A DNA stretch of 44,970 bases from Prevotella sp. (GTDB lineage Bacteria > Bacteroidota > Bacteroidia > Bacteroidales > Bacteroidaceae), in assembly GCA_022773825.1 (NCBI GenBank), contig JALFOF010000059.1, positions 1-44,970 of the forward strand, in the 5' to 3' direction. A model generated the notes under the pieces. It searched no databases and was not told the origin of the DNA. It was given only the letters and a program-made list of their open reading frames with translations. This document shows positions 1 through 44,970 of this stretch, in pieces. The position numbers and the translations under genes were made by a program. Numbering within the stretch: position 1 is the first letter of the stretch; the number at the start of each line of letters is the position of its first letter.

Positions 1-65
1 TATGCTTTAAGTTCGTAATAACTATGCTTTTACCGTGTAATAGCTATGCTTTTACAATGCAGGCT
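1..65. repeat. 22-bp-period degenerate tandem repeat, array A
   Basis: Three copies of a TATGCTTT-type unit start at 1, 23 and 45, an exact 22-bp spacing. The best copy reads TATGCTTTTAC followed by GTGTAATAGC. The array runs off the window edge, so its full length is unknown. It lies downstream of the TonB receptor stop. The same unit with the same period recurs near 15.6, 26.4 and 36.7 kb. No function is known to me. Confidence 0.75.
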
Positions 66-88
66 GGTTGCCGCCTGACTGTAGGGAC

Positions 89-2497
89 TTAAAACTCCAT
101 CGTCACCTTGGCGTTCAACTGTCGGCCGGTGAGGTAATTAGGCACAGCATACTGATGGTTTGTCACGTCAGTAATCCAGTAATAGGAGTTTACGTTGCTG
201 TGTCCAATGAGATTGAGGCAGTCTATGCCCACCCAGATGTTGCGCAACCCGAAGGTTTTCTCACTTTGGTTGGCGCGTTTGTACGCCCTGTAACTCATGC
301 CTATGTCAACTCTCTGGTAGGCCGGCGCACGGAAATTCTGTCGCTCGTTGTCCGTGTGTGGCGGACCGAAAGGCAGTCCGTCGGCGTAAGACAGTTTCAA
401 AGCCATTTTCCATCGGTCGGTGCCGGGGAAGTAGTCCGTGAAGAACAGGTTTACCGCATAACGCTGGTCTGTGGGCATCGGTATATCCTGACCGCGGTAT
501 GCCATGTTGGTCTTCATCAGAGAGAAGGTTATCCACGAGTCTGTGCCAGGCACAAACTCACCGTAGAGCTTGAAGTCAAGACCCATGGCGTGACCAGAAC
601 ATTCGTTGATGCCGTTGTACGTCACCTTCAGGTTGTTGATGCTGTAAGGCACGAGGTTGGACAAAGCCTTGTAATAAGCCTCTGCTGTAAACTTGAACGG
701 GCGGTCAAGGAGCTTGAAACGGTAGTCGAAGGCGCCGATGACGTGTATGCTCCGCTGCGACTTTATCTTGTTGTTCAACGTGGCGTAGGTCACGCCCGCT
801 ATGGTGGTGGTGTCGCGTAGCTCCTTGAAGAACGGGGCTTGGTAGTACAGTCCCGCCGCGGCGCGGAAAGTAACGTTGTTATTGTAGGCAGGCACTATGG
901 CGAGCGACACTCGCGGCGATACGATGCTTTCTTTGTTAAAAGACCAGTTAGAGAATCTTATGCCGTAGTTCAGCGTGTAGAATGTTGTCTCCTCTGCGTT
1001 GTTGAAACGCCATGTGTCCTGTATGTAGAACTCCGTGCGGTGTGCTTTCAGCGTGTTCTTTGCCGCGAGGGTGTATATCATATACAGGTCGGAACCCGTG
1101 TGGGGTATCACGTAGCCCGATGAGTCACGCATCTCATATTCACGTGACTGCTCCTCTATCTTCTCCCATTTCAACGTCAGTCCCGTCTGTATGTTATGGC
1201 TCTTTGTACGGTGGTCGAGCATCAGTTTCGCGCTTGCCACGTTGGCTGTCAGGTAGTTCCGGGCGTACTCCATGTACGTTCCCACGCCAAGGTTCTGCTG
1301 TGTCTCCGTCTGTGTCAGCCAGTATTGCCCTTGTATGTCATACGTCTCCTGCTCCTTTGTGTGGAAGGCGGAGCCTATCAACGACAGTGCTGTCTTGTCG
1401 TTGATGTTTCGTTTTATTGTCAGGGAGCCGAAGTAAGTGCGGAAGATGTCCTTCTCCTGTCCGTCAAAATACACCTTGAATGCCTTTACGTTGTTCAGTG
1501 TGCCGAAGGATGTCTCACGGTCCGTGGGGTAGAAGTTGTACTTTGACTGCGAGATGTTGCCGATGAAGTCCAGTTGCCACCGTTTGTTTGGGGTGTAGGA
1601 GAGATATGTCTGGTAGTCATAGAATTGTGGGTCGTATTCACCGTTCGTCTCGAAAGTCTTTAGCAACGCCTTCGTTGTCTTGTAGCGCGCAGCGTTAGCC
1701 CACGAGAATTTCTTGTTTCCGAAGCCGAAATAAGCGGAGCCTCCGAGCAGACTTGCGGAGAGATTGGCCTCCGTCTTCTGCGGGCGGCGGTATTTGATGC
1801 TTAGTGCCGACGACATCTTGTCGCCGTACTGCGCCTCATATCCACCAGTGGAGAAGGCTATGCTCTCCACCATATCGCCGTTGATGATGGAGAGACCCTC
1901 CTGTTGCCCACTACGGACGAGGAAGGGACGATATACCTCCACATTATTTATATACACGGAGTTCTCGTCGAAACTGCCACCGCGCACGTTGTATTGTGAC
2001 GACAGTTCGCTGTGGGTGCTTACGCCAGCCTGTTGCTGTATGAGCTCTTCCACGGCGTTGCCCGATGTCGATGGCGCCAGCTTCGTGTCGGTGAGGTCCA
2101 GCTCCTGCGTGCCCGTTGTCTGGCGTTTTTTCTCTGTTATGGTAACGTCGTCGAGCGTTGTACTACCCTCGTAGAGAGTGATTTGAAGGTTCTGCCTACC
2201 ACGTGGCCTGCGCAGCACACGCTCCTTGGCTTTGTAGCCAATCATGGAGAAGCGCACGACGACAGAGTCTGCCGATGACAGTTCGAGCGAAAACTCGCCG
2301 CGGAGGTTAGTCATAGTGGCTTTGCCCTGCTTCAGACACGACACGGTGGCAAGCTCCACAGGGTTCTCTTCCTCATCGAGCACCCTGCCCGTAAGCAGGA
2401 AACTCTGCGCCGAGAGGGATGTCATCACCATGAGGAAAGCTAATGACAGTGCTATTCTGAGGTAGCGGAAATCTCTATGTAAGATGTTGTTCTGCAT
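89..2497 (-). CDS. TonB-dependent outer-membrane receptor
   Basis: Outer-membrane beta-barrel receptor, expected to import a bound substrate using TonB energy. I chose the start at 2497 (802 aa) because it begins a clean signal peptide: MQNNILHRDFRYLRIALSLA, then a hydrophobic stretch ending SLSAQ at about residue 31. An open frame continues upstream to 2731 but is not protein-like. After the signal comes a carboxypeptidase-regulatory-like domain (about 35-115), a plug domain (about 125-240, with NVRGGSFDENSVYINNVEVY and the STGGYEAQYGDKMSS segment), then a barrel ending in aromatic VTMEF. It lacks a SusD partner and the SusC-type leader, so it is not an obvious polysaccharide-utilisation receptor. 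The substrate cannot be told. It is transcribed away from thrA. Confidence 0.93.
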   Translation of the reverse strand: MQNNILHRDFRYLRIALSLAFLMVMTSLSAQSFLLTGRVLDEEENPVELATVSCLKQGKATMTNLRGEFSLELSSADSVVVRFSMIGYKAKERVLRRPRGRQNLQITLYEGSTTLDDVTITEKKRQTTGTQELDLTDTKLAPSTSGNAVEELIQQQAGVSTHSELSSQYNVRGGSFDENSVYINNVEVYRPFLVRSGQQEGLSIINGDMVESIAFSTGGYEAQYGDKMSSALSIKYRRPQKTEANLSASLLGGSAYFGFGNKKFSWANAARYKTTKALLKTFETNGEYDPQFYDYQTYLSYTPNKRWQLDFIGNISQSKYNFYPTDRETSFGTLNNVKAFKVYFDGQEKDIFRTYFGSLTIKRNINDKTALSLIGSAFHTKEQETYDIQGQYWLTQTETQQNLGVGTYMEYARNYLTANVASAKLMLDHRTKSHNIQTGLTLKWEKIEEQSREYEMRDSSGYVIPHTGSDLYMIYTLAAKNTLKAHRTEFYIQDTWRFNNAEETTFYTLNYGIRFSNWSFNKESIVSPRVSLAIVPAYNNNVTFRAAAGLYYQAPFFKELRDTTTIAGVTYATLNNKIKSQRSIHVIGAFDYRFKLLDRPFKFTAEAYYKALSNLVPYSINNLKVTYNGINECSGHAMGLDFKLYGEFVPGTDSWITFSLMKTNMAYRGQDIPMPTDQRYAVNLFFTDYFPGTDRWKMALKLSYADGLPFGPPHTDNERQNFRAPAYQRVDIGMSYRAYKRANQSEKTFGLRNIWVGIDCLNLIGHSNVNSYYWITDVTNHQYAVPNYLTGRQLNAKVTMEF

Positions 2498-2592
2498 ATA
2501 ACCGACTAAACGTAAAACCCCTGTTTTTATTGCACCGCACCCCATCTTATTTGGTGTAAGAAGCCCAAAATGGCAATTTCTTTTAGAATTAT

Positions 2593-2623
2593 TTTGCACT
2601 ATGAATAACTTTTTGTACTTTTG
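2593..2623 (+). promoter_or_regulatory. Bacteroidetes-type promoter for the thr operon
   Basis: TTTG at 2593-2596 and TACTTTTG at 2616-2623 are separated by exactly 19 nt, which matches the Bacteroidetes consensus TTTG-N19-TAnnTTTG. Transcription would start near 2630, leaving about 175 nt before the thrA start. Confidence 0.8.
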
Positions 2624-2753
2624 CAACTGATTTCGCATTGTTGGCATTGTGAAGAGCCTCCACAGGTGCCGGATGAACTCTGTTGTATGGAGAGCATGAG
2701 GAACAGGTAAGCTATGTAACAACGGCGGCAAGGCGGGAGAAAGAGAAAGTCAC

Positions 2754-2770
2754 CCCCATTTGTTATGGGG
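2754..2770 (+). promoter_or_regulatory. Hairpin in the thrA leader, possible attenuator or SD-masking stem
   Basis: CCCCAT (2754-2759) pairs with ATGGGG (2765-2770) around a 5-nt loop, followed by AATTTTATC, about 33 nt before the thrA start. It could be a weak terminator or attenuator. I found no upstream leader peptide rich in Thr or Ile codons, so a classical threonine attenuator is not supported. Confidence 0.35.
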
Positions 2771-2803
2771 AATTTTATCAACAAAAAAACATTACATAGA
2801 AGT

Positions 2804-5254
2804 ATGAAAGTACTTAAGTTTGGCGGAACCAGCGTGGGTTCCGTGGAGAGTATCCTCAGCCTGAAGAATATTGTAACGAAGGAGGCAAAGGAGCAGTCAG
2901 TAATCGTTGTGGTAAGTGCGCTTGGAGGCATTACTGACAAATTGATAGAAACGTCGCGCCTTGCACTTGCCGGCGATGAGCGTTACCGTGAAGAATTTGA
3001 AGCGATAGTGGACCGTCACCACAAGATGATTGACACTATTATTACCGATACGAAAGACCGCGAGCGGCTTTTTACTACCGTTGACTCGCTGTTAGAGCAG
3101 TTGCGCAGCATTTATTTCGGTGTGTTCCTGATACACGACTTGTCGGAAAAGACGCAGGATGCCATAGTGGCATACGGTGAGCGCCTCAGTTCCAACATCG
3201 TGGCAACCCTCATTAAGGGTGCGAAATGGTTTGATTCACGCACCTTTATCAAGACGGAGGACAAGCAGGGTAAGCACGTGCTCGACGCGGAACTGACAAA
3301 CAAACTGGTGCGGCAGACTTTCGCCGACCTGCCGCGCATATCACTCGTGCCGGGATTTATATCAAAGGACAGGGTTAGTGGCGAGACAACTAACCTCGGA
3401 CGCGGCGGCTCGGACTATACGGCGGCTATAATTGCTGCCGCGCTCAATGCCGATGTGCTGGAGATATGGACAGACGTTGACGGATTTATGACGGCTGACC
3501 CTCGCGTGATAAGCAGCGCATACCCCATCAAGGAGTTGTCATACGTGGAGGCTATGGAGCTGTGTAACTTCGGCGCAAAGGTGATTTATCCGCCTACGAT
3601 ATACCCCGTATGCGTGAAGAATATACCTATTAAGGTGAAGAACACCTTTAACCCCGATGCCGAGGGCACTATAATAAAGGAGCGAATAGAAGGCGACCAC
3701 AAGCCCATCAAGGGCATCTCCTCAATAGGCGGCACAGCACTCATCACCGTTACGGGACTGTCCATGGTGGGAGTGATAGGCGTGAACCGCCGCATATTCA
3801 CGAAACTTGCCATGGAGGGCATCTCTGTCTTCATGGTATCGCAGGCTTCTTCGGAGAACTCCACCTCAATAGGTGTGAAGGAAAGCGACGCGGAGGCAGC
3901 GGCAAGAGTGCTGAACGAGGAGTTTGAGAAGGAGATAAGCACGGGCGCGATGTACCCCATGCAGGTAGAGACGGGACTTGCTACAATCGCTATTGTGGGC
4001 GAGAACATGAAGCGCACACCTGGTATTGCAGGTAAATTGTTCGGCACGCTGGGTCGTTCAGGTATCAGTATCATTGCTTGTGCGCAGGGTGCGTCGGAGA
4101 CAAACATATCATTCGTGGTGAAAGGGCAATATCTGCGCAAGTCGCTCAACGTGATACACGACTCGTTCTTCTTGTCTGAATACAAGGTTCTCAACCTCTT
4201 CCTCTGCGGAGTGGGCACGGTGGGAGCTAAACTCATTGAGCAAATACGTTCGCAGTACGAAAGCCTGAAGAAGGAGTCGCAACTGCTGCTGAACGTGGTG
4301 GGCATAGCTTCTTCGAAGAAGGCGATATTCAACCGTGAGGGACTGAACCTCGATACCTACCGTGAGGCTCTTGAAGCATCGGAGCCCTCGGATGCGAACA
4401 AGCTGTTGGATAACATCATTGGTATGAACATCTTTAACGCAGTCTTCGTGGATTGTACTGCGTCCAAGGATGTGGCGGCACTGTATCAGGCTCTGTTGGA
4501 GCACAATGTCAGCGTAATCGCCGCTAACAAGATTGCTGCGTCAAGCGATTATGAGAAGTACCGCAAGCTGAAAGAAACGGCACTGCGCAAAGGTGTGAAG
4601 TTCAGGTTTGAGACAAACGTTGGCGCTGGCTTGCCTATCATCGGCACAATCAACGACCTTCGTAACTCTGGCGACAAGATACTGAAGATAGAAGCTGTGC
4701 TCAGTGGTACGCTGAACTACATTTTCAACGCCCTTAGCGAGGAGACACCGTTCTCTGAGACGGTGAAACAGGCAAAGGAACTGGGCTTCGCGGAGCCCGA
4801 CCCACGCATTGACCTTTCTGGAATGGACGTGGTGCGCAAGCTCGTTATCCTTACTCGCGAGGCTGGTTACAGGCTGGAAGTGGAGGATGTGGTGAAAAAT
4901 CTCTTCGTGCCAGACGAGTATTTCGAAGGCAGTGTGGAGAAGTTCTGGGAGAGACTGCCCGAACTGGACGCGGAATTTGAGGCAAAGCGCAAGGTGCTTG
5001 CGGCGAAAGGATGCAAATGGCGCTTCGTGGCAAGGATGGAAGTGGATGAGAATGACGGCGTGAGTGCGAGCGTGGGACTGAAGGAAATACCACAGAACCA
5101 CTCGTTCTATGAACTGGAAGGCTCAAACAATATCGTTACGCTTACCACGGAGAGGTATAAGGAATACCCGATGCTGATACAGGGATTTGGCGCTGGTGCC
5201 AGCGTGACGGCAGCGGGAGTATTCGCTAATGTGCTCTCAATAGCTAACATATAA
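2804..5254 (+). CDS. thrA: Bifunctional aspartokinase / homoserine dehydrogenase
   Basis: Catalyses the first and third steps from aspartate towards threonine and methionine. The 816-aa protein starts at ATG 2804, directly giving the kinase signature MKVLKFGGTSVGS; the frame is open to 2765 but the extension is not conserved-looking. The N-terminal half (about 1-300) is aspartokinase and the middle (about 310-450) looks like ACT regulatory domains (AGKLFGTLGRSGISIIACAQ). The C-terminal half begins with a Rossmann motif, LFLCGVGTVGAKL, and carries the homoserine dehydrogenase segment FETNVGAGLPIIGTINDLR. The length matches the fused E. coli ThrA/MetL type (about 810-820 aa). It is first in a three-gene operon, 15 bp before the homoserine kinase gene. 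The ACT domains imply feedback control by an amino acid, probably threonine. Confidence 0.97.
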   Translation: MKVLKFGGTSVGSVESILSLKNIVTKEAKEQSVIVVVSALGGITDKLIETSRLALAGDERYREEFEAIVDRHHKMIDTIITDTKDRERLFTTVDSLLEQLRSIYFGVFLIHDLSEKTQDAIVAYGERLSSNIVATLIKGAKWFDSRTFIKTEDKQGKHVLDAELTNKLVRQTFADLPRISLVPGFISKDRVSGETTNLGRGGSDYTAAIIAAALNADVLEIWTDVDGFMTADPRVISSAYPIKELSYVEAMELCNFGAKVIYPPTIYPVCVKNIPIKVKNTFNPDAEGTIIKERIEGDHKPIKGISSIGGTALITVTGLSMVGVIGVNRRIFTKLAMEGISVFMVSQASSENSTSIGVKESDAEAAARVLNEEFEKEISTGAMYPMQVETGLATIAIVGENMKRTPGIAGKLFGTLGRSGISIIACAQGASETNISFVVKGQYLRKSLNVIHDSFFLSEYKVLNLFLCGVGTVGAKLIEQIRSQYESLKKESQLLLNVVGIASSKKAIFNREGLNLDTYREALEASEPSDANKLLDNIIGMNIFNAVFVDCTASKDVAALYQALLEHNVSVIAANKIAASSDYEKYRKLKETALRKGVKFRFETNVGAGLPIIGTINDLRNSGDKILKIEAVLSGTLNYIFNALSEETPFSETVKQAKELGFAEPDPRIDLSGMDVVRKLVILTREAGYRLEVEDVVKNLFVPDEYFEGSVEKFWERLPELDAEFEAKRKVLAAKGCKWRFVARMEVDENDGVSASVGLKEIPQNHSFYELEGSNNIVTLTTERYKEYPMLIQGFGAGASVTAAGVFANVLSIANI

Positions 5255-5269
5255 ATAGGAGGGGAAGAC

Positions 5270-6529
5270 ATGAAAACAATAGTGATACTTGGCGATGGCA
5301 TGGCCGACAACCCGATAGAGGCGCTTGGGGGCAAGACGCCGTTGCAGTATGCAAAGACTCCTTATATGGATATGCTGGCGCGCGAAGGATGCACGGGCAG
5401 GTTGGTGACAGTGCCAGAGGGGTATGTTCCCGGTTCAGAGGTGGCGAACACTGCCATACTCGGATATGACCTTGACAAAGTGTATGAGGGGCGCGGTCCG
5501 TTAGAGGCGGCTTCCATAGGATATGAGATGGATGCTCTCGACTTGGCGTTGAGGTGCAACATTATATGTGTGCGTGAAGATGGCACCATAAAGACACACA
5601 ACGGAGGGAACCTTACCACAGAGGACGCTGGGCCGCTGATAGACTACCTTAACGAAAACCTTGGCTCTGACAGGGTGAAATGGATAAGGGGAATACAGTA
5701 TCGCCACCTCCTTATTATAAAAGGTGGTAGTAAACACGTGGTGTGCGCACCGCCGCACGACCACCCGAACGAAGAGTGGAGACCGCTGTTGGTAAAGCCC
5801 GAGGAGGGGATGGAGGACTTCAAGGAAGAAGGACGCATGACACCGCGAGAGACGGCGGAACTGCTTAACGAGCTAATACTGCGTTCCAAGGACTTACTGG
5901 AGAAGCATCCGCTCAACGTTCAGCGTAAAACGGTGGGCAAAGACCTCGCAAACATAATATGGCCGTGGAGTGGGGGATACAGACCCGCTATGCAGTCGTT
6001 GGGCGAGATTTACCCGAGCATAAAGTCGGGGGCGGTGATTTCTGCCGTGGACCTTATACGAGGGATAGGGCATTACGCCGGCTTGGACATCGTAGAGGTG
6101 GACGGTGCCACAGGATTGTGGGACACCAACTATGAGGGTAAGACAGCAGCAGCGATAGAAAACCTGCGCGACAAGGACTTTGTATTCCTCCATGTGGAAG
6201 CGAGTGACGAAGCTGGGCATGATGGGGACATAGACCTAAAGGTGAAAACGATAGAGAATTTGGACGCAAGGATGGTCGGACCAATCTATGAGGCGACGAA
6301 AGACTGGGATGAACCTGTATGTATAGCTGTGCTGCCAGACCACTATACGCCTGTTGAGATGCGCATACACGTGGGAAATCCCGTACCTTTTATAATATAC
6401 GCGCGTGGCATGAAGCCTGACAGCGTGCAGACATACGATGAATATACGTGCGTAAACGGATGCTATGGCATACTGAAACTGCACGAATTTATGGACACTT
6501 TAATGAATATAAAAATAGAAAAGAAATGA
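5270..6529 (+). CDS. ApgM-family protein, proposed homoserine kinase
   Basis: Alkaline-phosphatase-superfamily protein of the archaeal cofactor-independent phosphoglycerate mutase type (419 aa). Visible motifs are the metal-binding N-terminus VILGDGMADNP, the nucleophile segment PGSEVANTAILGYD (Ser56), EGRGPLEA, and the second metal segment HVEASDEAGHDGD. A textbook AGGAGG ribosome site precedes the start, uncommon in this phylum. It sits between thrA and thrC, and no GHMP-type thrB is present here. Members of this family beside thr genes have been proposed as replacement homoserine kinases, and I infer that role. A glycolytic mutase activity is the alternative. Its stop overlaps the thrC start (ATGA at 6526-6529), suggesting translational coupling. 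Confidence 0.9.
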   Translation: MKTIVILGDGMADNPIEALGGKTPLQYAKTPYMDMLAREGCTGRLVTVPEGYVPGSEVANTAILGYDLDKVYEGRGPLEAASIGYEMDALDLALRCNIICVREDGTIKTHNGGNLTTEDAGPLIDYLNENLGSDRVKWIRGIQYRHLLIIKGGSKHVVCAPPHDHPNEEWRPLLVKPEEGMEDFKEEGRMTPRETAELLNELILRSKDLLEKHPLNVQRKTVGKDLANIIWPWSGGYRPAMQSLGEIYPSIKSGAVISAVDLIRGIGHYAGLDIVEVDGATGLWDTNYEGKTAAAIENLRDKDFVFLHVEASDEAGHDGDIDLKVKTIENLDARMVGPIYEATKDWDEPVCIAVLPDHYTPVEMRIHVGNPVPFIIYARGMKPDSVQTYDEYTCVNGCYGILKLHEFMDTLMNIKIEKK

Positions 6530-7830
6530 AATATTACAGCACCAACCACACCGCACCTATGGCTTCACTCGAGGAAGCAGTAGTAAAGGGACTTGCAGGC
6601 GACCGCGGTCTTTATATGCCTGAGAATATAAAAGCATTGCCAAAGAAGTTCTTTGACAACATAGATACAATGTCTTTCCAAGAGATTGCCTACACTGTTG
6701 CGGACGCATTCTTCGGTGAAGACGTGGAGGCAGAGGCTCTGAAGAAAATCGTTTATGACACTCTTGCCTTCGATTGCCCCATCGTTCCCGTTACGGAGGA
6801 AATTTATTCGCTTGAGCTTTTCCATGGTCCTACGCTCGCATTCAAGGATGTCGGCGCGCGTTTCATGGCGCGTTTGCTCCAGTATTTCATAAAGAAAGAG
6901 AACAAAGGGGGATTGGTGAACGTGCTCGTGGCTACCTCTGGCGACACTGGTTCGGCTGTGGCTAATGGTTTCCTCGGCGTGGACGGAATACACGTTTACG
7001 TGCTTTACCCGAAAGGAAAGGTTAGTCCGATACAGGAATGTCAGTTCACTACGCTTGGAAAGAATATCACTGCCATTGAGGTTGACGGTGTGTTCGACGA
7101 CTGTCAGGCACTCGTTAAGACGGCGTTCATGGACGAAGAGCTGAATAAGCAGAAAATGCTTACATCGGCAAACTCCATCAATGTGGCGCGCTTCCTGCCG
7201 CAGGCGTTCTATTATTTCTATGCCTATGCGCAGCTGAAGAAGTTGGGTAAGGCGGATAATATGGTGATGTGTGTGCCTTCTGGCAACTTTGGCAACATCT
7301 GCGCGGCATTGTTTGGTCACAGAATGGGACTGCCTATCAAGCGCTTCATCGCTGCAAACAACGCCAACGACATATTCTTCCAATACCTTAAGACAGGCAG
7401 ATACAACCCTCAACCCTCCAAGGCTACGCTGGCAAATGCTATGGATGTGGGCGATCCTTCTAACTTCGCACGTATCTATGAGCTTTACAAGGGCGACCAT
7501 AAAGTCATTACTTCACTCATCGGAGGGGCGACATACAGTGACGAGGAGATTGCCAACACCATGCGAGAGTGTTACGCTGACACCAAATATGTGCTCGACC
7601 CACACGGCGCTTGCGGCTTCCAAGCGTTGAAAGACCTATTGCAGCCGGGGGAGACAGGTGTGTTCTGCGAGACTGCTCACCCTGCGAAGTTCAAGGAAAA
7701 GGTGGACGATATTCTTGCAACGGATATAGAAATACCACAGCGTTTGCAGGCTTTCATGAAGGGAACAAAGCAGAGTGTCGCAATGACAAAGGACTTTGCT
7801 GACTTCAAGAGCTACCTTATCAAGCTGTAA
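6526..7830 (+). CDS. thrC: Threonine synthase
   Basis: PLP enzyme converting O-phosphohomoserine to threonine, the last step of the pathway. The 434-aa protein starts at ATG 6526, giving MKYYSTNHTAPMASLEEAVV; the frame extends upstream to 6448 only inside the preceding gene. The PLP lysine is Lys107 in HGPTLAFKDVGARF. The phosphate-binding segment ATSGDTGSAVANGF and the PSGNFGNICAA motif are also typical. It overlaps the homoserine kinase stop by 4 nt and completes the aspartate-semialdehyde-to-threonine branch, except for asd, which is not in the window. No terminator follows before the next gene, 35 bp on. Confidence 0.97.
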   Translation: MKYYSTNHTAPMASLEEAVVKGLAGDRGLYMPENIKALPKKFFDNIDTMSFQEIAYTVADAFFGEDVEAEALKKIVYDTLAFDCPIVPVTEEIYSLELFHGPTLAFKDVGARFMARLLQYFIKKENKGGLVNVLVATSGDTGSAVANGFLGVDGIHVYVLYPKGKVSPIQECQFTTLGKNITAIEVDGVFDDCQALVKTAFMDEELNKQKMLTSANSINVARFLPQAFYYFYAYAQLKKLGKADNMVMCVPSGNFGNICAALFGHRMGLPIKRFIAANNANDIFFQYLKTGRYNPQPSKATLANAMDVGDPSNFARIYELYKGDHKVITSLIGGATYSDEEIANTMRECYADTKYVLDPHGACGFQALKDLLQPGETGVFCETAHPAKFKEKVDDILATDIEIPQRLQAFMKGTKQSVAMTKDFADFKSYLIKL

Positions 7831-7865
7831 AAGGACTGATTTTGAATACATAATACAAGGGGAAC

Positions 7866-9056
7866 ATGAAGAAATTTATAGCTTTTGCTGTAGCCCTACT
7901 ATCCGTATTGGGGGCTACAGCACAGCCTTTCCTCACGACAAAGGGAGGTGTTTATCAGAAAGTTTCGTCCTATACAAAGTTGAAGGACAATGACATTGTA
8001 ATAGCAGCGTCACATTCTATGGCTGGCGGCACAGACAAGGTATATGTGATGACTACGGCATTAGCATCAACAACAGATGCTGGTAAATTCGGATATTACA
8101 TCTATGGCGTTTATAAAAGTAATATGCCAGATACATTAACGCTGTCTGATGTCAACAATGGCAAATATCCTTATGAGTATGCAGTGAAGTTTAATAGCAA
8201 GCATCCCAGTAAAGGCTACTATGTATCTTTGCAGAATAAAGAAGGAAAATATATCAATTATGATACGAATTCTTCAACTTCTATCTGCCTGAGTGAAGAT
8301 ATAATGTATTGGACAGTCGGTGGCAACCAAGAGTATATGATATATGCCGGTAAGGATAAGACGCTTAGATGTTCAAATTCTGTTGGCTATTTTACTGATA
8401 TTGTAGGAGGAACATCTAAACCTGCTTATCTTTACCGCAAAACCTACCAGCTATCAATCGGTGCTGAGGGCTATGCTACGTTGTATTATGGTAGCAATGA
8501 CGTGATGTTGCCAAAGGGTCTGAAGGCTTATACGTATGAATTAAACGGCGATAAGCTGTCGCCTGCTGTGACATACGATGGCGACAACGGCGACATACTG
8601 CCCCATGCCACGGCGGTTATAGTCAAGGGTACGCCTAATATGGTATATACCTTGGACGTAAAGAATACTCAAAAGACGAGTGGCAGCAGCGTGCTGCGCG
8701 GCTCGGACGATGCAGTCTCCACGGAGTTGGACGGCGATGCCGCTGGAAGCAGATATTATATGTTCGGCAAGGGCAATGATGGACTCGGCTTCTACTATGC
8801 GAAAGCTGACGGTTCAGCCTTTGTTAACAGTGAGCACAGGGCGTATTTATGCCTCAATTCCACATTAGCAGCCAAGGGATTTACACTTGTTCTGCCCGAC
8901 GGGACGAACATTCCGACTGGTGTAGGCCCTGTTAATGGGGCGCGAGAGGCTTCCGCTGACGGCAAGTCAGCTGCGTGGTACGACCTCTCCGGCAGGCAAG
9001 TGGAGCGCAATGCGAAAGGGTTGTATATCCATAAAGGTAAGGTAATAGCTTACTAA
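7866..9056 (+). CDS. Secreted protein with Bacteroidetes C-terminal sorting-like tail
   Basis: Unrecognised exported protein of 396 aa. A signal peptide, MKKFIAFAVALLSVLGATAQ, is clear. Residues 20-185 are Tyr/Ser/Lys-rich, with short beta-prone segments resembling surface or carbohydrate-contacting proteins. From about 190 a second domain begins (LSIGAEGYATLYYGSNDVML). The C-terminus WYDLSGRQVERNAKGLYIHK resembles the type A sorting tails of the type IX secretion system (family pattern YDL.GR.V...KGiYi..GK). I infer surface export, but the tail occurs widely in this phylum and may not always be cleaved. The first half is visibly richer in A/T than the second. It follows thrC without a terminator. 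Confidence 0.85.
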   Translation: MKKFIAFAVALLSVLGATAQPFLTTKGGVYQKVSSYTKLKDNDIVIAASHSMAGGTDKVYVMTTALASTTDAGKFGYYIYGVYKSNMPDTLTLSDVNNGKYPYEYAVKFNSKHPSKGYYVSLQNKEGKYINYDTNSSTSICLSEDIMYWTVGGNQEYMIYAGKDKTLRCSNSVGYFTDIVGGTSKPAYLYRKTYQLSIGAEGYATLYYGSNDVMLPKGLKAYTYELNGDKLSPAVTYDGDNGDILPHATAVIVKGTPNMVYTLDVKNTQKTSGSSVLRGSDDAVSTELDGDAAGSRYYMFGKGNDGLGFYYAKADGSAFVNSEHRAYLCLNSTLAAKGFTLVLPDGTNIPTGVGPVNGAREASADGKSAAWYDLSGRQVERNAKGLYIHKGKVIAY

Positions 9057-9061
9057 ACAAT

Positions 9062-9100
9062 AAAAGCGGCTTAGTTGTTTCATTGCAACTAAGCCGTTTT
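9062..9100. terminator. Bidirectional intrinsic terminator
   Basis: CGGCTTAGTTG (9067-9077) and CAACTAAGCCG (9086-9096) form a perfect 11-bp stem with A-rich left and T-rich right flanks. It serves the secreted-protein gene (plus) and the convergent EamA gene (minus). Confidence 0.9.
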
Positions 9101-9103
9101 CTT

Positions 9104-10021
9104 TTATTCTGAACCGATGTAAAGGAGCAACATGGAGAGCAAAACGAGTGCAAGGTCCACGACTTTTGCCTTGAGGTTCTTCTCTTTGAACAGCATTGCA
9201 CCGCACAGGAAACTTACTATCACGCTGCCACGGCGTACCATTGACACTACGCTTATCATGGCACCGTCCAGCCCGAGGGCATAGAAATAGACGAAATCAG
9301 CAGCAGAAAGGAATATACTTATCAACGGAATGCTCCAATGCCAGTGAAAGGGCGTGGCGCTTTTGCGCTTCGGCCACCACAGCAGGGCGAGCATGGCAGC
9401 CATCATAAAGAACTGGTAAATGTTGTACCAAGCCTGCACTGCCATCTTGTTCAGTCCCACACCGCCATTCTCTGGCGAAGCCATAAGGTATTTGTCGTAT
9501 AGCCCTGACACGGCTCCGAGCACGTTAGCAAGTATTACGTAGTATATCCACTTATTGTGAAACCAATTTATTCCCTCCTTTTTACTTGTCTTTTTCAGCA
9601 TCTCTATGCCTATGAGTGCCACGGCAACGCCAAGCCATTGCCAGATGTTCAGCCTTTCGGCAAAGAAGAGCATCGCACCTACAAGCACCATAACAGGGCG
9701 TGTGGCGTTTATCGGACCTACAATGGTGAGAGGTAAATGCTTCAGTCCAAAGTAGGCAAGGAGCCACGATGATAGTACGATGCACGACTTAACGACAATG
9801 TATTTCTGCTCCGCAAGGTTGTAATCAGAGCAGAAAAAGATAGAGCCAGCATCGATATTGCCGTTGTGTGAGAGCAGGATGAACGGCAGGAAGATTATGG
9901 AAGAGAAGAGAGTGTTAAGCAGGAGTACGGGTATCACTGCGTTCTCCTTCAGTGCTTGTTTCTTGAATACATCATAAAAGCCCAGCAGTGTGGCTGAGAG
10001 AAAAGCTAATATTACCCACAT
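9104..10021 (-). CDS. EamA/DMT-family membrane transporter
   Basis: Inner-membrane transporter of the drug/metabolite superfamily, 305 aa. About ten hydrophobic segments are arranged as two EamA repeats (roughly 1-145 and 155-305), starting MWVILAFLSATLLGFYDVFK. The segment GPINATRPVMVLVGAMLFFAER is typical of EamA repeats. The substrate cannot be inferred. It lies 73 bp downstream of trpS, with a hairpin between them, so it is probably transcribed separately or reduced by read-through. It is the last gene of a minus-strand run. Confidence 0.9.
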   Translation of the reverse strand: MWVILAFLSATLLGFYDVFKKQALKENAVIPVLLLNTLFSSIIFLPFILLSHNGNIDAGSIFFCSDYNLAEQKYIVVKSCIVLSSWLLAYFGLKHLPLTIVGPINATRPVMVLVGAMLFFAERLNIWQWLGVAVALIGIEMLKKTSKKEGINWFHNKWIYYVILANVLGAVSGLYDKYLMASPENGGVGLNKMAVQAWYNIYQFFMMAAMLALLWWPKRKSATPFHWHWSIPLISIFLSAADFVYFYALGLDGAMISVVSMVRRGSVIVSFLCGAMLFKEKNLKAKVVDLALVLLSMLLLYIGSE

Positions 10022-10032
10022 AAGTTATTGTA

Positions 10033-10074
10033 AACCCTCCCCATCGCTCCGTTAAAGGAAGGCTGGGGAGGGTT
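10033..10074 (-). terminator. Hairpin terminator after trpS
   Basis: AACCCTCCCCA (10033-10043) and TGGGGAGGGTT (10064-10074) form a perfect 11-bp stem in the trpS-EamA gap. The downstream T-tract on the minus strand is poor, so termination may be partial. Confidence 0.65.
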
Positions 10075-10094
10075 GTTCGTTGTTATATTGTTGT

Positions 10095-11180
10095 TTATTT
10101 CGCGTACATTTTCGTCTGCTGCTCAATGAGTTCCTTATCATCGAAGTAGTCAATGCGCATGGCGTGTCGCACCTCGTTCAGCGTCTGTATGCCGCGTTCA
10201 CGTGCCGCTGCGGTGCCGCGTTTCAGTATTTCATATACTTCTGGTATGCGCTGCTCCCATTGATGACGGCGTTCGCGTATAGGTTCCAGCCTGTCATTGA
10301 GCACGTTGTATAAGAATTTCTTGCACGTTCCGTCGCCCAGTCCGCCGCGAGTGTAGTGCGCTTTCAGTTCATCGAGGTTCTTATATTCAGGCAAGAACTT
10401 AGCGAAGTCCTCATCATTGCAGAAGGCGTCAAGGTATGTGAATACCGTATTGCCCTCTATGTGCCCCGGTTGCTCAATGTGAATGTGCTCCGGGTCAGTG
10501 TACATAGAGTTGACTTTCTTCTTCAATTCCTTGGCAGTGTCAGACAGGTAGATACAGTTACCGAGCGATTTTGACATCTTTGCCTTGCCGTCCGTACCAG
10601 GCAGACGCATACAAGCGGCGTTGTCGGGCAACAGTATCTTGGGTTCCACGAGTGTCTCTCCATAAATATGGTTGAACCTCCTTACTATTTCGTTGGTCTG
10701 TTCCAGCATCGGCTTCTGGTCTTCGCCAACAGGAACCGTCGTGGCCTTGAAGAGAGTAATGTCCGCTGCCTGCGATATGGGGTAGCAGAAGAAGCCCGTT
10801 GGTGTGCCTCCCTCAAACTTACGCATCTCCAGTTCCGTCTTCACCGTGGGGTTGCGTTGCAGACGTTGCACACTGACAAGGTTCATATAGTAGAATGTCA
10901 GTTCCGTCAATTCGGGTACGGCACTCTGTATGAAGATATTAGTCTTTTCGGGGTCAATGCCTGCCGAGAGGTAGTCCAGAGCCACTTCTATCACATTTTG
11001 CCTTATCTTCTCCGGGTTATCGGCGTTGTCTGTCAACGCTTGCGCATCGGCAATCATAATGAATATCTTGTCATATTCCCCGGAATTCTGCAGTTCTACG
11101 CGTCGGCGCAGCGAACCAACGTAATGTCCTATGTGGAGCTTGCCCGTGGGACGGTCGCCTGTGAGTATTACTTTTTCCAT
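10095..11180 (-). CDS. trpS: Tryptophanyl-tRNA synthetase
   Basis: Class I synthetase charging tRNA-Trp in the cytoplasm. The 361-aa protein starts at 11180, giving MEKVILTGDRPTGKLHIGHY; the frame runs on to 11216 into the upstream gene. The HIGH motif is at 16-19 and KMSKS at 201-205, in the spacing and length of the long-insert TrpRS variants (about 330-370 aa). It begins 2 bp after the amylase stop, so it is probably cotranscribed with the amylase and fabD. Confidence 0.97.
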   Translation of the reverse strand: MEKVILTGDRPTGKLHIGHYVGSLRRRVELQNSGEYDKIFIMIADAQALTDNADNPEKIRQNVIEVALDYLSAGIDPEKTNIFIQSAVPELTELTFYYMNLVSVQRLQRNPTVKTELEMRKFEGGTPTGFFCYPISQAADITLFKATTVPVGEDQKPMLEQTNEIVRRFNHIYGETLVEPKILLPDNAACMRLPGTDGKAKMSKSLGNCIYLSDTAKELKKKVNSMYTDPEHIHIEQPGHIEGNTVFTYLDAFCNDEDFAKFLPEYKNLDELKAHYTRGGLGDGTCKKFLYNVLNDRLEPIRERRHQWEQRIPEVYEILKRGTAAARERGIQTLNEVRHAMRIDYFDDKELIEQQTKMYAK

Positions 11181-11182
11181 AG

Positions 11183-12883
11183 TTATTTTCTTGTTTGTCT
11201 GTAAGAGAACTTCCATATCCTTGCGCTATTTGCCGGTACGAGCATCTTTACCACGCTGTCGCCCTTTATGGATATGTCCATGATATCGTCGGACAAGAGG
11301 TCCTTCGCTTTGTAGTTCTTTTCTGGTATGCCCAGAAACTCTACTGCGTGGGCAGGTATCTTGACATCAATGTCCACGGCATTGCCTATGAAGTTGCACA
11401 CGATGAGCAGTATCTCTCCGCCGTTCTTGCGTAAAAAGGCGAACTGCCCGTACTCGTTGAAGCGTGGAGAAGATGGGTTTACGTACATCAGGTCATAGAA
11501 GTCGCCGTCTATAGCTTTCTCCTTGCGTGCTATGCCGAGTACCTTCTTGTGCAACTGGTATATATACAGCTCCTCTGCCGTCAGGTCCGACACTCTGCTG
11601 AGGGTGTCTATGCTCCAATAGTCGAAGATGGTTGTCCTGCCATCCCTGCCAGAGAAGCCTTCCTCATCCATGCCCCTCTCGCCGTATTCCTCCCCGGCGT
11701 AGAGCATGAAGGGGTTTGCCTGCATCAGCACCGATGCTACAAGTCCGGGCACTCCCTTGCGTGCGGAGCCAGCAAAGAAGTCGCTTGCCACGCGCTGTTC
11801 GTCGTGGTTCTCAAGGAAATAGAGCATATTGTCCTTGATGTCGTTGGTGCTCTGCCAAGCGTAGGTGATGTTCCTTGCCGGTCCATAGCCGCAGATTGCG
11901 GCGCGCATGGTGTCGTACATTCCCACCTTGTCATAGAGATAGTCAAAGCCAGCATTGATATAACGGCGATACTGGTTAGGGTCGTACACCTCTCCGATGA
12001 ATATCATCTCGGGGTAACGGTACTTCACCTTCTCTGTTGCCCACGCCCAGAATGCCGATGGCACCATCTCCGCCATGTCACACCTGAAGCCGTCCACGCC
12101 TTTCGCTGCCCAAAAGAGCAGTATGTCCGTCATTTTCTTCCACGTATCGGGTATAGGCTCAAAGTGTCCGATGCCTGTCCAGTAGTCCACACCATAGTTC
12201 AGCTTCACCGTTTCGTACCAATCGTCCTGTCCCGGCTGGTTATCGAAGTGGTCGTTGCCCGTTGCCTTTGCCGGGTATTCCGTGTACTCCTCCTCTGGCA
12301 CGTCCTGTCCGAGGTCTCCTTTGCCTGCACCCGTTCTGAGATTAAACCTTGGGTCGAAGCTACATCCTGGACAGTAGTAGAAGTTGTTCTGAGGGTCGAA
12401 GCCGTGTTCTGGGTTGTCATCAGCACCGAGGTCAGACACGTTGTCCGGCTTTTCCGTGGAGTGGTACTGTCGTGCCACGTGGTTTGGCACGAAATCGATG
12501 ATGACTTTCATCCCAGCTTTGTGCGTCCTTGCCACCAGAGCCTCAAACTCTTTCATCCTTCTGTCAACGTTTTCGGCGAGGTCTGGATCAACATCGTAGT
12601 AGTCAGCGATGGCGTATGGCGAACCAGCCCTGCCCTTTATGACAGCGGGATGCTGACGCGGGATGCCGTATTGCGAGTAGTCTGTCTGTGTGGCATGGCG
12701 TATAACGCCGGTGTACCATACGTGTGAGAAGCCCATCTTTTTGATGTGCTTCAGAGTCTTCTGGTCGAAGTCGTTGAATTTCCCTGAACCGTTTTCGGCA
12801 ATCGTGCCCCACTGCTTGCGCGTGGTGTTACGATTGCCGAAAAGGCGCGTGAATATTTGATATATTAATATCTTGTTATTCAT
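11183..12883 (-). CDS. GH13 alpha-amylase-family glycosidase
   Basis: Glycoside hydrolase family 13 enzyme of 566 aa acting on alpha-glucans or malto-oligosaccharides. The catalytic triad is visible: Asp269 nucleophile in GVDGFRCDMAE, Glu298 acid/base in FIGEVYDP and Asp361 in FLENHDEQR. Conserved region I is IIDFVPNHVARQYHS. There is no signal peptide, so it should be cytoplasmic. A short loop with a CPGC motif (171-174) within 150-215 is unusual for a plain amylase. The exact specificity is not clear from sequence. It sits between fabD (5 bp) and trpS (2 bp), a tight cluster mixing lipid, glucan and translation functions. Confidence 0.95.
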   Translation of the reverse strand: MNNKILIYQIFTRLFGNRNTTRKQWGTIAENGSGKFNDFDQKTLKHIKKMGFSHVWYTGVIRHATQTDYSQYGIPRQHPAVIKGRAGSPYAIADYYDVDPDLAENVDRRMKEFEALVARTHKAGMKVIIDFVPNHVARQYHSTEKPDNVSDLGADDNPEHGFDPQNNFYYCPGCSFDPRFNLRTGAGKGDLGQDVPEEEYTEYPAKATGNDHFDNQPGQDDWYETVKLNYGVDYWTGIGHFEPIPDTWKKMTDILLFWAAKGVDGFRCDMAEMVPSAFWAWATEKVKYRYPEMIFIGEVYDPNQYRRYINAGFDYLYDKVGMYDTMRAAICGYGPARNITYAWQSTNDIKDNMLYFLENHDEQRVASDFFAGSARKGVPGLVASVLMQANPFMLYAGEEYGERGMDEEGFSGRDGRTTIFDYWSIDTLSRVSDLTAEELYIYQLHKKVLGIARKEKAIDGDFYDLMYVNPSSPRFNEYGQFAFLRKNGGEILLIVCNFIGNAVDIDVKIPAHAVEFLGIPEKNYKAKDLLSDDIMDISIKGDSVVKMLVPANSARIWKFSYRQTRK

Positions 12884-12888
12884 GTGGA

Positions 12889-13785
12889 TTAAGAGATGCC
12901 AGTGATAGTAATGCCTTCAACGCCCTTTGCTATCTTGGTTATCATGCCTTGCAATGCCTTACCTGGGCCGCACTCCACGAAGTCTGTCGCTCCGTCTGCC
13001 ATCATCTGCTGCACCTCGTATGTCCACTTCACGGGAGCCGTGAGCTGTGCTATGAGGTTCTGCTTTATCTCTTCCGCGTTGGTGTGAGCCTTGGCATCCA
13101 CATTCTGATATACAGGTATTCGTGGTGTCTTGAACTCTGTTGCCTCAATGGCAGCCTGTAGTTCGTCCTTTGCTGGCTGCATGAGTGGAGAGTGGAATGC
13201 GCCGCCTACGGGGAGTGGGAGAGCGCGCTTAGCGCCAGCAGCCTTCATTGCCTCACATGCTTCCGCGATGGCTTCGTTGTTACCAGATATAACAAGCTGT
13301 CCGGGGTTGTTATAGTTGGCAGGCACTACGATGTTGCCTTCCTTTGAAATGCCTGCGCATATCTCCTCAATCTGTGCGTCTGGCAAGCCTATTATTGCAG
13401 CCATTGTTGAGGGAGCGGCCTCGCAAGCCTTCTGCATAGCCTGCGCACGCTGTGACACCAGCTTCAGACCATCTTCGAAGGACAGTGCTCCGGCAGCTAC
13501 GAGGGCAGAGAACTCACCGAGGGAGTGACCTGCTGTCATTTCTGCGTCAAACTCATCGCCGAGGCATATTGCCTTTATCACAGAGTGGAGGAATACGGCT
13601 GGCTGCGTCACCTTTGTCTGCTTCAGCTCTTCCGCAGTACCCTCAAACATGATTTTCGTTATATCGAAGCCGAGGATTTCGTTTGCCTTGTCAAATAGTT
13701 CCTTTGCCTTTGGGTCGCTGTCATATAGGTCTTTGCCCATACCTGTGAACTGGGCACCCTGACCTGGGAATACAAATGCTTTCAT
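12889..13785 (-). CDS. fabD: Malonyl-CoA:ACP transacylase
   Basis: Transfers malonyl from CoA to acyl carrier protein for fatty-acid synthesis. The 298-aa protein starts MKAFVFPGQGAQFTGMG. The active-site Ser88 lies in GHSLGEFSALVAAG, and the histidine segment is GGAFHSPLMQPA. Length and motif order are standard (about 300 aa). It is first in a tight minus-strand cluster with the GH13 amylase and trpS. Its upstream region is highly unusual: an 8-nt-period repeat reaches to within 3 nt of the ATG (see 13789-13996) and there is no visible Shine-Dalgarno site. Confidence 0.97.
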   Translation of the reverse strand: MKAFVFPGQGAQFTGMGKDLYDSDPKAKELFDKANEILGFDITKIMFEGTAEELKQTKVTQPAVFLHSVIKAICLGDEFDAEMTAGHSLGEFSALVAAGALSFEDGLKLVSQRAQAMQKACEAAPSTMAAIIGLPDAQIEEICAGISKEGNIVVPANYNNPGQLVISGNNEAIAEACEAMKAAGAKRALPLPVGGAFHSPLMQPAKDELQAAIEATEFKTPRIPVYQNVDAKAHTNAEEIKQNLIAQLTAPVKWTYEVQQMMADGATDFVECGPGKALQGMITKIAKGVEGITITGIS

Positions 13786-13788
13786 TGT

Positions 13789-13996
13789 CGTTTGGTTTTT
13801 TAGTGTTTTGGTTGTTTAGTTGGTTGGTGGTTTGGTAGTTTGGTGGTTTAGTTGTATGGTTGTTTGGTTGTTTGGTGGTTTAGTTGTTTGGTTGTTTGCC
13901 AGTTTGATGCATTAAACTAAACCACTGAACGCCTAAACAACTAAACCACTAAACGCCTAAATAACTAAACTACTAAACCACCAAACCACTAATCAA
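13789..13996. repeat. 8-nt-period direct array followed by its inverted array
   Basis: On the plus strand, 13789-13908 is fifteen consecutive 8-nt units of type nGTTTRGT (for example TGTTTGGT, GGTTTAGT). After an 8-nt spacer with ATTAAA, 13917-13996 is ten units of type CTAAACNN (CTAAACAA, CTAAACCA, CTAAACGC). The period is exact across both blocks. The blocks are roughly complementary and could fold into a long imperfect hairpin. On the minus strand the C/A-rich block lies immediately before the fabD start codon. The array fills almost the whole fabD-rplI gap. Confidence 0.9.
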
Positions 13997-14017
13997 CTAT
14001 TCCCGTTAACGTCAAAA

Positions 14018-14057
14018 GCCCCGGTCACCGTCACTGTTGAAGTGAGGTAATCGGGGC
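14018..14057 (-). terminator. Intrinsic terminator of the rpsF-rpsR-rplI operon
   Basis: On the minus strand GCCCCGATTACCTCAC pairs imperfectly with GTGACGGTGACCGGGGC, followed by TTTT. It lies 33 bp after the rplI stop. Confidence 0.8.
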
Positions 14058-14089
14058 CATATTGTTTTGAATGTTTGTTCTTTCAGATT

Positions 14090-14614
14090 TTACTCCGCAG
14101 CTTCAGTTGCGGGAGCCTCTGCTACTGTAGCCTCACCTGCAGTCTCTTCAGCTTCCTTAGCGGGAGCCTCAACGCCTTCAGCCACAACAGAAACAGGCAC
14201 CTCTACCTTCACTTCCTTGTGGAACACCACTGTGGCAACATAGTCACCAACGGTCTTGATGTCCTTCATGATAACGCGTTTGCGGTCAACCTCGATGCCC
14301 TTAGCAGCGAGTTCCGCAGCCACGGTAGCAGCGTTAACAGAGCCGTAGAGCACGCCTGTCGCGCTCACCTTGCTTGCAATGGTGAGAGCCACGCCGTTGA
14401 GAGCCTCGGCTTCCTTCTGTGCTGCCGCGAGGATAGCGGCAATCTTGTGCTGCTGCTGCTTGAGGTTCTCAGCGAGTACCTTCTTTGCAGACGCAGAAGC
14501 TATGATAGCCTTGCCTGTTGGTATGAGGTAGTTACGGCCGTAGCCAGACTTAACGTTTACTATATCGTTCTTGTATCCAAGACCGATGATATCTTCTTTC
14601 AGTATAATTTCCAT
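14090..14614 (-). CDS. rplI: Ribosomal protein bL9
   Basis: Large-subunit protein binding 23S rRNA near the base of the L1 stalk. The 174-aa protein starts MEIILKEDIIGLGYKNDIVN, with the L9 N-terminal signature GYGRNYLIPTGKAI. It is about 25 residues longer than the E. coli protein (149 aa). The extra part is an Ala/Glu-rich acidic tail from about residue 148, an extension seen in some Bacteroidetes L9 proteins. It is third in the operon after rpsF and rpsR, 22 bp downstream of rpsR. Confidence 0.97.
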   Translation of the reverse strand: MEIILKEDIIGLGYKNDIVNVKSGYGRNYLIPTGKAIIASASAKKVLAENLKQQQHKIAAILAAAQKEAEALNGVALTIASKVSATGVLYGSVNAATVAAELAAKGIEVDRKRVIMKDIKTVGDYVATVVFHKEVKVEVPVSVVAEGVEAPAKEAEETAGEATVAEAPATEAAE

Positions 14615-14636
14615 GTGTGTAATCCTCCTTTTTTGT

Positions 14637-14903
14637 TTACTTCATCAAATCGGTTACGTATGGAAGCAGTGCAATCTGGCGAGCACGCTTTACAGCCTGC
14701 GCCACACGACGCTGATACTTCAGAGATGTTCCGGTGATACGACGCGGAAGAATCTTGCCCTGTTCGTTGAGGAACTTCTTGAGGAACTCAGGATCCTTGT
14801 AGTCTATGTACTTGATACCGCTCTTCTTGAAACGGCAATACTTCTTCTTCTTAGTGTCAATCGTAGGTGCGGTCAGATAACGTATTTCTGAATTTTCTGC
14901 CAT
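14637..14903 (-). CDS. rpsR: Ribosomal protein bS18
   Basis: Small-subunit protein that pairs with bS6 on the platform of the 30S subunit. The 88-aa protein contains the S18 signature: [20 protein letters not shown], then [20 protein letters not shown]. It lacks the Cys-rich N-terminal zinc-binding form seen in some paralogues. It lies 3 bp after rpsF and 22 bp before rplI, the standard bacterial order. Confidence 0.97.
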
Positions 14904-14906
14904 TGT

Positions 14907-15254
14907 TTAAGCCTCCTCTTTTTTAGCAAGTTTGTTACGACGCTTCTCTGCATAGAGTGATGCGTACTTGTCAAGCTTGACGGTCATAAAACGGATTACT
15001 TTCTCTTCACGGCGGTAAGCGGTTTCGAGAGTTGCGATTACTTCTGGCTCAGCCTTGAACTCAACAAGGTTGTAGAAACCTGTTGACTTCTTGTCAATAG
15101 CATAAGCCATCTTCTTGAGTCCCCAAGCCTCTTCGTTCAGAATTTCCGCACCATTGTCGGTGAGAACCTTTGTGAACTTAGCGACCGTTTCCTTTGCCTG
15201 GTCATCAGACAAAACGGGAGTCAAAATGAAAACGGTTTCGTAATGATTCTTCAT
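14907..15254 (-). CDS. rpsF: Ribosomal protein bS6
   Basis: Small-subunit protein partnering bS18. The start at 15254 gives 115 aa, [20 protein letters not shown]; the frame stays open to 15311 but the upstream part is promoter and leader. It has the S6 alpha/beta core, with [20 protein letters not shown] and [14 protein letters not shown]. First gene of the rpsF-rpsR-rplI operon. Confidence 0.97.
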
Positions 15255-15308
15255 TGTTCTATTAATAAATAATGTGTAAATATGAAATGCTTTTTTGCAA
15301 AAGCGCTG

Positions 15309-15316
15309 CAAAGGTA
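15309..15316 (-). promoter_or_regulatory. Promoter -7 element for rpsF operon
   Basis: The minus strand carries TACCTTTG here, a full match to TAnnTTTG, about 55 nt before the rpsF start. The -33 element is weak. Confidence 0.65.
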
Positions 15317-15563
15317 CAAAAAATATTTCATTTGTGCCACTTGCTGTCTTGTTTTCTTGTGGTAAATGTTGTTAAAACGTGTTTTCTTGAGATTTGTCAA
15401 GGGGGAATGACTGCTTTTATGTGGTTTTATAGTATAATTATGCCGTAACGATGATAGCCTTACTGTCCATGCTGATATGTCTTTGTGCTCTCTTAAAATC
15501 GGCTGGCATATCGTGCGTTCATGTTGCTTCTTGGTATCGTTGAAATGTGCCAGGGTTGCAATT
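15317..15563. other. Intergenic stretch with no recognised feature
   Basis: Between the rpsF promoter and the 22-bp repeat array I see no coding potential, tRNA or strong hairpin. Confidence 0.5.
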
Positions 15564-15651
15564 GCTATGTGATTGCGGTGTGAAAGCTATGTGATTACAT
15601 TCTAATAACGTAGCTTTTACGATGTAATCGCTATGTGATTGTTTTTGCTAT
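15564..15651. repeat. 22-bp-period degenerate tandem repeat, array B
   Basis: Four units start at 15564, 15586, 15608 and 15630, exactly 22 bp apart. Three begin GCTATGTGATT. The third reads ACGTAGCTTTTAC followed by GATGTAATC, very close to the best units at 1-65 and 36.8 kb. It lies between the rpsF promoter and the transglycosylase terminator. Confidence 0.8.
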
Positions 15652-15680
15652 GACATGGCGTGATGGCGTGTGGTGGATAA

Positions 15681-15724
15681 AACTAATGCAGAGACCCGCC
15701 TGTTGGTGAGTCTCTGCATTAGTT
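15681..15724. terminator. Strong hairpin terminator after the transglycosylase gene
   Basis: AACTAATGCAGAGAC (15681-15695) and GTCTCTGCATTAGTT (15710-15724) form a perfect 15-bp stem with a 14-nt loop, about 57 bp after the transglycosylase stop. Confidence 0.8.
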
Positions 15725-15780
15725 ATTCTGTGTTCGCACCCATTGCTTTTGTCCCTTTTGGGGGCTTTTGCGGTGATGGG

Positions 15781-16212
15781 TTATCGGTATAGTTTCATAA
15801 CCTTGTTATAGTAATTCTGCGTGCCTTTTGTGGTGTATTTCACCCCACCGTTCCATAGTCTTATGGCACGCTCTATGTTGTTCGTGGGGTTATAGTGGCT
15901 CATGATGAGCACAAACATCTCCCTGCTCTTCTTTACGCTGAAGCGGTCGTTGAGGGTGTATCTCTTTTTCTCGCCTCTTTTCTTCAGGATAGCGTTGCAG
16001 TCTTTCACCAGTATAGGTGTAATCTGCATTGCCCCGCAGCTCTTTCCGCTTACGGCGCGGCTGTCTCCCTCACTCTCTACTTGTGTGATGGCATCCATGA
16101 GAGGACCCCAGTCAAAAGATTTTGCTCCGTTGTTCATTGCTTTTGTATTCACGGAGGCTACTGTGATAAACGCTGTTAATGATACTACCTTTGCAATCTT
16201 TGATAAAAACAT
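15781..16212 (-). CDS. Small exported SLT-type lytic transglycosylase
   Basis: Peptidoglycan-cleaving enzyme of the soluble-lytic-transglycosylase fold, 143 aa. The signal peptide is MFLSKIAKVVSLTAFITVAS, cleaved near residue 25. The SLT core starts at about 35; the catalytic Glu46 lies in ITQVESEGDSRAVSGKSCGA, followed by MQITPILVKDCN and the YNPTNNIERAIRLWNGG segment. It is a stand-alone minimal domain with no LysM or other wall-binding module. It probably remodels cell wall in the periplasm. The gene appears to be transcribed from a promoter some 350 nt upstream (16569-16600), giving an exceptionally long 5' leader. A 15-bp-stem terminator follows it. Confidence 0.9.
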   Translation of the reverse strand: MFLSKIAKVVSLTAFITVASVNTKAMNNGAKSFDWGPLMDAITQVESEGDSRAVSGKSCGAMQITPILVKDCNAILKKRGEKKRYTLNDRFSVKKSREMFVLIMSHYNPTNNIERAIRLWNGGVKYTTKGTQNYYNKVMKLYR

Positions 16213-16562
16213 AATGTTAATTTAAGGGAAGCCTGAACTTGTTCTTTGCGTGGCAAAGGGCATTGGCGACTGTCTTGCGCGGACATTGTGTCGTTATGCC
16301 AGGCGGATGTTGACGTCTTTCGCTCTCTCTGCTTGTAAGGTGGGGCAGAGCTACGTTAGCTTATTGCGGAGCAACGTAATGTGAGGCAGCTGGTCTTTCC
16401 GCCGTCCAGGAAACAGTAGGCGTACAGTGTTGTGGCGGAGAAGGATGAGGTTGTCACCTTCTTTGTTTGCCGTGACACTGTTGTGTAACGCCGGCTGCTC
16501 CCGGCTTCCTGTTCGTAAATTGATAGAGAAATGCCAAACACAATAGCATACACTCTACCTTT
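16213..16562 (-). other. Long apparent 5' untranslated leader of the transglycosylase gene
   Basis: About 350 nt separate a well-matched minus-strand promoter from the transglycosylase start. The stretch contains a GCCGG/CCGGC stem (around 16490-16506) and an inverted ACAGTGT/ACACTGT pair (around 16425-16480). There are only weak open frames: a 71-codon frame from a TTG at 16571 and a 31-codon frame from an ATG near 16553. It may be a structured cis-regulatory RNA or encode an unannotated small peptide. I cannot assign it to a known family. Confidence 0.4.
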
Positions 16563-16568
16563 CGGGTG

Positions 16569-16600
16569 CAAAGGTAGTAATAAAAAACTGTGTACGCAAA
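16569..16600 (-). promoter_or_regulatory. Bacteroidetes-type promoter upstream of the transglycosylase
   Basis: On the minus strand, TTTG (complement of 16597-16600), 20 nt, then TACCTTTG (complement of 16569-16576). This is a near-perfect consensus promoter pointing at the transglycosylase gene, with a start site near 16562. Confidence 0.75.
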
Positions 16601-16646
16601 CAGTTTTGGCTAAAAAAAGTGTAACGTGGTGATTTGTTGACGTTTG

Positions 16647-17180
16647 TCAATGTTCTATTCCATCGGGCGTTTTCAAAATGATAGATGTCGCTCCGATGGT
16701 GAATAGCGTGTCATTTTCTATTATTCGACGTTCTTTGTCGCCAAGAATTTGGTTATCTACGAAGGTTCCAGTGTAGCTTGGCCCGTCGCGGAGCACGTAT
16801 TTCAGGTCGCCTTTTTTGTTCCTTGACACGTTGATTACGCAGTGGTTCATGTCGATGGAGGGGTCGTTGGTCTCTATCGGCGTATTGCATTTGGAGCCTT
16901 TCATGTAGCGGCCTATGGTGTTGTCGCCCATACGCAGCGGTAATACCTGTTTGTAGTGGAACACGTTCTCTATTACTATGATTGCTCCAACGCCTTCATC
17001 GGCTTCCTCCGCGGTGGGGTTTTCTTCTTTCTGACGCTTGCGCAGCTTGGAGACACCTATGCGTATGCCGAACTCCTTGCCGCAGTCGGGGCATAGAAAG
17101 ACGAGGGATTGCCCGGCGCTGTACCTGGTTTCGTCAAACGTTATGTAGTTGTCGCACTTGGGACATCTTACTCTTTTCAT
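16647..17180 (-). CDS. Zinc-ribbon and FHA-domain protein
   Basis: Cytoplasmic protein of 177 aa with two parts. Residues 1-42 form a zinc ribbon with CPKC (Cys6, Cys9) and CPDC (Cys30, Cys33), resembling MJ0042-type ribbons. Residues about 75-175 form an FHA domain, a phosphothreonine-peptide-binding fold: MGDNTIGRYMKGSKCNTPIE, then DPSIDMNHCVINV, then RDGPSYTGTFVDN. It should read out Ser/Thr phosphorylation, but no kinase or phosphatase gene is nearby. It lies 103 bp downstream of the HU/SPOR gene on the same strand. The partner and role are unknown. Confidence 0.88.
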   Translation of the reverse strand: MKRVRCPKCDNYITFDETRYSAGQSLVFLCPDCGKEFGIRIGVSKLRKRQKEENPTAEEADEGVGAIIVIENVFHYKQVLPLRMGDNTIGRYMKGSKCNTPIETNDPSIDMNHCVINVSRNKKGDLKYVLRDGPSYTGTFVDNQILGDKERRIIENDTLFTIGATSIILKTPDGIEH

Positions 17181-17283
17181 AGTGGATTGTGCTGCGTATG
17201 CTTGTGGGAGTTATATTGTTGCTCGTAAAAATGTTATGGGGTGCGGCGTTATGAGGAGCCTTGTTGGATGAACAATGTTTTAG

Positions 17284-18327
17284 TTAGATGTTGCTTATCC
17301 ATGCTTCAGCAAAGGCATCATTCTCTTTCCGCAGTTCATGAAGTGCCTCATTGGCGTCGGAGGATGTAGCGTACCTGCCATATACCACCTTGCGCATGGA
17401 GCCCCTCTCTATCATTCTCGCCTCCTTGTAACCCGCGTCGGCAAGCTGGGCGATGAAGTTCTCCGCTCCACTCTTTGTTACTTTGCTTGCCATTACGATA
17501 AAGAACTTGCCATCAGTGACGTCTCCTGCCTGCGTGTTTTCCACTTCCTCGCGGGGTTCGCTGGTGGTCTTTGCCGCCGTGTCGGTAACCAGTGGCTCCG
17601 CCATATCTGCGTTGAAGGCGCTTGCTTTTATAAAAGAGGTGATGAGTTCTGTGTCGAGCACCGAGCAGGTAATGATCTTATTGCTGCCCACTCCGGCTGG
17701 TATGCTGGAGAATATGAATAATAGTAGTACCATGGCTGCCGCCATGATGTTGCGCAAAGTGTGCAGTCTTATCTCTATGGTTCTCTCGTTGTACTCTTCT
17801 GTCCCTTCCTCGCTCGTGTCTTCCACGGTTTCTTTCGTGGGTGTTTTCTCTGCCTTTGTGTTGACAGCGTGTATCTCCAGAGGTATCTCTGTTGTCTCCG
17901 CTGGTTGTGCAAGGAGGTCTATCGCAAAGGAGTTGAGCGCATACAGCTCTGGCGTAAGCAGTCCGGCGGTGCACGGTTCGAAGTCGTATATCTCTGAAGA
18001 GTTCTGCTTTATCGTTCCGATGCCGTGAAATTCGTATGCCCCTTCTATTGATATGGTCTGCTTTATCTCTGCTACCTCTTCCTCTATGCGCCGCACTGCC
18101 TCTGGGTAACTGATGTCGTATGCCTCCACGTACGACTGTGCGAGGAGGGAATCGTTGAGCCTTAGCTGTGAGTTGAAGCCCAGAGTGCGTTGTGGCGGGT
18201 AGAACATTCCAGCCTCGTCAACGTATTCCGCAGGACGATGGTGAGCCATAAAGCCACCAAATCCTGGCACAATAACGCAGTCGTTGTTGAGTAATAATAT
18301 CTCAATATGTCTGGATAGTTCGTTCAT
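17284..18327 (-). CDS. HU-CCDC81 / transmembrane / SPOR-domain protein
   Basis: 347-aa membrane protein restricted, as far as I know, to Bacteroidetes. Residues 1-60 and about 61-135 match two tandem HU-like CCDC81-type domains (NNDCVIVPGFGGFMAHHRPA, then FHGIGTIKQNSSEIYDFEP). A charged linker (142-188) leads to one membrane helix at about 193-212. The C-terminus (about 272-347) is a SPOR domain, FFIVMASKVTKSGAENFIAQ and MRKVVYGRYATSSDANEALH, which in other proteins binds denuded peptidoglycan at division sites. The topology suggests a cytoplasmic HU-like part and a periplasmic wall-binding part. A role in linking nucleoid and septum is inference; whether these HU-like domains bind DNA is untested here. 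Confidence 0.9.
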   Translation of the reverse strand: MNELSRHIEILLLNNDCVIVPGFGGFMAHHRPAEYVDEAGMFYPPQRTLGFNSQLRLNDSLLAQSYVEAYDISYPEAVRRIEEEVAEIKQTISIEGAYEFHGIGTIKQNSSEIYDFEPCTAGLLTPELYALNSFAIDLLAQPAETTEIPLEIHAVNTKAEKTPTKETVEDTSEEGTEEYNERTIEIRLHTLRNIMAAAMVLLLFIFSSIPAGVGSNKIITCSVLDTELITSFIKASAFNADMAEPLVTDTAAKTTSEPREEVENTQAGDVTDGKFFIVMASKVTKSGAENFIAQLADAGYKEARMIERGSMRKVVYGRYATSSDANEALHELRKENDAFAEAWISNI

Positions 18328-18362
18328 TTTCTGTCAAGCCACTTTTTAAGAGGAAATCGTTG

Positions 18363-18393
18363 CAAAGGTAAGCATTTTTTTTGAGATGCCAAA
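18363..18393 (-). promoter_or_regulatory. Promoter of the HU/SPOR gene
   Basis: Minus strand: TTTG (complement of 18390-18393), 19 nt, TACCTTTG (complement of 18363-18370). This exact consensus spacing lies about 36 nt before the start codon. Confidence 0.8.
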
Positions 18394-18453
18394 ATATATT
18401 GAGATTTTGTTACAAAAAAGTGCGAACTCCTTTTTTGTTTGAAAAAAAAATTG

Positions 18454-18461
18454 TATATTTG
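18454..18461 (+). promoter_or_regulatory. Promoter -7 element for the lipoprotein operon
   Basis: TATATTTG is a full match to TAnnTTTG and is followed by CAAAAG. It lies 48 nt before the preferred ATG, with a T-tract at the -33 position. Confidence 0.65.
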
Positions 18462-18508
18462 CAAAAGATTGATTATAGGATTAATATGAAAATGTTGTGA
18501 AATACTTG

Positions 18509-19303
18509 ATGAAATACACATTAATAGCTGTTAACCTGATAGTTATACAGTTCTTTGCGGCTTGCGGTTCCAAGGCGGATGTGAAACCAGAGAAGGTAGA
18601 AGACGTTGCGGCGAAGAAATTATTGCAAGGCACTTGGATAAATGATTTGGAGGGGAACATTGTGTTCACTTTCAAGGGAGATACTGTTTTCTATAATGAT
18701 TCATTGTCTTTGCCCGTGGCTTTCCATGTTTTTCATGACACGCTCTTTATAGAAAACCACATACTCACAGCCTATCCCATAAAGCATCTTAACAGTACCA
18801 GCTTCAGTTTTGTCAATTCCGAGGGCGACGAGACGCAGCTTACCAAGGCCGGCAAGGATGTGGTGCCCTTGGCGAGGGGCGAATACAAGGGGGCGGTGAC
18901 ACTCAATCAGGGGAAAAAAGTTAAGAAAGACACCGTCATGGCGTACAAAGACAAGCATTATCACGCATATACGCAGGTTAATCCCACTACATACAAGGTT
19001 TATAGACAGACCACAAACAGTGACGGTTTGAGGGTAGAGAGCATCTATTACGACAATATCGTGTACATTGCACTTTACGAAGGCCAGCAAAAGGTGTTTG
19101 GCAGCAACATCACTAAGGCCGAGTTCTCCACGCTGGTGCCGCAGGCTTACCTTGACCAGGCGGTGTTGTCGGAGATAATAGTGGATAGGGCAGGGGAGAA
19201 GGGCGTGCGCTTCATAGCGGTATTGTCTATCCCTGACAGCTATACCAACTACCGCGTGAACATTGATATCGACGCACAGGGCAAGAAAACTCTATCCGTA
19301 TGA
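18509..19303 (+). CDS. Lipoprotein of unknown function (possibly DUF4738)
   Basis: Putative periplasmic or outer-membrane lipoprotein, 264 aa from ATG 18509 (a GTG at 18497 in the same frame is the alternative start). The signal MKYTLIAVNLIVIQFFAAC ends in a lipobox with Cys19. The mature part is predicted beta-rich: LLQGTWINDLEGNIVFTFKG resembles lipocalin-like or META-like lipoproteins, and a second half begins near residue 130. I recall similar proteins in Bacteroidetes under DUF4738, but I am not sure. Its stop overlaps the start of a small AraC-type HTH gene (ATGA at 19300-19303), implying coupled translation and perhaps a shared function. Confidence 0.8.
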   Translation: MKYTLIAVNLIVIQFFAACGSKADVKPEKVEDVAAKKLLQGTWINDLEGNIVFTFKGDTVFYNDSLSLPVAFHVFHDTLFIENHILTAYPIKHLNSTSFSFVNSEGDETQLTKAGKDVVPLARGEYKGAVTLNQGKKVKKDTVMAYKDKHYHAYTQVNPTTYKVYRQTTNSDGLRVESIYYDNIVYIALYEGQQKVFGSNITKAEFSTLVPQAYLDQAVLSEIIVDRAGEKGVRFIAVLSIPDSYTNYRVNIDIDAQGKKTLSV

Positions 19304-19671
19304 GATACCAACCGTTGGACAAAGCTCTCGTGGCAGGGAGGGTGAAGGATTATATAAGGAAAGAACGCAACTTTCGTAACCCAAACCTCACACTGGCAAT
19401 GGTGGCCGATGCCCTTGGCATAGCGCGCTCCTCGCTGATAAAGGTGTTGCGTGAGGAGATGCATACCACCTTCCATGACTATACGGACAATTGCCGGTTG
19501 CGCCATGCGCGCCATCTCGTAATGCTCAACAACGGGCGTTTTAGCATGGAGCATATTGCCGCTGTGGCGGGTTATGGCAGTGTAAATACCTTCAACAGGA
19601 AATATAAAGCCGAGTACGGAGAGTTGCCCAGAGACACGAAGAAACAGGACATTAAAACGAAAAAAGAATAA
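19300..19671 (+). CDS. Stand-alone AraC-type DNA-binding protein
   Basis: 123-aa transcription factor consisting essentially of an AraC/XylS double helix-turn-helix with no sensor domain. The first HTH is LTLAMVADALGIARSSLIKV (about 31-50). The second is FSMEHIAAVAGYGSVNTFNR, followed by KYKAEYGELPRD (about 81-112), the classic AraC C-terminal signature. It overlaps the upstream lipoprotein by 4 nt and precedes the DPP III gene by 14 bp, so the three probably form one operon. The missing ligand domain suggests constitutive activity, or that the signal comes from a partner protein. Confidence 0.9.
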   Translation: MRYQPLDKALVAGRVKDYIRKERNFRNPNLTLAMVADALGIARSSLIKVLREEMHTTFHDYTDNCRLRHARHLVMLNNGRFSMEHIAAVAGYGSVNTFNRKYKAEYGELPRDTKKQDIKTKKE

Positions 19672-19685
19672 AACGACTAAACGAA
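19671..19685 (+). promoter_or_regulatory. CTAAACGA motif directly before the DPP III start codon
   Basis: AACGACTAAACGAA ends immediately before the ATG at 19686. It is the same 8-nt word as in the fabD leader array and before fkp. No Shine-Dalgarno site is visible. A translation-initiation role is inferred. Confidence 0.45.
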
Positions 19686-21626
19686 ATGCAATTCAATTAT
19701 TCAGGTGAACGGTTCGCTGACTTGCAGATGCTGCGCTATAAACTTCCGGGTTTTGAACTACTTACAGCCCAACAGAAGGCTTATATATACTATCTTGCGG
19801 AGGCAACGCTGTGGGGACGCGATATAACGTTTGACCAATACGGCAGGTATAACCTCCTTATAAGAAAGACATTGGAGGAACTCCTCGGTGTGATTAGGGC
19901 GGAGAACGATACCTCTGATGACGCAAAGGCCCTCACCATCTACCTAAAAAGGGTGTGGTTCTCCAACGGAATATACCACCATTACGGCTGTGGCAAGTTC
20001 AAACCAGAGTTCTCGAAGGCATATTTCGTGTCAAAAGTGAGGCAGCTTTCGGACACAATACTGCCCATGCCGGCAGAGAAACTGCTTGAAACTATCGTGC
20101 CCGTGATGTTTGACGAAACCGTATTGCCAAAGCGTGTGAACAAAACAGATGGCGAAGACCTCGTTAAAACCTCTGCTTGCAACTTCTACCAGGGCGTTAC
20201 GCAGAAAGAAGCGGAGGCTTTTTACGCCGCAAAGAAGCAGGACAACGACCCTTGTCCGCCATCTTACGGGCTTAATTCCACACTTGTCAAGGGCGAAGAC
20301 GGTAAACTTGTAGAGGATGTTTGGTATCTTGGAGGCAAGTATGGCAATACGATTGCACGCATAATAGAATGTCTTGAGAAAGCAAAACTATATGCGGAAA
20401 ACGAGCGTCAGAAGCATATTATATCCCTTCTTGTTGATTATTACACCACAGGAGACCTGCGAACCTTTGACGCTTACTCCATAGAATGGCTGAAAGAGCT
20501 TGAAGGACGCGTTGATTTCATAAATGGTTTCATTGAGGTCTATGGCGATCCGCTCGGTCATAAGGCAGGGTGGGAAGGCATAGTGGAATACAAAGACATG
20601 GAGGCCTGCAAGCGAACACAGACCATCAGCAACAATGCGCAGTGGTTTGAGGACCATTCTCCAGTGGATTCACGTTTCCGTAAGTCCACAGTCAAGGGGG
20701 TAGTGGCTAACGCTATCTGTGCCGCCATGATAGGAGGAGAGGAATATCCCTCCACCGCCATAGGCATAAACCTGCCCAATGCCGACTGGATAAGGGCGCA
20801 ACATGGCTCAAAGAGCGTCACTATCACCAACTTCACCTCCGCGTATAACAAGGCGGCACAGGGCAATGGCTTCCTTGAGGAGTTCGCTTGCGATGCTGAT
20901 ACCGTGGCAATGGTGCGCAAATATGGTGACGCCTGCGATGACCTGCACACGGATTTGCATGAATGTCTGGGGCATGGCAGTGGACAAATGCTGCCCGATA
21001 CCGACCCGGATGCGCTTAAAGCATACGGCAATACTATCGAGGAAGCGCGTGCCGACCTGTTCGGGCTCTATTACATTGCAGACGCCAAGATGCTGGAACT
21101 GGGTCTGGTGCCTGACATGGAGGCGTATAAATCCAACTATTATACATATATAATGAATGGCATTTTGACGCAAAATGTCCGCATAAAGTTGGGCGATAAC
21201 ATAGAGGAAGCACACATGCGCAACCGTGCTCTTATCGCAAACTGGTGCTATAAGCACTCTGAAGGCTGCATGGAGCTAAAGAAACGCGATGGAAAAACAT
21301 ACCTTATTATATATGATTACCCACGCCTTCGTCAGCTCTTCGCCCAGCTTCTCGCGGAGGTTCAGCGCATAAAGAGTGAAGGAGACTATGAAGCGGCCAA
21401 GCAACTTGTGGAGGATTACGGTGTGAAAATAAATCCAGAACTGCACGCTGAGGTGCTGGAACGATATAAAAAGCTGAATATCGCGCCTTATAAAGGTTTC
21501 TTAAATCCACGGATGACGCCTGTTTTTGATGCTTCCGGTGAGATTACAGATGTTCGACTCGACTTCAGCGAGACATTGGAAGAGCAGATGCTGCGCTATT
21601 CTCGCGACTATAGCGTGGAGATATAA
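19686..21626 (+). CDS. Dipeptidyl peptidase III (M49 zinc peptidase)
   Basis: Removes dipeptides from the N-terminus of oligopeptides. The 646-aa protein has the M49 zinc signature HECLGH at 425-430 and the second metal and catalytic segment EEARAD at 452-457, with Glu453 a ligand. The length fits bacterial DPP III. It has no signal peptide or lipobox, so it is probably cytoplasmic, whereas some Bacteroides members carry an export signal. The start at 19686 is the only reasonable ATG, 14 bp after the HTH gene. Likely role: recycling peptides from proteolytic, amino-acid-fermenting metabolism. Confidence 0.93.
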   Translation: MQFNYSGERFADLQMLRYKLPGFELLTAQQKAYIYYLAEATLWGRDITFDQYGRYNLLIRKTLEELLGVIRAENDTSDDAKALTIYLKRVWFSNGIYHHYGCGKFKPEFSKAYFVSKVRQLSDTILPMPAEKLLETIVPVMFDETVLPKRVNKTDGEDLVKTSACNFYQGVTQKEAEAFYAAKKQDNDPCPPSYGLNSTLVKGEDGKLVEDVWYLGGKYGNTIARIIECLEKAKLYAENERQKHIISLLVDYYTTGDLRTFDAYSIEWLKELEGRVDFINGFIEVYGDPLGHKAGWEGIVEYKDMEACKRTQTISNNAQWFEDHSPVDSRFRKSTVKGVVANAICAAMIGGEEYPSTAIGINLPNADWIRAQHGSKSVTITNFTSAYNKAAQGNGFLEEFACDADTVAMVRKYGDACDDLHTDLHECLGHGSGQMLPDTDPDALKAYGNTIEEARADLFGLYYIADAKMLELGLVPDMEAYKSNYYTYIMNGILTQNVRIKLGDNIEEAHMRNRALIANWCYKHSEGCMELKKRDGKTYLIIYDYPRLRQLFAQLLAEVQRIKSEGDYEAAKQLVEDYGVKINPELHAEVLERYKKLNIAPYKGFLNPRMTPVFDASGEITDVRLDFSETLEEQMLRYSRDYSVEI

Positions 21627-21693
21627 TCCATTATCGCGAGTGTCATTGCTGCGTCGAGGCATAGTAATCCCCCCGCCATAATGGGGTAAAACA

Positions 21694-21740
21694 AAAGCCA
21701 GAAGACTTACATCCACGGAGGATGTCGGTCTTCTGGCTTT
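21694..21740. terminator. Bidirectional terminator between DPP III and Hc1 genes
   Basis: AAAGCCAGAAGAC (21694-21706) and GTCTTCTGGCTTT (21728-21740) form a 13-bp stem, with a further internal ACATCC/GGATGT stem and A/T-rich flanks. It serves both convergent genes. Confidence 0.9.
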
Positions 21741-21758
21741 CTCTTGCTTACAAAAATG

Positions 21759-21935
21759 TTACTTCTTCGCAGCCTCGAGGCTTGCCTTGCGGAACTCCTT
21801 CATCATCTTTTCGATTTCGAGAGACGCCTTGCGTGCTCTTGCTCCAGCAGCTTTGTTGCCAGATTCTGCTTGTGCATCTGCATCCTTCTGGAAGGCGTTG
21901 TATGCCACAGCGATTTTCTCAATTAAATTCTTCAT
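21759..21935 (-). CDS. Histone H1-like protein Hc1
   Basis: A 58-aa basic protein: MKNLIEKIAVAYNAFQKDAD, then AQAESGNKAAGARARKASLE, then IEKMMKEFRKASLEAAKK. It matches the pattern of Bacteroidetes Hc1-family histone H1-like proteins, which share the NKAAGxRARKASLEIEK core. These are thought to bind and compact DNA or RNA. It has its own promoter (21964-21971) and a strong terminator, consistent with an abundant monocistronic transcript. It is easily missed by gene callers because of its size. Confidence 0.85.
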   Translation of the reverse strand: MKNLIEKIAVAYNAFQKDADAQAESGNKAAGARARKASLEIEKMMKEFRKASLEAAKK

Positions 21936-21963
21936 ATCAGTTTGTTTTAATTATTAACGCTTG

Positions 21964-21994
21964 CAAAAGTACAAAAAAATGATGGATTACACAA
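21964..21994 (-). promoter_or_regulatory. Promoter of the Hc1 gene
   Basis: Minus strand: TACTTTTG at the complement of 21964-21971, with TTG at the complement of 21992-21994, 20 nt apart. The start codon is about 29 nt from the -7 element. Confidence 0.75.
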
Positions 21995-22034
21995 TGTACA
22001 AGGGCTTTTTTTTCAGTTTTGTGGTAGAAAAATG

Positions 22035-22053
22035 CTAAAAAAGCGCTTTTTAG
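22035..22053 (-). terminator. Probable terminator of the minus-strand nitroreductase cluster
   Basis: The near-perfect palindrome CTAAAAAAGCGCTTTTTAG is followed on the minus strand by a T-rich stretch, about 70 bp after the last gene of the cluster. Confidence 0.55.
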
Positions 22054-22124
22054 GGGGTATGACTGGGGGGTAAAGGTGGTGCTTTCCCTTTGTAATATGT
22101 GTTTTCTGTATTTTTAATGCATTG

Positions 22125-22424
22125 TCATTGCTGTTTTATACACACGGGGTAAAGTTCTGTCTCGTCAGGCCAATGCGGCATAAACAGCAGCGTGCACGGC
22201 TTTCCTCCCACACCATTCCAGTCTATTCTGCGCACAAACTCAAAGTCGGGCGGACCGAAGTCAAACGACCTTCCATACAGTATTATGGCTTGGCGGCAGT
22301 GGTCAACCTTCCACAGCCCGCCTCCATAGACGCACCGCTCCCCCGTTGCCAGCATATCCCTGTGCAGATATACCGTCCCGAACTTCAGCACCCCGTCTTG
22401 GTTTATGATGAATTTCTGGTACAC
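22125..22424 (-). CDS. Small hypothetical protein
   Basis: 99-aa protein I do not recognise by family name. It starts with GTG at 22424 (MYQKFIINQDGVLKFGTVYL); an in-frame stop four codons upstream rules out an earlier start. It has no signal peptide or membrane segment. Aromatic- and Gly-rich segments such as GERCVYGGGLWKV, LYGRSFDFGPPDF and RRIDWNGVGG look like a conserved small beta fold, and the codon use is normal for the neighbourhood. It follows the nitroreductase by 19 bp and is the last gene of that run. Confidence 0.75.
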   Translation of the reverse strand: MYQKFIINQDGVLKFGTVYLHRDMLATGERCVYGGGLWKVDHCRQAIILYGRSFDFGPPDFEFVRRIDWNGVGGKPCTLLFMPHWPDETELYPVCIKQQ

Positions 22425-22443
22425 TTCGCTTACTTATTCTACT

Positions 22444-22953
22444 TTAATCTTGTTCCTCAATGATTATCTCCGCCATCTCTTTGCGCTTCTTAGGCGTAAC
22501 TTCGCAGTCAGGATAGCCTATCGGTATTATTACCGCTGGCTCTTCCTTGTCTGTCATAGCGAAGAGTTCGCGGCACTTAGCAGCGTCAAAGTTGCACACC
22601 CAGCACGTCCCCAGTCCCAGTTCCGTGGCGGCAAGGCAAAGATGTTCCACCGCAATGGATATGTCAATGTTGCCATGTGCCTTACCGTCAGCACGCACCC
22701 ACTCCTCGTTATGCAGCACGGAGGCAATGATATATGTCCCGGCCGAGCTGAACCACTGCCTGTCATAGCACTGTCTCACCTTTGCCTTACCTGCTTCGCC
22801 GCTTATTACGCGGAACCTCCATGGTTGCTTGTTGACGGCGGAAGGCGCCATCCTTACGCACTCCATTATATACTCTAACTGTTCCTTCGTTACTTCCTGT
22901 GCCGTGTATGCCCTGCAACTGTACCTGTTTTTTATTATGTCTAATAGTTTCAT
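22444..22953 (-). CDS. Nitroreductase-family flavoprotein
   Basis: FMN-dependent NAD(P)H oxidoreductase of the nitroreductase superfamily, 169 aa. The N-terminal FMN-phosphate motif is NRYSCRAYTAQEV. The APSAVNKQPWRF segment and the ELGLGTCWVCNF segment are typical. It is short compared with NfsB (217 aa), as in the compact subfamily common in anaerobes. The native substrate is unknown (quinones, nitroaromatics or flavin chemistry). It sits 11 bp downstream of the carbonic anhydrase gene. Confidence 0.93.
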   Translation of the reverse strand: MKLLDIIKNRYSCRAYTAQEVTKEQLEYIMECVRMAPSAVNKQPWRFRVISGEAGKAKVRQCYDRQWFSSAGTYIIASVLHNEEWVRADGKAHGNIDISIAVEHLCLAATELGLGTCWVCNFDAAKCRELFAMTDKEEPAVIIPIGYPDCEVTPKKRKEMAEIIIEEQD

Positions 22954-22964
22954 AAGCCTTCTGT

Positions 22965-23735
22965 CTATCCTTTTATTGTAAGTTCTCCTGTGGTAGAGTC
23001 CATGATGTAGCCACGCACAGTGATGTCTTTCGGTATCAACGGGTGGTTCTTAACCAAGTCCACCGTTTCGAGTATGGCGGCATCCGTGTCGTCAAAGCCG
23101 TGCAACCACGAGTCGAGGTCTATGCCGCAGTGTTTCATCAGCGAGATGTGTTCATCGTCCACGCCGCGCTCCTTCATAAGGTGCAGCATCTCCTGACTGT
23201 CCATTCCCTGCACACCGCAACCTGTATGTCCTATAATCATTATCTCATTCACGCCCAGCTCGTATATAGCAACAAGCAGGGAGCGCATTGTGGAGTCGAA
23301 AGGATTTGTTATGGTGCCGCCGGCGTTTCTTATTATCTTTACATCCCCGTTCTTCAAACCGAGTGCGGCGGGCAGCAACTTCACCAGACGAGTGTCCATG
23401 CACGTAACGATGGCTATCTTCTTATCGGGGAATTTGCTCGTTACGTATTTCTCGTACCCCCTCGTCTTCACAAACTGCTTGTTGTATTCCAACATCTCCC
23501 TCAGGTCTGCGCTGAGCTGTTCGTCTGCTTCTTCCACCGCAGTGTCGCCGGGGTCTATCGTGTCTAACAGTGCCTTTGCCTGCACGTGTCCCAGCGCTGC
23601 CGCCTTCGACAGCAGGTCATGCGCCTTGACGAGGTCCTTCTCCAGACCATTGCCGTTCAGAAAACGTCGTCCAACGGAGAACAAAGCCTCCGCGTCATCA
23701 CCGTAAATGTTAAAGTCGTTCTGTTTGCAATTCAT
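22965..23735 (-). CDS. Beta-carbonic anhydrase with N-terminal Sel1-like segment
   Basis: Interconverts CO2 and bicarbonate. The 256-aa protein has the beta-class zinc ligands Cys112 and Asp114 (VTCMDTRL), His170 and Cys173 (IIGHTGCG). Its distinctive part is residues 13-57, one complete Sel1-like repeat (AEALFSVGRRFLNGNGLEKD then LVKAHDLLSKAAALGHVQAK), joined by a short acidic linker to the enzyme. Sel1 repeats usually mediate protein contacts, so the fusion may anchor the enzyme to a partner. It lies 23 bp after rmuC. I know of no standard carbonic anhydrase with this arrangement outside related Bacteroidetes. Confidence 0.93.
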   Translation of the reverse strand: MNCKQNDFNIYGDDAEALFSVGRRFLNGNGLEKDLVKAHDLLSKAAALGHVQAKALLDTIDPGDTAVEEADEQLSADLREMLEYNKQFVKTRGYEKYVTSKFPDKKIAIVTCMDTRLVKLLPAALGLKNGDVKIIRNAGGTITNPFDSTMRSLLVAIYELGVNEIMIIGHTGCGVQGMDSQEMLHLMKERGVDDEHISLMKHCGIDLDSWLHGFDDTDAAILETVDLVKNHPLIPKDITVRGYIMDSTTGELTIKG

Positions 23736-23758
23736 TGTTTCTACGTTTTTGTAAGGTT

Positions 23759-25252
23759 CTACTCGCCTAACTCCAGTGATTTCATCTCCTCGGGAATTTG
23801 CTTTGAGGGTGTAACGCCGTACTTCAGCAAGTCCTGCAACTGCTTTGACAGGTTGCCCCTGCCTTCACGCAACTGTCCCATTCCCTTGTCGTAGGTGTTA
23901 CGTGCCGTGCTCAGCTGGTTGCCGAGAGTCACATAGCTATCAGCAAAGGTGGTATATTTCTCGTATATCTTCCCCGCGGCAGCCAGTATCTCACGGTTGT
24001 TCTTTTCCTGCCTTGTGTTCTGCCAAGTCAGGAACATCAGCCGCAGCACCACCATCAGGTTTGTCGGGTTTATTATCAGTACACCTTTCTTATATGCCTT
24101 CGTTCCCAGCTGTGGGTCTTTGTTCATGGCAAGTATGTAGCTACCCTCGTTGGGTATGAACATCAGCACTATCGGCATAGCCTTCTCCACATCTTTGTGG
24201 TACTTCATGTCCGCCAGTTCGCATACGTGTTTCCATATCGAGTCGTAGTTGGCCTTCACCGCCGTCGTTCGCTCCTCCTCCGTCTCGGCACCCACGTAGT
24301 CTGTGTACGCTGTCAGCGACACCTTGGAATCTATTATGACGCGCGAGCCGTCGGCACCGTTCACTATTATATCCGGGCGTTCATTCGCCCCGTCTTCCGT
24401 CTTTACGTTCTGCTGCTTCACGTACTCCTCACCCTCGCGCAGTCCACTGTCGCGCAGTATGTTCTCCAGTACCATCTCGCCCCAGTCGCCCTGCACCTTA
24501 CCTCTGTTCTTCAGTGCCTCCGCCAGGTTCTGCGTGGTCTTGTCGCGCTCTTTGTCGTGTTCAAACACCGCCTTTATGCTCGCTTCCAGCGAAGACGTGT
24601 TGCGCGTCTGCACCTCATGGCTCTTGTCCACAAGTTGCCGAAGTTGCTCAAGTTCTTTCTTCAGAGGTCCCACTATCGTTTCCATTTGCTCGGAGTTGGC
24701 TCTGCGCAGGCTGTTCATCCGCTCTTGCGCCTCTTGCTTCAATGTGTCCGAGCGCTCTTTCATTTCTTTCTCGAACTGCGCCCTCATCTGTTCGCGCGCA
24801 AGGTTTAGCTCAGTATGGAATTTCTCCTCGCGACTCTTCTCGTCTTTTTCCGCCTGCGCCTTTGACGTCTCTAACAGCTTCTGTGTCGTCTCAAGGGCGG
24901 CCCTCAGCTGTGAGTTCTCCTCCTGCACCTTCTCTTTTTCTTGTTTCAGGACATCCCTCTCAGCCTTCGTTTCCGTTATTATTGTGCCCATTTCCTGCTT
25001 CGCTACCGCCAAGTTTCGCTCAGCGTCCGCCTTGGCCTCTGCCACACGCCTCTCGCTTTCCGCCCGTGCGCTGTCAACGTTGGCGGCGGTCATCTCCGCC
25101 TCCTTCCGCAACTGCGCTATCTGAGCCTTGTAGTCGCCCTCTGTCTGAAGTCGCATAGCTTCCACTGTGGCGCATTTTTGCTTGCACCGTATGGCGTAAA
25201 CACATGATATTATAGCCGTTATCACGACTATTGCGAGTATTACTTGTTCCAT
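23759..25252 (-). CDS. rmuC: RmuC-family DNA recombination protein
   Basis: Protein thought to limit inversion and recombination at short inverted repeats; the RmuC core is related to PD-(D/E)XK nucleases. The 497-aa protein begins with a membrane anchor (MEQVILAIVVITAIISCVYA). A long coiled coil follows (about 28-220, rich in Glu/Lys/Arg). The RmuC core is at about 235-450, with GKVQGDWGEMVLENILRDSG, RPDIIVNGADGSRVIIDSK and LTAYTDYVGA. It lies 4 bp after the SDR gene and probably shares its promoter. Confidence 0.95.
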   Translation of the reverse strand: MEQVILAIVVITAIISCVYAIRCKQKCATVEAMRLQTEGDYKAQIAQLRKEAEMTAANVDSARAESERRVAEAKADAERNLAVAKQEMGTIITETKAERDVLKQEKEKVQEENSQLRAALETTQKLLETSKAQAEKDEKSREEKFHTELNLAREQMRAQFEKEMKERSDTLKQEAQERMNSLRRANSEQMETIVGPLKKELEQLRQLVDKSHEVQTRNTSSLEASIKAVFEHDKERDKTTQNLAEALKNRGKVQGDWGEMVLENILRDSGLREGEEYVKQQNVKTEDGANERPDIIVNGADGSRVIIDSKVSLTAYTDYVGAETEEERTTAVKANYDSIWKHVCELADMKYHKDVEKAMPIVLMFIPNEGSYILAMNKDPQLGTKAYKKGVLIINPTNLMVVLRLMFLTWQNTRQEKNNREILAAAGKIYEKYTTFADSYVTLGNQLSTARNTYDKGMGQLREGRGNLSKQLQDLLKYGVTPSKQIPEEMKSLELGE

Positions 25253-25256
25253 GGTT

Positions 25257-25988
25257 CTATTGTATTTTCATTCTTGTCCATATCCATCGTGGCAACAGTC
25301 TCCATAAAGCCACAAGCAGCCTGTAACGCCAGTCTATCACCACCACAGCCTTCTTGCGCTCTATGGCCTGGACGATGTCGGCAGCAACCGCCTTGGGTGG
25401 CAGCTTTAGCGGGAAGTGCGAATTAGCTATAAGGTCGGTGTCAACAAACCCAGGGCGTATGTCCGTCGTTGTGATGTCTAACCCGCGTATGCCGGCTAAC
25501 TGCGTCAGACATTCCAGATAGTGGCTCTGGTATCGTTTCGTGGCAGAGTAGGCAGGGGCGGCCCCGAGCCCTTTCGTTCCCGCTATTGACGTGATGCACG
25601 CTATGTGCCCCCCTCCTCGTTCTGCCATCAGATTGAATACGGCGGACAGCATCCGCGTAAAGCCAGTGCCGTTCGTCTCCACCGTCAGCAGCTCCTTGTC
25701 CGTGTCGAGTCCTGTGTTCTGCCATCCTATGCCCGAGCTGTGCACGTATAGGTCCATGCCTCCCAGCTCTTCTGCCATCTCAGCCAAGCGTTCAGCAGCG
25801 TTCTGCGCCGTCACGTCAATTTGTTTCTTCACGGCAATGCCCTTGTTGGCATCCATCACACGGCAGAGGCGTTCCTCGCGCCTGCCAGCTATGCCCACCT
25901 TCCATCCGCGTTTCGCCAGCAGCAGCGCCACCTCCATACCTATGCCGGAGGTAGCTCCCATCACTATGGCGCATCTTTTTCTTTTCAT
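25257..25988 (-). CDS. Short-chain dehydrogenase/reductase
   Basis: NAD(P)-dependent oxidoreductase of the classical SDR type, 243 aa. The nucleotide-binding motif GATSGIG is at 11-17, and Arg37/Arg38 after the second strand (GIAGRREERL) suggest NADPH preference. The catalytic Ser134 and the YSATK motif (Tyr147, Lys151) are present. The C-terminus is hydrophobic (LLVALWRLLPRWIW), which could be a membrane-contacting tail. The substrate is unknown. It is the first gene of a five-gene minus-strand run with rmuC, carbonic anhydrase, nitroreductase and a small protein. Confidence 0.93.
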   Translation of the reverse strand: MKRKRCAIVMGATSGIGMEVALLLAKRGWKVGIAGRREERLCRVMDANKGIAVKKQIDVTAQNAAERLAEMAEELGGMDLYVHSSGIGWQNTGLDTDKELLTVETNGTGFTRMLSAVFNLMAERGGGHIACITSIAGTKGLGAAPAYSATKRYQSHYLECLTQLAGIRGLDITTTDIRPGFVDTDLIANSHFPLKLPPKAVAADIVQAIERKKAVVVIDWRYRLLVALWRLLPRWIWTRMKIQ

Positions 25989-26030
25989 TCTTTTGTTGCC
26001 GTAAACACGTTTGCAGTTTTATTCCGTTTG

Positions 26031-26061
26031 CAAAGGTAATATAAAAACAAGATACCCACAA
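26031..26061 (-). promoter_or_regulatory. Promoter of the SDR-rmuC run
   Basis: Minus strand: TACCTTTG (complement of 26031-26038), with TTG at the complement of 26059-26061, 20 nt away. It lies about 43 nt before the SDR start codon. Confidence 0.7.
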
Positions 26062-26357
26062 GCAAACCCTTGCATTTTCTTTCGCGAAGTGTTGATTTTT
26101 CGTATTCAGCAGCCAGAAAACCGCGGCACGGTTTAGGGTAGGGGACTGTGTAATGCCTTATTCGCACCGTGTCACAAATATTGTGAAAATAGTGACAAAC
26201 TGCTCATTTGCACCACGCAAAATACGGCGATAAAATCCAAGAAGTACATCTTTGTTCGCAAATTCGCTAATCTCGTAAAAATTTTATAATATCTTGTATT
26301 ATAGCTTGATATACGAATTTGATAAACAAATACATTTTGTTTGTGTTGTAATATCAT
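26062..26357. other. Noncoding stretch with a weak inverted repeat
   Basis: A/T-rich DNA without coding potential. CAAATTCG (about 26260) and CGAATTTG (about 26312) are inverted around an inner ATAATA/TATTAT pair, giving a possible cruciform. Nothing else is recognised. Confidence 0.45.
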
Positions 26358-26462
26358 AGCTATTGCAATCTAATAGCTATGATATTACGTTGCAATGGCG
26401 TTCATTTTACAGTGCCGAAGCGATCGTTTTGCGTCGTAAAAGGGTGTTTTCGCAGTGCCGTT
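26358..26462. repeat. 22-bp-period degenerate tandem repeat, array C
   Basis: A 17-bp partial unit at 26358 is followed by units starting at 26375, 26397, 26419 and 26441, each exactly 22 bp apart. The first full unit reads AGCTATGATATTAC followed by GTTGCAAT. Later units drift but keep the TTTTAC/TTTTGC core in phase. It lies between the SDR run and groES, in the longest gap of the window. Confidence 0.75.
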
Positions 26463-26804
26463 ACTGTCGTATGAGGTAATAAAACTGTTGTATTGACACG
26501 ATAAGGTGATTTGTTCGTCGTGATGTTTCCTCTATTTTGCGTTTTTACACGTCAATTTTTAAAAATCAAGATGTCACGAAAAGCAATGTAATATCGACAT
26601 TCTGCCAAAATGTGGTGTAAATACAAACAAGTGTCTTTCAACCATTCATTGTGCCATTGTCTGCCTGCTTTGGCAAGGTGAGATATGTTGTTCTGCCATT
26701 TTTGTCGCATGATGCACTGACAATGGTGTCACGGTAGAGGATTGGCATGTTTTTCGTGTTATCCAAGGCAAAGTCAAACAATAACCATATAAACAGATAA
26801 GACA
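26463..26804. other. Upstream region of groES, no clear promoter
   Basis: This 342-bp stretch should contain the groES promoter, but I find no TTTG-N19-TAnnTTTG match and no CIRCE (HrcA) element. A TATTTTGC at about 26533 is one base short of the -7 consensus. A 60-codon minus-strand frame overlapping the groES start is not convincing. Confidence 0.5.
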
Positions 26805-27074
26805 ATGAACATTCAACCATTAGCAGACCGCGTGCTGATTAAGCCAGCGGCGGCAGAAGAGAAAATTGGCGGTATTATCATCCCCGATACGGCAAAGGAG
26901 AAGCCCCTGAAGGGCGAGGTGATAGCAGTAGGCAACGGAACTAAGGATGAGGAAATGGTGCTCAAAGCTGGTGACGTGGTGCTCTACGGTAAGTATTCTG
27001 GCACAGAACTGGAGTACGATGGTGAGAAATACCTTATGATGCGTCAGTCTGACGTGCTTGCTATCGTGAAGTAA
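26805..27074 (+). CDS. groES: Co-chaperonin GroES
   Basis: Heptameric lid of the GroEL folding chamber. The 89-aa protein starts [20 protein letters not shown], contains the mobile loop [20 protein letters not shown], and ends DVLAIVK. Length and motifs are standard for the Bacteroidetes form. It precedes groEL by 51 bp in the usual operon. Confidence 0.98.
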
Positions 27075-27113
27075 AGTAAGCGAAAATCGTTTAACAATAC
27101 CTATATAATATAA

Positions 27114-28757
<1,644 letters not shown>

Positions 28758-28792
28758 TATACGGAGATGTAAGACATACCGTTTGATAATAA

Positions 28793-28835
28793 ACAACGGG
28801 TCCCAAGGGTTGTATAAACCCACGGGACCCGTTGT
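28793..28835 (+). terminator. Intrinsic terminator of groES-groEL
   Basis: ACAACGGGTCCC (28793-28804) and GGGACCCGTTGT (28824-28835) form a perfect 12-bp stem with an inner GGGTT/AACCC stem. Confidence 0.9.
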
Positions 28836-28869
28836 CGTATATTGCCGCTGAGGAATGTGTATCGGCACG

Positions 28870-29071
28870 TTAACCCCAAATCGGTCATTAGACCACAAAA
28901 GTTCAAAACTTCTTGTTTTTGTGTTGTTTCCTAACAGATTTTATTTTCTTGTCGGCATCTTGCCTGTCTTTGTAACTTGACGTAGCCCGCTATACCTGCG
29001 TTACAAAGATAGCCAATCTGCTCGACAATAAAACAAAATCTGTTTAGGCTCTAATGACCGATTTGGGTTAA
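28870..29071. mobile_element. MITE-like palindromic element with TTAA flanks
   Basis: Terminal inverted repeats, left CCCCAAATCGGTCATTAGA (from 28874) and right TCTAATGACCGATTTGGG (to 29067), are flanked on both sides by TTAA (28870-28873 and 29068-29071), giving a 194-bp element. Inside, a second inverted pair runs from CCTAACAGATTTTATTTTC (28931) to a matching AACAAAATCTGTTTAGG end (29048), and a TCTTTGTAAC/GTTACAAAGA pair closes the centre. The left half has about 35 extra bp that themselves fold (ACAAAAG...TTTTTGT). There is no coding capacity. TTAA flanks and perfect ends suggest a non-autonomous element mobilised by an IS transposase in trans; the family is not certain. Confidence 0.75.
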
Positions 29072-29097
29072 AGGGCAATGGAAGGGGTGCAAAGAGA

Positions 29098-29577
29098 TTA
29101 AAAATGCTTCATCGCACGATCCATCTCACGTCTGTCCTGCTTCTCTTTCAGCGTTTCGCGCTTGTCGTATTCCTTCTTGCCCCGACAGAGAGCGATGTCA
29201 ACCTTCGCGCGCCCTCTGTCGTCAATGAATACGAGTATAGGTACTATGGTGAAGCCTACAGCCTTGGTATCCTCCTGCAGACGGTGTATCTCGCGACGGT
29301 TAAGCAACAGCTTGCGGTCGCGTTTAGCCTCGTGGTTGTTATAAGAACCATAGAAATAAGGTGAGACGTTCATTCCCTTCACCCATATCTCACCATTGTG
29401 TATGTAACAGAAAGCATCGACGAGCGATGCCTTGCCCATGCGAATAGACTTGATTTCTGTGCCCGTAAGCACTATGCCAGCGGTGTATGTGTCAACAAAG
29501 AAATAGTCGAATGCCGCTTTCTTGTTCTTTATCTGTACGGGACTTTTCTTCCTTAATAATTCCTGTTCCTTGTTCAT
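29098..29577 (-). CDS. smpB: SsrA-binding protein SmpB
   Basis: Binds tmRNA and delivers it to stalled ribosomes for trans-translation. The 159-aa protein carries the SmpB signatures [33 protein letters not shown] [17 protein letters not shown], and the basic tail [17 protein letters not shown] that reaches into the ribosome. The tmRNA gene itself is not in the window. It follows the DMP19-family gene by 10 bp and probably shares its promoter. Confidence 0.97.
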
Positions 29578-29587
29578 AAGTGTGTTA

Positions 29588-30094
29588 TTATCCTTCTATT
29601 GTAATGAATTCCTCCAGATGTTCATCCACGAAATGGGCAACGGTGTCCGTCCATTGCTCCTCGTTAGTGACGAAGTCATCGTCGAAATCATCGAATACCT
29701 GCATGGTCTCATATAAAGCCATGAACTCTTCATCTGTCATCTCCTTCTCTATAACCTCACGGTGGCGAAGGTATTGTTTCTTCGCTCTGCGCATTAGGCG
29801 GCATAGTTCCAGCAGCCCCCAGTCTCGCACAGCGGCATCAAAGGGGTTGTGAAAGAAGAACGGACCGTAACCATTGTGTATAAGCTGTACGAAACCGCCG
29901 TCCATCACCTCCTCGCGCAGCGTGGCATAGCCTATCAACGTGATTTGTTTCGAGGACATAAGTGGCATATTCTCCGCCGTCAGCTCACCGCCGATGGCGG
30001 CGCGAGTCTTGTCAATGATAAGTTGCAGGAATGTGTCCGCACCTGCCGATGCTGCCTGTGACAGCTCATTGTCGTTTATCTTTACTTCTATCAT
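29588..30094 (-). CDS. DMP19-family (DUF4375) protein
   Basis: 168-aa acidic protein. Residues about 45-160 resemble the DUF4375/DMP19 fold: [20 protein letters not shown], then [16 protein letters not shown]. The C-terminus is strongly acidic ([15 protein letters not shown]). The founding member, Neisseria DMP19, is a dimer that mimics DNA and titrates a transcription factor. Whether this one does so is unknown, but the acidic surface fits. It lies 10 bp upstream of smpB and behind its own promoter, so any regulator function could be linked to ribosome-rescue conditions. Confidence 0.75.
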
Positions 30095-30113
30095 ATTTGC
30101 AATTTCTACTTTG

Positions 30114-30121
30114 CAAAAGTA
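30114..30121 (-). promoter_or_regulatory. Promoter -7 element for DMP19-smpB
   Basis: TACTTTTG on the minus strand, about 20 nt before the DMP19-family start codon, with a T-rich tract in the -33 area. Confidence 0.6.
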
Positions 30122-30216
30122 ATAATAATTACGGAAAAAACATAATAAAATGATAGGATTATAGTTTTTTTACGAAAAAAGAACAGGCAAACTGCCACTT
30201 TGTCAAAGATTTTTTG

Positions 30217-30224
30217 TAATTTTG
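30217..30224 (+). promoter_or_regulatory. Promoter -7 element for the NifU-like/GGGtGRT pair
   Basis: TAATTTTG matches TAnnTTTG and lies 85 nt before the start codon at 30309. The -33 box is weak. The promoter is back-to-back with the DMP19-smpB promoter. Confidence 0.6.
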
Positions 30225-30308
30225 CCGTTGAAAAGGGTCTATAGAGTTGAAAGAACTCTTATACAAAAGAAGAATGCAACACTTTATTTTTTTAATAAGA
30301 AACTTAAT

Positions 30309-31010
30309 ATGATTTACACAAAGGAAATCAACGACATGTGCGTCGTTGCGAAAGGTCCTAACCATGGACCTGCTCCAATCCCCGAAGAGGGTAAGTGGAT
30401 TCAGGCAAAGGAGATAAAGGATATCTCTGGCATGACTCATGGTATTGGCTGGTGCGCTCCACAGCAGGGTTGCTGCAAGCTGTCACTCAACGTAAAGGAC
30501 GGCGTCATAGAGGAGGCTCTCGTTGAGACCATAGGCTGTTCAGGCATGACGCACTCTGCTGCCATGGCTTCGGAAATTCTTCCTGGCAAGACCATCTTGG
30601 AGGCTCTCAACACGGACCTCGTATGCGATGCCATCAACACGGCAATGCGCGAGCTCTTCCTTCAGATTGTTTACGGCCGCACGCAGTCAGCTTTCTCAGA
30701 AGGCGGTCTCGCTATTGGTGCTGGCCTTGAAGACCTCGGAAAGGGTCTCGTATCACAGTGTGGTACACTCTATGGCACAAAGGCAAAGGGTACACGTTAC
30801 CTTCAGCTCACAGAGGGATACATCACAAAGCAGTATCTTGACGAGGACAATGAGGTATGCGGATATGAGTTTGTACACATGGGCAAGTTCATGGATGCAG
30901 TGAAGAAGGGTGTTGACGCCAATGAGGCTCTCAAGCAGGTTACTGGCACATACGGCCGTACGAAGCCAGAGCAGGGCGCTGTTAAGTTTATTGATCCACG
31001 TAAAAACTAA
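30309..31010 (+). CDS. NifU/IscU-like iron-sulfur scaffold-type protein
   Basis: 233-aa protein; ATG 30309 (MIYTKEINDMCVVAKGPNHG) is preferred over the open frame to 30222. Residues about 45-125 resemble an IscU/NifU N-terminal scaffold: GWCAPQQGCCKLSLNVKDGV, then TIGCSGMTHSAAMASEILPG, then KTILEAL, parallel to the IscU GCGxAxASSSxxTE segment. Candidate cluster-binding cysteines are Cys49, Cys55, Cys56, Cys77 and Cys106. The C-terminal 100 residues are an extension absent from IscU. It pairs with the GGGtGRT gene 15 bp downstream, an arrangement I recall in many anaerobes. No cysteine desulfurase is nearby. Its true role is not established as far as I know. Confidence 0.8.
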   Translation: MIYTKEINDMCVVAKGPNHGPAPIPEEGKWIQAKEIKDISGMTHGIGWCAPQQGCCKLSLNVKDGVIEEALVETIGCSGMTHSAAMASEILPGKTILEALNTDLVCDAINTAMRELFLQIVYGRTQSAFSEGGLAIGAGLEDLGKGLVSQCGTLYGTKAKGTRYLQLTEGYITKQYLDEDNEVCGYEFVHMGKFMDAVKKGVDANEALKQVTGTYGRTKPEQGAVKFIDPRKN

Positions 31011-31025
31011 ATAGGAGGAAAAAAC

Positions 31026-32036
31026 ATGATTCGTGAAGTAAAATTTGAGTCACAGGACCGTCGTATCAAGCAGATTCTTGCTGCGTTGAACGAGTACGGC
31101 ATTTCTTCTATTGAAGAGGCTAACGAGATATGTGATAAGGCAGGCATCGATCCTTACAAGACTTGTGAGGAAACACAGATGATTTGCTTCGAGAATGCTA
31201 AGTGGGCATACGTGGTAGGTTGTGCCATCGCAATAAAGAAGGGCTGCAAGACAGCTGCTGAAGCTGCGGAGGCTATAGGCATTGGTCTTCAGTCTTTCTG
31301 CATCCCAGGCTCAGTTGCTGACGACCGTAAGGTAGGTATTGGTCACGGAAATCTGGCCGCACGTCTTCTCCGTGAAGAGACAGAATGCTTCGCTTTCCTT
31401 GCTGGTCACGAGTCCTTCGCTGCTGCGGAGGGTGCTATTAAGATTGCTGAGATGGCTAACAAGGTTCGCCAGAAGCCTCTCCGCGTCATCCTCAATGGTC
31501 TTGGCAAGGACGCTGCTATGATTATCTCTCGTATCAATGGATTTACATACGTGCAGACACAGTTTGACTATTACACTGGCGAGCTGAAGGTTGTTAAGAC
31601 AAAGGCTTACTCTGATGGTCCACGTGCAAAGGTGAACTGCTACGGTGCTGACGATGTCCGTGAGGGCGTTGCAATCATGTGGAAGGAGAATGTAGATGTA
31701 TCAATCACCGGTAACTCTACTAACCCGACACGTTTCCAGCATCCTACCGCTGGCACATACAAGAAGGAGCGCATCCTTGCTGGTAAGCCATACTTCTCAG
31801 TAGCTTCTGGTGGTGGTACAGGTCGTACTCTGCACCCAGACAACATGGCTGCAGGTCCTGCTTCTTACGGTATGACAGACACCCTCGGACGTATGCACTC
31901 TGACGCGCAGTTCGCTGGTTCTTCATCTGTTCCTGCACACGTAGAGATGATGGGCTTCCTCGGCATAGGTAACAATCCGATGGTAGGTTGCACCGTGGCT
32001 TGCGCCGTTAACGTAGCGCTTGCACAGAACAAGTAA
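31026..32036 (+). CDS. GGGtGRT-family protein
   Basis: 336-aa protein of the uncharacterised GGGtGRT family, named after the motif at 262-268 here (VASGGGTGRTLHPDNM). It is cysteine-rich for a cytoplasmic protein: Cys36, 47, 54, 66, 74, 92, 121, 205, 322 and 326. His/Gly-rich segments such as GIGHGNLAARLL, and SITGNSTNPTRFQHP, suggest a phosphate- or metal-binding site. It has no signal peptide or membrane segment. An AGGAGG site precedes it and codon choice looks like that of a well-expressed gene. It is coupled to the NifU-like gene. I infer a joint Fe-S or sulfur-related function, but no activity is known to me. Confidence 0.88.
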   Translation: MIREVKFESQDRRIKQILAALNEYGISSIEEANEICDKAGIDPYKTCEETQMICFENAKWAYVVGCAIAIKKGCKTAAEAAEAIGIGLQSFCIPGSVADDRKVGIGHGNLAARLLREETECFAFLAGHESFAAAEGAIKIAEMANKVRQKPLRVILNGLGKDAAMIISRINGFTYVQTQFDYYTGELKVVKTKAYSDGPRAKVNCYGADDVREGVAIMWKENVDVSITGNSTNPTRFQHPTAGTYKKERILAGKPYFSVASGGGTGRTLHPDNMAAGPASYGMTDTLGRMHSDAQFAGSSSVPAHVEMMGFLGIGNNPMVGCTVACAVNVALAQNK

Positions 32037-32061
32037 GCTTATACAGATTATATATAATAAA

Positions 32062-32107
32062 AATCAGACCTCTCTTCTTGATATTGTATCATGGGAGAGG
32101 TCTGATT
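32062..32107 (+). terminator. Terminator of the NifU-like/GGGtGRT operon
   Basis: AATCAGACCTCTC (32062-32074) and GAGAGGTCTGATT (32095-32107) form a perfect 13-bp stem, 26 bp after the stop. Confidence 0.85.
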
Positions 32108-32184
32108 GTATATGAGTGTCAATGGTATTTGTTTGAAATTGCATTGACGCCATACTGTTTGCGCGTAAAACATGCGGTATAACA

Positions 32185-32223
32185 CTACGGAGGTGCGGCA
32201 TATTGTTTGCCACACCTCCGTAG
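32185..32223 (-). terminator. Terminator of alaS
   Basis: CTACGGAGGTG (32185-32195) and CACCTCCGTAG (32213-32223) form a perfect 11-bp stem just after the alaS stop on the minus strand. Confidence 0.75.
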
Positions 32224-32258
32224 TTATTGAATTGTAAATGAATTTTATTTTACTACCA

Positions 32259-34874
32259 TTACAGGCAAAGCTCCACAACTTTGTCGATAGCAGCTTTGAG
32301 TCCATCGGAGTTCTTGCCTCCAGCAGTAGCGAAGTATGACTGTCCGCCACCACCTCCCTGAATTAGTTTACCAGCTTCGCGGACTACCTTACCAGCATTC
32401 TTTCCAGCTGCAACGAGGTCGTCAGACAGTGCCACGGTGATGCTTGGCTTACCACCTGTCTCACAGCCTAATGCCACGATAAGATTTTCTGGGAACTGTG
32501 TACGCAACTGGAAGGCTATGTCCTTGATGTTCTGAGGGTCTACAGGGCATAGACCTGAGATAACCGTAACACCGTTGATGGTCTGCGCCTTGTTGATGAG
32601 CGTTTCTTTGAACTGCATTGCCTTTTGCGCTTTGAACTCGTCAACCTGTGCCTGCAACTCTTTATTGTCGTTGATGGCTTTTTCTATCGTAGCCATAAGG
32701 TTGGGCGCATTGTTGAAGAGGGCGCGGAGGTCGGCTATCATGTCTTGTGCATGGTCCATCATCTCTTCCACCGCTTTACCGGTAATGGCTTCGATACGAC
32801 GCACACCTGCTGCGACACTGCTCTCTGCCGTGATGCGTACCATGCCTATCTGACCTGTTGCCTTGGCATGACATCCGCCACAGAACTCTACGCTTGAGCC
32901 GAACTTAACAACACGCACCCTGTCGCCATATTTCTCTCCGAAGAGTGCTATCGCTCCAAGTTGTTTTGCTTCTTCTATTGGAGTGTCACGGAATTCCTGA
33001 AGAGGGATATTCATGCGTATCTTCTCATTGACGATGTGTTCCACTTGACGGAGCTGTTCTGCCGTCACTTTCTCAAAGTGTGAGAAGTCGAAACGCAGAT
33101 AGTCTGCTGTGACAAGCGAACCTTTCTGTTCCACGTGCTCACCGAGAACCTCGCGCAGGGCTGCGTCAAGGAGGTGTGTGCAGGTGTGGTTAGACTCAAT
33201 GGCATAGCGACGTTCTACATCTACACAAGCCATGAACTCCGCTTGCGGGTTTTCTGGTAATTTGTCAACAATGTGTATAGCAATACCATTTTCCTTCTTG
33301 GTGTCAAGTACCTTTATCTCTTCGTCCTCGCTGACAAGTACACCAGTGTCACCTATTTCGCCGCCCATCTCGCCATAGAAAGGCGTGTAGTCAAGAATCA
33401 TCTCGTACGCAGTCCCTTTCTTCTGCTTCACTTCTCGGTATTTCACGATGTGGCATGGGTACTCTGTGTAGTCGTAGCCAACGAATGAGGATTCTGCTTC
33501 ATTTACTGTTACCCAGTCTCCAAGATGCACCTCGGCAGCGTTACGTGCTCGGTTCTTCTGCTCCTGCATACAGGTGTCAAAGCCTTTTCCGTCAACCGTC
33601 ATGCCTTGTTCACGGCATATTAACTCTGTGAGGTCGAGAGGGAAACCGAAAGTGTCGAAGAGATTGAACGCCTTGTCACCTGCTATCTCTGTATTACCAG
33701 CGGCTTTGGTCTCGTCTATCACTCCCTGAAGCAGACGTATGCCGTTTTCAAGTGTGCGGAGGAAAGAGGATTCTTCTTCCTGCATCACTTTCATGATAAG
33801 CTTCTGTTGTGCGGGTAGTTCGGGGAAGGCTGCTCCCATTTCTTCAACGAGGGTAGGGACGAGCTTGTATATGAAGGCTTCTTTCTGCCCGAGGAAGGTA
33901 TATCCATAACGCACGGCACGACGGAGGATACGACGTATTACATATCCCGCCTTGGCATTAGATGGCAGCTGACCATCAGCAATAGCGAAGGCGATGGCGC
34001 GCAGATGATCGACAATTACGCGGAGGGCGATGTCTTTCTTCTCATCGTCGCCGTACTTGCAGCCTGCCATGTCTGCCATAACCTTGATGAGTGGCTGGAA
34101 TATGTCGGTGTCATAATTGGAGGTCTTGCCCTGCATTGTACGTACAAGACGCTCAAATCCCATTCCTGTATCGATAACTTTTGCTGGCAGCCCTTCAAGT
34201 GAACCGTCAGCTTTGCGGTTGAACTGCATGAAGACAAGGTTCCATATCTCTATCACCTGAGGATGATCCTTGTTTACGAGTTCGCGTCCAGGAGTCTTTG
34301 CTTTTTCTTCAGCGGAGCGAGAGTCAACGTGTATTTCTGAACAGGGACCGCAAGGACCAGTGTCTCCCATCTCCCAGAAGTTGTCATGTTTGTTGCCGTT
34401 GATAATGTGGTCTTTGGGCAGGAACTGCTCCCAGATGGAGGCTGCCTCTTCATCGCGCTGCAGACCTTCTTCTTCTGAGCCTTCAAATACTGTGGCGTAG
34501 AGGTCTTCGGGATTGATTTTCAATACATCGACGATGTATTCCCAAGCCCATGAGATGGCTTCTTTCTTGAAATAGTCGCCGAAAGACCAGTTACCCAGCA
34601 TCTCGAACATTGTGTGATGATATGTATCGTGCCCTACTTCTTCAAGGTCATTGTGCTTTCCTGAGACACGGAGGCACTTCTGCGTGTCTGCCTGTCTGCG
34701 ACTCTTGGGTGTTGTGTTGCCGAGGATGATGTCTTTGAATTGGTTCATGCCTGCATTGGTGAACATCAGCGTTGGGTCATCTTTTACAACCATTGGTGCT
34801 GATGGCACGATGAGGTGTCCTTTGCTTTCAAAGAAGTTTTTGAAAGATTCACGTATTTCTTTTGCTGTCAACAT
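32259..34874 (-). CDS. alaS: Alanyl-tRNA synthetase
   Basis: Class II synthetase charging tRNA-Ala, with editing of mischarged serine. The 871-aa protein has the catalytic domain at 1-250 ([20 protein letters not shown]), the tRNA-recognition helices, and the editing site ligands HTCTH and CGGCH (the latter near residue 665). The C-Ala domain ends [16 protein letters not shown]. Length is standard (about 875). It has its own consensus promoter and terminator, so it is monocistronic. Confidence 0.98.
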
Positions 34875-34906
34875 ATTTTTTGTTGCTTTTGATTGGTTTT
34901 TGAGCG

Positions 34907-34938
34907 CAAAGTTAATAATTTATTCTGATTCTTGCAAA
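34907..34938 (-). promoter_or_regulatory. Promoter of alaS
   Basis: Minus strand: TTTG (complement of 34935-34938), 20 nt, TAACTTTG (complement of 34907-34914), about 33 nt before the start codon. Confidence 0.75.
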
Positions 34939-34960
34939 CTTTTGGTGCTGTTTTGTCATG

Positions 34961-36619
34961 TCAGTACACAAACGTACTTCCGCCGAGAAATTCGCGCAGC
35001 AGGCTTGTGGGCGGTATCTGGCTTTCGGATATAGGTTTTATGTAATGCAGGAAGCTAAGCAATCGTGACGCCTCTGCGTATTCAGGACAGTTCTCTGGCA
35101 CTTGCTCCAAAGCTGCTTCTGCTTGATTCTTTATCACAGCCAGTTCAAAAAGCATTGCTGTGTTGAATATTGCGTCAGCGTTTTCTTGGAATGGGAATAT
35201 CCATTTGTCTTCACCTGCACGGACAGAGGCCCAGCGGTGCAACGTGGTCTGGGCCGGGCAGTTGCGGTATTTGCTGTCGCGTATGATACGGCGTAACAAA
35301 CGGTTGTCTGTGGTTGGTATGTAGTTGTGGTTGTCCATCGTTATTGTTGTGAGGGCGGAGGCATAGACCCTGAAAATCTGATGCTGTGGTATCTGTGAGG
35401 TTAATTCGGGGTTGAGAGCGTGAATTCCCTCAATGACGAGGACTTCGTTTTCCTTTAGTCGCAGCTTCTTTCCGCTCATCTCGCTCTGTCCTGTGACAAA
35501 GTTGTAGCGTGGCAGTTCCACTTCCTCACCATTGATAAGAGCGTTGAGTTGTTGATTAAAGAGTGGAAGGTTAAGGGCGTACAGAGATTCAAAATCGTAT
35601 TCTCCGTTCTCGTCTCTTGGCGTTTCCTCGCGGTTTACGAAGTAGTCGTCAAGCGATATGCCAACAGGACGTATTCCGTTTGTCAGGAGTTGGATGGACA
35701 AGCGTTTGCAGGTTGTAGTCTTTCCGCTGCTTGATGGTCCAGCTATCAGTACCACCTTGACGCCTTCGCGTTGAGCGATGGCATCTGCAATGCGTGATAA
35801 CTTCTTTTCTTGCAAAGCCTCAAAAACGAGAATCAATCCACTGCTGAGTCCTCCCATAATGGCTTGGTTTAGTTCTCCCACGGTGCTTATGCCCATGGTG
35901 TCCTGCCATTGGTGGTATTCGTTGAAGACTTCGAACATCTTGTCTTGGCGTATGAGGTCGCCGAGTTTTGAAGGGTTATTGCGTTGTGGAACCCTTAGCA
36001 GCAGTCCGTCATAGGTTTTTTCAAGCCCAAAGACATTTATGTCTTGTGTATTTGTAAGGGTCGGACCATAAAAATAGTCGTTATAGTCGTCTATGCTGCA
36101 GTATATGGTGTATAGTCGTCCTAAGCTTTTAAGCAGCAACACTTTTGATTCGTCCCCCATTTTACGGAACATTTCTATCACCTCTTCTGTTGGGCGTTGG
36201 TGGCGTTTGATAGGTATGCTTGAGGCTATTATGTTCTCCATCTGTTCCCTTAGTTTGGCTGCATCGTCTTCTGTCACGGGACGGCCAATCCTGAGGTTGC
36301 AGTAGTAACCATTGCTCACGGGAAACTCTATGTCGACCTTACCCTCGGGGAAGATGTCGTGGACGGCTTTGCATAATATGAAGAACAAAGTTCGCGTGTA
36401 TATCCTCATTCCGGCAGTAGAGGTGATGTCTATGAATTCCACTGTCTTATTACCAAAGATACGGTAACTCATGCTGACAATTTCATTGTTTACCTTGGCT
36501 GCTACTGGCGGAAGAGGCATTTTGGGATTTAACTGAAAGAATACTTCAGCAAGGGTAATTCCTATTTCAAATTTTGTGATGCTGTTATTGTTTGTGCATC
36601 TTATCTCTATAGTCTTCAT
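34961..36619 (-). CDS. Nucleoside (uridine-type) kinase with TGS/SAD-like N-terminus
   Basis: 552-aa protein; the start at 36619 gives MKTIEIRCTNNNSITKFEIG, while the longer frame to 36724 runs into repeat DNA. Residues 1-65 resemble a TGS domain, and about 70-200 the editing-like second domain of threonyl-tRNA synthetase. From about 285 comes a phosphoribulokinase/uridine-kinase-type domain with the Walker A motif GPSSSGKT at 294-301 and the segment PVGISLDDYFVNREETPRDE. It probably phosphorylates a nucleoside for salvage. The synthetase-like N-terminus is a recurring architecture in Bacteroidetes and Firmicutes, with no clear function. Confidence 0.92.
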   Translation of the reverse strand: MKTIEIRCTNNNSITKFEIGITLAEVFFQLNPKMPLPPVAAKVNNEIVSMSYRIFGNKTVEFIDITSTAGMRIYTRTLFFILCKAVHDIFPEGKVDIEFPVSNGYYCNLRIGRPVTEDDAAKLREQMENIIASSIPIKRHQRPTEEVIEMFRKMGDESKVLLLKSLGRLYTIYCSIDDYNDYFYGPTLTNTQDINVFGLEKTYDGLLLRVPQRNNPSKLGDLIRQDKMFEVFNEYHQWQDTMGISTVGELNQAIMGGLSSGLILVFEALQEKKLSRIADAIAQREGVKVVLIAGPSSSGKTTTCKRLSIQLLTNGIRPVGISLDDYFVNREETPRDENGEYDFESLYALNLPLFNQQLNALINGEEVELPRYNFVTGQSEMSGKKLRLKENEVLVIEGIHALNPELTSQIPQHQIFRVYASALTTITMDNHNYIPTTDNRLLRRIIRDSKYRNCPAQTTLHRWASVRAGEDKWIFPFQENADAIFNTAMLFELAVIKNQAEAALEQVPENCPEYAEASRLLSFLHYIKPISESQIPPTSLLREFLGGSTFVY

Positions 36620-36699
36620 AGGCAGGGGATTTTTGTTGTTCTGTTTATTTAGCGTGAGATGGTAATACGTTGGAAACAGTAACGCGAGTTCGACGTTGG

Positions 36700-36831
36700 C
36701 TATTTGGGACGGCTGCAATGTCATTGAGATTGTGCGCCAAAAGCATTGAGATTGCGCGCCAAAAGCATTGAGATTACTGCGTGATAGCTATGCTTTTGCA
36801 ACGCAATATCTATGCTTTTGGCATTTCGTTG
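36700..36831. repeat. 22-bp-period degenerate tandem repeat, array D
   Basis: Units start at 36722, 36744, 36766, 36788 and 36810, exactly 22 bp apart; 36700 may start a decayed sixth. There are two sub-types in phase: CATTGAGATT then GCGCCAAAAG (first three), and CTATGCTTTTGC then AACGCAATAT (fourth and fifth). It lies between pyrH and the nucleoside kinase, and is the best preserved of the four arrays. Confidence 0.85.
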
Positions 36832-36896
36832 AATAACAATGTGTTATGCGACCGCTTATGCTCTTGTGCGGATATTGCCGTTTCGCCGAACCAACG

Positions 36897-37604
36897 TCAA
36901 TTATGTACCAGTGTTCCGATGTCTTCTCCTTCCATTACTTTCTTCAGGTTTCCGACGATGTCCATGTTGAAGACGTAGATGGGGAGGTTGTTCTGCATAC
37001 ACATAGCGGTAGCGGTGATGTCCATAACCTTCAGTCCTTTAGCTATAACGTCCTGATATGTTATATCTTTGAACTTTGTTGCCGTAGGGTCTTTTTCTGG
37101 GTCAGCGGTGTATATGCCATCTACTCTTGTGCCCTTTAGCATCACATCAGCCTCTATCTCTATGCCACGCAGCGAGGAACCTGTGTCGGTAGTAAAATAG
37201 GGAGAGCCTGTTCCTGCACTCATTATCACCACTTCACCTTGCTCCATGGCTTCTATGGCTTTCCATTTGGAGTAAAATTCTCCTATTGGCTCCATGCGTA
37301 TGGCAGTCAGCACCCTGTTTTTCTGACCTATCGCACCAAGCGCGCTTGACAGGGCAAGAGAGTTTATCACCGTGGCGCACATTCCCATTTGGTCTCCTTT
37401 TACACGGTCAAACCCTTTTCCTGCTCCGCTTAGTCCGCGGAATATGTTTCCGCCACCAATGACTATGCCTATTTGGACACCCATGTCCGCGACTTCTTTT
37501 ATCTGACGGGCATAGTCTCCAAGGCGGTTTACGTCTATGCCATAGCCTTGTTCTCCTTGCAGGCTCTCACCTGAGAGCTTCAGTAAAATACGATTGAATT
37601 TCAT
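36897..37604 (-). CDS. pyrH: UMP kinase
   Basis: Phosphorylates UMP to UDP in pyrimidine synthesis. The 235-aa protein starts MKFNRILLKLSGESLQGEQG. It contains the amino-acid-kinase glycine loop IVIGGGNIFRGLSG, the segment QMGMCATVINSLALSSAL and GTGSPYFTTDTGSSLRGIEI. Length is standard. It lies 42 bp downstream of birA. Confidence 0.98.
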   Translation of the reverse strand: MKFNRILLKLSGESLQGEQGYGIDVNRLGDYARQIKEVADMGVQIGIVIGGGNIFRGLSGAGKGFDRVKGDQMGMCATVINSLALSSALGAIGQKNRVLTAIRMEPIGEFYSKWKAIEAMEQGEVVIMSAGTGSPYFTTDTGSSLRGIEIEADVMLKGTRVDGIYTADPEKDPTATKFKDITYQDVIAKGLKVMDITATAMCMQNNLPIYVFNMDIVGNLKKVMEGEDIGTLVHN

Positions 37605-37646
37605 AGTTTTGCAGTTTTATGGTTATTATTTTTTTTGATTTATTTA

Positions 37647-38381
37647 TTAATAAGGTGGAAAAAGGAACTCCACTTCCTTGAACATATATTCGTTTATGAT
37701 GCCGTTCATGCGTTGTAGTCTTAATGTACCATTTGGCAAGACCTCTATTGTCTTTGCTTCAAATTCGCCATTGGCATCTTTATACCAGTGATATCCCTCG
37801 CTTCGGTAGAGGTTATCGTGATAACGTTTGACAATAGCGTCGCTGTTTCCTTCGCGAAGCATCGTACTATAATTCTCGAACGCTGTTAGGATATTGTTTA
37901 ATATAATATCTTTGTCGTTCTCTTTACCTGTAATCTGCCATAGAGATATTGGATTGGGAGCATCACTGATGAATGTTCGCTGGTTTATGTTTATGCCTGT
38001 GCCTATCACCATGTCGCTGATGTGGTTGCCACTGATATTGGTGTCTATTCGTGTACCGCTGATTTTCTTGTCTTTCCAATAAATATCGTTAGGCCATTTT
38101 ATCGTTATGTCTTTTGTGTAGCCTGACAGTACCTCACATATTGCTATGGCTTCTGCCATAGAAAGAAGATATTGGTGGCGTATAGGTAGCCATGAGGGAT
38201 GAACGAGTATGCTGAACAGCAGGTTTTGCCCAGCCTCACTTTCCCATGTATTGGTACCCATTCCTTTGCCTGCGCTCTGATAATCGCTCACAACAATACC
38301 TTCCCATCCAGGCTGTTTGGCAGCGATATGGAGCAGGTATTCGTTTGTAGAACAAGTATTTTCCAATCTTATTATTTGCAT
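37647..38381 (-). CDS. birA: Biotin--[acetyl-CoA-carboxylase] ligase
   Basis: Attaches biotin to the carboxyl carrier protein. About 244 aa starting at MQIIRLENTCSTNEYLLHIA; an in-frame ATG two codons earlier (38387) is equally possible. It is class I-like: no N-terminal helix-turn-helix, so it should not repress transcription. The biotinyl-AMP loop is SAGKGMGTNTWESEAGQNL, a deviation from the usual GRGRxGR (Lys for the first Arg), and KWPNDIYWKDKKISG is the second signature. It overlaps the GSCFA gene end by about 10-16 nt, so the two are probably cotranscribed. Confidence 0.94.
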   Translation of the reverse strand: MQIIRLENTCSTNEYLLHIAAKQPGWEGIVVSDYQSAGKGMGTNTWESEAGQNLLFSILVHPSWLPIRHQYLLSMAEAIAICEVLSGYTKDITIKWPNDIYWKDKKISGTRIDTNISGNHISDMVIGTGININQRTFISDAPNPISLWQITGKENDKDIILNNILTAFENYSTMLREGNSDAIVKRYHDNLYRSEGYHWYKDANGEFEAKTIEVLPNGTLRLQRMNGIINEYMFKEVEFLFPPY

Positions 38382-39196
38382 AGCCATTTATCTATGAACG
38401 CTTTCTCTTTTTCTTTAACACCGCTAATGAATGTTTTGTATTCTTCACTCTCAGGATTGAAAGGACGATGTTGTAGGGCCTGTTTTATAGGCTTCCATTC
38501 CTCGATGAACTGTAGAGCCTCTTTCGTGAAGTAAGTTTCTATGAATTTCTCGAATATATAGTCCACTGCCTGCTGAGAAGGGTGGAGCATATCTGGTTGA
38601 TAGAAACGGTAGTCCCTTAATTCATCATTCATTATCTCGTATGCAGGAAAGTATTCTGATTGTATGTCAAGAGTATCTCCTGTCAGTCTGTCTGCCGCGA
38701 GTAATAGTGTTGCTTTGGATAATTGACTGCCATGGAAACCATATTTTGCGTAACGTATAGGGCTTACTGTCAGTATGAACTTCGTGTCATGCTTGATTTC
38801 CCATAGCTTGTGCATCGCATCAAGAAGAAAACGGTAACATTCTTCCACAGACAATTCCCTTTCTGTAAACAGTTTCTGGGGGCGTTTCTGGCAGTTGTCA
38901 ACAATCTCCCCCGTCTGGTTCAATATGTACACATGATTTGTACCAAGAGTAAAAACTGCAATGTCCACCCCCTCATCGTCGATAATGGCATCTTTAATAC
39001 TACGTTCCACCGTATGCAGTATAGATGCAGGGTTATACATTACGCCGTATGGGTTGACTATTGTCTGAAACATATTCTCCTTGAATTGCTGCCCAATATT
39101 GTTGGCAAAGCAAGACCCTACGAACAGAAGCCTATCCGTATGTTTTATCCCAAACTTGGGACGAGGTATGTTGACAGTAGTTTGCAGTAGCATCAT
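38372..39196 (-). CDS. GSCFA-domain protein
   Basis: 274-aa cytoplasmic protein of the GSCFA family, named from the N-terminal motif seen here as LLFVGSCFANNIGQQF (about 23-38). The family is related to SGNH-type hydrolases; a late LHPSQQAVDYIFEKF block fits the Asp/His part of such a site (DMLHPSQQ). Substrate and role are unknown. It lies 27 bp after fkp and overlaps birA, so it may be linked to surface-glycan metabolism through its operon. Confidence 0.92.
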   Translation of the reverse strand: MMLLQTTVNIPRPKFGIKHTDRLLFVGSCFANNIGQQFKENMFQTIVNPYGVMYNPASILHTVERSIKDAIIDDEGVDIAVFTLGTNHVYILNQTGEIVDNCQKRPQKLFTERELSVEECYRFLLDAMHKLWEIKHDTKFILTVSPIRYAKYGFHGSQLSKATLLLAADRLTGDTLDIQSEYFPAYEIMNDELRDYRFYQPDMLHPSQQAVDYIFEKFIETYFTKEALQFIEEWKPIKQALQHRPFNPESEEYKTFISGVKEKEKAFIDKWLCK

Positions 39197-39223
39197 TTAC
39201 TTATCTTATGTGCGAGAAAATGT

Positions 39224-42064
39224 TTACGACCTACTTACCTGTAAACCTTTTTCTGATAACGACATATCGACGAAGCGCGAGTTCTTGTTGCTGGGGCATG
39301 AGGAAAGAATATTCTTTATACGTGCCGCAGCCTCAGGGTCTTTGGCTACCATATATAAATATCCGCCTCCACCAGCTCCTGGCAACTTATAACCAAGGCA
39401 GAGGTCGTCAATTTTTGCTGTTAATGCTCTTACGGCTTCTGGGTTTGTACCACTGTCCATAGCCTGGTTTTGTAACCAAGTCTTGCGTATTGCCTTGCCC
39501 ATTCCTGTGAAATCGCCGCGTTGTATGGTGTCATACAAATTCAGAGTGTGCTCCTTCATCTGCCTCAACATAGAGATTTCATCGTGGTGATTAAGGAACA
39601 TTCTGCGCACTATTTCTGCAAGGAGAGTCTTTGCTGTCCTTGTTATGCCAGTATAATATAATAGGTGGCAGGCTGCGTATTCTGGCTGTGTGTATAGTTC
39701 GTTTGGTAACCATCGTACGAGTGGGTTCTGGTCAAAGCCACGTTCCGTGTGTAGCATTTTGATACCTCGCAACAATCCTCCGAATTGGTCTTGCCATCCC
39801 CCGCCAGTGGTAAGCAGTTGTTCAAGCACCAATGTGCGTCTGCCTATTTCGTTCTTGTCCCATGCCAGTCCGCAGAAGTCGTTAAGTGCACCAAGAACAG
39901 TGCAGGCCAGTATGCTGCTTGTGCCTAATCCCGAACCTGCGGGGATGGCTGACAGCATCGTTAGTTCTATGCCGCAACCGAAATCTATCAGTTGTCGTTC
40001 CAGTGTCTCGTAGTGTTCCGTGCAGAAGTTAGGGTGAAAACCTGCCAGCGCCAACGCCGCTTTTGGTATGGAGAAGGGGGAACCAACCTTATTGAAATCC
40101 GCCAATTGCTCGAAGGTGGTGATACGCTCCTCCGCTCCGAGGTCAATGCTTCGCAGTATAATTATCGGTTTTGAGCATGGCTTAATGTAGGTTTGTAACG
40201 GAGGCTGGCCGTTAAGCTCTATGGCGAGGTTGATAACGTCTCCACCCTCCATTAGGCAATAGGGTGGTGTATCTGTCCAACCGCCAGCAATGTCGATGCG
40301 CACAGGTGAGCGTCCCCATACTATCTGGTCGCCGTGCACGGACATACGCGGCTTATACCTATTGGAAAGCAGTGGTGCTGTCAGTCCCTGCCTAAGCAAT
40401 CGGAAAGCTTCTGCGGCCTCCTGTTCACCTCCTTGTCCCTTGAGTCTCATAACCTCAGAGCGGAACATATTGTCGTGTATTCTTTTCAGCAGTGTACTGT
40501 CCTCGCTGATGGCATCAGGTGTCGGTAGGTTATAGGCTGCAAAACTCTTTGCTGCATCTTCAAGGTCTATTTGAAAGAACACGCTGTGACGATAATTCTC
40601 TGCCAGTGCTGTTAAGTTTCGTGCCCTTGCTGTATCGCGCTGCTTTGCAAGCCTGCGCAGGTTAGCGTATGACGATATGTCGTCAGCACTATATTTCTCC
40701 GCCCTTTCCCATATTATTTGTGCTTCCTTATCTTCTTCCGTGCCAAGCATCCAGTTAAGAACCTTTCCCATCTCCTCGATGTTGTCGAGTATAGGGAATA
40801 TCTTTGCCGATTGTAAATCCTGTTTCCCCTCTATTTCTTCTGGAGCTATGCTATGCCGTTTAGCCCATTGTGTAAACGGCATACCTAAGTATTCGGTTAC
40901 GCCATTGGTTATGTCTCCACGGAATTTATCATCGTACCCGTATGGTCGTACAGCGAAACTGTTTTCTCCCATTGGTACAATGTCTATGCACTGTGCGTCT
41001 TTCAGATGTATTTCCCAGTCATTCTGTGGTACGCCAGTTATCACATTCTCTTTGCCAAGCGTCCACCGTGCACCTATCGTGCTGTTCTCTATCCACAGGT
41101 TCTGGTTTTTATCTGTTATCTTTATGTTTACATTACTGTTTTGCACAAACATTGCTGGATGCGGCTTGCGTGAGTTGTGCATAATCTCCCGCTGGTCATT
41201 CACAATGTTCTGTATTGCGAGTGTGCTCGACAAAATCTCGTGCGTTGTGCCATAGTGGTAGAATTCTCCTCCAGGCAACGGCATTATTGCCACTGTCAGT
41301 TCCCCGACTTCAGGGTCTGGCATTGTAGGATTGGTACCGAGTGCGCATCCGAAATCCGTGTACATATCATAGTTTGATATGTCATTGCCTTTGCGTGATT
41401 TTCTCATCATCACCTTCAAGGCACGGTCTGACAACAGCCATATCCCAATGTCTGTCAGGTAATAACCTCGTTCCAATACCTCAGACAATTTTTGCAGCGA
41501 GGGCTTTTGCAGCATACACTGCATCTTGGATGGCTCTTCTCTTGAAGACACAAAAACGCCATGGTCTTTGGCTATATTTGCATCAAGCCAAAGACCATAG
41601 CATACTACATCTGCTTTGGGGATAACGCCTAAAGGCTTTGTGGCGCGTATATACACATCGCCACTGACTATCATTGTGTTAAGCCCCTCAGGCGCAGCTT
41701 CCATTATACGCTTATAGAGAGGTATCTGCAAAGAGAGCAAGTCTTGATTAAGACGTTGACCTCTTTCCCATCTGAACACAGGGATGGGGGTCAATATCTT
41801 CCCTGAAGGGGCATACGACGGCAACCTCCTGCTTTGCCCTCCGGCATGAAGTATGAGCCTCTTGTCTTTGGCAAGCCATTCGTCGAATGAAAGCCCGTTA
41901 CCCCATGCCTTGTAACACTGTTCCATGAGCCATGTCGTACCTCCGCCAGACCCCAGTTTCTTGCCTATAGGGTCATTGGTGCAGAACCATTCGTCTTTAC
42001 TTAAATTTGTAATATCGTGGAAGCAGTCCACAAGGTTTGGTGGGAGGGAAAGCAGTTTTTTCAT
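39224..42064 (-). CDS. fkp: Bifunctional fucokinase / GDP-fucose pyrophosphorylase
   Basis: Salvages free L-fucose to GDP-fucose in two steps for fucosylating capsules and surface glycoproteins. The 946-aa protein closely matches the size of B. fragilis Fkp (949 aa). The N-terminal half (about 1-430) is the guanylyltransferase, with LHAGGQSRRLPSYAPSGKIL. A beta-helical middle follows, and from about 585 a GHMP kinase with PVRIDIAGGWTDTPPYCLME and IPAGSGLGTSSILA. CTAAACG words lie directly before the start codon. It is followed by GSCFA, birA and pyrH. An exogenous, host-derived fucose supply is implied. Confidence 0.96.
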   Translation of the reverse strand: MKKLLSLPPNLVDCFHDITNLSKDEWFCTNDPIGKKLGSGGGTTWLMEQCYKAWGNGLSFDEWLAKDKRLILHAGGQSRRLPSYAPSGKILTPIPVFRWERGQRLNQDLLSLQIPLYKRIMEAAPEGLNTMIVSGDVYIRATKPLGVIPKADVVCYGLWLDANIAKDHGVFVSSREEPSKMQCMLQKPSLQKLSEVLERGYYLTDIGIWLLSDRALKVMMRKSRKGNDISNYDMYTDFGCALGTNPTMPDPEVGELTVAIMPLPGGEFYHYGTTHEILSSTLAIQNIVNDQREIMHNSRKPHPAMFVQNSNVNIKITDKNQNLWIENSTIGARWTLGKENVITGVPQNDWEIHLKDAQCIDIVPMGENSFAVRPYGYDDKFRGDITNGVTEYLGMPFTQWAKRHSIAPEEIEGKQDLQSAKIFPILDNIEEMGKVLNWMLGTEEDKEAQIIWERAEKYSADDISSYANLRRLAKQRDTARARNLTALAENYRHSVFFQIDLEDAAKSFAAYNLPTPDAISEDSTLLKRIHDNMFRSEVMRLKGQGGEQEAAEAFRLLRQGLTAPLLSNRYKPRMSVHGDQIVWGRSPVRIDIAGGWTDTPPYCLMEGGDVINLAIELNGQPPLQTYIKPCSKPIIILRSIDLGAEERITTFEQLADFNKVGSPFSIPKAALALAGFHPNFCTEHYETLERQLIDFGCGIELTMLSAIPAGSGLGTSSILACTVLGALNDFCGLAWDKNEIGRRTLVLEQLLTTGGGWQDQFGGLLRGIKMLHTERGFDQNPLVRWLPNELYTQPEYAACHLLYYTGITRTAKTLLAEIVRRMFLNHHDEISMLRQMKEHTLNLYDTIQRGDFTGMGKAIRKTWLQNQAMDSGTNPEAVRALTAKIDDLCLGYKLPGAGGGGYLYMVAKDPEAAARIKNILSSCPSNKNSRFVDMSLSEKGLQVSRS

Positions 42065-42087
42065 AATTTAGGCGTTTAGTCGTTTGC
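42065..42087 (-). promoter_or_regulatory. CTAAACG words directly before the fkp start codon
   Basis: On the minus strand the leader reads CAAACGACTAAACGCC then TAAATT and the ATG at 42064. These are 8-nt units as in the fabD leader and before the DPP III gene. No Shine-Dalgarno site is visible. Confidence 0.5.
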
Positions 42088-42096
42088 GTAATCCAT

Positions 42097-42831
42097 TTAA
42101 TCCCTCTTGCTACCGAATATGCGGAGAAGGTAGATGAACAGATTTATGAAGTCAAGGTATAACGTCAGCGCGCCTATTAAGGCGAGTTTCTGTGCTCCCT
42201 CGTCGTAAACATCCTGCTCTGCCAGCATCATCTTAATCTTCTGGGAGTCGTATGCCGTCAGTCCCACGAAGATTAGTACACCGATATAGCTGATAATAGT
42301 CTGCATCCCCGTAGAGCCCACAAAGATATTGACAACCGTAGCGATTATAAGGCCTATCAATGCCATGAACAAGATTTTGCCCATTGACGTGAGGTCTTTC
42401 TTCGTGGTATATCCTACCAACGCCATAGCCCCGAAGGTTCCTGCCGTTATGAAGAATACCTGCCCGATACTCTCCATTGTATATGCAAGGAATATGCTTG
42501 ACAACACTGCGCCATTTATTACGCTGTATGCCACGAACATCAGTGTAGCCGTAGTGATGCTGATTTTGTGCAGCATACCTGAGATGCCGAATACCAGTGC
42601 CAGTTCTGCGATGATAAGTCCCCAGAATACCAGCTTGCTACCGAAAATCATTCCGAGTATAGCGGGCGATGTCGCGACGCCGTATGCCGTAATGCCTGTT
42701 ATTGCCATTGCCAACGTCATCCAAACATACACCTTGCGCATCAGGGCGGGGAATGTGATGGACGGAGAGAAACTGCGGCGTGACGAGCCTTCGGCTTCGT
42801 TCACCATACGATTAAAATCTTTGTATTCCAT
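42097..42831 (-). CDS. Bax inhibitor-1/YccA-family membrane protein
   Basis: 244-aa integral membrane protein; start at 42831 (MEYKDFNRMVNEAEGSSRRS), while a longer frame reaches 42855. Seven hydrophobic segments follow the cytoplasmic N-terminus: VYVWMTLAMAITGITAYGVA, the FGSKLVFWGLIIAELALVFG segment and others, ending LTLYLDFINLFIYLLRIFGS, the family C-terminal signature. In E. coli the YccA member modulates FtsH proteolysis, and bacterial BI-1 homologues conduct calcium. Which applies here is unknown. Confidence 0.95.
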   Translation of the reverse strand: MEYKDFNRMVNEAEGSSRRSFSPSITFPALMRKVYVWMTLAMAITGITAYGVATSPAILGMIFGSKLVFWGLIIAELALVFGISGMLHKISITTATLMFVAYSVINGAVLSSIFLAYTMESIGQVFFITAGTFGAMALVGYTTKKDLTSMGKILFMALIGLIIATVVNIFVGSTGMQTIISYIGVLIFVGLTAYDSQKIKMMLAEQDVYDEGAQKLALIGALTLYLDFINLFIYLLRIFGSKRD

Positions 42832-42903
42832 TTTCTTCTTTTTTATATAACGCAAAACTGTCGGACAAATTATGTGCCAAGGTCAACAAAATGACAAAAT
42901 GAC

Positions 42904-43602
42904 TTATTTCTTGTTCTTGACCCATGCCAAAGACAGTATGCTGACCTTTGTTCCTGGGATTTTCAGCACCTGCCGCGCACAGCCGATGGTAGTAGCTCCT
43001 GTGGTAATCACGTCGTCTATTATCAGGCAGTGCTTTCCTGCTATCTTGTGGGCGTGTTTGGTAAGTTTGAATGTTTGTTCTATGTTTTCCGGGCGTTCAA
43101 ACTTGTCCAGCAAGGTTTGCGACATATTGTCCTTGTTCTTCTTCACTATGTCACTGTGTATGGGTATATGTAACACACTTTGAATGCCTTGGGCCAGTTT
43201 TTCGCTCTGGTTGTACTTGCGCTTCCTCATGCGCCTGCTTGAGATGGGTACGGGTATCAGGCAGTCAATGCCGTCAAAGAACTCGCTATCTATCTCTTTC
43301 GCCATCATTTCCCCCATGTAGGTAGCAGTGTATGGTTCTCCTTGGTATTTGAAGGCATATACGATGTTCGCTGTAAGCGACTGTGAATAATAGTCAAGAT
43401 AGGCGGCCGCCTTTTCGACAGGGATTTTACCCCAAAATCTCTTTGCTAAATCATTGTCTGTCGGGGATTTCCATAAGAAGGTGCGCGGCAGGTCAAAGTT
43501 GCAGTGCAGACAGATGGTCCATTCCTCCAACTCCAACCTGTTTCCGCACATGACACAGTAACGCGGGAAAAAGAAATCGAGTATTGCCTTGATTATTCTC
43601 AT
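42904..43602 (-). CDS. ComF-family phosphoribosyltransferase-like protein
   Basis: 232-aa protein. The N-terminus is a zinc finger with CVMC (Cys16, Cys19) and CLHC (Cys32, Cys35). The C-terminus is a type I phosphoribosyltransferase domain with the PRPP loop CLIIDDVITTGATTIG. ComF proteins assist DNA uptake in competence in some bacteria; competence is not documented here and the gene is often called only ComF-like. It lies 7 bp after recX and forms a run with recX and prmC. Confidence 0.94.
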   Translation of the reverse strand: MRIIKAILDFFFPRYCVMCGNRLELEEWTICLHCNFDLPRTFLWKSPTDNDLAKRFWGKIPVEKAAAYLDYYSQSLTANIVYAFKYQGEPYTATYMGEMMAKEIDSEFFDGIDCLIPVPISSRRMRKRKYNQSEKLAQGIQSVLHIPIHSDIVKKNKDNMSQTLLDKFERPENIEQTFKLTKHAHKIAGKHCLIIDDVITTGATTIGCARQVLKIPGTKVSILSLAWVKNKK

Positions 43603-43609
43603 CTGTCAG

Positions 43610-44074
43610 TTATTCGTCAAATATCTCTATCTTCTCCATGCAACGCTGCGCCTGCTCGTATGAAAATCCCCTCTGCAGGGCATATCGCACCAGTTTCATT
43701 CTCTTCTCATAATTGGAGTCGCCTTTTACGGTTTTAGCCTTTGCCACAAGCAGTGGCAGCAGAGTGCGTTCATAATCCTCTTCTTCAACATCCTTAAGCA
43801 GTGGGGCATATACCTCTTCTGGTATCTTCTTCATGTATAACGCCTGCACTATTTTGCGCTTTCCCCATTTGTTATATTTCACTTTGTCATTGATGAAGAA
43901 ACGTGCATAGCGTTCTTCGTCAATATAACGTTCCGTTACAAGATAGTCCAAGACACGTCCTTGGGTGTCAGCGTCAATCTGCCACCTTTCCATCTTTGTG
44001 CGCATATCTTGCAGACAATGTTCCCCTCGTGCGCACAATGCTGTCAGCTTGCTTAAAACCTGTTCGTATGTCAT
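43610..44074 (-). CDS. recX: RecX-family regulatory protein
   Basis: Modulator of RecA filaments, all-helical with three tandem three-helix repeats. About 154 aa from MTYEQVLSKLTALCARGEHC at 44074; an ATG four codons upstream (44086) is the alternative. The ATG at 44074 forms an ATGA overlap with the prmC stop, the usual coupled arrangement. Family segments YIDEERYARFFINDKVKYNK and WGKRKIVQALYMKKIPEEVY are clear. recA is not in the window. Confidence 0.93.
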   Translation of the reverse strand: MTYEQVLSKLTALCARGEHCLQDMRTKMERWQIDADTQGRVLDYLVTERYIDEERYARFFINDKVKYNKWGKRKIVQALYMKKIPEEVYAPLLKDVEEEDYERTLLPLLVAKAKTVKGDSNYEKRMKLVRYALQRGFSYEQAQRCMEKIEIFDE

Positions 44075-44913
44075 TGGTGTAGCCATCTTCCCTTGTTTGC
44101 TTTTACCATCCTTTCCCTGCCTTCTGCGTCTTTCTCCACGGTTATGTCTTGAAAGTTATCATTGGCAAGGAGGTCGGTTAACATTGTCGTGTATATGGGA
44201 TTAATCTCGAAATACAGCCTCCCGCCGTCTTTCAGTGCCTGTGTGGCATACTGTGATATGCTTCGGTAGAACAGTAAAGGGTCTTCGTCTGGCACGAACA
44301 ACGCCTGCCGCGGTTCATAGTCCAGCACGTTCCTCTCCATGTCCACCGCTTCTTTATGACATATATAAGGAGGGTTACTTACTATCACGTCCCATCTTTC
44401 TATGTCACGAGGAGGATTTAAGGCATCTTGTTGTTCCAGCCTCACATCAGCCTTATTGGTCGCAATGTTCTCCCGTGCTATGTTCAAAGCATCGGCAGAT
44501 ATGTCCCACGCTGTCACTTTGGCTGCAGGCATCTCCTTATTCAACGTTACGGCGATACATCCGCTTCCTGTGCCGATATCGAGTATCTCCACCTGCCTGT
44601 CCTTGTTCTCTCGTGTTATCCATTGACACAGCTCTTCCGTTTCTGGGCGGGGTATGAGGCATCCTCTGCGCACAATGAACTTCCTGTTGCAGAAGAACGT
44701 CCAGCCCACAACATACTGTACGGGTTCACCTTTTTCAAGGCGTGCCATCAGTTGTGCCAGCAGCTGCCTTTGGTCATCGTTGAGGTTGTCTAAGGCACCA
44801 GCGCAGATGTCGGCAAGCGTGAAACCAAACACTTCCGCCAGTAGCAAGCGCACTATGCTCCTTGCCTCGTGTTCATCGTATAGCGGTAATAGTTGTGATG
44901 TCAGTGAACGCAT
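44071..44913 (-). CDS. prmC: Peptide chain release factor N5-glutamine methyltransferase
   Basis: Methylates the GGQ glutamine of release factors RF1/RF2. The 280-aa protein has an N-terminal helical domain (1-75), the SAM-binding motif LDIGTGSGCIAVTLN (Gly114-Gly118 area) and the catalytic NPPY motif at 180-183 (VIVSNPPYICHKEA). The segment GCLIPRPETEEL is the usual family signature. It is the first gene of the prmC-recX-comF run and its end overlaps recX. The upstream promoter is not clear within the remaining 57 bp of the window. Confidence 0.97.
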   Translation of the reverse strand: MRSLTSQLLPLYDEHEARSIVRLLLAEVFGFTLADICAGALDNLNDDQRQLLAQLMARLEKGEPVQYVVGWTFFCNRKFIVRRGCLIPRPETEELCQWITRENKDRQVEILDIGTGSGCIAVTLNKEMPAAKVTAWDISADALNIARENIATNKADVRLEQQDALNPPRDIERWDVIVSNPPYICHKEAVDMERNVLDYEPRQALFVPDEDPLLFYRSISQYATQALKDGGRLYFEINPIYTTMLTDLLANDNFQDITVEKDAEGRERMVKANKGRWLHQ

Positions 44914-44970
44914 GAGTGGGTGATAATTTATGTGTCAATATTGCTATATCGCTTTTCTGCTTCGTGGCAT

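Follow-up and report, generated by a model that had tools for sequence, protein, structure and literature searches.

A two-gene NifU-like/GGGtGRT unit in Prevotella as a predicted iron-sulfur-dependent alternative to enolase

The window, by which we mean the whole analyzed stretch of 44,970 nucleotides of Prevotella sp. DNA, contains a pair of adjacent genes encoding a NifU-like protein of 233 residues (30309..31010, + strand) and a GGGtGRT protein of 336 residues (PF14057; 31026..32036, + strand). The 15-bp gap between them (31011..31025, + strand) carries in its sequence an AGGAGG ribosome site for the second gene. A strong 15-bp hairpin (32062..32107) separates the pair from the convergent alaS gene and, having a T-run on the minus strand only, in the alaS direction, is likely the alaS terminator. 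A gene for a DMP19-like protein (PF14300, profile match; 29588-30094, - strand) is divergent to the pair, and the wider gene content of the window includes a thrA-thrC run, groES-groEL, smpB and alaS. A phosphoglycerate-mutase-like metalloenzyme (PF10143, PF01676; 5270-6526), flanked by the aspartokinase-homoserine dehydrogenase and threonine synthase genes, is likely, as a predicted function, a homoserine kinase of that metalloenzyme family and not a glycolytic mutase. The nearest named record for the pair is from uncultured Prevotella (L027), with 97% identity in the GGGtGRT protein and 98% in the NifU-like protein. The 34 other window ORFs scanned include no Fe-S assembly gene, and no cysteine desulfurase is among the window ORFs scanned.

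The preliminary description had regarded the two genes as an uncharacterized module distinct from a standard Fe-S assembly operon. Both points were borne out, as the pair is a constant two-gene unit whose members are adjacent in every locus with room for testing. In all but five of the 201 fetched GGGtGRT loci, the GGGtGRT gene is preceded on its own strand by the NifU-like gene (196 loci, in 177 of them within 60 bp), and in those five the contig ends within 107 bases of the GGGtGRT gene; many genomes were fetched more than once, and the set includes one broken remnant (L026). The co-occurrence check proposed for the pair gave a concordant result: by profile search of 149 genomes of the order, each protein is present in 26 genomes, 25 of them common to both, and in the unpaired genomes (G170 and G284) the gene sits at a contig end. 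The pair was found by profile search in 26 of 80 relatives, and also in 1 of 148 genomes of a phylum sample (the window's own), in 16 of 249 genomes from the phylum of an Oscillospiraceae genome (G343; "clostridial" below) and in 9 of 120 from the phylum of a Treponema genome (G345). Its distribution is thus patchy; further copies were seen in Collinsella and on large replicons of Vibrio and Persicobacter. In the GGGtGRT gene tree, copies from the Treponema set (G345, G675, G680, G710) nest among Bacteroidales copies, which points to horizontal transfer.

We compared the occurrence of the pair with that of enolase. Enolase (TIGR01060) was not detected in the window's own genome (G000), using a search that gave a match in 14 of 14 named control genomes, and 27 of the 80 relatives, the window's genome included, were without a match. 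Pair and enolase were searched in the same 80 relatives. Restricted to the 55 with a completeness of 90% or more, the comparison gives the pair in 11 of 12 genomes without enolase versus 8 of 43 with enolase (Fisher p 6e-6; since the sampled genomes are related, this and the following p-values are indicative), while 35 have enolase alone and one (G165) has neither. At the same completeness, the window's genus gives 10 of 10 versus 5 of 17 (p 4e-4), and the ten enolase-lacking carriers include a single-contig genome (G340). With incomplete genomes included, the figures are 15 of 27 versus 11 of 53 for all 80 relatives (p 0.002), and the association is weak for all 48 members of the genus (14/24 versus 8/24, p 0.07). 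The order sample gives 4/7 versus 22/142 (p 0.018), or 2/3 versus 19/113 once the overlap with the relatives is removed (p 0.08). In the clostridial phylum (249 genomes, completeness unstated) the pair is found in 6 of 14 genomes without enolase versus 10 of 235 with it (p 6e-5), three of the 235 matching TIGR01060 below cut-off, and in the Treponema phylum (120 genomes, completeness unstated) the difference is not significant (2/12 versus 7/108, p 0.22).

Pooled over 565 genomes, the pair is present in 25 of 56 enolase-lacking and 47 of 509 enolase-bearing genomes, so that enolase is also present in 47 of the 72 genomes with the pair; these counts include pair calls from contig-end fragments (G302, G308, G313) and one broken remnant (G243). 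Of the 31 enolase-lacking genomes without the pair, many are incomplete or have no stated completeness. A tree of 67 GGGtGRT genes, which leaves out three pair-bearing, enolase-lacking relatives with fragments, requires 15 changes to account for the enolase-lacking state, and well-supported branches force at least 11 of them, so that enolase loss recurs. The genome with neither system, G165 (Bacteroidales, order sample; 99% complete), has the phosphoglycerate mutase gene gpmI; either its assembly has a gap here, or a different solution exists. Ten genomes of the Treponema set, of unknown completeness, were likewise seen to be without enolase and pair (G610, G631, G640, G647, G648, G671, G682, G693, G703 and G713).

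The genomic position of the pair is informative in a subset of loci. Five clostridial-type genomes (G594, G520, G570, G490 and G375) carry the order gap-pgk-tpi-gpmI-NifU-like-GGGtGRT on a single strand, and in G594 and G520 a pyruvate kinase gene comes next; gene names are from NCBIfam for G594 and from similarity for the other four, and the G570 and G490 loci are near-identical. With gap-pgk-tpi-gpmI before it and pyruvate kinase after it, the pair occupies the enolase slot of lower glycolysis. In a Bacteroidales genome (G270), gpmI lies upstream of the pair on the same strand. Among the 98 loci with a length of 7 kb or above, 12 have one or more of the glycolytic neighbors tested, never with enolase among them, and most copies of the pair thus stand alone. 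A gene named by eye as PPi-phosphofructokinase-like was also observed near the pair in nine loci (L008, L011, L014, L019, L020, L038, L058, L086 and L097), mostly on the opposite strand. The preceding step of the pathway appears intact: a search for gpmI (TIGR01307) in 29 of the 56 enolase-lacking genomes gave a match in 27, 25 of them over cut-off (the match in G455 is a fragment and that in G471 weak), and gpmI is full-length in all 15 Bacteroidales with the pair and without enolase. 2-Phosphoglycerate should therefore form in these enolase-lacking cells and would require dehydration.

The absence of enolase from such organisms is a recognized question, as the cited sections of several reports indicate. 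Butyrivibrio proteoclasticus B316 is described as having no identifiable enolase gene and very low enolase activity in extracts (PMC2914790); the low activity would be consistent with an oxygen-labile enzyme only for an assay run in air. Enolase is likewise reported missing from 18 Butyrivibrio genomes (PMC6912079), P. xylanivorans MA3014 (PMC7523725), B. hungatei MB2003 (PMC5716241), rumen Butyrivibrio, Prevotella and Lachnospiraceae (PMC6118326), and Endomicrobia (PMC11257099, which also cites this absence for other termite-gut symbionts). In P. brevis GA33 it is missing from both genome and proteome, according to the cited part of the report, and glucose is still fermented (PMC10542786). 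Reviews from 2023 and 2024 term the enolase substitute unclear in the passages cited (PMC11026938, PMC11187502). A comparison of enolase-positive and -negative Butyrivibrio that sought a complementing gain is stated, in the cited section, to have given no substantial further insight (PMC6118326); this counts against a pair confined to enolase-negative genomes, and less against a pair present in both.

Published expression data, again as given in the cited sections, connect the pair to iron. In Clostridium pasteurianum grown with iron, the GGGtGRT protein rises 7.1-fold (early) and 2.2-fold (late) and the NifU-like protein is up to 3.7-fold higher, and without iron enolase, present as two spots, rises 4.1-/4.8-fold early and 4.0-/1.8-fold late (PMC5395762). 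In Bacteroides thetaiotaomicron at low iron, the pair (BT0173-74) falls 11- to 12.8-fold (P 0), and a three-gene run that includes eno rises 2.0- to 7.7-fold (P 0.144; PMC10434189). The pair thus rises with iron while enolase falls, which fits an alternative enolase.

From this evidence we consider it likely that the pair is a two-subunit, iron-sulfur-dependent enolase that converts 2-phosphoglycerate to phosphoenolpyruvate and stands in for the classical enzyme. The preliminary description had left the choice between a dedicated cluster carrier and a cluster-using enzyme; the evidence favors the enzyme, and replacement of enolase is a function not considered there.

Fluoride provides a further link. 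Enolase is a classical fluoride target, blocked at its magnesium site, and is itself a member of fluoride-riboswitch regulons. Twenty pair loci were scanned with Rfam for the fluoride riboswitch RF01734, which lies in front of or beside the pair in five and was not found in the other 15; there is none in the window. In two clostridial loci it precedes the NifU-like ORF by 29 nt (L173) and 62 nt (L175), and in a third (L174) by 807 nt with another ORF intervening; all three have two CrcB fluoride-channel genes and a DUF190 gene downstream of the pair. In the Treponema set, the riboswitch directly follows the GGGtGRT gene ahead of a Na/H exchanger gene (L177), or is divergent, on the opposite strand and at a distance of 287 bp from the start of the NifU-like gene (L178); in L178 (9990-10658, + strand) short ORFs come after it that by eye resemble CrcB and DUF190 remnants. 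A second fluoride riboswitch was seen beside the end of the DUF190 gene in L173 (6687-6748, - strand). As it would not depend on the fluoride-blocked magnesium site, the predicted enzyme would resist fluoride. Pyrophosphatase is likewise fluoride-sensitive, and together with the glycolytic and PPi-phosphofructokinase neighbors this would also suit an enzyme or regulator with a different glycolytic or fluoride-relevant role, for example a pyrophosphatase or an activator, with phosphoenolpyruvate made in another way; a methylglyoxal shunt has indeed been proposed for Butyrivibrio in the cited part of one report (PMC2914790). However, gpmI is present in the same genomes and pyruvate kinase adjoins the pair in two, which places the pathway gap at enolase, and we judge such a role improbable.

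The NifU-like subunit has the IscU fold, with a core at about residues 38-128 followed by a conserved C-terminal extension, although it scores below the gathering cut-off of PF01592 (NifU_N; 20.3 bits versus 22, residues 57-113) and reaches 25.8 bits against a cut-off of 187.9 for TIGR03419. A conserved loop at residues 127-141 is predicted with low confidence. Cysteine conservation, flagged in the preliminary description as a check on both proteins, holds for this subunit: C49, C77 and C106 are kept in 191 of 191 aligned rows and C56 in 189, and H44 is invariant. The canonical IscU/NifU scaffold ligands are Cys-Asp-Cys-Cys, and LPPVK is the chaperone motif of IscU scaffolds. In the 191-row alignment the canonical ligand set is not present in the NifU-like protein: the first cluster-cysteine position of IscU aligns with Q53, a glutamine in 191 of 191 rows, the ligand aspartate aligns with a gap, and the second cysteine corresponds to C77. 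LPPVK is absent from the window protein, and PPVK occurs in none of the fetched NifU-like rows.

These features bear on whether the pair could be a dedicated Fe-S scaffold or carrier, in which the NifU-like protein would assemble or hold a cluster, with the GGGtGRT protein as its client or loading partner and without a glycolytic role. The IscU-fold core with conserved cysteines would suit such a role, as would induction of the pair by iron in the published excerpts and a locus of Collinsella aerofaciens (L188), in which the pair follows sufB-sufD-sufS-sufU at about 1.9 kb with a transposase in between. We nevertheless regard a carrier as unlikely, given the lack of a desulfurase among the window ORFs scanned, the glutamine at the first ligand position, the missing PPVK motif and a partner without an invariant cysteine for receiving a cluster; a carrier would also leave enolase loss, glycolytic operons and fluoride riboswitches unexplained.

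The GGGtGRT protein of the window is a full-length member of PF14057 (636 bits versus a cut-off of 27, profile positions 1-325 of 327), a family to which the cited portions of the literature assign no function. It consists of a helical N-terminal part followed by a Rossmann-like alpha/beta part, and contains a highly conserved loop (263-301) predicted with low confidence. No confident fold match was found for it, and the fold therefore gives no structural pointer to phosphate binding. Here the expectation of conserved cysteines failed: the ten cysteines of the window protein are not conserved among copies, one of which has a single cysteine, and where the GGGtGRT copy has just one to three cysteines its NifU-like partner retains all the conserved ones. 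Invariant in the GGGtGRT protein are four histidines, H107, H128, H239 and H305. According to the cited sections, the GGGtGRT protein is termed highly expressed in the chicken caecum (PMC11204068), and both pair proteins are detected in gut and rumen metaproteomes (PMC11204068, PMC7035244). Such abundance in vivo, combined with the strong iron response in the published excerpts, might suggest iron-sulfur storage or iron buffering by a pair produced only under plentiful iron. The long invariant motifs and invariant histidines are instead typical of an active site, and storage has no tie to enolase loss or operon position; we therefore hold it to be highly improbable.

For the predicted enolase, we consider the following Fe-S hydro-lyase mechanism reasonably likely. 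The NifU-like subunit would hold a cluster, probably [4Fe-4S] with one iron open to substrate, by C49, C77 and C106, and C56 might serve as a fourth ligand that can be displaced. The GGGtGRT subunit would bind the phosphate and carboxylate of 2-phosphoglycerate and supply the base that takes the C2 proton, its candidate active-site parts being the invariant histidines, K161, D162 and the GGGTGRT and GSSS loops, and the open iron would remove the C3 hydroxyl. The precedent for this chemistry is the Fe-S L-serine dehydratase; its substrate has an amino group where 2-phosphoglycerate has the phosphate, and is otherwise the same. In genomes with both systems, the iron enzyme would be in use under ample iron, and the magnesium enolase under iron shortage. 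Such a mechanism would account for the induction by iron, for the exchange with Mg2+ enolase, for the bias towards anaerobes and for the connection with fluoride. The wider picture that we favor, on balance, is that enolase evolved independently a second time, as a [4Fe-4S] 2-phosphoglycerate dehydratase that is labile to oxygen and tolerant of fluoride. It would combine a cluster subunit derived from a scaffold with an orphan alpha/beta subunit, would have spread horizontally among anaerobes, and would repeatedly have replaced the Mg2+ enzyme, being swapped with it according to iron supply.

Among known systems, enolase itself (EC 4.2.1.11; TIGR01060, PF00113/PF03952) shares with the pair the predicted reaction and place in the pathway, whereas the pair has two subunits, a predicted Fe-S cluster in place of Mg2+, and rises with iron where measured. 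No enolase family is among the Pfam/NCBIfam matches of either pair protein or, with E values up to 10, among those of 55 GGGtGRT members. With IscU/NifU/SufU (PF01592, TIGR01999, TIGR03419) the NifU-like protein has in common the core fold and the GC motif (C77), but it differs in its score below the Pfam cut-off, its Gln at the first ligand position, its C-terminal extension and its constant GGGtGRT partner. For the [4Fe-4S] hydro-lyases, nearest in chemistry among them the Fe-S L-serine dehydratase, the points of comparison are the three invariant cysteines of the NifU-like subunit, as candidate ligands of a cluster with an open iron, and the predicted beta-elimination of water from HOCH2-CH(X)-COO-; unlike them, the pair has no Pfam match to this group and carries its predicted cluster on an IscU-like domain. 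A named two-gene candidate makes the missing-enolase question directly testable. If the prediction is true, glycolysis has a second, non-homologous enolase, a cluster scaffold has turned into a catalytic subunit, and a well-expressed orphan family gains a function; it would also explain how many rumen and gut bacteria manage without a near-universal enzyme, and would connect the flow of carbon through the central metabolism of major anaerobes in rumen and gut with iron and oxygen.

Finally, the arrangement of the pair varies in some loci. The inter-gene gap is 97-518 bp, and not about 15 bp, in L006, L009, L010, L024, L025, L059, L061, L065, L067, L069, L097, L106 and L114. In L026 and L161 (G243) the pair is decayed, the start of the NifU-like gene, interrupted by stops, running into the second half of the GGGtGRT gene; G243, the bearer of this decayed pair, has enolase.
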